This document shows, piece by piece, positions 1 through 64,000 of a DNA stretch of 64,000 bases. Every line of letters starts with the position of its first letter. The stretch's first letter is position 1. A program made the position numbers and the translations under genes. The DNA is from Sipunculus nudus. Its lineage: Eukaryota > Annelida > Sipuncula > Golfingiida > Sipunculidae. The stretch covers positions 1,316,019 through 1,380,018 of the forward strand of contig CM049306.1 of NCBI GenBank assembly GCA_026874595.1. The letters are read 5' to 3'. The notes beneath the pieces are model-generated. The model was not told where the DNA came from. It did no database searches and saw nothing but the letters and a program-made list of their open reading frames with translations.

Positions 1-3000
1 GGAGGACTGCTGACATATGAATGAGGACAGGAGGACTGGTGACATGTAAATGATGACAGGAGGACTGGTGACATGTGAATGATGAAAGGAGGACTGGTGA
101 CATGTGAATGATAACAGGAGGACTGATGACATGTGAATGATGAAAGGAGGACTGGTTTGCATTAGTCCTGTAGGCCTTGTATTATTATATAACCCTGGTC
201 TAGTGGTGTGCTAAATATAATCATTAATCTCTCCATATAGTAGTGTGACATGTGAATGATGACAGGAGGACTGGTGACATGTGAATGATGACAGGAGGAC
301 TGTTGACATGTGAATGTTGACAGGAGGACTGGTGACAAGTGAATAGGAGGACTGGTGACATGTGAATGATGACAGGAGGACCAGTGACATGTGAATGATG
401 ACAGGACTGCTGACATGTAAATGATGACAGGAGAGATGGTTACATGTGAATGATGATGGGAGGACTAGTGACATGTGAATGATGACAGGAGGACTGGTGA
501 CATGTGAATGATGACAGGAGGACTGGTGACATGTGAACGATGAAAGGAGGACTGGTGACATGTGAAAGATGAAGGGAGGACTGGTGACATGTGAATGATG
601 ACATGTGAATGAAGAAAGGACTGCTGACATGTAAATGATGACAGGAGGACTGCTGACATGGGAATGAGGACAGGAGGAATTGTGACATGTAAATGATGAC
701 AGGAGGACTGGTGACATGTGAATGATGAAAGGAGGACTGCTGACATGTGATAGATGAAGGGAGGACTGGTGACATGTGAATGATGACAGGAGGACTAGTG
801 ACATGTGAATGATGTAAGGACTGCTGACATGTAAATGATGACAGGAGGACTGGTGACGTGAATGATGAAAGGAGGACTGGTGACATGTAAATGATGACAG
901 GAGGACTGGTGAAATGTGAATGATGAAAGGAGGACTGGTGACATGTAAATGATGACAGGAGGACTAGTGACATGTGATTGATGACAGGAGGACTGGTGAC
1001 ATGTGAATGATGAAAGGAGGACTGTTGACATGTGAATGATGAAAGGAGGACTGGTGACATGCAGATGATGACATGAGGACTAGTGACATGTGAATGATGA
1101 CAGGAGAGATGGTTACATGTAAATGATGACAGGAGGACTGGTGACATGTGAATGAGGAAAGGAGGACTGGTGACATGTGAATGATAACAGGAGGACTGGT
1201 GACATGTGAATGATGAAAGGAGGACTGGTGACATGTGAATGATGATAGGACTGGTGACATGTGAATGATGAAAGGAGGACTGGTGACATGTGAATGATGA
1301 CAGGAGGACTGGTGACATGTGAATGATGATAGGCCAGGTGACATGTGAATGATGACAGGAGGACTGGTGACATGTGAATGATGACAGGAGAGATGGTTAC
1401 ATGTAAATGATGACAGGAGGACTAGTGACATGTAAATGATGACAGGAGGACTGGTGACATGTGAAAAATGACGGGACTAGTGACATGTTATTGATGACAG
1501 GAGGACTGGTGACATGTGAATGATGATAGGACTGGTGACATGTGAATGATGACAGGAGGACTAGTGACATGTGAATGATGAAAGGACTTCTGACATGTAA
1601 ATGATGACAGGAGGACTGCTGACATATGAATGAGGACAGGAGGACTGGTGACATGTAAATGATGACAGGAGGACTGGTGACATGTGAATGATGAAAGGAG
1701 GACTGGTGACAAATGAAAAGGAGGACTGGTGACATGTGAATGATGACAGGAGGACCAGTGACATGTGAATGAGGACAGGACTGCTGACATGTAAATGATG
1801 ACAGGAGAGATGGTTACATGTGAATGATGATGGGAGGACTAGTGACATGTGAATGATGACAGGAGGACTGGTGACATGTGAATGATGACAGGAGGACTGG
1901 TGACATGTGAATGATGAAAGGAGGACTGGTGACATGTGAAAGATGAAGGGAGGACTGGTGACATGTGAATGATGACATGTGAATGAAGAAAGGACTGCTG
2001 ACATGTAAATGATGACAGGAGGACGGCTGACATGTGAATGAGGACAGGAGGACTTGTCGCATGTAAATGATGACAGGAGGACTGGTGACATGTGAATGAT
2101 GAAAGGAGGACTGCTGACATGTGATAGATGAAGGGAGGACTGGTGACATGTGAATGATGACAGGAGGACTAGTGACATGTGAATGATGTAAGGACTGCTG
2201 ACATGTAAATGATGACAGGAGGACTGGTGACATATGAATGATGAAAGGAGGACTGGTGACATGTAAATGATGACAGGAGGACTGGTGTCATGTGAATGAT
2301 GAAAGGAGGACTGGTGACATGTAAATGATGACAGGAGGACTAGTGACATGTGATTGATGACAGGAGGACTGGTGACATGTGAATGATGAAAGGAGGACTG
2401 TTGACATGTGAATAATGAAAGGAGGACTGGTGACATGCAAATGATGACATGAGGACTAGTGACATGTGAATGATGACAGGAGAGATGGTTACATGTAAAT
2501 GATGACAGGAGGACTGGTGACATGTGAATGATGAAAGGAGGACTGGTGACATGTGAATGATAACAGGAGGACTGGTGACATGTGAATGATAACAGGAGGA
2601 CTGGTGACATGTGAATGATGACAGGGGGACTGGTGACATGTGAATCATGATAGGACTGGTGACATGTGAATGATAAAAGGGGGACTGGTGACATGTAAAT
2701 GATGACAGGAGGACTGGTGACATGGGAATGATGAAAGGAGGACTGGTGACATGTAAATGATGACAGGAGGACTGGTGACATGTGAATGATGAAAGGAGGA
2801 CTGGTGACATGTGAATGATGATAGGCCAGGTGACATGTGAATGATGAAAGGAGGACTGGTGACATGTGAATGATGAAAGGAGGACTGGTGACATGTAATT
2901 GATGACAAGAGGACTAGTGACATGTGAATGATGAAAGGAGGACTGGTGACATGTAAATGATGACATGAGGACTAGTGACATGTGATTGATGACAGGAGGA

Positions 3001-6000
3001 CTGGTGACATGTGAATGATGACAAGAGAGATGGTTACATGTAAATATTGACAGGAGGACTGGTGACATGTGAATGATGAAAGGAGGACTGGTGACATGTA
3101 AATGATGATAGGAGGACTGGTGACATGTTAATGATGTCAGGAGGACTGGTGACATGTGAATGATGAAAGGAGGACTGGTGACATGTGAATGATGAAAGGA
3201 GGACTGGTGACATGTGAATGATAACAGGAGGACTGGTGACATGTGAGTGATGACAAGAGGACTAGTGACATGTGAATGATGAAAGGAGGACTGGTGACAT
3301 ATGAATGATGAAAGGAGGACTGGTGACATGTGAATGATGAAAGGAGGACTGGTGACATGTGAATGATAACAGGAGGACTGGTGACATGTGAATGATGACA
3401 GGAGGACTAGTGACATGTTAATGATGAAAGGACTGGTGACATGTAAATGATGACAGGAGGACCGGTGACATGTGAATGATGAAAGGAGGACTGGTGACAT
3501 GCAAATAATGACGTGAGGACTAGTGACATGTGAATGATGACAGGAGAGATGGTTACATGTAAGTGATGACAGGAGGACTGGTGACATGTAAATGATGACA
3601 GGATGACTGGTGACATGTGAATGATGACAGGACTAGTGACATGTGATTGATGACAGGAGTACTGGTGATATGTGAATGATGATAGGACTGGTGACATTTG
3701 AATGATGACAAGAGGACTAGTGACATGTGAATGATGACAGGAGGACTGCTGACATGTAAATGATGAGTGGAGGACTGGTGACATGTGAATGAGGACAGGA
3801 GGACTGGTGACATGTAAATGATGACAGGACTGGTGACATGTGAATGATGACAGGAGGACTGGTGACATGTGAATGATGACAGGACTGGTGACATGTGAAA
3901 GATGAAGGGAGGACTGGTGACTTGTGAATGATGACATTAGGACTCCTGACGTGTAAATGATGAAAGGAGGAATGGTGACATGTGAATGATGACAGGAGGA
4001 CTGGTGACATGTGAATGATGACAGGAGGACTGGTGACATGTGAATGAGGACAGGAGGACTGGTGACATGTGATTGATGACAGGGGGACTGGTGACATGTG
4101 AATGATGAAAGGAGGATTAGTGACATGTGAATGATGACAGGAGGACTAGTGACATGTGAATGATGACAGGAGGACTGGTGACATGTGAATGATGACAGGA
4201 GGACTGGTGACATGTGAATGATGAAAGGAGGACTGGTGACATGTGAATGATGACAGGAGGACTGTTGACATGTGAATGTTGACAGGAGGACTGGTGACAA
4301 GTGAATAGGAGGACTGGTGACATGTGAATGATGACAGGAGGACCAGTGACATGTGAATGATGACAGGACTGCTGACATGTAAATGATGACAGGAGAGATG
4401 GTTACATGTGAATGATGATGGGAGGACTAGTGACATGTGAATGATGACAGGAGGACTGGTGACATGTGAATGATGACAGGAGGACTGGTGACATGTGAAT
4501 GATGAACGGAGGACTGGTGACATGTGAAAGATGAAGGGAGGACTGGTGACATGTGAATGATATCATGTGAATGAAGAAAGGACTGCTGACATGTAAATGA
4601 TGACAGGAGGACTGCTGACATGGGAATGAGGACAGGAGGAATTGTGACATGTAAATGATGACAGGAGGACTGGTGACATGTGAATGATGAAAGGAGGACT
4701 GCTGACATGTGAATGATGAAAGGAGGACTGGTGACATGTAAATGATGACAGGAGGACTGGTGAAATGTGAATGATGAAAGGAGGACTGGTGACATGTAAA
4801 TGATGACAGGAGGACTAGTGACATGTGATTGATGACAGGAGGACTGGTGACATGTGAATGATGAAAGGAGGACTGTTGACATGTGAATGATGAAAGGAGG
4901 ACTGGTGACATGCAAATGATGACATGAGGACTAGTGACATGTGAATGATGACAGGAGAGATGGTTACATGTAAATTATGACAGGAGGACTGGTGACATGT
5001 GAATGAGGAAAGGAGGACTGGTGACATGTGAATGATAACAGGAGGACTGGTGACATGTGAATGATGAAAGGAGGACTGGTGACATGTGAATGATGATAGG
5101 AATGGTGACATGTGAATGATGAAAGGAGGACTGGTGACATGTGAATGATGACAGGAGGACTGGTGACATGTGAATGATGATAGGCCAGGTGACATGTGAA
5201 TGATGACAGGAGGACTGGTGACATGTGAATGATGACAGGAGAGATGGTTACATGTAAATGATGACAGGAGGACTGGTGAAATGTAAATGATGACAGGAGG
5301 ACTGGTGACATGTGAATAATGACGGGACTAGTGACATGTTATTGATGACCGGAGGACTGGTGACATGTGAATGATGATAGGACTGGTGACATGTGAATGA
5401 TGACAGGAGGACTAGTGACATGTGAATGATGAAAGGACTGCTGACATGTAAATGATGACAGGAGGACTGCTGACATATGAATGAGGACAGGAGGACTGGT
5501 GACATGTAAATGATGACAGGAGGACTGGTGACATGTGAATGATGAAAGGAGGACTGGTGACAAGTGAATAGGAGGACTGGTGACATGTGAATGATGACAG
5601 GAGGACCAGTGACATGTGAATGATGACAGGACTGCTGACATGTAAATGATGACAGGAGAGATGGTTACATGTGAATGATGATGGGAGGACTAGTGACATG
5701 TGAATGATGACAGGAGGACTGGTGACATGTGAATGATGACAGGAGGACTGGTGACATGTGAATGATGAAAGGAGGACTGGTGACATGTGAAAGATGAAGG
5801 GAGGACTGGTGACATGTGAATGATGACATGTGAATGAAGAAAGGACTGCTGACATGTAAATAATGACAGGAGGACGGCTGACATGTGAATGAGGACAGGA
5901 GGACTTGTCGCATGTAAAATGATGACAGGAGGACTGGTGACATGTGAATGATGAAAGGAGGACTGCTGACATGTGATAGATGAAGGGAGGACTGGTGACA

Positions 6001-9000
6001 TGTGAATGATGACAGGAGGACTAGTGACATGTGAATGATGTAAGGACTGCTGACATGTAAATGATGACAGGAGGACTGGTGACATGTGATTCATGAAAGG
6101 AGGACTGGTGACATGTAAATGATGACAGGAGGACTGGTGTCATGTGAATGATGAAAGGAGGACTGGTGACATGTAAATGATGACAGGAGGACTAGTGACA
6201 TGTGATTGATGACAGGAGGACTGGTGACATGTGAATGATGAAAGGAGGACTGTTGACATGTGAATGATGAAAGGAGGACTGGTGACATGCAAATGATGAC
6301 ATGAGAACTAGTGACATGTGAATGATGACAGGAGAGATGGTTACATGTAAATGATGACAGGAGGACTGGTGACATGTGAATGATGAAAGGAGGACTGGTG
6401 ACATGTGAATGATATCAGGAGGACTGGTGACATGTGAATGATGACAGGGGGACTGGTGACATGTGAATCATGATAGGACTGGTGACATGTGAATGATGAA
6501 AGGGGGATTGGTGACATGTAAATGATGACAGGAGGACTGGTGACATGGGAATGATGAAAGGAAGACTGGTGACATGTAAATGATGACAGGAGGACTGGTG
6601 ACATGTGAATGATGAAAGGAGGACTGGTGACATGTGAATGATGATAGGCCAGGTGACATGTGAATGATGAAAGGAGGACTGGTGACATGTGAATGATGAA
6701 AGGAGGACTGGTGACATGTAATTGATGACAGGAGGACTAGTGACATGTGAATGATGAAAGGAGGACTGGTGACATGTAAATGATGACATGAGGACTAGTG
6801 ACATGTGATTGATGACAGGAGGACTGGTGACATGTGAATGATGACAAGAGAGATGGTTACATGTAAATAATGACAGGAGGACTGGTGACATATGAATGAT
6901 GAAAGGAGGACTGGTGACATGTAAATGATGACAGGAGGACTGGTGACATGTAAATGATGTCAGGAGGACTGGTGACATGTGAATGATGAAAGGAGGACTG
7001 GTGACATGTGAATGATGAAAGGAGGACTGGTGACATGTGAATGATAACAGGAGGACTGGTGACATGTGAGTGATGACAAGAGGACTAGTGACATGTGAAT
7101 GATGAAAGGAGGACTGGTGACATATGAATGATGAAAGGAGGACTGGTGACATGTGAATGATGAAAGGAGGACTGGTGACATGTGAATGATATCAGGAGGA
7201 CTGGTGACATGTGAATGATGACAGGAGGACTAGTGACATGTTAATGATGAAAGGACTGGTGACATGTAAATGATGACAGGAGGACTGGTGACATGTGAAT
7301 GATGAAAGGAGGACTGGTGACATGTAAATAATGACATGAGGACTAGTGACATGTGAATGATGACAGGAGAGATGGTTACATGTAAGTGATGACAGGAGGA
7401 CAGGTGACATGTAAATGATGACAGGATGACTGGTGACATGTGAATGATGACAGGACTAGTGACATGTGATTGATGACAGGAGTACTGGTGATATGTGAAT
7501 GATGATAGGACTGGTGACATTTGAATGATGACAAGAGGACTAGTGACATGTGAATGATGACAGGAGGACTGCTGACATGTAAATGATGACAGGAGGACTG
7601 GTGACATGTGAATGAGGACAGGAGGACTGGTGACATGTAAATGATGACAGGACTGGTGACATGTGAATGATGACAGGAGGACTGGTGACATGTGAATGAT
7701 GACAGGAGGACTGGTGACATGTGAATGATGAAAGGAGGATTGGTGACATGTGAATGATGACAGGAGGACTGTTGACATGTGAATGTTGACAGGAGGACTG
7801 GTGACAAGTGAATAAGAGGACTGGTGACTTGTGAATGATGACAGGAGGACCAGTGACATGTGAATGATGACAGGACTGCTGACATGTAAATGATGACAGG
7901 AGAGATGGTTACATGTGAATGATGATGGGAGGACTTGTGACATGTGAATGATGACAGGAGGACTGGTGACATGTGAATGATGACAGGAGGACTGGTGACA
8001 TGTGAACAATGAAAGGAGGACTGGTGACATGTGAAAGATGAAGGGAGGACTTGTGACATGTGAATGATGACATGTGAATGAAGAAAGGACTGCTGACATG
8101 TAAATGATGACAGGAGGACTGCTGACATGGGAATGAGGACAGGAGGAATTGTGACATGTAAATGATGACAGGAGGACTGGTGACATGTGAATGATGAAAG
8201 GAGGACTGCTGACATGTGATAGATGAAGGGAGGACTGGTGACATGTGAATGATGACAGGAGGACTAGTGACATGTGAATGGTGTCAGGAGGATTAATGAC
8301 ATGTGATTGATGACAGGGGGACTGGTGACATGTGAATGATGGAAGGAGGACTGGTGACTTGTGAATGATGACAGGAGGACTGGTGACATGTGAATGATGA
8401 CAGGAGAACTATTGAAATGTGATTGATGACAGGGGGACTGGTGGCATGTGAATGATGACAGGAGGATTAGTGAAATGTGAATGATGACAAGAGGGCTAGT
8501 GACATGTGAATGATGAAAGGACTCCTGACATGTGAATGATGACAGGAGCACTGGTGACATGCGAATGATGATAGGAGGACAGGTGACTTGTGAATGATGA
8601 CAGGAGAACTATTGACATGTGATTGATGACAGGGGGACTGGTGACATGTGAATGATGACAGGAGGATTAGTGACATGTGATTGATGACAGGGGGACTGGT
8701 GACATGTGAATGATGAAAGGAGGACTGGTGACATGTGAATGATGATAGGCCAGGTGACATGTGAATGATGAAAGGAGGACTGGTGACATGTGAATGATGA
8801 CAAGAGGACTAGTGACATGTGAATGATGAAAGGACTTCTGACATGTGAATGATGAAGGGAGGAATGGTGACATGTGAATGATGACAAGAGGACTAGTGAC
8901 ATGTGATTGATGACAGGAGGACTGGTGACATGTGAATGATGACAGGAAGACTGGTGACATGTGAATGATGACAAGAGAACTAGTGACATGTGAATGATGA

Positions 9001-9085
9001 AAGGACTCCTGACATGTGAATGATGACAGGAGGAATGGTGACATGTGAATGATGACAAGAGGAATGTTGACATGTGAATGATGAC
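1..9085. repeat. 29-bp minisatellite array, about 300 units
   Basis: The unit is close to GGTGACATGTGAATGATGAC followed by AGGAGGACT (29 bp), with 26-bp and other length variants. Because 29 is not a multiple of 3, the three frames rotate through the same sequence, and the minus strand happens to lack stops. This yields long but meaningless frames rich in SSFTCHQSS and SPPVIIHMS motifs. Kilobase blocks are duplicated: distinctive variants recur at offsets of about 1,374 bp (465 and 1839) and 3,823-3,851 bp (1488 and 5339; 2645 and 6468; 3137 and 6960). The array is cut by the left window edge and interrupted at about 154-242. Confidence 0.95.
154..242 (+). repeat. Interruption in the 29-bp array carrying a family-B 3' end fragment
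   Basis: The array is broken by about 90 bases that open with TTTGCATTAG, TCCTGTAGGCCTTG (ending at 179). This matches the 3' terminus of family B seen at 33681, 34001 and 45175. The remaining 60 or so bases to 242 are unique AT-rich sequence. It may be an old transposon remnant that the array grew around. Confidence 0.6.
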
Positions 9086-9184
9086 AGGACTGATGAACCT
9101 AAACCCAGTGGAATAAATGAAAGCTGACCACTAGAGCCAGCACAATACATATGACTGTTTGCTGTTAGCCACTCAGAGACTAAA
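9086..9184. other. Unique spacer between two arrays
   Basis: About 100 bases of non-repetitive sequence link the 29-bp and 40-bp arrays. No gene, splice site pair or repeat was recognised. Confidence 0.6.
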
Positions 9185-9635
9185 GCGGTGGTCCACATGG
9201 GTATCACCTTAATCAGTTATCAGAGCAGTGGTCAATGTGGTATCACCTTGATCAGTTATCAGAGCAGTGGTCCACATGGTTATCACCTTGATCAGTTATC
9301 AGAGCAGTTGTCCATGTTGGTACATGTATCACCTTGATCAGTTATCAGAGTAGTGGTCAATGTGGGTATCACCTTGATCAGTTTTAAGAGCAATGGTCCA
9401 CATAAGTATCACCTTGATCAGTTATTAATGCAGTGGTCCACATGGGTATCTCCTTGATCAATTTTCAGAGCAGTGGTCCAAGTGATTATCACCTTGATCT
9501 GTTATCAGAGCAATGGTCCACATTGGTATCACCTTGATCAGTTATCAGAGCAATGGTCCACATGGGTATCACCTTGATCAGTTGTCAGAGCAGTGGACCT
9601 CATGGGTATCTGACACCTTGATCAGTTGTCAGCTC
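9185..9635. repeat. 40-bp minisatellite, about 11 units
   Basis: The unit is CATGGGTATCACCTTGATCA then GTTATCAGAGCAGTGGTCCA. Units are diverged, with substitutions, small insertions (for example near 9320) and a degenerate right edge, which suggests an older or less homogenised array. It shares no obvious sequence with its neighbours. Confidence 0.9.
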
Positions 9636-9876
9636 TACTTCTGAAAGACCAATTATGTACAGCAAAACCTCCATGTTGTTCAACTTCTTTAAGTCATATA
9701 TCTGACAAAGGTCAAAGTCTCAAGCTATTACTCCTCCAAAGTTTAGTTAAATTATTACCAACCAAACCATGTTTGTAGAACCTCAGATACAATGATTTTC
9801 ACTGCAGACCTGTCATAACATAGATATGCTGTGTTTCTTTTCAACTCAGATGTCTCCAAATTTGATTTTTTTTCAG
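9636..9876. other. Non-repetitive sequence upstream of candidate exon 1
   Basis: About 240 bases with no convincing coding frame on either strand. It ends in the T-rich acceptor of exon 1. A short minus-strand open stretch overlaps exon 1 and looks like a shadow frame. Confidence 0.5.
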
Positions 9877-9918
9877 CCCAACAAGTCTGTTGAAACTTGC
9901 AAGCAGGATTCAGATGCT
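9877..9918 (+). CDS. Candidate exon 1 of the unidentified gene (alternative end 9952)
   Basis: A pyrimidine tract (TTTTTTTTCAG) ends at 9876. Read in phase 0 the exon gives PNKSVETCKQDSDA and stops at a GTAAGA donor beginning at 9919, leaving phase 0 as the next exon requires. A second donor (GTACTA at 9953) would add a dozen residues (VRPATANVEAV) and end in phase 1, which does not fit the next exon unless another exon lies between. The other two frames contain stops. This is the least certain exon of the chain. Confidence 0.4.
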
Positions 9919-9952
9919 GTAAGACCTGCGACGGCAAATGTTGAAGCTGTAG

Positions 9953-10768
9953 GTACTACAAACTGATGGGAAATACAATACAATCTTTCTTCCTGTTCCT
10001 ATAAATTAGAGAGATGTATGAATAGCCATGCTGGTTTATTGTATCAGAGCTTGAATATGAACACACAAAATTCCTAAGTAAACTGTGTGATTGTTAGTCT
10101 TCGCCAAAATGGTCCATGTCAGTCCTTTCATCAGTCTTTCATGTCTGTCCCACCTCCTTCTACCAGATATCTGTAATCCCCCTGCTGCTCTCTTTACCAA
10201 ATTTTGCAGACATATTTATCACCTGAATTGCATGTGTTTATTAATCTGCAGGTGGCTCCTGTTGAACTTTTTTTCTGTGATCCAAACAGTCTTTCCCATT
10301 TTCCATGAGAAAGTCACTAAAAAGAACAGTGATGTTCATACATTTATAATATGTTATATTCATTGATGACAGTCAACATATCATGTCAGTTATCTGGTTC
10401 TTAATGACTTCTTAGAAAGTGTTTGTTGACCTGCTAAATAGCCATTTCATCATTTAAGATTTTCTTTGTCTTTTGCTTTACTAGTTAGCATAGTGAATAG
10501 TCATATTGTCAAATGTTACTCTCTGAGTAGACTACAGAACATACAAATCCTTATATTTCTTGTCAGTGATTCACCATATAGAGTAAAACTATTTTTATAA
10601 AGATGATTTTATGTTTTTACACACACAGCTTTACTAATACAATGTTCATGCAGAAGTGTGATAGTCCAATGAAATGTTCTATTTATCTAAATAACTGCTT
10701 CCATACCAAATTATTTCATTGACATGTTTTGAACTGTGTACTAAAATCATTACTCTGACTTTTCACAG
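9953..10768 (+). other. Intron 1 of the gene model, unique sequence
   Basis: An AT-rich stretch of about 800 bases without tandem repeats. A 91-codon open frame at 10091-10366 has no splice or start support and is hydrophobic/Cys-rich in a way typical of chance frames. The right end is the exon-2 acceptor. Confidence 0.5.
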
Positions 10769-10885
10769 GTACAGCTGAATTTTGATATTAACAATCAAAA
10801 TACTCAGGAGAGAAAATCTAGTCATCAGGATGAACACATGGACAATAAGATTATCAGTCAGCAGGTGGAAAACATGGACAATAAG
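10769..10885 (+). CDS. Candidate exon 2, running into the 36-bp minisatellite
   Basis: The acceptor is TTTTCACAG ending at 10768. The phase-0 translation begins VQLNFDINNQNTQERKSSHQ and continues into the repeat as DEHMDNK, IISQQVENMDNK and so on. The first AATAAG/GTAATT donor ends the exon at 10885 (39 codons, phase 0). The frame stays open until TAG at 10991-10993, so donors one or two repeat units later (ends at 10921 and 10957) would lengthen the protein by 12 residues each. Beyond 10991 the array carries recurrent stops and cannot be coding in this frame. The acceptor and phase support an exon; which repeated donor is used cannot be seen. Confidence 0.55.
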
Positions 10886-13590
10886 GTAATTAGTCAGCAG
10901 GTGGAACACATGGACAATAAGGTAATTAGTCAGCAGGTGGAACACATGGACAATAAGGTAATTAGTCAGCAGGGTGAACACATGGACAGTTAGGTAATTA
11001 GTCAGCAAGGTGAACACATGGACAACAAGGTTATTAGTCAGCAGGGTGAATACAGGGACAACGGTGAACACATGGACAATAAGGTAATTAGTCAGCAGGA
11101 TGAACACATGGACAGTTAGGTAATTAGTCAGCAAGGTGAACACATGGACAACAAGGTTATTAGTCAGCAGGGTGAATACATAGACAAGGGTGAACACATG
11201 GACAATAAAGTTATTAGTCAGCAGGTGGAACTTATGGACTATAAGGTAATTAGTCAGCAGGATGAACACATGGACAGTTAGGTAATTAGTCAGCAAGGTG
11301 AACACATGGACAACAAGGTTATTAGTCAGCAGGGTGAATACAGGGACAAGGGTGAACACATGGACAATAAGGTAATTAGTCAGCAGGATGAACACATGGA
11401 CAGTTAGGTAATAAGTCAGCAAGGTGAACACATGGACAACAAGGTTATTAGTCAGCAGGGTGAATACAAAGACAAGGGTGAACACATGGACAATAAGGTA
11501 ATTAGTCAGCAGGGTGAATACATGGACAAGGGTGAACACATGGACAATAAGGTAATTAGTCAGCAGGATGAACACATGGACAGTTAGGTAATTAGTCAGC
11601 AAGGTGAACATATGGACAACAAGGTTATTAGTCAGCAGGGTGAATACATGGACAAGGGTGAACACATGGACAATAAGGTAATTAGTCAGCAGGATGAACA
11701 CATGGACAGTTAGGTAATTAGTCAGCAAGGTGAACACATGGACAACAAGGTTATTAGTCAGCAGGGTGAATACATGGACAAGGGTGAACACATGGACAAT
11801 AAGGTAATTAGTCAGCAGGGTGAATACATGGACAATTGTGAACACATGGACAATAAGGTAATTAGTCAGCAGGATGAACACATGGACAGTTAGGTAATTA
11901 GTCAGCAAGGTGAACACATGGACAACAAGGTTAATAGCCAGCAGGGTGAATACATGGCAAGGGTGAACACATGGACAATAAGGTAATTAGTCAGCAGGAT
12001 GAACACATGGACAGTTAGGTAATTAGTCAGCAAGGTGAACACATGGACAACAAGGTTATTAGTCAGCAGGGTGAATACATGGACAAGGGTGAACACATGG
12101 ACAATAAGGTAATTAGTCAGCAGGGTGAATACATGGACAAGGGTGAACAAATGGACAATAAGGTAATTAGTCAGCAGGATGAACACATAGACAGTTAGGT
12201 TATTAGTCAGCAAGGTGAACACATGGACAACAAGGTTATTAGTCAGCAGGGTGAATACATGGACAAGGATGAGCACATGGACAATAAGGTAATTAGTCAG
12301 CAGGATGAACACAAGGACAGTTAGGTTATTAGTCAGCAAGGTGAACACATGGACAACAAGGTTATTAGTCAGCAGGGTGAATACATGGACAAGGGTGAAC
12401 ACATGGACAATAAGGTAATTAGTCAGCAGGATGAACACAAGGACAGTTAGGTTATTAGTCAGCAAGGTGAACACATGGACAACAAGGTTATTAGTCAGCA
12501 GGGTGAATACATGGACAAGGGTGAACACATGGACAATAAGGTAATTAGTCAGCAGGTAGAAAACATGGACAATAAGGTCATAAGTTGGCAGGGTGAACAC
12601 ATGGAAAATAAGGTAATTAGTCAGCAGGTAGAAAACATGGACAATAAGGTCATTAGTCATCAGGGTGAATACATGGACAATAAGGTAATTAGTCAGCAGA
12701 TAGAAAACATGGACAATAAAATAATTAGTCAGCAGGATGAACACATGGACAGTTAGGTAATTAGTCAGCAGGGTGAACACATGGACAACAAGGTTATTAG
12801 TCAGCAGGGTGAATACATGGGCACGGGTGAACACATGGACAATAAGGTAATTAGTCAGCAGGATGAAAACATGGACAGTTAGGTAATTAGTCAGCAAGGT
12901 GAACACATGGACAACAAGGTTATTAGTCAGCAGGGTGAATACATGGACAAGGGTGAACACATGGACAATAAGGTTATTAGTCAGCAGGTAGAAAACATGG
13001 ACAATAAGGTAATTAGTCAGCAGGGTGAACACATGGACAATAAGGTAATTAGTCAGCAGGTTTGAACACATGGACAATAAGGTTATAAGTCAGCAGGTAG
13101 AAAACATGGACAACAAGGTAATTAGTCAGCAGGGTGAACACATGGAAAGTTAGGTAATTAGTCAGCAGGCTGAACACATGGACAAGGATGAACAGATGGA
13201 TAAGGCTGAACACATTGATGTCAGCAGGGTAAACACATGGACAATAAGGTCATTAGTCATCAGGGTGAACCCATGGACAATAAGGTCATTAGTCATCAGG
13301 GTAAACATATTGACAATAAGGTAATTAGCCAGCAGGGTGAACACATGGACAAGGATGAACAGATGGATAAGGCTGAACACATTGGTGTCAGGAGGGTGAA
13401 CACATGGACAATGAGGTAATTAGTCAGCAGGGTGGACACATGGACAATAAGGTAAATTGTCAGAAGGGTGAACACATGATTAAGGGTGAACACATGAACA
13501 ATTAGGTAATTGGTCAACAGGGTAAACATATGGACAATAAGGTAATTAGTCAGCAGGTTAAACACATGGATAAGGGTGAACACATGCATT
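10827..13590 (+). repeat. 36-bp/18-bp compound minisatellite that begins inside exon 2
   Basis: The main unit (36 bp, 12 codons) reads EHMDNKVISQQG on the plus strand. A half-size unit (18 bp) reads EYMDKG. A frequent variant changes AATAAG to AGTTAG, giving HMDS then stop. The units form higher-order blocks, commonly 126 bp (three long and one short) with longer variants. The minus strand lacks these stops, so it shows frames of 384 and 391 codons of monotonous VHVFTLLTNYLI, which I regard as artefacts. Nearly every long unit contains AATAAG/GTAATT, a good donor, and TTAGTCAGCAG/G, acceptor-like. The right end is degenerate from about 13100. Confidence 0.9.
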
Positions 13591-13893
13591 GGTTACAGTT
13601 GGACCTAGAAACTTCTTATTTGATTAAGATCCAGGGAATTTCTTGTAAAAATTTCTTGGAAACTGAAATAATTTCACTGTAACCTATAATCTGCAAGCTC
13701 CGTGAAAGAACATGATTTTAACACTTAAATTGGCACCAATGGTTGCAGCTGGATGTAGAAAAAGGTCACTGTGACCTATACCAATCTAAGGTCTTTTGGC
13801 AAAATGCATGATTTTGAGCACTCTGGGAGTCTTTTTTCCCATTGTTCAAAGTTCTCTGAATTCAGCTGAGCGTCATGGCCCATGGGCCACTAA
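13591..13893 (+). mobile_element. Remnant of a dispersed element with a family-A-like 3' end
   Basis: The segment resembles the repeated units at 34030-35209 (a gene-free motif around TTTCTTGGAAAC, CTGAAAT and CACTGTAACCTA). It ends with CAGCTGAGCGTCATG, GCCCATGGGC and CACTAA near 13893. The palindrome GCCCATGGGC just before the end matches the 3' hairpin of family A. No 5' end was found, so it is probably truncated. Confidence 0.55.
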
Positions 13894-14144
13894 TTTTAAA
13901 CAGTGCTGTAAAACCATATTCCTTTGTTGATGTTAGTTGAAGTCTGACAGTTCTGGTGGTATTATTGTTGATGTAAGTTGTTGTCTGACAGTTATGATTG
14001 TATTATTGTTAATGTTAGTTATAGTCTGACAGTTGCTGTTATTATTGTTATAAGGAGCCTGTGTCATGTATGTGTTTTTTGTCAATGTCAGATGTAATAT
14101 TTACCTTTATGTCTAAATTAATTAAATATTTTGAATCCTTTCAG
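13894..14144 (+). other. Intron 2 distal part
   Basis: About 250 bases with a diverged triplicate of GTTAGTTGTAGTCTGACAGT-like sequence (13930-14040) and otherwise unique AT-rich DNA. It leads into the exon-3 acceptor. Confidence 0.5.
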
Positions 14145-14204
14145 ACAGAAGATAAAGAATTTGACTTTAAGATCCAATCAGCTGAATCTAGGAGAGCAGT
14201 TCAG
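14145..14204 (+). CDS. Predicted exon 3 (60 bp, phase 0-0)
   Basis: The acceptor is AATCCTTTCAG ending at 14144 and the donor is CAG/GTAAAT at 14205. The phase-0 translation is TEDKEFDFKIQSAESRRAVQ, a charged 20-residue segment. One other frame is also open, but only phase 0 matches both neighbours. The last 13 bases and the donor are copied seven more times downstream in the 52-bp array, so this exon end appears to be the founder of that repeat. Confidence 0.65.
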
Positions 14205-14582
14205 GTAAATACCATTAAATACCACAAAACATAAAAGATTTGGGAGAGCAGTTCAGGTAAATACCATACAATTCCACTAAACATTAAAGTTCTAGGGGAG
14301 CAGTTCAGGTAAATATAAAAGAAATAACACAAAACATTAAAGATCTGGGAGAGCAGTTCAGGTAAATACCATTAAATACCACAAAACATTAAAGATCTGG
14401 GAGAGCAGTTCAGGTAAATACCATTAAATACCACAAAACATTAAAGATGCGGGAGAGCAGTTCAAGTTAATACCATAAAATACCACAAAGATATAAGATC
14501 TAGGACTGCAGTTAAGGTAAATATCATAAAATACCACAAAATATGAAAGATTTAGGAGAGCAGTTCAGATAAATACCATAAA
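14192..14582 (+). repeat. 52-bp array made from the end of exon 3 and its donor, about 8 copies
   Basis: Each unit has GAGAGCAGTTCAG/GTAAAT followed by ACCATTAAATACCACAAAAC and a short linker. The first copy is the true exon-3 end; the exon-derived part recurs ending near 14256, 14308, 14361, 14413, 14464, 14516 and 14568. Most copies keep an intact CAG/GTAAAT donor; later ones have decayed (CAAGTTAA, AAGGTAAA, CAGATAAA). It is an intronic amplification of an exon-intron boundary. Confidence 0.85.
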
Positions 14583-14589
14583 AACCGGA

Positions 14590-15108
14590 ATCAACTAGAA
14601 GACTGGTATCTCTCTGCTTTTGGGTTGCACTCTCATCTAGACTACTTATAATACTTCTTTGTTTATGAGTTGCAAGATCATCTCAGGGCCTGCTAACCAT
14701 GGCAGTCTCATCTAGAAGACTTCTGGTACCTCTGCTTTTTAATTGCAATATCATCTAGAACACTTCTTGTATATCTCTGCTTTTAGGTTGCAGTCTAATT
14801 TAGAACACTTATAATAATTCTCTGTTTATGGGTTGCAAGATCATCTCAGGGCCTGCTCACCATGACAGTCTTATCTAGAACACTTCTGGAACCTCTCTGC
14901 TTTTGGGTTGCATTCTCATCTTGAACACAATAATACTCTGTTTTTGGATTGCAAGATCATCTTTCTGCTTTTTGGTTGCGGTATCATGTAGAACACTTCT
15001 AGTACCTCTCTACTTTTTGATTGCAGTATCATCTAGGACACTTCTGGTACCTCTCTACTTTTTGATTACAGTATCATCTAGGACACTTCTGGTACCTCTC
15101 TGCTTTTT
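14590..15108 (+). repeat. 45-bp minisatellite, degenerate left part
   Basis: The left edge of the large 45-bp array. Units at 14590-14970 are diverged and mixed with a longer variant containing GATCATCTCAGGGCCTGCT. From about 15000 they become regular. Element A1 interrupts the array at 15109. Confidence 0.85.
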
Positions 15109-17734
15109 AGCTCAGCTGACTATAAGTCATCTGAGCTATAGTCGTGGTCCATTGTCCGTCGTCCGTCCGTCTGTCCGTCCGTCCGTCCGTCCGTAGATGT
15201 GGCACGTTTTGAAACCGTAAGACCTAGGAATCCAAAATTCGGCATAATGTTAGATGTCCCCAAGATCTCCTACCAAGCCGAAAACTGGGTCTTTGCAACT
15301 TCGTTCCTTTGAGAAATTAAGGAAAAACCTCAATTTTTTATTAAAAACCTATTTTCACACTTCAGGACTGCCTAATATCAAAACCACTGATCTGTTTTTC
15401 CTCATATTTACCATAAATATTCCTCTATATAGTTCCTATGTACATGCCAGAAATTATGTCTGTATTATTTAATTTAAAAAAGTTATGGGCCCAAACATAA
15501 TGCATTTTGTAAAAAATCAGGAAAGATATTTGATCACTTAACACAAAAAATGTTAAAGCTTTCGACCTTTTTTCCAGTAATACATCTTTAGTTAATCAAA
15601 ATTAAATTGTATACCCAAAATTAGATGAAAATCTTTTAAATTTTCTAAAATATTAATAAAAATAAAAAATTGGTACCTTAAATTTTGCCCAACTTTGACC
15701 ATGGCACGTTTTTTTCCTGTAAGTACTGTGGATTTAATTTTCACAGCATGTTTTTGTTAGCATTTCAACTGTTAACACCAAAAATTTGAAACCAGTTGAT
15801 CAAAAACTGTAGATTAAATTCAAGTTTTCAAGCACCATGTAACATATTGTTTACATCAAGCTAGTGTTATGCAGTTTGCAAGAGCTCAGCTCCCCAGCTT
15901 CAGCTCTTAGTTCCTTAAATTCGGCATACAGTTAGATGTCTCCAAAATCCCCTACCATGCCAAGAATTTGGTCACTAGGACTTAATACCTTCGAGATATT
16001 AATGAAAAACTTCATTTTTCCATTAAAAACCCATTGTTACACTTCAAGACTGCCTAATATCAAAACCACTGATCTGACTTTAATTATAAATAATATACAT
16101 ATTTTTCATTCTCTATGCACATGCCAGAATGATGTCAGTATTGCGTAATTGTTTTAAGTTATGGGCCCAAACATAATGCACTTTGTAAAAAATCAAGAAA
16201 TATATTTACTCCCTTAACAAGGGCATTGCTGAAGCTAGAGATTTTTTTTGTCAGGGATGTAACATTATTTAATCAAGATTCAATTGAATACCCAAAATTA
16301 GTTCTGAATTTTTCAAATTTTATAAGTTATTAGTATAAATATAAAATTAGTACCTTAAATTTTGCCCAACTGTGACCATGGCATGTTTGTGTCCTGTGAG
16401 CACTGTTGATATAATTTTCATATCATGCACACATTAGGATTTCAGTTTTTTCAGTTTAGAAAGCTGAAAGAAATTGGCCAAAAATTGTAGCTTTTATTAA
16501 TGTTTTTAATGAGACCCTGTCAGACTTTGGCTCTCGCCAACCCCTCTTGAGTCACCTGTATGTTGACCTTGTTGACCTTTCATCAAATTATGCACGCTTG
16601 AGGCGAGGCATACAGGATTCCAGGCAGCTTATGGCCAGCCACAGTTGATCCAGGTGTCCATCCCAACTCATCTAGTAGTTTTAACCAACAACATAACAAT
16701 AAACAATAAATTAATAAATTTTTATTAGTTTTTAATAACAAATTAAAGAAAAATAGAAAAGGAATTTGTTAGTTTATAATAACAGGAAATTAACTTGCAG
16801 TTACTGATGATATAAGAATCTTGTATCGATGGGTAGAATGTCACATATTCCAAATAACACCATGCAGTCACCTATGGCATTTTTCAGTTCAATTTTAATG
16901 ATAAAGAAGTAAATCATATTATTCATTACTAATCATTAGGGATCATATGAAGGAAATTAATAATAGACAAAGATGCAGTTGATAATATTAATCTAGATTC
17001 CTACTGTGTCTAGTGTGTACATTGATGTGAAATTAGTCCAAAATAAATTTTTTACAGTTATTTTTTAATATAAATAAAAGCCATAAAACTAGGTACTTAT
17101 GATCATTATTTAAATGTGTGAATTTTGTATATTCTGGATTCTCAACATCATTGGTTGGTGAAACTGAATAAATACCAGACATGGTGCAAATACTTTGTAA
17201 TTGTATTTAAATACAAATATGATTATGTACTCCATTATAAAATTTCTTGCATAAAGAATAGGAATTCAGGTAAAAATGAAAGTATATGAATACTTGTGCA
17301 AATACTTTCAAAATGTATTCATGAATGCATTCATGAATATATTCTTTAATATTATTTTAATAATCATATCAGTTATATTTCATTTTAAAAAATCATATGA
17401 TTCTCTTATTATTTTTTATAAAAATTATATTTGGGACAATATTTGTAATTTTTTTTAATAAATAGTTAAACTCTTATATTATATGTTCTGCTTATAAGTT
17501 ATATGGCCAAGTCAAAATCTGTGTGACAATAGTACTCCATTTGTTAATAAAATGAATGAAATCAATCCTCTTCCCTGTCTTCAAAGGTACTATCAAAATC
17601 ATACATAAGCTAAACAACAACAACTCATAATACAGCTTATATTTATTACCACACAAAACCAGCATGTGCCTCATTTCTAAATAATATTTTTTATCATATA
17701 TAACAGCTGAGCGTCGTGACCCATAGGTCCCTTG
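15109..17734 (+). mobile_element. Family-A Helentron/HINE-like element, copy A1 (2,626 bp)
   Basis: The element begins AGCTCAGCTGAC and ends GACCCATAGGTCCCTTG; it is flanked by TT on both sides, and the surrounding 45-bp array shows the empty site. The 5' end is a palindrome: AGCTCAG pairs with CTGAGCT and TGACT with AGTCA. A GTCC-type tetranucleotide run follows at 15154-15194. Inside are two imperfect direct copies of a roughly 680-bp module (from 15236 and from 15918), then about 1.1 kb of AT-rich tail with a 22-bp perfect palindrome at 17317-17338. GCTCAGCTG near the 5' end recurs inverted (CAGCTGAGC) about 25 bases inside the 3' end. No protein of its own is encoded. The architecture fits non-autonomous Helentrons (TT targets, subterminal inverted repeats, 3' hairpin). 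Confidence 0.8.
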
Positions 17735-19722
17735 TTTATTGCAGTATCATCTAGGACACTTCTGGTACCTCTCTACTTTTTGATTACAGTATCATCTAGG
17801 ACACTTCTGGTACCTCTCTACTTTTTGATTGCAGTATCATCTAGGACACTTCTGGTACCTCTCTACTTTTTTATTGCAGTATCATCTAGGACACTTCTGG
17901 TACCTCTCTGCTTTTGGGTTGCAGTCTCATCTAGAACACTTCTGGTACCTCTCTGCTTTTTTATTGCAGTATCATCCAGAACACTTCTGGTACCTTTCTG
18001 CTTTTTTTATTGCAGTATCATCTAGAACACTTCTGGTACCTCTCTACTTTTTTATTACAGTATCATCTAGGACACTTTTGGTACCTCTCTGCTTTTTGTT
18101 TGCAGTATCATCCAGAACACTTCTGGTACCTCTCTGCTTTTTTATTGCAGTATCATCTAGGACACTTCTGGTACCTCTCTGCTTTTTGGTTGTGGTATCA
18201 TCCAGAACACTTCTGGTATCCCTCTGCTTTTGGGTTGCAGTATCATCTAGAACACTTCTGGTACCTCTCTGCTTTTTTATTGCAGTATCATCTTGGACAC
18301 TTCTGGTACCTCTCTGCTTTTTGGTTGTGGTATCATCCAGAACACTTCTGGTATCCCTCTGCTTTTGGGTTGCAGTCTAATCTAGAACACTTTTGGTACC
18401 TCTCTGCTTTTTTATTGCAGTATCATCCAGAACACTTCTGGTACCTCTCTGCTTTTTTATTGCAGTATCATCTAGGAAACTTCTGGTACCTCTCTACTTT
18501 TTGATTACAGTATCATCTAGGACACTTCTGGTACCTCTCTGCTTTTTGTTTGCAGTATCATCTAGAACACTTCTGGTACCTCTCTACTTTTTTTATTACA
18601 GTATCATCTAGGACACTTCTGGTACCTCTCTGCTTTTTGTTTGCAGTATCATCCAGAACACTTCTGGTACCTCTCTGCTTTTTTATTGCAGTATCATCTA
18701 GGACACTTCTGGTACCTCTCTGCTTTTTGGTTGTGGTATCATCCAGAACACTTCTGGTATCCCTCTGCTTTTGGGTTGCAGTATCATCTAGAACACTTCT
18801 GGTACCTCTCTGCTTTTTTATTGCAGTATCATCTAGGACACTTCTGGTACCTCTCTGCTTTTTTATTGCAGTATCGTCTAGAACACTTCTGGTACCTCTC
18901 TGCTTTTTTATTGCAGTATCATCTTGGACACTTCTGGTACCTCTCTGCTTTTTTATTGCAGTATCATCTAGAACACTTCTGGAACCCCTCTACTTTTTGA
19001 TTACAGTTTCATCTAGGACACTTCTGGTACCTCTCTGCTTTTTTATTGCAGTATCATCTAGGACACTTCTGGTACCTCTCTGCTTTTTTATTGCAGTGTC
19101 ATCTAGGACACTTCTGGTACCTCTCTATATTTTGATTACAGTATCATCTAGGACACTTCTGGTACCTCTCTGCTTTTTGTTTGCAGTATCATCCAGAACA
19201 CTTCTGGTATCCCTCTGCTTTTTGGTTGCAGTCTCATCTAGGACACTTCTGGTACCTCTCTGCTTTTTTATTGCAGTATCATCCAGAACACTTCTGGTAC
19301 CTCTCTGCTTTTTGTTTGCAGTATCATCTAGGACACTTCTGGTACCTCTCTGCTTTTTTATTGCAGTGTCATCTAGGACACTTCTGGTACCTCTCTGCTT
19401 TTTTATTGCAGTATCATCTAGAACACTTCTGGTACCTCTCTACTTTTTGATTACAGTATCATCTAGGACACTTCTGGTACCTCTCTGCTTTTTTTTTGCA
19501 GTATCATCCAGAACACTTCTGGTATCCCTCTGCTTTTTGGTTGCAGTCTCATCTAGGACACTTCTGGTACCTCTCTGCTTTTTTATTGCAGTATCATCCA
19601 GAACACTTCTGGTACCTCTCTGCTTTTTGTTTGCAGTATCATCCAGAACACTTCTGGTATCCCTCTGCTTTTGGGTTGCAGTATCATCTAGGACACTTCT
19701 GGTACCTCTCTGCTTTTTTATT
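17735..19722 (+). repeat. 45-bp minisatellite, middle segment
   Basis: About 44 regular units between the two family-A insertions. The unit is GCAGTATCATCTAGGACACT, TCTGGTACCTCTCTGCTTTT, TTATT (45 bp, 15 codons), so all units stay in one frame and give repeated SSRTLLVPLCFFIAV-type translations. Variants at three or four positions define subtypes. Confidence 0.95.
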
Positions 19723-22337
19723 AGCTCAGCTGACTATAAGTCATCTGAGCTATAGTCGTGGTCAATTGTCCGTCGTCCGTCCATCTGTCCGTCCGTCCGT
19801 CCGTACGTCCGTAGATGTGGCACGTTTTGAAACCGTAAGACCTAGGAATCCAAAATCGGCATAATGTTAGATGTCCCAAAGATCTCCTACCAAGCTGAAA
19901 ACTGGGTCTTTTCGACTTCGTTCCTTTGAGAAATTAAGGAAAAACCTCAATTTTTTATTAAAAACCTATTTTCACACTTCAGGACTGCCTAATATCAAAA
20001 CTACTCATCTGTTTTTCCTCATATTTACCATAAATATTCCTCTTTATTGTTCCTATGTACATTTAAGAAATTATGTCAGTATTATATAATTTCAAAAAGT
20101 TATGGACCCAAACATAATCCATTTTGTAAAAAATCAGGAAAGATATTTGATTACTTAACACAAAACATGTTAAAGCTATGGACCTTTTTTCCAGTAATAT
20201 AACTTTAATTAATCAAAATTAAATTGTATACCCAAAATTAGATGAAAATCTTTTAAATTTTTTAAAATATTAATAAAAATAAAAAATTGGTACCTTAAAT
20301 TTTGCCCAACTTTGACCATGGCACGTTTTTTTCCTGTAAGTACTGTGGATTTAATTTTCACAGCATGTTTTTGCTATCTTTTCAACTGTTAACACCAAAA
20401 ATTTGAAACCAGTTGATCAAAAACTGTAGATTTTATTCAGGTTTTCAAGCACCATGTAACATATTTTTTACATCAAGCTAGTGTTATGCAGTTTGCAAGA
20501 GCTCAGCTCCCCAGCTTCAGCTCTTAGTTCCTTAAATTCAGCATACAGCTAGATGTCTCCAAAATCCCCTACCATGCCAAGAATTTGGTCACTAGGACTT
20601 AATACCTTCAAGATATTATTGAAAAACTTCATTTTTCCATTAAAAACCCATTGTTACACTTCAAGACTGCCTACTATCAAAACCACTGATCTGACTTTAA
20701 TCATAAATAATATACATATTTTTCATTCTCTATGCACATGCCAGAATGATGTCAGTATTGCATAATTGTTTAAAGTTATGGGCCCAAACATAATGCACTT
20801 TGTAAAAAATCAAGAAATATATTTACTCCCTTAACAAGGGCATTGCTGAAACTAGAGATTTTTTGTCAGGGATGTAACATTATTTAATCAAGATTCAATT
20901 GAATACCCAAAATTAGTTCTGAATTTTTCAAATTTTATAAGTTAATATTATAAATGTAAAATTAGTAACTTAAATTTTGCCCAACTTTGACCATGGCACG
21001 TTTGTTTCCTGTGAGCACTGTTGATATAATTTTCATATCATGCACACATAAGGATTTCAGCTTTTAAGTTTAGAAAGCTGAAAGATATTGGCAAAAATTG
21101 TAGCTTTTATTAATGTTTTTATGAGACCCTGTCAGACTTTGGCTCTCTCAAGCCCCTCTTGAGTCACCTGTATGTTGACCTTGTTGAACTTTCAGCAAAT
21201 TATGCATGCTTGAGGCGAGGCATACACAGGAATCCAGGCAGCTTATGGCCAGCCACAGTTGATCCAGGTGTCCAACCCAACTCATCTAGTAGTTTTAACC
21301 AACTACATAACAATAAACAATAAATTAATTTTAAAAAAATTAAAAAAATTAAAGAAAAATAGAAAAGGAATTTGTTAGTTTATAATAACAGGAAATTAAC
21401 TTGCAGTTACTGATGATATAAGAATCTTGTATCGATGGATAGAATGTCACGTATTCCAAATAACAACATGCAGTCACCTATGGTATTTTTCAGTTCAATT
21501 TTAATGATAAAGAAGTAAATCATATCATTTATTACTAATCATTAGGGATCATATGATGGAAATTAATGATAGACAAAGATGCAGTTGATAATATTAATCT
21601 AGATTCCAACTGTGTCTAGTGTGTACATTGATGTGAAATTAGTCCAAAATGAATTTATTACAGTTTTTTTTTAATATAAATAAAAGCCATAAAACCAGGT
21701 ACTTGTGATCATTATTTAAATGTGTGAATTTTGTATATTCTGGATTCTCAACATCATTGTTTGGTGAAAACTGAATAAATACCAGACATGGTGGGATTAC
21801 TTTGTAATTGTATTTAAATACAAATATGATTATGTACTCCATTATAAAACTCTTGCATAAAGAATGGGAATTCAGGTAAAAATGAAAGTATATGAATACC
21901 AGTGCAAATACTTTCAAAATGTATTCATGAATGCATTCATGAATATATTCTTTAATATTATTTTAATAATTATTTCAGTTACATTTCATTTTAAAAAATC
22001 ATATGATTCTCTTATTATTTTTAATAAAAATTTTATTTGGAACAATATTTGTAATTTTTTTTTAATTAATAGTTAAACCCTTATATATTCTGCTTATAAG
22101 TTATATGGCAAAGTCAAAATCTGTGTGACAATAGTACTCCATTTGTCAATAAAATAAATGAAATCAATCCTCTTCCCTGTCTCCAAAGGTACCATCAAAA
22201 TCATACATAAGCTAAACAACAACAACTCATAATACAGCTTATATTTATTACCACACAAAACCAGCAAGTGCCTCATTTCTAAATAATATTTTTTAATCAT
22301 ATATAACAGCTGAGCGTCATGACCCATAGGTCCCTTG
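19723..22337 (+). mobile_element. Family-A Helentron/HINE-like element, copy A2 (2,615 bp)
   Basis: A near-identical copy of A1, co-linear from end to end with scattered substitutions and small indels. It starts AGCTCAGCTGAC at 19723 and ends GACCCATAGGTCCCTTG at 22337, again flanked by TT. It keeps the tetranucleotide run (19768-19812), the two internal modules and the 22-bp palindrome (21923-21944). It entered the 45-bp unit at a different position from A1 (after the ATT of CTTTTTTATT rather than within the T run), so it is a separate insertion and not a copy made by array expansion. Confidence 0.8.
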
Positions 22338-25300
22338 TTGCAGTATCATCCAGAACACTTCTGGTACCTCTCTGCTTTTTGTTTGCAGTATCATTCTAAA
22401 CACTTCTGGTATCCCTCTGCTTTTGGGTTGCAGTCTCATCTAGGACACTTCTGGTACCTCTCTGCTTTTTTATTGCAGTATCATCCAGAACACTTCTGGT
22501 ACCTCTCTGCTTTTTTATTGCAGTATCATCCAGAACACTTCTTGTACCTCTCTACTTTTTTATTACAGTATCATCTAGGACACTTCTGGTACCTCTCTGC
22601 TTTTTTATTGCAGTATCATCTAGAACACTTCTGGTACCTCTCTGCTTTTTTATTGCAGTATCATCTAGAACACTTCTGGTACCTCTCTACTTTTTTATTG
22701 CAGTATCATCCAGAACACTTCTTGTACCTCTCTACTTTTTTATTACAGTATCATCTAGGACACTTCTGGTACCTCTCTGCTTTTTTATTGCAGTATCATC
22801 TAGAACACTTCTGGTACCTCTCTGCTTTTTTATTGCAGTATCATCTAGAACACTTCTGGTACCTCTCTAATTTTTTATTGCAGTATCATCCAGAACACTT
22901 CTGGTACCATTCTGCTTTTTTATTGCAGTCTCATCTAGGACACTTCTGGTACCTCTCTGCTTTTTGGTTGTGGTATCATCCAGAACACTTCTGGTACCTC
23001 TCTACTTTTTGATTACAGTATCATCTAGGACACTTCTGGTACCTCTCTGCTTTTTGTTTGCAGTATCATCCAGAACACTTCTGGTACCTCTCTGCTTTTT
23101 TATTGCAGTCTCATCTAGGACACTTCTGGTACCTCTCTGCTTTTTGGTTGTGGTATCATCCAGAACACTTCTGGTACCTCTCTACTTTTTGATTACAGTA
23201 TCATCTAGGACACTTCTGGTACCTCTCTGCTTTTTGTTTGCAGTATCATCCAGAACACTGCTGGTACCTCTCTGCTTTTTGTTTGCAGTATCATCCAGAA
23301 CACTTCTGGTACCTCTCTGCTTTTTGTTTGCAGTATCATCCAGAACACTTCTGGTACCTCTCTACTTTATGATTACAGTATCATCTAGGACACTTCTGGT
23401 ACCTCTCTACTTTTTGATTGCAGTATCATCCAGAACACTTCTGGTACCTCTCTGCTTTTTGTTTGCAGTATCATCCAGAACACTTCTGGTACCTCTCTGC
23501 TTTTTTATTGCAGTATCATCCAGAACACTTCTGGTACCTCTCTGCTTTTTGTTTGCAGTATCATCCAGAACACTTCTGGTACCTCTCTACTTTTGGATTA
23601 CAGTATCATCTAGGACACTTCTGGTACCTCTCTGCTTTTTGTTTGCAGTATCATCCAGAACACTTCTGCTACCTCTCTGCTTTTTTATTGCGGTCTCATC
23701 TAGGACACTTCTGGTACCTCTCTGCTTTTTGGTTGTGGTATCATCCAGAACACTTCGGGTACCTCTCTACTTTTTGATTACAGTATCATCTAGGACACTT
23801 CTGGTACCTCTCTGCTTTTTGTTTGCAGTATCATCCAGAACACTTCTGGTACCTCTCTACTTTTTGATTACAGTATCATCTAGGACACTTCTGGTACCTC
23901 TCTGCTTTTTGTTTGCAGTATCATCCAGAACACTTCTGGTACCTCTATGCTTTTTGTTTGCAGTATCATCCAGAACACTTCTGGTACCTCTCTACTTTTT
24001 GATTACAGTATCATCTAGGACACTTCTGGTACCTCTCTGCTTTTTGTTTGCAGTATCATCCAGAACACTTCTGGTACCTCTCTGCTTTTTTATTGCGGTC
24101 TCATCTAGGACACTTCTGGTACCTCTCTGCTTTTTGGTTGTGGTATCATCCAGAACACTTCTGGTACCTCTCTACTTTTTGATTACAGTATCATCTAGGA
24201 CACTTCTGGTACCTCTCTGCTTTTTGTTTGCAGTATCATCCAGAACACTTCTGGTACCTCTCTGCTTTTTGTTTGCAGTATCATCCAGAACACTTCTGGT
24301 ACCTCTCTACTTTTTGATTACAGTATCATCTAGGACACTTCTGGTACCTCTCTGCTTTTTGTTTGCAGTATCATCCAGAACACTTCTGGTGCCTCTCTGC
24401 TTTTTTATTGCGGTCTCATCTAGGACACTTCTGGTACCTCTCTGCTTTTTGGTTGTGGTATCATCCAGAACACTTCTGGTACCTCTCTACTTTTTGATTA
24501 CAGTATCATCTAGGACACTTCTGGTACCTCTCTGCTTTTTGTTTGCAGTATCATCCAGAACACTGCTGGTACCTCTCTGCTTTTTGTTTGCAGTATCATC
24601 CAGAACACTTCTGGTACCTCTCTACTTTTTGATTACAGTATCATCTAGGACACTTCTGGTACCTCTCTACTTTTTGATTACAGTATCATCTAGGACACTT
24701 CTGGTACCTCTCTGCTTTTTGTTTGCAGTATCATCCAGAACACTTCTGGTATCCCTCTGCTTTTGGGTTGCAGTATCATCTAGGACACTTCTGGTACCTC
24801 TCTGCTTTTTTATTGCAGTATCATCCAGAACACTTCTGGTACCTCTCTGCTTTTTGTTTGCAGTATCATCCAGAACCCTTCTGGTATCCCTCTGCTTTTG
24901 GGTTTCAGTATCATCTAGGACACTTCTGGTACCTCTCTGCTTTTTTATTGCAGTATCATCCAGAACACTTCTGGTACCTCTCTGCTTTTTGTTTGCAGTA
25001 TCATCCAGAACACTTCTGGTATCCCTCTGCTTTTGGGTTGCAGTCTCATCTAGGACACTTCTGGTACCTCTCTGCTTTTTTATTGCAGTATCATCCAGAA
25101 CACTTCTGGTACCTCTCTGCTTTTTTATTGCAGTATCATCCAGAACACTTCTGGTACCTCTCTGCTTTTTTATTACAGTATCATCTAGGACACTTCTGGT
25201 ACCTCTCTGCTTTTTTATTGCAGTATCATCTAGGACACTTCTGGTACCTCTCTGCTTTTTGGTTGTGGTATCATCCAGAACACTTCTGGTACCTCTCTGC

Positions 25301-27800
25301 TTTTTTATTGCAGTCTCATCTAGGACACTTCTGGTACCTCTCTGCTTTTATATTGCAGTATCATCTAGAACACTTCTGGTACCTGTCTGCTTTTTTATTG
25401 CAGTATCATCTAGAACACTTCTGGTACCTCTCTACTTTTTTATTGCAGTATCATCTAAAACACTTCTGGTACCTCTCTACATTTTTATTACAGTATCATC
25501 TAGGACACTTCTGGTACCTCTCTGCTTTTTGTTTGCAGTATCATCTAGAACACTTCTGGTACCATTCTGCTTTTTTATTGCAGTCTCATCTAGGACACTT
25601 CTGGTACCTCTCTGCTTTTTGGTTGTGGTATCATCCAGAACACTTCTGGTATCCCTCTGCTTTTGGGTTGCAGTATCATCTAGAACACTTCTGGTACCTC
25701 TCTAATTTTTTATTGCAGTATCATCTAGGACACTTCTGGTATCCCTCTGCTTTTTGTTTGCAGTATCATCCAGAACACTTCTGGTACCTCTCTGTTTTTT
25801 AATTGCAGTATCATCTAGGACACTTCTGGTACCTCTCTGCTTTTTTATTGCAGTATCATCTAGAACTCTTCTGGTACCTCTCTACATTTTTATTACAGTA
25901 TCATCTAGGACACTTCTGGTACCTCTCTGCTTTTTGTTTGCAGTATCATCCAGAACACTTCTGGTACCATTCTGCTTTTTTATTGCAGTCTCATCTAGGA
26001 CACTTCTGGTACCTCTCTGCTTTTTGGTTGTGGTATCATCCAGAACACTTCTGGTATCCCTCTGCTTTTGGGTTGCAGTATCATCTAGAACACTTCTGGT
26101 ACCTCTCTACTTTTTTATTGCAGTATCATCTAGGACACTTCTGGTATCCCTCTGCTTTTTGTTTGCAGTATCATCCTGAACACTTCTGGTACCTCTCTGC
26201 TTTTTTATTGCAGTATCATCTAGGACACTTCTGGTACCTCTCTACTTTTTTATTGCAGTATCATCTAGAACACTTCTGGTATCCCTCTGCTTTTCGGTTG
26301 CAGTCTCATCTAGGACACTTCTGGTATCTCTCTGCTTTTTTTATTGCAGTATCATCCAGAACACTTCTGGTACCTCTCTGCTTTTTTATTGCAGTATCAT
26401 CCAGAACACTTCTAGTACCTCTCTGCTTTTTTATTGCAGTATCATCTAGAACACTTCTGGTACCTCTCTACTTTTTTATTGCAGTATCATCTAGAACACT
26501 TCTGGTACCTCTCTACTTTTTTATTACAGTATCATCTAGGACACTTCTGGTACCTCTCTGCTTTTTGTTTGCAGTATCATCTAGGACACTTCTGGTACCT
26601 CTCTGCTTTTTTATTACAGTATCATCTTGGACACTTCTGGTACCTCTCTACTTTTTGATTACAGTATCATCTTGGACACTTCTGGTACCTCTCTGCTTTT
26701 TTATTACAGTATCATCTTGGACACTTCTGGTACCTCTCTGCTTTTTTTATTACAGTATCATCTTGGACACTTCTGGTACCTCTCTACTTTTTTATTACAG
26801 TATCATCTTGGACACTTCTGGTACCTCTCTACTTTTTTGTTACAGTATCATCTAGGACACTTCTGGTACCTCTCTGCTTTTTGTTTGCAGTATCATCCAG
26901 AACACTTCTGGTACCTCTCTGCTTTTTTATTACAGTATCATCTAGGACACTTCTGGTACCTCTCTGCTTTTTGTTTGCAGTATCATCCAGAACACTTCTG
27001 GTACCTCTCTGCTTTTTTATTGCAGTATCATCTAGGACACTTCTGGTACCTCTCTGCTTTTTGGTTGTGGTATCATCCAGAACACTTCTGGTACCTCTCT
27101 GCTTTTTTATTGCAGTATCATCTAGAACACTTCTGGTACCTCTCTACTTTTTGATTACAGTATCATCTAGGACACTTCTGGTACCTCTCTGCTTTTTTAT
27201 TACAGTATCATCTTGGACACTTCTGGTACCTCTCTACTTTTTGATTACAGTATCATCTTGGACACTTCTGGTACCTCTCTACTTTTTGATTACAGTATCA
27301 TCTTGGACACTTCTGGTACCTCTCTACTTTTTGATTACAGTATCATCTTGGACACTTCTGGTACCTCTCTACTTGTTGATTACAGTATCATCTTGGACAC
27401 TTCTGGTACCTCTCTACTTTTTTATTACAGTATCATCTTGGACACTTCTGGTACCTCTCTACTTTTTTATTACAGTATCATCTTGGACACTTCTGGTACC
27501 TCTCTACTTTTTTATTACAGTATCATCTAGGACACTTCTGGTACCTCTCTGCTTTTTTATTTCAGTATCATCTTGGACACTTCTGGTACCTCTCTACTTT
27601 TTGATTACAGTATCATCTTGGACACTTCTGGTACCTCTCTGCTTTTTTATTGCAGTATCATCTAGGACACTTCTGGTACCTCTCTACTTTTTGATTGCAG
27701 TATCATCTAGGACACTTCTGGTACCTCTCTGCTTTTTGGTTGTGGTATCATCCAGAACACTTCTGGTATCCCTCTGCTTTTGGGTTGCAGTCTCATCTAG
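22338..27800 (+). repeat. 45-bp minisatellite, main segment
   Basis: About 120 units. The period is a multiple of three, so a 913-codon frame (22964-25705) and several others appear; they are repetitive, hydrophobic and lack conserved features, and I do not call them genes. Each unit contains a strong acceptor-like stretch (CTCTCTGCTTTTTTATTGCAG with variants) and a weak GTACCT. Subtypes occur in blocks: TTGTGGT units recur every few units from 22960 to 24470, and TCTTGGACACT units cluster at 26620-27640. The right edge decays after 27790, with TTACAAGATCATCTTAGGGC echoing the left edge. Confidence 0.95.
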
Positions 27801-28021
27801 AACTCTTATAATACTTCTCTGTATATGGGTTACAAGATCATCTTAGGGCCTGCTAACCATGACCTTTACACATTTTTCCAATTGTTTGCACTTAAGAGCT
27901 CAGGTCATTAATGAATACCTTCAGAATGCATCAGACCACAACAGAGGTATCGACCAATGGAACTCTTGGTTTGACAGATAGATATTTTATTATTTGTTTT
28001 GTTCTGATCGCTTACTTTCAG
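27801..28021 (+). other. Array exit and distal intron 3
   Basis: A decayed array edge to about 27860, then about 160 bases of unique sequence leading to the exon-4 acceptor. Nothing else was recognised. Confidence 0.5.
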
Positions 28022-28088
28022 GTAGGACAGCAAGACATACCTGTTGGGTGTGAAGTTGGTGAACCTGTGTTGGTGACAACTGATCCAG
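28022..28088 (+). CDS. Predicted exon 4 (67 bp, phase 0-1)
   Basis: The acceptor CTTACTTTCAG ends at 28021 and the donor CAG/GTTTGT starts at 28089; the donor is weaker than the others. In phase 0 it reads VGQQDIPVGCEVGEPV followed by LVTTDP, with a trailing G that forms a glycine codon with the next exon. Phase 1 hits a TGA. It lies about 220 bases after the end of the 45-bp array. Confidence 0.6.
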
Positions 28089-28500
28089 GTTTGTATTTCT
28101 GTTAGTCCTGTTGTTTGTTACACAGCAGTTATGAGTCTGAGTGTAAGTCTGAGTCCTGGCCACGTGAATCCAAGTCTGAGTCCTCGAGGTTTGAGTCCCA
28201 GTCTACCTAGAGTCTGAGTCATTTAGAACATGTACACATATGCACACATGCTTTACTATGCTGGTTAATTAAGTTTATAGCTCCTGATGCTGAGCAAAGC
28301 TTGGTATATATAATGTTACTATTTTGTAGTATTCTGCTAGTAGTTTGCACATGTACACAAGTCTTTATAATATGTGATTTTTTTTTACATTCTTTCACCC
28401 TGGTTCAAACAGAATTGTATGCACTCACCCACACAAATCTGCAGTCTGTCTAACCCACCTGCCAGCCGCCAATCTCTTAACAAGGGCACAATTTGTAATC
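28089..28500 (+). other. Intron 4 proximal part with short GAGTCTGAGT repeats
   Basis: At about 28130-28225 a degenerate 10-15 base motif (AGTCTGAGTCC) recurs six or seven times. The rest is unique AT-rich sequence. No gene or RNA feature was seen. Confidence 0.5.
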
Positions 28501-31500
28501 GTTGGACATAGAAATTTCTAACTGAACACCAATAGTGGTCCATAAAAATCTCCTTGGAAACCTGAAATTAGGTCACTGTGACCTATATCCTTCAAGCTAT
28601 GGGGCCTGTAATAACCCCCAGAATAATGAAAAATTGATACAAAAGCTCCAGTATCTGAATAACTAAGGCCTTGAATGCAATGATTCTTTCCATACATATT
28701 GATACTGGAGTGTTTCATAATTTCCTGATGATTGGTGGTGCCATCTGCATTTTTTAGCAATGGTGAGGCATCATCCATCCTCTGTCGTCCGTCATTAGAC
28801 GTTAACCCTAATATCTCAAAAAATGGCAAAAGCCAGCATCACCAAATTCTGTGCAAAATAAATCAGTCACCCAAAAACTCTTATTTTTCCTATCTGCATT
28901 TACCTAGATTTTATAGGAAAAAGGCTTAAAAACCTTTACAAATCTTCTTCTCTGAAACTGTCCTGCCAAATTGTTCAGTATTTCACAGAAGTAATTCCTA
29001 AATCAGTCTCTCTCAAGTTTGTTTGAAAGGTTCCAGTTCAATGATTTTTGCCTGGGTTACAGGAAGCTGAACTTAGTCATTTATTAAAAAAAGCATACTG
29101 AAATTATAATTTCAGAATCTGCTGAAGCAATCATCACCAAATTTTATGCAAATGTTGGTCACATGAGTCATCATTGAAATTGAGGTATTGATGGTGCCAC
29201 CTGCATGCATCAAATTTTTTTGAACAGGGGTCATTGGTCATCAGGACATGAACCCATAATTTCTCAGGAATAGCAGGAGCTAGCATCCCAAAATTTATTT
29301 GAAAAATCTGTCACATATCAAATGTTGTTGGATTGAGCTCACAGAAACAACAGGAGCTAGCATCACCAAATTTTGTGCAAATGTTGGTCACATGACTCAT
29401 ATTTGAAATTGTAGTTTTTGTGGCGGCACCTACATCGACCTGTTTTTTTGCCCTTGAATGGTTTAAATTTTCACAAGATTTATCCTAGGGTAGGATTTTT
29501 TCAATTGTATAAGAAAAGATTGGTATCCTTGATTTTTGGTAGAGTCACGGAAAGTTGAATTTGGTATTGTGGCCATATGTAAGCTTATTTCAAACTAAGG
29601 GCTGCAATAGTCTTCTTCTGCAAAACTGTTGTTTAAACTTCTGTAACATTGCACAAAAATAATTCACAGGTGGCCTTTGTTCAAGTTTACTTATATGATT
29701 TTTGGCAGAATTATTGTACCTTTAACAATGAAAGGAATGTTAGATACTTTGGTAAACAAAGCTAAACATTTTGATAAAAAATCTTATGAATTAGTCAGCT
29801 TGAAAAAAAGCATTTAAGCCGAAGTCTTTCAGTATGTGTAAAAAGATTAACCAGAAGGCCAAGATTGTGTCTGTATCAACATATAGCTTGGCAGACTGCC
29901 AACTATTTCAGATTTGGCAACAGGCCAAAGGTACGTCCGGAACTATTTAAAGCTTTGGCAGACTGCCAACTGTATCAGATTAGACAACAGGTCAAGAGAT
30001 CACTCAGTGCAGCCAGATACAGGTCAAGCGTTCACTCAGTGAAAGGAGCAGCAGTTGGCAGTTTGTTCCAGTTCACTCAGTTCAACTGCCTTCCACACCT
30101 GAGCGTGGTCAGCCCAGTGCACCTGAATCAAGAGAAGTTTGCTGTATAGGCCTGAAATTTTGACTTATCCATGCATCTTTGATGGCTTTCTTATACACAA
30201 GACTGGTGTTGCCATATATAATAATTTTTGCACAGTGTATATCCCTGCTTATTTCTCAGGGGGGTTTGATATATTAGCTTAAAATTTGGCATATGTATAC
30301 ATCTCGGATAGCTTTGTAGTATACAAGACAGATGACACCCCACCCCCCCTACAATAACTTTTGCACAGGATATGTCTCTGCTTATTTTTCAGGAGTGATT
30401 TTACATATCAGCCTGAAATTATGCATGTTGATACACCTTGGAAACGGATGGAGCTAACATCACCAAATTTTATGCTAATGTTGGTCACTTGAGTCATATC
30501 TGAAATTGAGGTATTGGTGGTGCCCCCTACATCGGCCTTATTTTGTACGGGGGTCATCAGTGCTCATATCATACTGACAGCTACAAAAAACTTCTTCTCT
30601 GAAACCATATGGCCAAATTGTTTAATATCGCACAGAAATGATCCTAGGGTAGTGCTTTCTGAAGTTTGTTCAAATGGTCTCAGTTCAGTGACTTTTGGCT
30701 GAGTTATGGGAAGCTGAATTTAGTCATATGCCATAACATCCCATTTTAGCTCAGTGGCTACAAAGATCTTCTTCTCAAAAACCACTGGGCCAAATTCTTA
30801 AATCTCACACATTAATTATCCTAAGATGTTGTTAATTCAAGCTTGTTCAAATGGTTTTGGTTCAGTGATTTTTGGCTGAGTTATGGGAAGCTTAACTCAG
30901 CCATTTTGCTTTATTTTCCCATATGAGTTATAAACCTGCAAAACGTTTTTTGACTGATGCCACTGAGGCCAATTTGTTTAATATTTTACAAGAATAATCC
31001 CCTGTATAATTCTTATAATAATTAATTGTCATTTATGGTTCCGAAGAATGAATTTTGGCTGAATAATAAAGATTGAATTGAGTCATTTTACCATATATGT
31101 TAGCTGTGTGAAGCAGATACATCTAGCCTGGAACCAGTTTATCAGCATCCGTTACATCATGCCTCCAGATATTTAGATTTCAGGTTATCTTTGGTTAATA
31201 TTGACAAGAATGTTTTTTAAAAACTTTTAAAAAATGTAGATTTATGATTTTAGATATTCCTCATGCCAGGCAATGTTTACAATCACAGGTATACGTTAAC
31301 TCATACTATTGGATTGACTGGAGCTAGCATCATGAAATTTAATGCAAAAAATTAGCCATCTGAAAAAATCAGCATTTTCTCAGATTTTATAGAGAAAAAG
31401 CTAAAAAACCTTAAAAAATCTTCTCCTCCGAAACTGTCTAGCCAATTTGTTCAATATTACACAGAAATAATCTTTTATATCATCTCTCACAAGTTTGTTC

Positions 31501-32741
31501 AAATGGTTCAAGTTCAGTGAATTTTTGCTGAATTATTGGAAGTTGAACCTAGTCATCTGTCCGAAAAAGCATACTAAAATGACAATCTCAGAAACGGCCG
31601 GAGCTATCATCATCAAATTTTCTGCAAGTGTTGGTCACATGAGCCATATATGAAATTCAGGTATTGGTGGTCACCTGCATTGACCTTTTTTTGTACGGGG
31701 GTCATTGGTCATCTGTACATTAACCCATAATTTCTCAGGATAGCAGGAACTACCATCCCCAGATTTTATGCAATAATCTGTCATATATCAAATGTTGTGG
31801 GATTCAGCTTTTATGAAAAAACTGCATCTTTTATTGTTCTAGATATTTTGATAAAAAGTTTATGAATATGTAAGCTTGAAAAATGAATTTTAGCCAAAGT
31901 CTTTCAGTATGTGTAAACAGATTTGCCAACAGGCTAAGATTGTTTCTGTATTTTTAAATAGGTTAAGAAACTGCAGACTGTTTCAGATTTGGCAATAGAT
32001 CAAGAGTTCATTCAGTGCAGCCAGATATAGGTCAAGAGTTCAGTTAGTGCAGCCAAGCACAAGGCATGTGATCCCCTCATGGGTGACATGTGAACACCTC
32101 ATGGGCACCATGTGATCACCACATGGGTGTCATGCCTCTCAGGGCTGCATGTGGAGCCAATCTGTTTATAGCTTTGGCAGACTGCCAACTGTATCAGATT
32201 AGGCAACAGGTCAAGAGTTCACTCAGTGCAGCCAGGTACAGGTCAAAAATTCACCCAGTCTAGCCAGGTGCAGGTCATGAGTTCACTCAGTGCAGTAGCC
32301 TGAGCAAGAAAATTTGTCACAGTTCACTTGGGGCAACTGCCTTTCTCACCTAAGGGTGGTCAGCCCTATGCATCAGACTTAAGGTAAGCTTGATGTATTG
32401 GCCTGATATTTTGACCTGTCTATGCGTCTTTGATGGGTTTCTCGTTCACAAGACAGGTGTCCCCACCTACAATGACTTTTGCACTGTGTGTGACTTTTGT
32501 GCCTGCTTATTTCTATAGAGGAATTTGATATATCATCCTGAAATTGGGCATATTTATACCTATCGAATATCTTTGGCGTATACAAGACTGGTGGTGCCAC
32601 CTACAATAATTTTTGCACAGTGTGTGTCCCTGCGTATTTCTCAGGAGGGGTTTGATATATCAGTCTGAACTTGGGCATATGTATATATCTCTGATAGCTT
32701 CGTTGTATACAAGACTGGTGGTGCCAGCTACAATCATTTTT
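28501..32741 (+). mobile_element. Family-B dispersed repeats, several overlapping copies or fragments
   Basis: The stretch is a patchwork of motifs that recur here and at 45700-47150: a phrase around CACCAAATTTTATGCAAATG and TTGGTCACATGAGTC (near 29130, 29360, 30460, 31600 and 46080), AATTGAGGTATTGGTGGTGC, and a hairpin TGGCAG-A-CTGCCA (29889, 29960, 32169, 46353) next to 30-odd-base repeats around TCACTCAGTGCAGCCAG. No protein frame survives. I read it as non-autonomous element sequence; exact copy boundaries are not resolvable by eye. Confidence 0.6.
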
Positions 32742-33506
32742 AGCTCAGCTGACTGTAAGTCAACTGAGGTGTAGGAATGGGGCTTTGTCCGTCGTCCATA
32801 CGGATGTCCCGCCGTCCGGTAGCAGAGCACAAATCGTAACAGCTGGTTCTAGAAACTTATAAGTGATAATCCAGGGAGGTCAATAAAAAATCTCCTTGGA
32901 AACCTGAAATTAGGTAGTAAGAATAGTAAGAAATTTGATACAAAACCTCAAATATCTTGATAAATAATGCATGGTTTGTCATGAATCTTGCCTTGAATAT
33001 TGACAATGACTAGTTTTGTCAGTTTCTGAAACGTGGTTGCGTCACCTGTATTTTTTTCTATTTTAACGAATATTTTTCTATTTATTTACTAAAAATAAAC
33101 TGGCTACAAACTTGATTTAATAATGACCAACCACATAAGTAAATTCATTTTGATTACCAGGGTCCAGCGATCTAAGTTGAAGGTCACAGGAGCCACATCT
33201 TTAAAAAGATTGTGGATGCACTGTAAATCAAACTTTTCAGCCTGAACTTTCCAACGTTCACACATGGCTTACTTGCCTAAAGTGAGGAAACCTGTAGAAT
33301 TTGAGGTTATCTGGTCAGAGGTCAAGGTCACTTTTCAAAAGATTGTTACAATAATCCTAATGCTGCAAGTTCAAGGATATTAAGTTCTAAGATTTTTTGG
33401 TCACAAGGTCATTAGTTAAGGTCACAGGACTGTCATTCTGAAAAATTTCTTTAAAAATATCCTTATAGACAAATTCAGCTGAGCGTTGAGACCCATGGGT
33501 CCCTAG
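32742..33506 (+). mobile_element. Short family-A element A3 (765 bp) nested in family B
   Basis: It starts AGCTCAGCTGACTGTAAGTC and ends GACCCATGGGTCCCTAG, with TT on both sides. The 5' palindrome and 3' hairpin are conserved relative to A1 and A2, but the interior is different and shorter (a tetranucleotide-like GTCCGTCGTCC run, then about 650 bases). The uninterrupted host sequence is visible at 33800-33816 and 47018-47040 (CAATCATTTT then GTGTTGTG), which fixes the insertion point. Confidence 0.75.
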
Positions 33507-33681
33507 TTGTGTTGTGTGCACGCATGCCAGAATTTCAGCAGTGATGTTTGTGTAATTGTTTCTTATTCAAAATGTTTAGTACCTGCATTGTTCTAAACAT
33601 GAGAAGTAATGGTCCAGCATTGAAGCATTATACCTGGTGTATTTCCCAATGCACAGGTTTGCATTAGGCCTGTAGGCCTTG
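33507..33681 (+). mobile_element. Family-B 3' end, interrupted by A3
   Basis: The segment resumes family B after the A3 insertion and ends GCATTAGGCCTGTAGGCCTTG at 33681, followed by TTT. AGGCC pairs with GGCCT across a TGTA loop, forming a terminal hairpin. With 32700-32741 it is one element split by A3. Confidence 0.65.
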
Positions 33682-34001
33682 TTTCATGAATCCGTGCACA
33701 TAGCCCAAGAGGGGTTTGAAGTATCTGCCTTAAATTTTGCATGTCCATACATCTTCCATGGCTTTCTCATACACAAGACTGGTGGTGCCAGCTACAATCA
33801 TTTTGTGTTGTGTGCACCCATGCCAGTATTTCAGCAGTGACGTTTTTGTAATTGATGCTTGGACTCGGGTTGAAAATGTTTAGTACTTGCATTGTTCATA
33901 TACATATCACACATGTACTTGAAAAGTTAAGGTCAAGCATGGAAGCATTAAACCTAATGTATATCCCTTTGCCCAGGTTGGCATTAGGCCTGTAGGCCTT
34001 G
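33682..34001 (+). mobile_element. Second family-B 3' module in tandem
   Basis: About 320 bases that repeat the preceding 3' module and end with the same hairpin and CCTTG at 34001, followed by TTT. Two 3' ends in series suggest a tandem duplication of the terminus or one element next to another. Confidence 0.6.
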
Positions 34002-35209
34002 TTTCTAATTGTTTTGAAGCAGTCTGGTGATTAATAGGGCACAAACTAACTGTAATACCAAGAAACCTCTTACTGAATATCCAGGGAGGTCATAGACAAA
34101 TCTCATTGGAAACTTGAAATTAGGTCAGAGCGACTTATATTTTGTGAAAATTGACCAAAAACATGATTTTGAGCACCCAGTGAGTCAGACAGGGCACAGA
34201 TTGTGTCTGATGGCCCTAAAATCTTTTAACATATTATCCAAGGAAGTTTCGGGCAAATCTTCATGGAAACCTGAAATTAGGTCATGGTGACCTGTATTCT
34301 GCGAGCTACTGGCCAAAACATGATTTTAAGCACCCAGACAGGGCACAAGCTTTACTGTTGTAGCTAGAATCTTCTAATTTGAAATCCATGGAGGTCCATT
34401 AAAAATCTCCCTGGACACCTGAAATTCGGTAACTGCTACCTAAATCTATTTTTGAGAACTTCAAATGAAGCAATCTGACCCTAAATAGGGCACAGGCCAA
34501 AAACTTTAGATCTAGAAACTTATAACTATACATCCACAAAGGTTCTAGGCAAATCTCCTTGGAAACCTGAAATAAGGTCATGGTGGCCTATATTTTGTGA
34601 ACTGCAGGCCTCAAATATGATTTTGAGTAGCAAGTGAGTCGATGGGGGGAAAATTGTATCCATTTGGCCTAGAATTTTCTAACATTGCATTCAGGGAGGT
34701 CCAGGGGTATATCTCTGTGGAAACCTGAAATTAGGTCACGGTGACCTATATTCTGCAAGATATGTGAAAGAACATGATTTGAGCACCCTACAGGACAGAT
34801 TTGCATGATGGGTTACAGTTTGACCAAGAAACATCTAATTTTACTTTGATCCAGGGAGGTTCCTGTAAAAATTTCTTGGAAACCTGAAATAATGTCACTG
34901 TTACCTATATTCTGTGAGCTGTGTGAAAAATCATGATTTTATCACTCTCATAGTAAGATGGAAACAAATTGCAACGATGTAGAAATTTCTAACTTAGCAT
35001 GCAGGGATTTCCTGATAAAATCATCTTGAAAAGAATAAGTAAGGTCACTGTAACCTATTTCTAAGGTCTATTGGAATAAATAAGGTCACTGTAATCTATT
35101 TCTAAGGTCTACTAGCAAAATGCATGACTTTGAGCACTCTGGGAGTCTTTTTACCCATTGTTCAAGGTTCCTTGAATTCAGCTCATCGTCATAACCCATG
35201 GGCCACTTG
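34002..35209 (+). mobile_element. Element with roughly 150-190-bp internal repeats and a family-A-like 3' end
   Basis: Six or seven diverged units share CCAGGGAGGT, then TCC(T)TGGAAACCTGAAATTAGG and ACATGATTTTGAGCACC. The block ends GCTCATCGTCATAACCCATG, GGCCACTTG at 35209, followed by TT, which parallels the 3' end of family A. No 5' end was located. It ends about 100 bases before the exon-5 acceptor. Confidence 0.6.
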
Positions 35210-35311
35210 TTCATTTGCCTTGGGTGAGTGCGCGAGCATTAATGTCAAACCCTGGCTTGGATTTGTTGTGGATCTAATGTCATGTTTGTTAGTTTTTATT
35301 TTACTTTACAG

Positions 35312-35374
35312 GTCAAAGTGAAGCATTAACAGCTGCGGAGGCAGAGTGGGATGCTGTGCAAACAATAACTCCAG
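35312..35374 (+). CDS. Predicted exon 5 (63 bp, phase 1-1)
   Basis: The acceptor has a good pyrimidine tract (TTTTATTTTACTTTACAG ending at 35311) and the donor CAG/GTAGGT is close to consensus. In phase 1 it encodes a shared glycine, then QSEALTAAEAEWDAVQTITP and a trailing G. It is Ala/Glu-rich. It begins about 100 bases after the 3' end of a family-A element remnant (end 35209). This is one of the best-supported exons. Confidence 0.7.
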
Positions 35375-36146
35375 GTAGGTCAAGGTCATTGTTCAAAAAG
35401 ACGTCATTAATTGACCTAACCATAAACTCTGTGTGACCTTATTCGCTTATATATACAATTAATAATCATGATCAGAGCAGTTGCAAGCAACCAATCAAGT
35501 TACTGTTGGCAGTGTAAACAGTCAATCACCTGACAAGCATGAATTTTGCATAATTTGGGCTACTCTCCCAAACAGAACAAATGTAGTCCACACCAGTAAC
35601 CCTTTGCACCTGTTCTTCATGGATATTTTCTATACAAAGGAGAGAGTATGAATAGGTCTGGGCCAAAGGTTGCAGGAGCTAATCCCCGCCTGAATAATAA
35701 TGTCGTACCTTACATAGAATTCATATGAGACAATCCAAAATATGGCAAAATACTTCACAATGATTGTTATATATTCATCAATGGAGAACAGAGATAAAGC
35801 AATTCCAGCTGATGATGTCAGTCAAGGCAACATCATACGAGACCTGTCTTGTCAATGACTTTTTTGGGATGTCACTATTGTACTATAAACAGGTCTTGCA
35901 ACCATTGACTTGGAAAGCCTTCTACTTGGGGTATTCTGGGGGCATTTTAGCATAATTAAGTCAAAGGGGCTGAGCATAAGTGCTCATTTTCCTCCCATTT
36001 TCTTCAAGTCAGGGGGTGAAAACAATAAAAAAGTATCTCACATCAGGTAGTTCAGGTAGGTGTACATGCAGGCATGTGTGTGTGCATATGTGGATGTGTG
36101 TGTATGTTGTGGTGTCTAAGACTGTCACTGGAATGTGAGGGAAACA
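35375..36146 (+). other. Intron 5 proximal part, unique
   Basis: About 770 bases of mixed unique sequence with a short TGTGTGTG-rich patch near 36075. A 63-codon frame at 35764-35955 has no supporting splice or start signal. No gene was recognised. Confidence 0.5.
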
Positions 36147-37430
36147 GTCATACTGACATGATTACTTACTGACATGATATGATTATGTACTGACAAGATT
36201 ATGTGCTGACATGTTATGTACTGACAAGATTATGTGCTGACATGTTTATGTACTGACATGATTATGTACTTACATGTTTATATACTGACATGATTATGTA
36301 CTGACATGATAATGTACTTATATGTAAATATAATGACACGATTATGTACTGACATGATTATGTACTGAAAAGATTATGTACTGACATGTTTATATACTGA
36401 CACGATTATGTACTTACATGTTTATGTACTGACATGATTATGTACTGACATGATTAAATACTGACATGATTATGTACTGACATGATTATGTACTGACATA
36501 ATTGTGTCCTGACTTGTTTATGTACTGACATGATTATGTACTGACATGATTATGTACTGGCTAGATTATGTACTGACATGTTTGTGTACTGACATGATTA
36601 TGTACTGACATGATTATTTACTGACATGATTATGTACTGACATGATAGGGTCCTGACTTGATTATGTACCGACATGATTGTGTACTGACATGATTATGTA
36701 CTGACATGATAGGGTCCTGACTTGATTATGTACCGACATGATTGTGTACTGACATGATTATGTACTGACAAGATTATGTACTAACATGATTAAATACTGA
36801 CATGATTGTGTACTGACATAATTGTGTACTGACATAATTGTTTACTGACTTGATTATGTACTTACATGATTATATACTGACATAATTATGTACTTAAATG
36901 ATTATATACTGACATGATTATGTACTTAGATGATTATATACTGACATAATTGTGTACTGACATGTTTGTGTACTGACATGATTATGTACTGACATGATTA
37001 TGTACTGACATGATTATGTACTGACATGATTATGTACTGACATGATTATGTACTGACATGATTATTTGCTGACATGATTATGTGCTGACATGATTATGTG
37101 CTGACATGATTATGTACTGACATGATTGTGTACTGACATGATTGTGTACTGACATGATTGTGTACTGACATGATTGTGTACTGACATGATTATTTACTGA
37201 CATGATTATTTATTGACATGATTATATAATGACATGATTATGTACTGACATGATTGTGTACTGACATGATTGTGTACTGACATGATTATATACTGACATG
37301 ATTATGTACTGACATGATTGTGTACTGACATGATTATATACTGACATGATTATGTACTGACATGATTGTGTACGGACATCATTATGTACTGTCAAGATTA
37401 TGTACTGAAATGATATGATTATGTACTGAT
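36147..37430 (+). repeat. 16-bp minisatellite, about 80 units
   Basis: The unit is CTGACATGATTATGTA, with frequent variants (GTGTA, TTTAC, AGGGTC, ACAAGATT). A block containing AGGGTCCTGACTTG is duplicated at about 36650 and 36710. Frames are short and broken by stops. It ends about 140 bases before microexon 6. Confidence 0.95.
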
Positions 37431-37572
37431 GTGGAATGGTCGTTGACTACTTATTACTAATTGTTACAAGAATTTAAATTTAATAAACCAAACAACTTTG
37501 GTCATATTACTTATAGGTGATAGTAGCAGTGTTATGATAATAACATGTTCTTATTTGCTGACATTTCCACAG

Positions 37573-37602
37573 GGGTACAGTCACCTGAGGGACTAAAAGC
37601 AG
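37573..37602 (+). CDS. Predicted microexon 6 (30 bp, phase 1-1)
   Basis: The acceptor GACATTTCCACAG ends at 37572 and the donor CAG/GTAATG starts at 37603. The phase-1 translation is a shared glycine, VQSPEGLKA and a trailing G. A 30-base symmetric exon could be skipped or included without changing frame. It sits about 140 bases after the 16-bp array. Confidence 0.6.
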
Positions 37603-38459
37603 GTAATGATTTGCTACACTGTAACAAGTCTGATGTTTCTGCTTATAGCTTGCCATTTCTGTAGTCTTCATGTTTGCTTTCTGGGTAAATAGTTGTTTCT
37701 GTCTGCAAAACACTTGTTTGTTGATTGCTGTTTTTGTTTTCAGTACATGTGTTGTGCTTGTTTGGTGATATATTTTTTGTCCTCGGTACATGTTTTGCTT
37801 GTTTGTTTATAGCTGGTTGAATCTTTCAGTTTAATCTGGCCCAGTCAATGGAGCTGATAAAATTAAACAAATTCTCTGACTGAGAGCCATCAGACTTTCT
37901 CTGGCTGTGTCACTAAGGACAAGTACCTACACCTGGATACATGTTTTATAACCAGTTTACAGCTCTCTGACGTCATTACAGACACTCGATTGATATTGAT
38001 AAATTAATCTCAAGCACTGTGTTATGTCTATCCTTACCTGATACGTGATTTCACTGCTTATGTATCAAGCTAGGCCTGCTACGCCTGCCATTTCGAACAA
38101 TCTCAAATCAGTTCTTAGAACGGTTACAGCTGTCAGACATTCCCAGCACAGGCCAAGTTCATAGCTATATTAAGGAGCTGCTTAATTCTCAGCTAACAAC
38201 CCCCACATGCATCTTACTGTCCACCCACATGGTTTTGCGGGCATATCGGAACATCGGTTCTTGATACAGATGTACCGTGATCGATGACACAGTGCACATT
38301 TCTCCAAACAAGCTGTGAATTTTGATGGTACAAAGCCACCTTTTTTCCTCCACTGATCTGCCCACAGAATCATGTATGTTTTATTTTATGGTCATTTAGA
38401 ATAACATGGGTTTAAGTAAGTCTAAATGGCTCAATATATACATCAGAACCTTTGAGTTA
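37603..38459 (+). other. Intron 6 proximal part with an isolated 56-bp-array monomer
   Basis: Mostly unique. At about 38025-38075 a diverged single copy of the 56-bp unit (CTTACCTGATACGTGATTTC then ACTGCTTATGTATCAAG) lies 1.7 kb upstream of the array at 39737. A minus-strand frame at 38182-38373 (63 codons) has several Cys and Trp residues (CALCHRSRYICIKNRC) and looks less random than most, but has no splice or start support. Confidence 0.5.
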
Positions 38460-38795
38460 GGCCAAAAAAAATTAAAGGTATGGTTCTCAGGCACCGCCCG
38501 CATCAATTTTTAACCCCCGCATCAAAAATTTTTATTTTTATTTTCACTAAAAACTTTCCAATTCTGAGCTGCTGCCTCTCCGACATTTCTTTCAAGAAGA
38601 TAAAGCCATACAATTTCCTTTGTTTTGTAGTGCTTTTACTTATTTAGCAAAATAAAACTGTTATTTTAATGCTTTTCCCTTATCATTTAACATTTTTATC
38701 GAAACATACAAAAAATTTAAAATAAAAAAAGCGCCCGCCCGCATTGATTTCGGAAAAAAAGTGCCTTAGAACCATACTTTTTTTTTATTTTGGCC
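38460..38795. mobile_element. PIF/Harbinger-type MITE (336 bp)
   Basis: Both ends carry a long inverted repeat starting GGCCAAAA and containing TATGGTTCT then AGGCAC; about 35 bases match between ends with a few differences. It is flanked by TTA direct repeats at 38457-38459 and 38796-38798. A 3-bp TTA duplication and GGCC-starting ends are typical of PIF/Harbinger elements. The GC-rich CGCCCGCAT arms face an AT-rich interior with no coding capacity, so it would depend on a transposase elsewhere. Confidence 0.85.
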
Positions 38796-38798
38796 TTA

Positions 38799-39480
38799 AG
38801 GTAAATTTTTATATGCCTGTCTATGACGGGACCTATTTTAGTAACCCATTGTCCGGCTGTCTGATAACTTTTAGTGTCGCCACAATAACTTACCAGGGCT
38901 TTGATTGATTTTCACGAAACTCAACATAACTACTTACCAATAGATTATCTCACCCAAGTTTGGTTATTTGAAAATCCACGCGTATTTCATAAAGTCAGAG
39001 GTCACTCGCTACTTTGTGATGTAGCCATGATAACTGACGAGGAATATGATGGATTTTGATCAAACTCAGGAGAAATGTTAATCAATAAAATATCTCACCT
39101 AAGTTCAATTTCCAGCAAAATCCACTCACATTTAATGAGGTCAGAGGTCACTGCACTTTAGAGGCACCATTGTGACTTACCAAAAATCTAATGGATTTTC
39201 ATGAAACTCATTATACATATTTACCAGTAGAGTTTCTCACCTCAGTTAAATTCTCATCAAAATTCACGCATATTTAATGAGGTAAGAGATCACCAGGCTG
39301 CTTTGTACAGGCCAATTTGTGGTGTTGCCACGAGAACGTACAAGGAATACAGGGGATTTTTATAAAACTCCATAGAAATATTAAACAATGAAATATCTCA
39401 CCTAAGTTCTATTTCCAGCAAAATCCATGCATATCTAATGAGGTCAGAGGTCACAAAATATGCAAGGTCTGGTTATTTTA
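38799..39480 (+). mobile_element. Dispersed element with about four imperfect 150-200-bp units
   Basis: It begins near TTTTTATATGCCTGTCTATG and ACGGGACC, where GCCTGTC and GACGGG can pair, then GTCCGGCTGTCTG. Units share AATGAGGTCAGAGGTCAC, TATCTCACCTAAGTT and GATTTTCATGAAACTC. The layout (short hairpin, tetranucleotide-like run, tandem core) resembles the other HINE-like families, but no 3' end was identified. Confidence 0.5.
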
Positions 39481-39658
39481 CACCTGTTAGCCCTTAGAAT
39501 CTCTAATGCTGACAGTATTTATCAAAACCATGATGACTGTCACTTATAAGTTGGTGTGACAAAGTTTCTTTCGCATGTTCAGCTGCTGTATTGGACAATT
39601 TTATTTAAAGTAGTTTAATGATATTTTCAGCACTTGCCAGAAGACCTTATTTGAGAAA

Positions 39659-39682
39659 TTTTTTTTTGGGGGGGGGGGGAGG
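39659..39682 (+). repeat. Homopolymer junction T8/G11
   Basis: A run of T is followed directly by 11 G, then AGGAGG. Such runs are prone to length variation and sequencing error. Confidence 0.8.
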
Positions 39683-39736
39683 AGCCATCAATACTATGTT
39701 TCTAATATGTAACTCATATTACAAATCAGCGGCAAC

Positions 39737-40256
39737 ATTATGTCATCAAGCCCTGCGATATATCCAGCCTTCCCTGATACATGATTTCACTGCTAATGTC
39801 ATCAAGCCCTGCGATATATCCAGCCTTCCCTGATACATGATTTCACTGCTAATGTCATCAAGCCCTGCGATAATAGTATATCCAGCATTCCCTGATACAT
39901 GGTATCACTGCTAATGTCATCAAGCCCTGCGATATATCCAGCCTTCCCTGATACATGATTTCACTGCTAATTATATCAAGCCCTGCGATATATCCAGCCT
40001 TCCCTGATACATGATTTCACTGCTAATGTCATCAAGCCCTGCAATATATCCAGCCTTCCCTGATACATGATTTCACGGCTAATGTCATCAAGCCCTGCGA
40101 TAATAGTATATCCAGCATTCCCTGATACATGATATCACTGCTAATGTCATCAAGCCCTGCGATATATCCAGCCTTCCCTGATACATGATTTCACTGCTAA
40201 TGTCATCAAGCCCTGCGATATATCCAGCCTTCCCTGATACATGATTTCACTTCCAG
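39737..40256 (+). repeat. 56-bp minisatellite, about 9-10 units
   Basis: The unit is AATGTCATCAAGCCCTGCGA, TATATCCAGCCTTCCCTGAT, ACATGATTTCACTGCT. Two units carry the same 6-base insertion (GATAATAGTATATCC) and a CAGCATT variant at about 39870 and 40100, separated by four units; this indicates block duplication. The last unit decays at 40240-40256. Confidence 0.9.
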
Positions 40257-40549
40257 TGTAATCAAGCGAGTGACTGAATCGTTTATTGTTATATATGGTG
40301 TTGCTACTGGCATTCCCAAAGCCACGCTGTCCTTCCTACACATAATGTGGGTCGTAATAATATGCAAGTGAGAGATAATCGCCAGAGCCTTGTGATATGC
40401 ATGCTCTAATATGCAAATATCAGGAATTCACTGCACAGGCCTGACAGGGTGTTAATGATGAGATTCACCACTGAGTGTATGTCTGTTGATGTTGTTATTC
40501 TTAACAAACATCAAAATACTAACCGATGGCAAGGCTACTTTCAATTGTG
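40257..40549 (+). other. Unique spacer between the 56-bp and second 45-bp arrays
   Basis: About 290 bases with no recognisable gene, RNA or repeat. Confidence 0.5.
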
Positions 40550-43350
40550 CTTTGTTTGTTTGTAGATAGAACTTTGCATCTTTCTGTAAATGTACTTTTT
40601 TGTATGTTCAGAGCTGTTTGCATCTTTATGTATCTATACTCCACTTGTTTGTACAGAGCTGTTGGTATCTTTGTGTATCTGTACTTTGTTTGTACAGAGC
40701 TGTTCGCATCTTTATGTATCTGTACTTTTCTTGTTTGTACAGAGCTGTTTGCATCTTTATGTATCTGTACTTTTCTTGTTTGTTCAGGGCTGTTTGCATC
40801 TTTATGTAGCTGTACTTAGCTTGTTTGTTCAGGGCTGTTTGCATCTTTATGTATCAGTACTTTTCTTGTTTGTTCAAAGCTGTTTGCATTTTTATTAATC
40901 TGTACTTTTCTTGTTTGTTCAGAGCTGTTTGCATCTTTATGTATCTGTACTTTTCTTGTTTGTTCAGAGCTGTTTGCATCTTTATGTAGCTGTACTTAGC
41001 TTGTTTGTTCAGGGCTGTTTGCATCTTTATGTATCAGTACTTTTCTTGTTTGTTCAAAGCTGTTTGCATTTTTATTAATCTGTACTTTTCTTGTTTGTTC
41101 AGAGCTGTTTGCATCTTTATGTATCTGTACTTTTCTTGTTTGTTCAGAGCTGTTTGCATCTTTATGTATCTGTACTTTTCTTGTTTGTTCAGGGCTGTTT
41201 GCATCTTTATGTAGCTGTACTCAGCTTGTTTGTTCAGGGCTGTTTTCATCTTTATGTATCTGTACTTTTCTTGTTTGTTCAAAGCTGTTTGCATTTTTAT
41301 TAATCTGTACTTTTCTTGTTTGTTCAGAGCTGTTTGCATCTTTATGTATCTGTACTTTTCTTGTTTGTTCAGGGCTGTTTGCATCTTTATGTAGCTGTAC
41401 TTAGCTTGTTTGTTCAGGGCTGTTTGCATCTTTATGTATCAGTACTTTTCTTGTTTGTTCAAAGCTGTTTGCATTTTTATTAATCTGTACTTTTCTTGTT
41501 TGTTCAGAGCTGTTTGCATCTTTATGTATCTGTACTTTTCTTGTTTGTTCAGAGCTGTTTGCATCTTTATGTATCTGTACTTAGCTTTTTTGTACAGAGC
41601 TGTTGGCATCTTAATATATCTATACTCAGCTTGTTTGTACAGAGCTGTTTGTATCTTTGTGTATCTGTACTTAGTTTGTTTGTACAGAGCTGTTTGCATC
41701 TTTATGTATCAGCACTTTGCTTGTTTGTTCAGAGCTGTTTGCATCTTTATGTATCTGTACTTAGCTTGTTTGTACAGAGCTGTTGGCATCTTTGTGTATC
41801 TGTACTTTGTTTGTACAGAGCTGTTCGCATCTTTATGTATCTGTACTTTTCTTGTTTGTTCAGGGCTGTTTGCATCTTTATGTAGCTGTACTTAGCTTGT
41901 TTGTTCAGGGCTGTTTGCATCTTTATGTATCAGTACTTTTCTTGTTTGTTCAAAGCTGTTTGCATTTTTATTAATCTGTACTTTTCTTGTTTGTTCAGAG
42001 CTGTTTGCATCTTTATGTATCTGTACTTTTCTTGTTTGTTCAGAGCTGTTTGCATCTTTATGTATCTGTACTTAGCTTTTTTGTACAGAGCTGTTGGCAT
42101 CTTAATATATCTATACTCAGCTTGTTTGTACAGAGCTGTTTGTATCTTTGTGTATCTGTACTTAGTTTGTTTGTACAGAGCTGTTTGCATCTTTATGTAT
42201 CAGCACTTTGCTTGTTTGTTCAGAGCTGTTTGCATCTTTATGTATCTGTACTTAGCTTGTTTGTACAGAGCTGTTGGCATCTTAATATATCTATACTCAG
42301 CTTGTTTGTACAGAGCTGTTGCCATCTTAATATATCTATACTCAGCTTGTTTGTACAGAGCTGTTGGCATCTTAATATATCTATACTCAGCTTGTTTGTA
42401 CAGAGCTGTTGCCATCTTAATATATCTATACTCAGCTTGTTTGTACAGAGCTGTTTGTATCTTTGTGTATCGGTACTTAGTTTGTTTGTACAGAGCTGTT
42501 TGCATCTTTATGTATCAGCACTTTGCTTGTTTGTTCAGAGCTGTTTGCATCTTTATGTATCTGTACTTAGCTTGTTTGTACAGAGCTGTTGGCATCTTAA
42601 TATATCTATACTCAGCTTGTTTGTACAGAGCTGTTGCCATCTTAATATATCTATACTCAGCTTGTTTGTACAGAGCTGTTTGCATCTTTATGTATCTGTA
42701 CTTAGCTTGTTTGTACAGAGCTGTTGGCATCTTAATATATCTATACTCAGCTTGTTTGTACAGTGCTGTTGCCATCTTAATATATCTATACTCAGCTTGT
42801 TTGTACAGAGCTGTTTGTATCTTTGTGTATCGGTACTTAGTTTGTTTGTACAGAGCTGTTTGCATCTTTATGTATCAGCACTTTGCTTGTTTGTTCAGAG
42901 CTGTTTGCATCTTTATGTATCTGTACTTAGCTTGTTTGTACAGAGCTGTTGACATCTTAATATATCTATACTCAGCTTGTTTGTACAGAGCTGTTGGCAT
43001 CTTAATATATCTATACTCAGCTTGTTTGTACAGAGCTGTTTGTATCTTTGTGTATCTGTACTTTTCTTGTTTGTTCAGAGCTGTTTGCATCTTTATGTAG
43101 CTGTACTTAGCTTAATTGTTTGTACAGAGCTGTTGGCATCTTAATATATCTATACTCAGCTTGTTTGTACAGAGCTGTTTGTATCTTTGTGTATCTGTAC
43201 TTAGTTTGTTTGTACAGAGCTGTTTGCATCTTTATAAATCAGCACTTTGCTTGTTTGTACAGGGCTGTTTGCATCTTTATGTATCTGTGCTTTGCTTGTT
43301 TGCAAGGTGCTGTTTGCATAATATAGTATATGTACTTAGCTTGTTTATAC
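40550..43350 (+). repeat. Second 45-bp minisatellite, about 60 units
   Basis: The unit is CTTGTTTGTTCAGAGCTGTT, TGCATCTTTATGTATCTGTA, CTTTT (45 bp). It shares its length but not its sequence with the array at 14590-27800. The period is a multiple of three and both strands are poor in stops, so several overlapping frames up to 399 codons appear (for example AVCIFMYLYFSCLFR plus, ALNKQEKYRYIKMQT minus). Blocks are repeated: a nine-unit block at 41005 recurs at 41410 and, extended, at 41901. Both ends are degenerate. Confidence 0.95.
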
Positions 43351-43377
43351 ATAACTGCACACAAACATTGATTTTTC

Positions 43378-45175
43378 AGCTTAGTTGACAACAAGTCAAA
43401 TGATATAGTAATTGTTCTTTGTTGGCTGTCTGTCTGTTTGTCTTAGTGTATGTCTGTCCTACTGTTAAACCGACATGTTTTGAAACTGTTATCCGGATTC
43501 GTTTGGACGCCATTACTCAAAAAATATTTTATGGATCTTTACCAAACTTGACAGGTGCATAGATTTGGGTGAGAGAAAGAAGATGACTTAAAATGGGGTC
43601 ATGACCTTCACTAGGAGAGTGACCTTGACCATGAACATGTCCATTTTGGGGGAAAATCACACAAATTCTTAAATATCTCAAGAAATCTTGCATGGATTGA
43701 TCCAAAAATCAACTTTACCAAAGATCTTGGATTGTGTTGTCATATACTGGAAACTGGTGGTGCCACCTGTTATCCTTTTCTTGTTTTCGTGCCGTTTAAT
43801 ACCCCCATAATTGCCACTTAACAGTACTTTGAGCATTGAATAAGTCAAAAATTAATGAACATATTTCTTTCATACTATGCATTTACATAGACATGGGTTA
43901 TGGAATGATGTATTTTTAAATTAACCTTTCTTTTGAGAGTTGCCTTGACCTTGAATATTGCCATATAAGGTGAAAATCACATAAAATCATTAATATCTCA
44001 ATGCGGGTCCAAAAATCAAATTGACTGAAGATCTTGAATAGCTTTGTCTTCTTTGGAAGACAGGTGGCGCCACCTTGTCCTTTTCTTGTTTTTTTACTTT
44101 TGATACCCCATCATAGCCACTTGACATTAATGTGAGCATTATAAGTCTAAAACTAATGGACAAATTGGACTGAAATTGTGCATGGCCATTGATCTTGGAT
44201 ACCTCCATCTTGTAATCAAGACTGGTAGTGCTATCTGTTACTGTAATTGTGTGGCTTCCATCCATATGTTTCCTTTTGGTGAAAATTGCTCATATCTCTG
44301 GAGTGGTTCAAGGTGTTGGTCTTAAATTTGGTAGGTCCATCTATCTTTGAAAGTTTTCTTGTAAACCAGACAGGTGGCGCCACCTACCTTCTTGTTTCTG
44401 TAGACTAAATGTATGCCCTTTTCTGAGGTGTGACTTGCCCTATTTGCCTGAAATTGTGCATATCCATAAATCTTGGACTCCTCAATCTTGTACTCAAGAC
44501 TGGTGGCACCATCTGCAATCATTTAGATTTAGATAGAAGGGTGTCGTCTATTTGTACATGTGTTTTTGCTGAAAATTGCTCATATTTCCAGAGTGGGTCA
44601 AGATTAATGGTCTGAAATTTGGCATGTTCTTGAAGACCAGACAGGTGGTGCCACTCGCTTTTCTGTTTTTGTTGAATAAATTAATGCCCTTTTTTCAGAA
44701 GTGATTTACAGTATTGGCCTCTGGTGGTCCAACCTACAATCATGTTTACATGGCAGACATCCATTTCACTCTATTTCCCCTTACCACTCAATCCATGCCT
44801 CACTTCACCTGTACTACTCTGATTTTGGCGGATACATGTAATTGCTTTCGACTTCCTGTATCTAGTTTTTTTTCATGCATGTGTGCACATAGCCGAAGAG
44901 TGGTTTGAAGCCTGAAATTGTATATGTCCATACATCTTTAATGGCTTTCTCATAAGTAGTGGTGCCACTTACATTCATTTTTGTGTTCTGTGCACCTATG
45001 CCAGTATTTCAGAAGTGATGTTTATGTAATTGGTGCAGGCACTCGGTTCAAATGTTCAGTGCTTGCATTGTTCATATGTCACACATGTACTTGAGAAAAG
45101 TAATTGTCCAGCATGGAAGCATTATACCTGATGTATATCCCATTGCACAGGTTCGCATTAGGCCTGTAGGCCTTG
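43378..45175 (+). mobile_element. Diverged HINE-like element(s) ending with a family-B 3' hairpin
   Basis: The left end, AGCTTAGTTGACAACAAGTC, resembles the family-A 5' palindrome and is followed by a CTGTCTGTCTGTTTGTC run at 43420-43460. The right end is GCATTAGGCCTGTAGGCCTTG at 45175, followed by TTA, a family-B terminus. Between them are repeated GGTGGTGCCACCT modules (43760, 44070, 44370, 44500, 44650). It may be one 1.8-kb element or several fragments. Confidence 0.5.
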
Positions 45176-45700
45176 TTACACTCATAACATGGTATCTGTT
45201 GAAGAAAGAGAGCCTTTTCAACATATAACTATATTTAAGTACAATAAATTGTATACCAGAAATTGAGACAAGATTTTGTAAAATCATTTCCTTAAATTTT
45301 GCCTGGTTTTGACCATGGCACATTTTTTTCCCTGTGGGCACTGTTGATTTAATTTTCATATCATGCACACCCTATGGATTATGCTTTGATTTGAAAGCAG
45401 TTGATAAAAAGAAGACCTGTTAAGTATTGTTGACATCAAGCCAACCCAGTGTAGTGTTTGCATTCACTGGCCTAGCCCCAACCTCAGCTAAGCTCTCTCC
45501 TCCCTCCAGTTGACAAGTTCCATACACATCCCATACACAAGTCATAATTTCTATGTTAATTCAGATTGATACATTTTGGTAAAAGTGCTTAAATAATCAT
45601 TTGACAAGAAAATGATGTAATATCACTTAAGAAGATTGGACTGTTCATGATGTAAGGAACTTCCATCAACCAACTGCAGATATACTGACATTTTGTGCAT
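45176..45700 (+). other. Spacer with a family-A-like fragment
   Basis: At about 45290-45410 the text TTTGCC(TGG)TTTTGACCATGGCAC and CTGTTGATTTAATTTTCATA matches the interior of A1/A2 (near 16370 and 15695). The remainder is unique. No gene was seen. Confidence 0.45.
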
Positions 45701-47150
45701 TCTTTTTGCGAACCTATGAGCTTGTGCGATGGTGTGGCGTTGTCTGTACATTAACCCATACTATCTCAAAAAAGGCATTACCAAATTTTTGGCAAAAAAT
45801 CAGTAATATAAAAACTGTATCTGATTTTTCTGATTTTTTTGTTATCTGCATTTACAAAGATATAGGGAAAAAGCTAAAAAACCTTTAAAAATCTTCTTCT
45901 CCGAAACTGTCCAGCCAAATTGTTCAATATTTCACAAAAATAATCTCTGAAACCTCTCTCAAGTTTGTTCAAATGGTTCCAGATTGGTGATTTTTGGCTG
46001 AGTACAGGAAGCTGAACTTAGTCATTTGGCCAAAAAAGGAAACTATAATTACAGTATCAGAAACCGCTGGAGCTATCATCATCAAATTTTATGCAAATGT
46101 TGGTCAGATAACTCATATTTGAAATTGAGGTATTGGTTGTGCCGCCTACATCAAACTTTTTTGTATGAGGGTCATCAGTCATCAGTACATTAACCCAATA
46201 TCTCACAGAAATGATCCCAGAGACGAGCTCTCTCAAATTTGTTTGAATGGTTTGGGTTTGATGAATTTTGTCTGAGTTACAGGAATTTGAACTTAGTCAT
46301 TTTGCCAAGTAAGCATACTAATTCACCAACATGACAGTGCAAATGTTGCCATATAGCTTTGGCAGACTGCCAACTGTATCAGATTATGCAGCATATCAAG
46401 AGTTCACTCAGTGCAGCCAGGTACAGGTCAAAAGTTCACTCAGTGCAGCCAGGTGCAGGTCAAGAGTTCACTCAGTGCAGTAGCTGGAGCTAGCAATTTG
46501 TTCTAGTCCACTTGGGGCAACTGCCTTTCTCACCTAAGCCCGATCAGCCCAGTGCACCCGACTCAAGAGAAGTTTGATGTATTTGCCTGATATTTTGACC
46601 TTTCTATGCATCTTTGATGGTTTTCTCATTCACAAGACAGGTGTCACCACCCTAAATTGACTTTTGCACAGTGTATGTACCTGCTTATTTCTCAGGAGGG
46701 ATTTGATATATCAACCTGTAATTGTGCATCTTGATACATATGGGATAGCTTCATCGTATACAAGACTGGTGGTGCCACCTACAATAATTTTTGCACAGTG
46801 TATGTCCCTGCTTTTTTTAGGAGAGATCTGATATATCAGCCTGAAATGATACATGTTGATACATCTTAGATAGTTTTGTTGTATACAAGACTTGTGGTGC
46901 CACATACAATTGTTTCACTCATCTGTTCACATAGCAAAAGAGTGGTTTGAAATTATGCATGTCCATACATCTTTGATGGCTTTCTCATTCACAAGACCGC
47001 TGGTGTCACCAAGTACCTACAATCATTTTTGTGTTGTGTTCACCCATGCCAGTATTTCATACATGTATGTGAAAAGTAACGGTCCAGCATGGAAGCATTA
47101 TACCTGATGATATCTCACTGCACAGGTTCAAATTAGGCCTGTAGGTCTTG
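45701..47150 (+). mobile_element. Family-B element copy with 3' end at 47150
   Basis: It shares the internal phrases of 28730-32741 in the same order: the ACATTAACCCATA segment, the TGGTCA segments, the TGGCAGACTGCCA hairpin at 46353, and the TCACTCAGTGCAGCCAGG repeats. It ends AATTAGGCCTGTAGGTCTTG at 47150, followed by TT. The hairpin has one changed base. No protein frame survives. Confidence 0.6.
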
Positions 47151-48092
47151 TTCTATTTTTTTTTTTATTTCCTTTAATTTTGGACTAACAGATTTGCAAC
47201 AATGGTTTCATCCAGTGTCCTGAAACCTTGTGTGTTATTTGGGCCCTGCTTGAATAAGATGATGCCCTATAGTAATCACCTTGTCCATCAGTCTGTCTGT
47301 CCATTTGTTTGTCTTTCTCTATGTCTGTCAAATTTGTTTCCTGATGATAACTCCAGTTTGAATTGACATATCAATTTCAAACTTCCGTTATATATGGCCC
47401 ACCTCTAAAGCAAGAACTCTATTGATTTTTTTGGTCAAACTAAGGATAAATTATGCACAAGCAGCTATATATACAGGACAGACCTTTTGATAATATTGCC
47501 AAATTGCAGTACTTAGGGATTACTAATACAAGTCATCTTAGCAATAATGGGGTAGCTTTTCCCACATGTCTGATTTTGAGGTGGTAATTTTTCAAAACTG
47601 ATTAATCTGCCAGAGCAGATCTATAAAATGTTGTGTATAGTTGTGACAGGGCTATATCTCATTCAGTGCCTGAAGAAAGGTTGCTATGACCTTTTACCTT
47701 TAAAAAATGAAGCAAATGCCTCCATTCCAGTTTACATTGAAAACCTATGGTTACTCCTTGAGACTATCTTTATTCAATCAAGCACCCCTTCAAGGGGCTC
47801 ATGTTTTTGTTCCATTGAAAAGCTGATGTCTCAGACACACTGACAACTATCAGCATTAAATCATAGTCCTATATTAGGGAGATCACAAAATATTTTCTGG
47901 TGCTGTGACCTTGAACTTTACTCTCAAGGTCATAGCACTGTTTTCTTTGGGCCATGTTTACTCATTAACCCAGGAGCATATAGAATTTATCAAATTTGAT
48001 GAAAAGTAGCAACATGTGTCTCCCTTAAACTGAATAACTTTTGGGTGATCTTAACCTTTTATTTTGAACTTGTTAGCTCTTTTACATATTGA
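47151..48092 (+). other. Intron 6 segment with a diverged CTGTCTGTCC element fragment
   Basis: A CAGTCTGTCTGTCCATTTG run at 47290-47330 and the following GATAACTCCAGTTTGAATTG look like the 5' region of another dispersed element. The rest is unique; the 71-codon frame at 47628 has no support. Confidence 0.45.
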
Positions 48093-48098
48093 TTATAC

Positions 48099-51000
48099 CT
48101 GCCTATCAGTTGTTCTTTCACTGAATCAGATCAAGGCCTGCCAATCAGTTGTTATTTCACTGAATCAGATCTAGGCCTGCCAATCAGTTGTTATTTCACT
48201 GAATCAGATCTAGGCCTGCCAATCAGTTGTTATTTCACTGAATCAGATCAAGGCCTGCCAATCAGTTGTTATTTCACTGAATCAGATCAAGGCCTGCCAA
48301 TCAGTTGTTATTTCACTGAATCAGATCTAGGCCTGCCAATCAGTTGTTATTTCACTGAATCAGATCTAGGCCTGCCAATCAGTTGTTATTTCACTGAATC
48401 AGATCAAGGCCTGCCAATCAGTTGTAATTTCACTGAATCAGATCTAGGCCTGCCAATCAGTTGTTATTTCACTGAATCAGATCTAGGCCTGCCAATCAGT
48501 TGTTATTTCACTGAATCAGATCTAGGCCTGCCAATCAGTTGTTATTTCACTGAATCAGATCAAGGCCTGCCAATCAGTTGTAATTTCACTGAATCAGATC
48601 AAGGCCTGCCAATCAGTTGTTATTTCACTGAATCAGATCAAGGCCTGCCAATCAGTTGTTATTTCACTGAATCAGATCTAGGCCTGCCAATCAGTTGTTA
48701 TTTCACTGAATCAGATCTAGGCCTGCCAATCAGTTGTATTTTCACTGAATCAGATCTAGGCCTGCCAATCAGTTGTTATTTCACTGAATCAGATCTAGGC
48801 CTGCCAATCAGTTGTTATTTCACTGAATCAGATCAAGGCCTGCCAATCAGTTGTTATTTCACTGAATCAGATCTAGGCCTGCCAATCAGTTGTTATTTCA
48901 CTGAATCAGATCTAGGCCTGCCAATCAGTTGTTATTTCACTGAATCAGATCTAGGCCTGCCAATCAGTTGTTATTTCACTGAATCAGATCTAGGCCTGCC
49001 AATCAGTTGTTATTTCACTGAATCAGATCAAGGCCTGCCAATCAGTTGTTATTTCACTGAATCAGATCAAGGCCTGCCAATCAGTTGTTATTTCACTGAA
49101 TCAGATCTAGGCCTGCCAATCAGTTGTTATTTCACTGAATCAGATCAAGGCCTGCCAATCAGTTGTAATTTCACTGAATCAGATCTAGGCCTGCCAATCA
49201 GTTGTTATTTCACTGAATCAGATCTAGGCCTGCCAATCCGTTGTTATTTCACTGAATCAGATCTAGGCCTGCCAATCAGTTGTTATTTCACTGAATCAGA
49301 TCTAGGCCTGCCAATCAGTTGTTATTTCACTGAATCAGATCAAGGCCTGCCAATCAGTTGTTATTTCACTGAATCAGATCTAGGCCTGCCAATCAGTTGT
49401 TATTTCACTGAATCAGATCTAGGGCTGCCAATCAGTTGTTATTTCACTGAATCAGATCTAGCCCTGCCAATCAGTTGTTATTTCACTGAATCAGATCAAG
49501 GCCTGCCAATCAGTTGTTATTTCACTGAATCAGATCTAGGCCTGCCAATCAGTTGTAATTTCACTGAATCAGATCTAGGCCTGCCAATCAGTTGTAATTT
49601 CACTGAATCAGATCTAGGCCTGCCAATCAGTTGTAATTTCACTGAATCAGATCTAGGCCTGCCAATCAGTTGTTATTTCACTGAATCAGATCATGGCCTG
49701 CCAATCAGTTGTTATTTCACTGAATCAGATCTAGGCCTGCCAATCAGTTGTTATTTCACTGAATCAGATCTAGGCCTGCCAATCAGTTGTTATTTCACTG
49801 AATCAGATTTAGGCCTGCCAATCAGTTGTTATTTCACTGAATCAGATCAAGGCCTGCCAATCAGTTGTTATTTCACTGAATCAGATCTAGGCCTGCCAAT
49901 CAGTTGTTATTTCACTGAATCAGATCTAGGCCTGCCAATCAGTTGTTATTTCACTGAATCAGATCTAGGCCTGCCAATCAGTTGTTATTTCACTGAATCA
50001 GATCTAGGCCTGCCAATCAGTTGTTATTTCACTGAATCAGATCAAGGCCTGCCAATCAGTTGTTATTTCACTGAATCAGATCTAGGCCTGCCAATCAGTT
50101 GTTATTTCACTGAATCAGATCAAGGCCTGCCAATCAGTTGTTATTTCACTGAATCAGATCAAGGCCTGCCAATCAGTTGTTATTTCACTGAATCAGATCA
50201 AGGCCTGCCAATCAGTTGTTATTTCACTGAATCAGATCTAGGCCTGCCAATCAGTTGTTATTTCACTGAATCAGATCTAGGCCTGCCAATCAGTTGTTAT
50301 TTCACTGAATCAGATCTAGGCCTGCCAATCAGTTGTATTTTCACTGAATCAGATCAAGGCCTGCCAATCAGTTGTTATTTCACTGAATCAGATCAAGGCC
50401 TGCCAATCAGTTGTTATTTCACTGAATCAGATCAAGGCCTGCCAATCAGTTGTTATTTCACTGAATCAGATCTAGGCCTGCCAATCAGTTGTTATTTCAC
50501 TGAATCAGATCTAGGCCTGCCAATCAGTTGTTATTTCACTGAATCAGATCTAGGCCTGCCAATCAGTTGTTATTTCACTGAATCAGATCTAGGCCTGCCA
50601 ATCAGTTGTTATTTCACTGAATCAGATCTAGGCCTGCCAATCAGTTGTTATTTCACTGAATCAGATCTAGGCCTGCCAATCAGTTGTTATTTCACTGAAT
50701 CAGATCTAGGCCTGCCAATCAGTTGTTATTTCACTGAATCAGATCTAGGCCTGCCAATCAGTTGTTATTTCACTGAATCAGATCTAGGCCTGCCAATCAG
50801 TTGTTATTTCACTGAATCAGATCTAGGCCTGCCAATCAGTTGTTATTTCACTGAATCAGATCTAGGCCTGCCAATCAGTTGTTATTTCACTGAATCAGAT
50901 CTAGGCCTGCCAATCAGTTGTTATTTCACTGAATCAGATCTAGGCCTGCCAATCAGTTGTTATTTCACTGAATCAGATCTAGGCCTGCCAATCAGTTGTT

Positions 51001-52844
51001 ATTTCACTGAATCAGATCTAGGCCTGCCAATCAGTTGTTATTTCACTGAATCAGATCTAGGCCTGCCAATCAGTTGTAATTTCACTGAATCAGATCTAGG
51101 CCTGCCAATCAGTTGTTATTTCACTGAATCAGATCTAGGCCTGCCAATCAGTTGTAATTTCACTGAATCAGATCTAGGCCTGCCAATCAGTTGTTATTTC
51201 ACTGAATCAGATCTAGGCCTGCCAATCAGTTGTAATTTCACTGAATCAGATCTAGGCCTGCCAATCAGTTGTAATTTCACTGAATCAGATCTAGGCCTGC
51301 CAATCAGTTGTTATTTCACTGAATCAGATCAAGGCCTGCCAATCAGTTGTTATTTCACTGAATCAGATCTAGGCCTGCCAATGAGTTGTTATTTCACTGA
51401 ATCAGATCAAGGCCTGCCAATGAGTTGTTATTTCACTGAATCAGATCAAGGCCTGCCAATGAGTTGTTATTTCACTGAATCAGATCAAGGCCTGCCAATG
51501 AGTTGTTATTTCACTGAATCAGATCAAGGCCTGCCAATGAGTTGTTATTTCACTGAATCAGATCAAGGCCTGCCAATCAGTTGTTATTTCACTGAATCAG
51601 ATCAAGGCCTGCCAATCAGTTGTTATTTCACTGAATCAGATCAAGGCCTGCCAATCAGTTGTTATTTCACTGAATCAGATCAAGGCCTGCCAATCAGTTG
51701 TTATTTCACTGAATCAGGTCTAGGCCTGCCAATCAGTTGTTATTTCACTGAATCAGGTCTAGGCCTGCCAATCAGTTGTTATTTCACTGAATCAGGTCTA
51801 GGCCTGCCAATCAGTTGTTATTTCACTGAATCAGGTCTAGGCCTGCCAATCAGTTGTTATTTCACTGAATCAGGTCTAGGCCTGCCAATCAGTTGTTATT
51901 TCACTGAATCAGGTCTAGGCCTGCCAATCAGTTGTTATTTCACTGAATCAGGTCTAGGCCTGCCAATCAGTTGTTATTTCTCTGAATCAGGTCTAGGGCT
52001 GCCAATCAGTTGTTATTTCACTGAATCAGATCAAGGCCTGCCAATCAGTTGTTATTTCACTGAATCAGATCAAGGCCTGCCAATCAGTTGTTATTTCACT
52101 GAATCAGATCAAGGCCTGCCAATCAGTTGTTATTTCACTGAATCAGATCAAGGCCTGCCAATCAGTTGTAATTTCACTGAATCAGATCTAGGCCTGCCAA
52201 TCCGTTGTTATTTCACTGAATCAGGTCTAGGCCTGCCAATCCGTTGTTATTTCACTGAATCAGGTCTAGGCCTGCCAATCCGTTGTTATTTCACTGAATC
52301 AGATCTAGGCCTGCCAATCCGTTGTTATTTCACTGAATCAGATCAAGGCCTGCCAATCCGTTGTTATTTCACTGAATCAGATCAAGGCCTGCCAATCCGT
52401 TGTTATTTCACTGAATCAGATCAAGGCCTGCCAATCCGTTGTTATTTCACTGAATCAGATCAAGGCCTGCCAATCCGTTGTTATTTCACTGAATCAGATC
52501 AAGGCCTGCCAATCCGTTGTTATTTCACTGAATCAGATCAAGGCCTGCCAATCCGTTGTTATTTCACTGAATCAGATCTAGGCCTGCCAATCCGTTGTTA
52601 TTTCACTGAATCAGATCAAGGCCTGCCAATCCGTTGTTATTTCACTGAATCAGATCTAGGCCTGCCAATCCGTTGTTATTTCACTGAATCAGATCTAGGC
52701 CTGCCAATCCGTTGTTATTTCACTGAATCAGATCTAGGCCTGCCAATCAGTTGTTATTTCACTGAATCAGATCTATGCGTGCCAATCAGTTGTTATTTCA
52801 CTGAATCAGATCAGGGCCTGCCAATCAGTTGTTATTTACATTAG
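48099..52844 (+). repeat. 39-bp minisatellite, 121 units in exact register
   Basis: The unit reads ISCYFTESDLGLP (13 codons). The start of the unit at 48105, 48144, 51381 and 52824 differs by exact multiples of 39, so there is no net indel over 121 units. One plus-strand frame is open from 48093 to the TAG at 52842-52844 (1,583 codons); the other frames hit stops in nearly every unit. The first ATG in that frame comes from a CAG-to-GAG-type change (ATGAG) at 51381, so no start exists for most of it. Subtypes are blocked: ATGAG at 51380-51540, CAGGTCT at 51716-51995, ATCCG at 52200-52740. I call it an intronic array, not a gene. Confidence 0.95.
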
Positions 52845-53076
52845 CATTCCCCTTTTGCAAGTTAAAACCATTTTCTTAAGTTTGGTCAATTTTATAATAA
52901 AACATGGTCCAATGTCATAAATTAAACAGTGCCATTGGCTTTGTCTTCATCAGTGTGTAAACAAGTACTCTTTAATCATAAGGAGTCAGACAGGGATGGA
53001 GCTGGCTTCATAGCAGAATATATTTTATTTCAGTGTGTCATATTTTTATTCACTTGACTTCATTATTGTTGTACAG
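52845..53076 (+). other. Distal intron 6
   Basis: About 230 bases of unique AT-rich sequence ending in the exon-7 acceptor. Confidence 0.5.
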
Positions 53077-53162
53077 GTGATGGAGCTGCCCCCTCATCAT
53101 CTCCAGTGTCATTCAGGGAGGCTCTGGATCACTGTAGGACAGCTGACTTAGAGCAGTATAAG
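53077..53162 (+). CDS. Predicted exon 7 (86 bp, phase 1-0)
   Basis: The acceptor ATTATTGTTGTACAG ends at 53076 and the donor AAG/GTATGG starts at 53163. In phase 1 it reads DGAAPSSSPVSFREAL then DHCRTADLEQYK and ends in phase 0; the other two frames contain stops. The Ser/Pro-rich start gives way to a likely helix. The first intronic base is also the first base of the 44-bp array, so the real donor is unit one of that repeat. Confidence 0.65.
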
Positions 53163-56100
53163 GTATGGCCATCTTCTAATACAAACATACATATATAAAT
53201 ACTCAGGTATAACCATCTACTAACACAAACATACATATATAAATACTCAGGTATAGCCATCTACTAACACAAACATACATATATAAATACTCAGGTATAG
53301 CCATCTACTAACACAAACATACATATATAAATACTCAGGTATAGCCATCTACTAACACAAACATACATATATAAATAATCAGGTATAGCCATCTACTAAC
53401 ACAAACATACATATATAAATACTCAGGTATAGCCATCTACTAACACAAACATACATATATAAATACTCAGGTATAGCCATCTACTAACACAAACATACAT
53501 ATATAAATACTCAGGTATAACCATCTACTAACACAAACATACATATATAAATACTCAGGTATAGCCATCTACTAACACAAACATACATATATAAATACTC
53601 AGGTATAGCCATCTACTAACACAAACGTCCATATATAAATACTCAGGTATAGCCATCTACTAACACAAACATACATATATAAATACTCAGGTATAGCCAT
53701 CTACTAACGCAAACATACATATATAAATACTCAGGTATAGCCATCTACTAACGCAAACATACATATATAAATACTCAGGTATAGCCATCTACTAACACAA
53801 ACATACATATATAAATACTCAGGTATAGCCATCTACTAACACAAACATACATATATAAATACTCAGGTATAGCCATCTACTAACACAAACATACATATAT
53901 AAATACTCAGGTATAGCCATCTACTAACACAAACATACATATATAAATACTCAGGTATGGCCATCTACTAAGACAAACATGCATATATAAATACTCAGGT
54001 ATAGCCATCTACTAACACAAACATGCATATATAAATACTCAGGTATAACCATCTACTAACACAAACATGCATATATAAATACTCAGGTATAGCCATCTAC
54101 TAACACAAACATACATATATAAATACTCAGGTATAGCCATCTACTAACACAAACATACATATATAAATACTCAGGTATAGCCATCTACTAACACAAACAT
54201 ACATATATAAATACTCAGGTATAGCCATCTACTAACACAAACATACATATATAAATACTCAGGTATAACCGTCTACTAACACAAACATACATATATAAAT
54301 ACTCAGGTATGGCCATCTACTAACACAAACATGCATATATAAATACTTAGGTATAACCATCTACTAACACAAACATGCATATATAAATACTCAGGTATAA
54401 CCATCTACTAACACAAACATACATATATAAATACTCAGGTATAACCATCTACTAACACAAACATACATATATAAATACTCAGGTATAACCATCTACTAAC
54501 ACAAACATACATATTTTAATACTCAGGTATAGCCATCTACTAACACAAACATACATATATAAATACTCAGGTATAACGATCTACTAACACAAACATACAT
54601 ATATAAATACTCAGGTATAGCCATCTACTAACACAAACATACATATATAAATACTCAGGTATAGCCATCTACTAACACAAACATACATATATAAATACTC
54701 AGGTATAGCCATCTACTAACACAAACATGCATATATAAATACTCAGGTATAGCCATCTACTAACACAAACATGCATATATAAATACTCAGGTATAACCAT
54801 CTACTAACACAAACATACATATATAAATACTCAGGTATAGCCATCTACTAACACAAACATGCATATATAAATACTCAGGTATAGCCATCTACTAACACAA
54901 ACATACGTATATAAATACTCAGGTATAGCCATCTACTAACACAAACATACATATATAAATACTCAGGTATAGCCATCTACTAACACAAACATACATATAT
55001 AAATACTCAGGTATAACCATCTACTAACACAAACATACATATATAAATACTCAGGTATAGCCATCTACTAACACAAACATACATATATAAATACTCAGGT
55101 ATAGCCATCTACTAACACAAACATACATATATAAATACTCAGGTATAGCCATCTACTAACACAAACATACATATATAAATACTCAGGTATAGCCATCTAC
55201 TAACACAAACATATATATATAAATACTCAGGTATAGCCATCTACTAACACAAACATACATATATAAATACTCAGGTATAACCATCTACTAACACAAACAT
55301 ACATATATAAATACTCAGGTATAGCCATCTACCAACACAAACATACATATATAAATACTCAGGTATAGCCATCCTCTAACACAAACATGCATATATAAAT
55401 ACTCAGGTATAACCATCCTCTAACACAAACATGCATATATAAATACTCAGGTATAACCATCTACTAACACAAACATGCATATATAAATACTCAGGTATAG
55501 CCATCTACTAACACAAACATACATATATAAATACTCAGGTATAGCCATCTACTAACACAAACATACATATATAAATACTCAGGTATAGCCATCTACTAAC
55601 ACAAACATACATATATAAATACTCAGGTATAGCCATCTACTAACACAAACATACATATATAAATACTCAGGTATAGCCATCTACTAACACAAACATACAT
55701 ATATAAATACTCAGGTATAGCCATCTACTAACACAAACATACATATATAAATACTCAGGTATAGCCATCTACTAACACAAACATACATATATAAATACTC
55801 AGGTATAGCCATCTACTAACACAAACATACATATATAAATACTCAGGTATAACCATCTACTAACACAAACATGCATATATAAATACTCAGGTATAACCAT
55901 CTACTAACACAAACATGCATATATAAATACTCAGGTATAACCATCTACTAACACAAACATGCATATATAAATACTCAGGTATAGCCATCTACTAACACAA
56001 ACATACATATATAAATACTCAGGTATAACCATCTACTAACACAAACATACATATATAAATACTCAGGTATAACCATCTACTAACACAAACATACATATAT

Positions 56101-58979
56101 AAATACTCAGGTATAGCCATCTACTAACACAAACATACATATATAAATACTCAGGTATAGCCATCTACTAACACAAACATACATATATAAATACTCAGGT
56201 ATAGCCATCTACTAACACAAACATACATATATAAATACTCAGGTATAACCATCTACTAACACAAACATACATATATAAATACTCAGGTATAGCCATCTAC
56301 TAACACAAACATGCATATATAAATACTCAGGTATAGCCATCTACTAACACAAACATACATATATAAATACTCAGGTATAGCCATCTACTAACACAAACAT
56401 ACATATATAAATACTCAGGTATAGCCATCTACTAACACAAACATACATATCTAAATACTCAGGTATAGCCATCTACTAACACAAACATACATATATAAAT
56501 ACTCAGGTATAACCATCTACTAACACAAACATACATATATAAATACTCAGGTATAACCATCTACTAACACAAACATACATATATAAATACTCAGGTATAA
56601 CCATCTACTAACACAAACATGCATATATAAATACTCAGGTATAGCCATCTACTAACACAAACATACATATATAAATACTCAGGTATAACCATCTACTAAC
56701 ACAAACATACATATATAAATACTCAGGTATAGCCATCTACTAACACAAACATACATATATAAATACTCAGGTATAGCCATCTACTAACACAAACATACAT
56801 ATATAAATACTCAGGTATAACCATCTACTAACACAAACATACATATATAAATACTCAGGTATAGCCATCTACTAACACAAACATACATATATAAATACTC
56901 AGGTATAACCATCTACTAACACAAACATACATATATAAATACTCAGGTATAACCATCTACTAACACAAACATACATATATAAATACTCAGGTATAACCAT
57001 CTACTAACACAAACATACATATATAAATACTCAGGTATAGCCATCTACTACCACAAACATACATATATAAATACTCAGGTATAGCCATCTACTACAACAA
57101 ACATACATATATAAATACTCAGGTATAGCCATCTACTAACACAAACATACATATATAAATACTCAGGTATAACCATCTACTAACACAAACATACATATAT
57201 AAATACTCAGGTATAACCATCTACTAACACAAACATACATATATAAATACTCAGGTATAACCATCTACTAACACAAACATACATATATAAATACTCAGGT
57301 ATAACCATCTACTAACACAAACATACATATATAAATACTCAGGTATAGCCATCTACTAACACAAACATACATATATAAATACTCAGGTATAGCCATCTAC
57401 TAACACAAACATACATATATAAATACTCAGGTATAGCCATCTACTAACACAAACATGCATATATAAATACTCAGGTATAACCATCTACTAACACAAACAT
57501 ACATATATAAATACTCAGGTATAACCATCTACTAACACAAACATACATATATAAATACTCAGGTATAACCATCTACTAACACAAACATACATATATAAAT
57601 ACTCAGGTATAGCCATCTACTAACACAAACATACATATATAAATACTCAGGTATAGCCATCTACTAACACAAACATGCATATATAAATACTCAGGTATAG
57701 CCATCCTCTAACACAAACATGCATATATAAATACTCAGGTATAACCATCTACTAACACAAACATACATATATAAATACTCAGGTATAACCATCTACTAAC
57801 ACAAACATACATATATAAATACTCAGGTATAGCCATCCTCTAACACAAACATGCATATATAAATACTCAGGTATAACTATCTACTAACACAAACATACAT
57901 ATATAAATACTCAGGTATAACCATCTACTAACACAAACATACATATATAAATACTCAGGTGTAGCCATCTACTAACACAAACATACATATATAAATACTC
58001 AGGTATAGCCATCCTCTAACACAAACATGCATATATAAATACTCAGGTATAGCCATCTACTAACACAAACATACATATATAAATACTCAGGTATAGCCAT
58101 CTACTAACACAAACATACATATATAAATACTCAGGTATGTTGGCCATCTACTAACACAAACATACATATATAAATACTCAGGTATAACCATCTACTAACA
58201 CAAACATGCATATATAAATACTCAGGTATAGCCATCTACTAACACAAACATACATATATAAATACTCAGGTATAGCTATCTATTAACACAAACATACATA
58301 TATAAATACTCAGGTATGATGGCCATCTACTAACACAAACATACATATATAAATACTCAGGTATAACCATCTACTAACACAAACATGCATATATAAATAC
58401 TCAGGTATGATGGCCATCTACTAACACAAACATACATATATAAATACTCAGGTATAACCATCTACTAACACAAACATGCATATATAAATACTCAGGTATA
58501 GCCATCTACTAACACAAACATACATATATAAATACTCAGGTATAGCCATCTACTAACACAAACATGCATATATAAATACTCAGGTATAGCCATCTACTAA
58601 CACAAACATATATATATAAATACTCAGGTATAGCCATCTACTAACACAAACATACATATATAAATACTCAGGTATAACCATCTACTAACACAAACATACA
58701 TATATAAATACTCAGGTATAACCATCTACTAACACAAACATACATATATAAATACTCAGGTATAGCCATCTACTAACACAAACATACATATATAAATACT
58801 CAGGTATAACCATCTACTAACACAAACATACATATATAAATTCTCAGGTATAACCATCTACTAACACAAACATACATATATAAATACTCAGGTATAACCA
58901 TCTACTAACACAAACATACATATATAAATACTCATGTATGGCCATCCTCTAACACAAACATACATACATAAATACTTAG
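53163..58979 (+). repeat. 44-bp minisatellite starting at the exon-7 donor, 132 units
   Basis: The unit is GTATAGCCATCTACTAACAC, AAACATACATATATAAATAC, TCAG. The length is 132 x 44 plus 9, and the 9 extra bases are explained by three units with GTATGTTGGCC or GTATGATGGCC (+3 each; near 58136, 58315 and 58407). The array starts exactly at the first intronic base after exon 7. Most units hold a 5' splice-like GTATAG, a perfect TACTAAC branch-point consensus, and CAG directly abutting the next GT. Edge units are the most diverged (TTCTAATAC first, CCTCTAACAC last). Common variants are GTATAACC, CATGCATATA and CCATCCTCTAAC. Confidence 0.95.
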
Positions 58980-59065
58980 GATCATATCCAGAATGAGTTC
59001 TAATCATACCCAGAATGAGATCTGATCATACCCAGATTGAGATCTGATCACACCCAGAATAAGAT
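58980..59065 (+). repeat. 22-bp short repeat, four copies
   Basis: Immediately after the 44-bp array, GATCTGATCATACCCAGAATGA-like units recur four times with changes. It is a small independent array. Confidence 0.75.
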
Positions 59066-59584
59066 GAGATTTTTTCCCTGTGTATTCAAAGGAATCTGTG
59101 AATTTTAATATGAACATGGACACTGAAAGATTGGATGATCAAGGCTATATTTAATATAGAACAATTGAAAATATCATTTTCTGTCTTTAACAATTTGCTT
59201 TTGTCACAAGATGATTGACAGTACATTTGCATAAGGGGAAATGTCATTGCACAAATACATTCCTGTGAATGGTGCAAAGATGCTCTGCCTAAGATAAGGA
59301 GCCAATCAAAGATTTGTAGTAAAAGTCACACTATCCCTGCGTAATGAGTTTCATTCATGATATTCTGCAGCAGGAAAGATTGTCTGCAGATGATCAGTAC
59401 ATTTAATACAAGTAATGGTGCAATGTTTTAAATTAGTATTCACTGAGTATCTGCTGACTTGTAAGGGGACCAGCATGAAACCTCACAATAATTCCACCCA
59501 ACAGATTGTTTTAATTCCAATTAGAAAAATCAGTTTAGAAGAAGAGTAAATAAAAAAAATCATATTTACAGGATCAGACCTAAA
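59066..59584 (+). other. Unique sequence with a possible acceptor at 59571
   Basis: No repeat or convincing gene. Near the right end ATCATATTTACAG (ending about 59571) resembles an acceptor, but the following sequence reads only DQT then stop in the required phase 0, because family C begins at 59585. Confidence 0.4.
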
Positions 59585-62190
59585 CAAGATGACCAGAGGT
59601 CACGCGCTTGCCGGAAATGGAAATGATACAGACAGATAGACAGAGAGTGCATGTAGAAACAGTCATATGAATGAGCAACATTGTGGGGGCAGCAGAAACG
59701 GATAATATGTTTATTTATGCATGCTGACCTTTAACAGTTGCATATCTTTCTAGTGTAAAAGGGACAAAGTTCAAAATTTTTTCATGAAATCTCGTTAATC
59801 TCGTTTGACAAGAAGCAGTGAGACGTTTTCAGGTTTGTCATGTCAAGCTGGCCAAATGATATGAAATGCCGAAAACTAGACCTGTCTAGCTATAAAAGCC
59901 GCTGAGTTATAAGCATTTGCATGAAATCTCGTGTTTTCTCGTTTGACGGGAAATGGTGCGAGCTTTGGCGAGATTTCAAGTTTTGTCATGTCAGGTTTGT
60001 CAAATATTACAAAATGCCGGAAACTAGACCTGTCTAGCTGCAAAAGTCGCCGTGTTATCAGCATTTACGTGAAATCATGTTTTTTTTCTCGCTTGACGAG
60101 ATATAGTACGAGATTTGGCAAGACGAGCAGTTTTATTATGTCAAGACGGCCAAACGTTACGAAATGGCGAAAACTAGATCCGTCTAGCTGTAAAAGTCGC
60201 CGAGTTATAAGCATTTCCGTGTACTCTCGTGTTTTCTCGTTTGACGAGATATGGTGCAGGATTTGGCCAGTCTTGCAGGTTTGTCATGTCAAACTCTCTA
60301 AATGTTATGAAATGGCGAAAACTACATCTGTCTAGCTGTAAAAGTCGCCGAGTTATTAGCATTTCTGTGAAATCTCCTTTTTTATCGTTTGACGAGATAT
60401 GGTGCGAGATTTGGCCAGTCTTGAAGGTTTATCATGTCAAGCCGTCCAAATGTTAATGAATGCCAAAAACTAGACCTGTCTAGCCGTGAAAGTCGCCTAC
60501 TTATATGCATTTATGTGAAATCTCGTTTTTCCACATTTGACCAGATATAGTGCGAGATTTCGCCAAGTATCGCAGTTTTACTATGTCAAATTGGCCAAAT
60601 GTTACCAAATGCCAAAAACTAGACCTGAGTAGCTGTAAAAGTCGCCTAGTTATAAGCATTTCCATGATATCTCGTTTTTTTCTCGCTTGACGAGATATGG
60701 TGCGAGATTTGGCCTGATCTCTATTCTGGCGTGTCAAGCTGGTCATATGTTATGAAATGCCGAAAACTAGACCTGTGTAGCTGTAAAAGTCGCCGAGTTA
60801 TAAGCATTTCCGTGAAATCTCGTTTTTTCTCGTTTGACGAGATACGGTGCGAGATTGTTCCTGACTTGGAGTTCTGTCATGTCAAGCGTGTCATGTGGAA
60901 CTAAATGCCGAAAACTAGACCTGTCTAGCTGCAGTTCCGTGAAATCTCGTTTTTTCTCGTTTGACGGGATACGGTGCGAGATTTTGCCTGACACGCATGT
61001 CTGTCGTGTCAAGCTGGTCTAGTGGAACAAAATGCCGAAAACCAGACGTGTCTATCTGTAAAACTCGCCGAGTTATAACCAATGCCGTGAAATCTCATGT
61101 TTTCTCGTTTGACGAGATACGGTGCGACATTCGGCCTGACTTTCAGTTCTGTCATGTCCAGCAGGTCATATGAAAGAAAAAGCCGAAAACTAGACCTGTC
61201 TAGCTGTAAAACTCGCCGAGTTATAAGCACTTCCGTGAAAACTCGTGTTTTCTGGTTTGACGAGATAGGGTGCGAGATTTGGCCTGACTTGCACATCTAT
61301 CGTGTCAAGCTGGTCATTTGGAAGGAAATGCCGGAAACCAGACGTGTCTAGCTGTAAAACTGGCCGAGTTATAAGCATTTCCGTGAAATTTCGTGTTTTC
61401 TCGTTTGACGAGATACGGTGCGAGATTTTGCCAGACTTGCATATCTGTTGTGTCAAGCTGGTCTAGTGGAACTGAATGCCGAAAACCAGACGTGTCTAGC
61501 TGTAAAACTGGCCCAGTTATAAGCATTTCCGTGAAATCCCGTGTTTTCTCGTTTGACGAGATACGGTGCGAGATTTGGCCTGTCTTGCAGCTCTGTCGTG
61601 TCAAGCTTGTTTGGTGGAACGAAATGCCGAAAACCAGACCTGTCTAGCTGTAAAAGTCGCCGAGTTATAAGCATTTCCGCGAAGTCTCGTTTTTTCTCGT
61701 TTGACGAGATATGGCGCGAGATTTGGCGTGACTTTTAGTTCTGTCGGATCAAGCTGGTCATGTGGAACAAAATGCCGAAAACTAGATCTGCCTAGCTTAA
61801 AAACTGACAAAGTTACAAAAAATGGTCGTGTTATTTCCAATTTCCATGATTTTTGCCAAAAAAAATGTAACCATGGTAACGGCAAATTAAAGAAAGCTAC
61901 ATGTAAAAAGAAAGGCCAGGTGATGACGAAAAAAATGAGCTATTGCAGAAGTGGATACGCCTATTTATGGCGAAGTTATAGTGCAAAAACCGTTAACCAT
62001 ACCTGTCGTGACCTTGACCCTTGACCTTGGAGCAATGTTGACCAAAAACAATAGGGCACCTAGAAATCGGTTTGTCAATCAAGCCTGTAAGTTTCAAGTT
62101 GATTGATGCAAAAGTGTGACCTGGAGAGTCGTGACAAACAAACAAACAAACAAACAAACAATCAAACAAACAAACAAACAAACAAACAAA
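59585..62190 (-). mobile_element. Family-C pearl/HINE-like element, copy C1, with 148-bp core repeats
   Basis: Read on the minus strand, the 3' end is TGACC-TCT-GGTCA hairpin, then TCTTG, then TT, the same layout as families A and B. On the plus strand the order is: terminal hairpin, an ACAGACAGATAGACAG microsatellite (59628), about 120 bases, roughly 13-14 tandem units of 148 bp (59800-61800; landmarks GCCGAAAACTAGACCTGTC, GTCGCCGAGTTATAAGCA, TCGTTTGACGAGATA), then about 330 bases of 5'-side sequence and an (AAAC)n tract. Short frames on both strands repeat with the 148-bp unit and are not genes. The layout fits bivalve pearl-type non-autonomous elements. Confidence 0.7.
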
Positions 62191-62194
62191 CAAG
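62138..62194 (+). repeat. (AAAC)n microsatellite at the C1/C2 junction
   Basis: About 14 copies of AAAC with one AATC interruption. It joins the 5' end (minus orientation) of C1 directly to the 3' hairpin end of C2. Confidence 0.85.
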
Positions 62195-64000
62195 ATGACC
62201 AGAGGTCACGCGCTTGCCGGAAATGGAAATGATACAGACAGATGGACAGAGAGTGCATGTAGAAACAGTCATATGAATGAGCAACATTGTGGGGGCAGCA
62301 GAAACGGATAATATGTTTATTTATGCATGCTGACCTTTAACAGCTGCTGCATATCTTTCTAGTGTAAAAGGGACCAAGTTCAAAATTTTTTCATGAAATC
62401 CCGTTAATCTCGTTTGACAAGAAGCAGTGAGACGTTTTCAGGTTTGTCATGTTAAGCTGGCCAAATGATATGAAATGCCGAAAACTAGACCTGTCTAGCT
62501 ATAAAAGCCGCTGAGTTATAAGCATTTGCATGAAATCTCGTGTTTTCTCGTTTGACGGGAAATGGTGCGAGCTTTGGCGAGATTTCCAGTTTTGTCATGT
62601 CAGGTTTGTCAAATATAACAAAATGCCGGAAACTAGACCTGTCTAGCTGCAAAAGTCGCCGTGTTATCAGCATTTACATGAAATCATGTTTTTTTCTCGC
62701 TTGACGAGATATAGTACGAGATTTGGCATGACGAGCAGTTTTATTATGTCAAGACGGCCAAACGTTACGAAATGGCGAAAACTAGATCCGTCTAGCTGTA
62801 AAAGTCGCCGAGTTATAAGCATTTCCGTGTACTCTCTGTGTTTTCTCGTTTGACGAGATATGGTGCAGGATTTGGCCAGTCTTGTAGATTTGTCATATCA
62901 AACACTCTAAATGTTATGAAATGGCGAAAACTACATCTGTCTAGCTGTAAAAGTCGCCGAGTTATTAGCATTTCTGTGAAATCTCCTTTTTTATCGTTTG
63001 ACGAGATATGGTGCGAGATTTGGCCAGTCTTGCAGGTTTGTCATGTCAAGCCGTCCAAATGTTAATGAATGCCGAAAAAATAGACCTGTCTAGCTGTAAA
63101 ACTCGCCGAGTTATAAGCATTTCCGTGAAATCTCGTGTTTTCTCGTTTGACGAGATAGGGTGCGAGATTTGGCCTGACTTGCACATCTATCGTGTCAAGC
63201 TGGTCATGTGGAAGGAAATGCCGGAAACCAGACCTGTCTAGCTGTAAAACTCGCCGAGTTATAAGCATTTCCGTGAAATCTCGTGTTTTCTCGTTTGACG
63301 AGATAGGGTGCGAGATTTGGCCTGACTTGCACATCTATCGTGTCAAGCTGGTCATGTGGAAGGAAATGCCGGAAGCCAGACCTGTCTAGCTGTAAAACTG
63401 GCCGAGTTATAAGCATTTCCGTGAAATTTCATGTTTTCTCGTTTGACGAGATACGGTGCGAGATTTTGCCAGACTTGCATATCTGTCGTGTCAAGCTGGT
63501 CTAGTGGAACTAAATGCCGAAAACCAGACGTGTCTAGCTGTAAAACTGGCCATGTTATAAGCATTTCCGTGAAATCCCGTGTTTTCTCGTTTGACGAGAT
63601 ACGGTGCGAGATTTGGCCTGTCTTGCAGCTCTGTCGTGTCAAGCTTGTTTTGTGGAACGAAATGCCGAAAACCAGACCTGTCTAGCTGTAAAAGTCGCCG
63701 AGTTATAAGCATTTCCGCGAAGTTTCGTTTTTTCTCGTTTGACGAGATATGGCGCGAGATTTGGCGTGACTTTCAGTTCTGTCGTGTCAAGCTGGTCATG
63801 TGGAACAAAATGCCGAAAACTAGATCTGCCTAGCTTAAAAACTGACAAAGTTACAAAAAATGGTCGTGTTATTTCCAATTTCCGTGATTTTTGCCCAAAA
63901 AATGTAACCATGGTAACGGCAAATTTAAGTAAGCTACATGTCAAAAGAAAGGCCAGGTGATGACGAAAAAAATGAGCTATTGCAGAAGTGGATAAGCCTA
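62191..64000 (-). mobile_element. Family-C element, copy C2, truncated by the window end
   Basis: Begins CAAGATGACCAGAGGTCACG exactly as C1 and follows it co-linearly through the terminal region, microsatellite and the first core units, then has fewer 148-bp units (about nine) than C1 before the shared 5'-side segment (63890 onward: CCATGGTAACGGCAAATT). The window ends inside it. Head-to-tail orientation with C1. Confidence 0.7.

Follow-up and report, generated by a model that had tools for sequence, protein, structure and literature searches.

A 132-copy minisatellite at a splice donor of an ELMO-domain gene in Sipunculus nudus, most likely of the mirage type

Results

Host gene and intron

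The window analysed here is the whole 64,000-nucleotide stretch of Sipunculus nudus DNA (contig CM049306.1, positions 1,316,019 to 1,380,018, assembly GCA_026874595.1), and it contains a long tandem array of a 44-bp repeat in the intron that follows an exon at 53077-53162. Exons of the host gene were located by splice scores, reading frame and eye, and phase was used as a check. Eight exons were found, the last three lying downstream of the window in its numbering continued.

14145-14204, + strand: first of the eight exons found (TEDKEFDFKIQSAESRRAVQ)
28022-28088, + strand: exon of the ELMO-domain gene
35312-35374, + strand: exon of the ELMO-domain gene
37573-37602, + strand: exon of the ELMO-domain gene
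53077-53162, + strand: exon that precedes the array (DGAAPSSSPVSFREALDHCRTADLEQYK; entry phase 1, exit phase 0); its frame is open, and splice scores and phase agreement with the seven other exons support it
53163-53168, + strand: real donor, AAG/GTATGG
69948-70071, 73426-73548 and 76030-76160: exons downstream of the window

These phase-compatible exons encode 228 amino acids without a stop, and the product matches the Pfam family ELMO_CED12 with an E value of 3e-23. A genome search with the ELMO_CED12 family independently placed two of the eight exons. Neither the exon at 53077-53162 alone nor the initial partial chains matched a Pfam family, and their PDB matches were weak only. Two candidate exons of the early chains, one at 36013-36055 and one reading GVIRPLIYE, were false and were removed on phase or frame. 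Human ELMOD3 may be the closest protein, hence the putative label "ELMOD3-like"; the sequence supports the assignment only as far as the ELMO domain. The open frame of the exon and its phase agreement with the ELMO_CED12 chain show that the donor at the start of the array is real, as an earlier sequence-only reading of this DNA had proposed. From 53162 the intron runs for 16,785 nt to the exon that begins at 69948, with another possible acceptor 6 nt beyond, at 69954; the array forms the first 35% of the intron.

Anatomy of the array

The array was described with TRF and by a unit walk, in which it was cut at each donor-like start, beginning at the donor.

53161-58980, + strand: tandem array of a 44-bp unit, 132 copies (TRF and unit walk)
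53163-53206, + strand: first unit, with G at donor position +5 and TTCTAAT where TACTAAC is expected
58936-58979, + strand: last unit, with GTATGG and CTCTAAC and without TACTAAC
Majority unit, + strand (unit walk): GTATAGCCATCTACTAACACAAACATACATATATAAATACTCAG

TRF gave a period of 44, 132.1 copies and 96% matches, and the walk gave 132 head-to-tail units at 53163-58979, so the copy number of the sequence-only reading was correct. Its unit length of 44 bp applies to 129 units, and the other three are 47 nt long. Among the 132 units there are 29 distinct sequences. GT starts all of them, and AG ends 131 (CAG in 129 and TAG in two); the remaining unit, number 131, ends in CAT. TACTAAC is present in 120 units, with the branch A always 27 nt before the last base of the unit. 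The complete cassette of GT, TACTAAC and CAG that had been ascribed to every copy is thus found in 118 units, and 14 are incomplete, both edge units among them for want of TACTAAC. Likewise, the abutment of CAG to the next GT nearly holds, since AG/GT occurs at 130 of the 131 joints between units, the exception being at the unit that ends in CAT; the two bases after the last unit are GA, not GT. The claim that each unit starts with GTATAG did not stand, for 77 units do so, 47 start with GTATAA and eight with other sequences. Position +5 is A rather than G in 125 of the 132 units. AATAAA and ATTAAA are absent from the array.

The left edge of the array is not the first base after the exon, as had been thought, but lies 2 nt inside it, at the AG of AAG/GT, where contiguous identity to the exon ends. 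On the right the last unit is followed by GATCATATCC, which matches the unit start over one base (G), and AGG is common to both edges. The 2-nt identity (AG) between the exon and the unit end, together with the G after the last unit, indicates that the founder segment had AGG at each end. GTATGG is retained in both the first and the last unit. Since neither carries TACTAAC, this motif is probably secondary, and the "complete" unit seems to be a state that was reached later, inside the array.

Other boundary arrays in the gene and in a genome sample

Four further tandem arrays lie on exon-intron boundaries of the same gene.

14186-14583, + strand: 52-bp x 7.7 array; each unit is a copy of the last ~19 nt of exon 14145-14204 plus the donor
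Acceptor and first bases of exon 73426: 41-bp x 1.9 duplication
Acceptor and start of exon 76030: 44-bp x 22 array
End and donor (76160) of exon 76030-76160: 63-bp x 104 array

The 52-bp array is a clear boundary duplication. Counting the 132-copy array, five of the gene's 16 identified boundaries are touched by an array.

For comparison with other genes, native splice tables were built from exons of two unrelated families, the 75 listed myosin-head matches and the best 60 of 93 dynein matches, each locus being taken with 430 bp of flank. The best PDB matches of a muscle myosin exon of this genome are squid and scallop chains. Iterative scoring within this one sample yielded 131 donors and 133 acceptors at the 135 loci, so that the calls are partly circular, and some automatic calls are doubtful, such as an "exon" of 26 nt at locus L042. 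Arrays with a period of at least 20 touch five of the 131 donors and three of the 133 acceptors, or eight of 264 boundaries (~3%); an array at locus L040 touched the donor under one donor call and not under a later one, and it is outside the eight. Near donors, arrays take up about 4-8% of intron positions; near acceptors the share is 2.5-6%. Eight of 21 array edges fall within 25 bp of a boundary, where about three were expected (P = 0.006), with the reservation that, since some sampled loci overlap, a few arrays contribute an edge to each of two loci. This clustering of edges is not accounted for by purely random placement. Boundary-spanning 24-mers, in turn, are repeated no more often than intronic ones (3 of 131 vs 23 of 520 for donors, 2 of 133 vs 17 of 523 for acceptors). 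Array edges cluster but repeated boundary 24-mers are not in excess, and on this mixed evidence we do not claim a duplication hotspot.

Variation within the arrays and chance of the layout

If the splice motifs of the array were maintained by selection, they should vary less than the rest of the unit. There are 28 types of variant among the 44-nt units, nine on the 11 sites of GT, TACTAAC and AG and 19 on the other 33 sites. In this within-array comparison, which used 129 of the 132 units and left out the three 47-nt units, the motif sites are not protected (P for fewer = 0.86). Two of the sister arrays behave in a similar way. In the 63-bp donor array (94 indel-free units of ~104), GT and AG at the donor joint are unprotected (P for fewer = 0.96), and at each base of this AG 10 of the 94 units depart from the majority. 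An internal acceptor-like AG of the same array is unchanged in all 94 units, a result short of significance (P = 0.27). The AG of the 44-bp acceptor array at exon 76030 has one change in 20 of the ~22 units (P = 0.54).

When 20,000 random 44-mers from outside the arrays of the window were forced to GT...CAG, the branch zone contained YTNAY in 53%, CTRAY in 8% and TACTAAC in 0.005%. TACTAAC itself is therefore unusual by chance, but it is missing at both edges and was chosen after being seen. Among 52 array units, several of which come from the same array, AGGT occurs in 24 in sense and in nine in antisense, and a correctly placed TACTAAC occurs only in the unit of the 44-bp donor array.

Splice-site strength and spacing

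The real donor at the 53162 boundary scores 10.7, at the 88th percentile of the 131 native donors. The unit donors have a median of 9.0 (60th percentile); of the 131 array copies of the real donor, three outscore it and 128 score lower. The unit acceptors are much poorer: their median of 4.5 is at the 9th percentile of the 133 native acceptors, only one of the 132 reaches the native 25th percentile, and their pyrimidine fraction is 0.44 vs 0.69 in native acceptors, which bears out the weak pyrimidine tract seen earlier by eye. An earlier and smaller table of 75 myosin exons gave lower percentiles (66th for the real donor, 34th and 21st for the units, 7th for the acceptors), with the same order of scores as the 135-exon table. 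In that smaller table TACTAAC is near only one of 74 native acceptors. The true downstream acceptor is also weak, with scores of 0.3 at 69948 and 3.5 at 69954 vs the array median, so sequence scores alone do not prove that the array acceptors lose. The argument from acceptor weakness is further softened by a preprint on human recursive splicing, according to which the pyrimidine tracts of recursive acceptors in nested introns are slightly less informative (PMC13105047).

From the donor to the branch A there are 16 nt within a unit and 60 nt to the branch A of the next unit. A study of human constructs gives a minimum productive length of 46 nt (PMC11291888). Set against this limit from human constructs, the 16-nt distance makes one-unit (44-nt) introns seem very unlikely, and two-unit steps would be possible in principle.

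Discussion

Origin and likely fate of the array

In our view the array is a mirage-type minisatellite of very large size that started on a splice donor; most likely it is passive and is removed together with its intron (probability about 0.8). It spans an exon-intron boundary, although with a marginal length of exon, its units carry copied splice signals, and its edge units diverge from the interior at +5 and at the branch position. Because the unit holds only 2 exon bases, it is a borderline mirage. A 44-bp stretch reaching from the donor, with AGG at both ends (exon AG plus the donor G on the left, TTAG/G after the last unit on the right), would have been duplicated in tandem, and the array probably grew by slippage or unequal exchange. 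An internal unit in which donor +5 had mutated from G to A and the branch site to TACTAAC would then have spread across the array; both changes presumably arose within it. Donors in this genome are usually AG/GT, and when such a donor is copied with its own preceding AG, nearly every joint will look like an acceptor plus a donor without any selection for splicing. The 16.8-kb intron would be removed by one splice, from 53162 to 69948 (or 69954). That the array was simply founded on a donor was one of the options of the sequence-only reading, and the edges, the homogenised interior and the sister boundary arrays favour it.

The main idea of that reading, 132 mini-introns or recursive sites at one-unit spacing, is not supported, in view of the 16-nt donor-branch distance, the poor acceptors, the unconserved motifs and the absence of TACTAAC at the edges. 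A form of recursive splicing with wider spacing would remove the start of the intron through the AG/GT joints in steps of two units (88 nt) or more, with the following 44 nt as a skipped RS-exon. The juxtaposed AG/GT at nearly every joint, the branch-like motif at a constant position in 120 units, the 60 nt to the next branch A, unit donors inside the native score range and the weak true acceptor are all consistent with it, and another donor lies 44 nt after each joint, as the RS-exon model requires (PMC8605326). We still find it improbable, because the unit acceptors are pyrimidine-poor and with one exception below the native 25th percentile, the array motifs show no greater conservation than the remaining sites, the ratchet and RS-exon donors would here be mostly near-identical copies, and TACTAAC is hardly ever near a native acceptor. 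Slightly less probable again is the fuller proposal that the first 5.8 kb of the intron is consumed in steps of at least two units, each with a unit acceptor, a regenerated donor and a skipped RS-exon, so that copy number would tune removal. If it were true, the growth of tandem repeats at splice boundaries would keep supplying Sipunculus nudus with such ratchets.

Binding of U1 snRNP at donor-like sites can protect long introns from premature polyadenylation. The 132 donor-like sites might accordingly serve as a platform that protects this long intron, or as a sponge that titrates U1. The 60th-percentile median of the unit donors and the lack of AATAAA and ATTAAA in the array fit such a role, which is nevertheless as doubtful as recursive splicing, for the donor sites are no better conserved than other sites of the unit and +5 is A, not G, in most units. 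An origin from a dispersed splice-ready element, an introner or a transposon, is the least credible of these alternatives. The unit ends do resemble splice sites, but a 42-nt stretch of the consensus unit has at least 86 exact matches in the 1.43-Gb genome, and the 86 listed are all inside the array. So many matches at one locus are not due to chance and do not resemble a dispersed element; as far as exact matches go, the unit is confined to the array locus and lacks the dispersal of introners, and this origin is disfavoured.

The passive, donor-founded array remains our preferred reading, and it carries a caution: donor, branch site and acceptor can all come together in the layout of an intron and yet stay unused. 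It also offers a natural test of how the spliceosome chooses the first donor among more than 100 near-copies. More generally, arrays on splice boundaries, which here occur on ~3% of sampled boundaries and in one gene number as many as 132 and 104 copies, are a natural test of whether new introns can be made from tandem duplications.

Comparison with known systems

Tandem duplication of AGGT segments is treated as a genuine route of intron gain in a review (PMC3443670). As in that route, a copied AGGT can give a donor and an acceptor at the joints. Unlike it, the duplication here took place inside an existing intron beside its donor, and no new intron is shown.

In Drosophila, recursive sites have AG directly before GT, and the outcome depends on how the ratchet donor competes with the donor of the RS-exon: a ratchet donor that is weaker relative to the latter leads to RS-exon inclusion (PMC8605326). 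The array resembles these ratchet points in its juxtaposed AG/GT followed by a further donor, and differs from those described there in its pyrimidine-poor acceptors, 44-nt spacing, near-identical competing donors and lack of motif conservation.

A search of the openly licensed literature for boundary minisatellites in bivalves or molluscs and for minisatellites with recursive splicing or donors showed none outside amphioxus among the papers listed, as judged by titles and the opening lines of abstracts, which is weak evidence of absence. One paper (PMC4039745) reportedly connects minisatellites within introns with alternative splicing in C. elegans.

The closest known kind appears to be the mirages of amphioxus. 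In the two reports, these are tandem duplications of exon-intron boundaries that are described for a few genes and said not to disturb regular splicing (PMC3087553, PMC3902484). The present array differs from them in its host, Sipunculus nudus rather than a cephalochordate, and in its 132 copies vs the six and three units given for two haplotypes of the globin gene BflGb6. Its unit also has only 2 exon bases, compared with about 15-28 in the sister arrays of the gene. The likenesses are in the basic organisation. In both, tandem units are anchored on a splice boundary and many carry AG/GT, and donor and acceptor boundaries are both affected. Moreover, the boundaries of the amphioxus globin cluster escape homogenisation (PMC3087553), and the edge copies of the Sipunculus array likewise lie outside it.

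Arrays at exon boundaries of the ELMO-domain gene

In the ELMO-domain gene, the exon at 76030-76160 (window numbering, continued past 64,000 into the downstream DNA) carries tandem amplification at its acceptor side and its donor side alike. Both arrays lie in the downstream stretch L005:

L005:1099-2057 (75099-76057), upstream of the exon: acceptor and exon start, about 22 units
L005:2146-8690 (76146-82690), downstream of the exon: exon end and donor, 63-bp unit, about 104 units

From their sequence, the 63-bp units look like 28-nt mini-exons flanked by acceptor-like and donor sites, and this array is arguably more striking than the 44-bp array on the donor of exon 53077. That exon starts about 240 bp past the end of another array (39-bp unit, 121 copies, 98% alike, 48098-52837), which has a stop-free frame of 1583 codons.

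GT follows the AG at the start of four of the gene's eight exons (28022, 35312, 53077, and 73426), or of five if the alternative acceptor 69954 is used, compared with 22 of the 133 sampled exons of the comparison set. Judged from sequence, such starts are recursive-exon-like.

Other repeats in and around the gene

Two segments of about 2.5 kb (15194-17731 and 19812-22338) appear similar by eye. Both terminate in CTGAGCGTC(A/G)TGACCCATAGGTCCCTTGTT, and each is directly followed by a 45-bp array of one family (17731-19722 and 22338-27821). A minisatellite at 70300-73318 (L004:6300-9318, in the downstream stretch) has an apparent inverted junction, where a 43-bp array meets what appears by eye to be its reverse complement:

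70300-70695: 43-bp array
70694-73318: apparent reverse complement, 61 copies

Repeated profile matches in myosin and dynein genes

Elsewhere in the assembly, a muscle myosin gene (contig G000:C2:44849337-44852248) has four matches side by side that all cover one part of the profile (about 109-153), a pattern that alternative exons would give. In a dynein gene (contig G000:C6:39308505-39316367), four separate matches cover nearly the same profile stretch (about 82-119), and here an exon is repeated.
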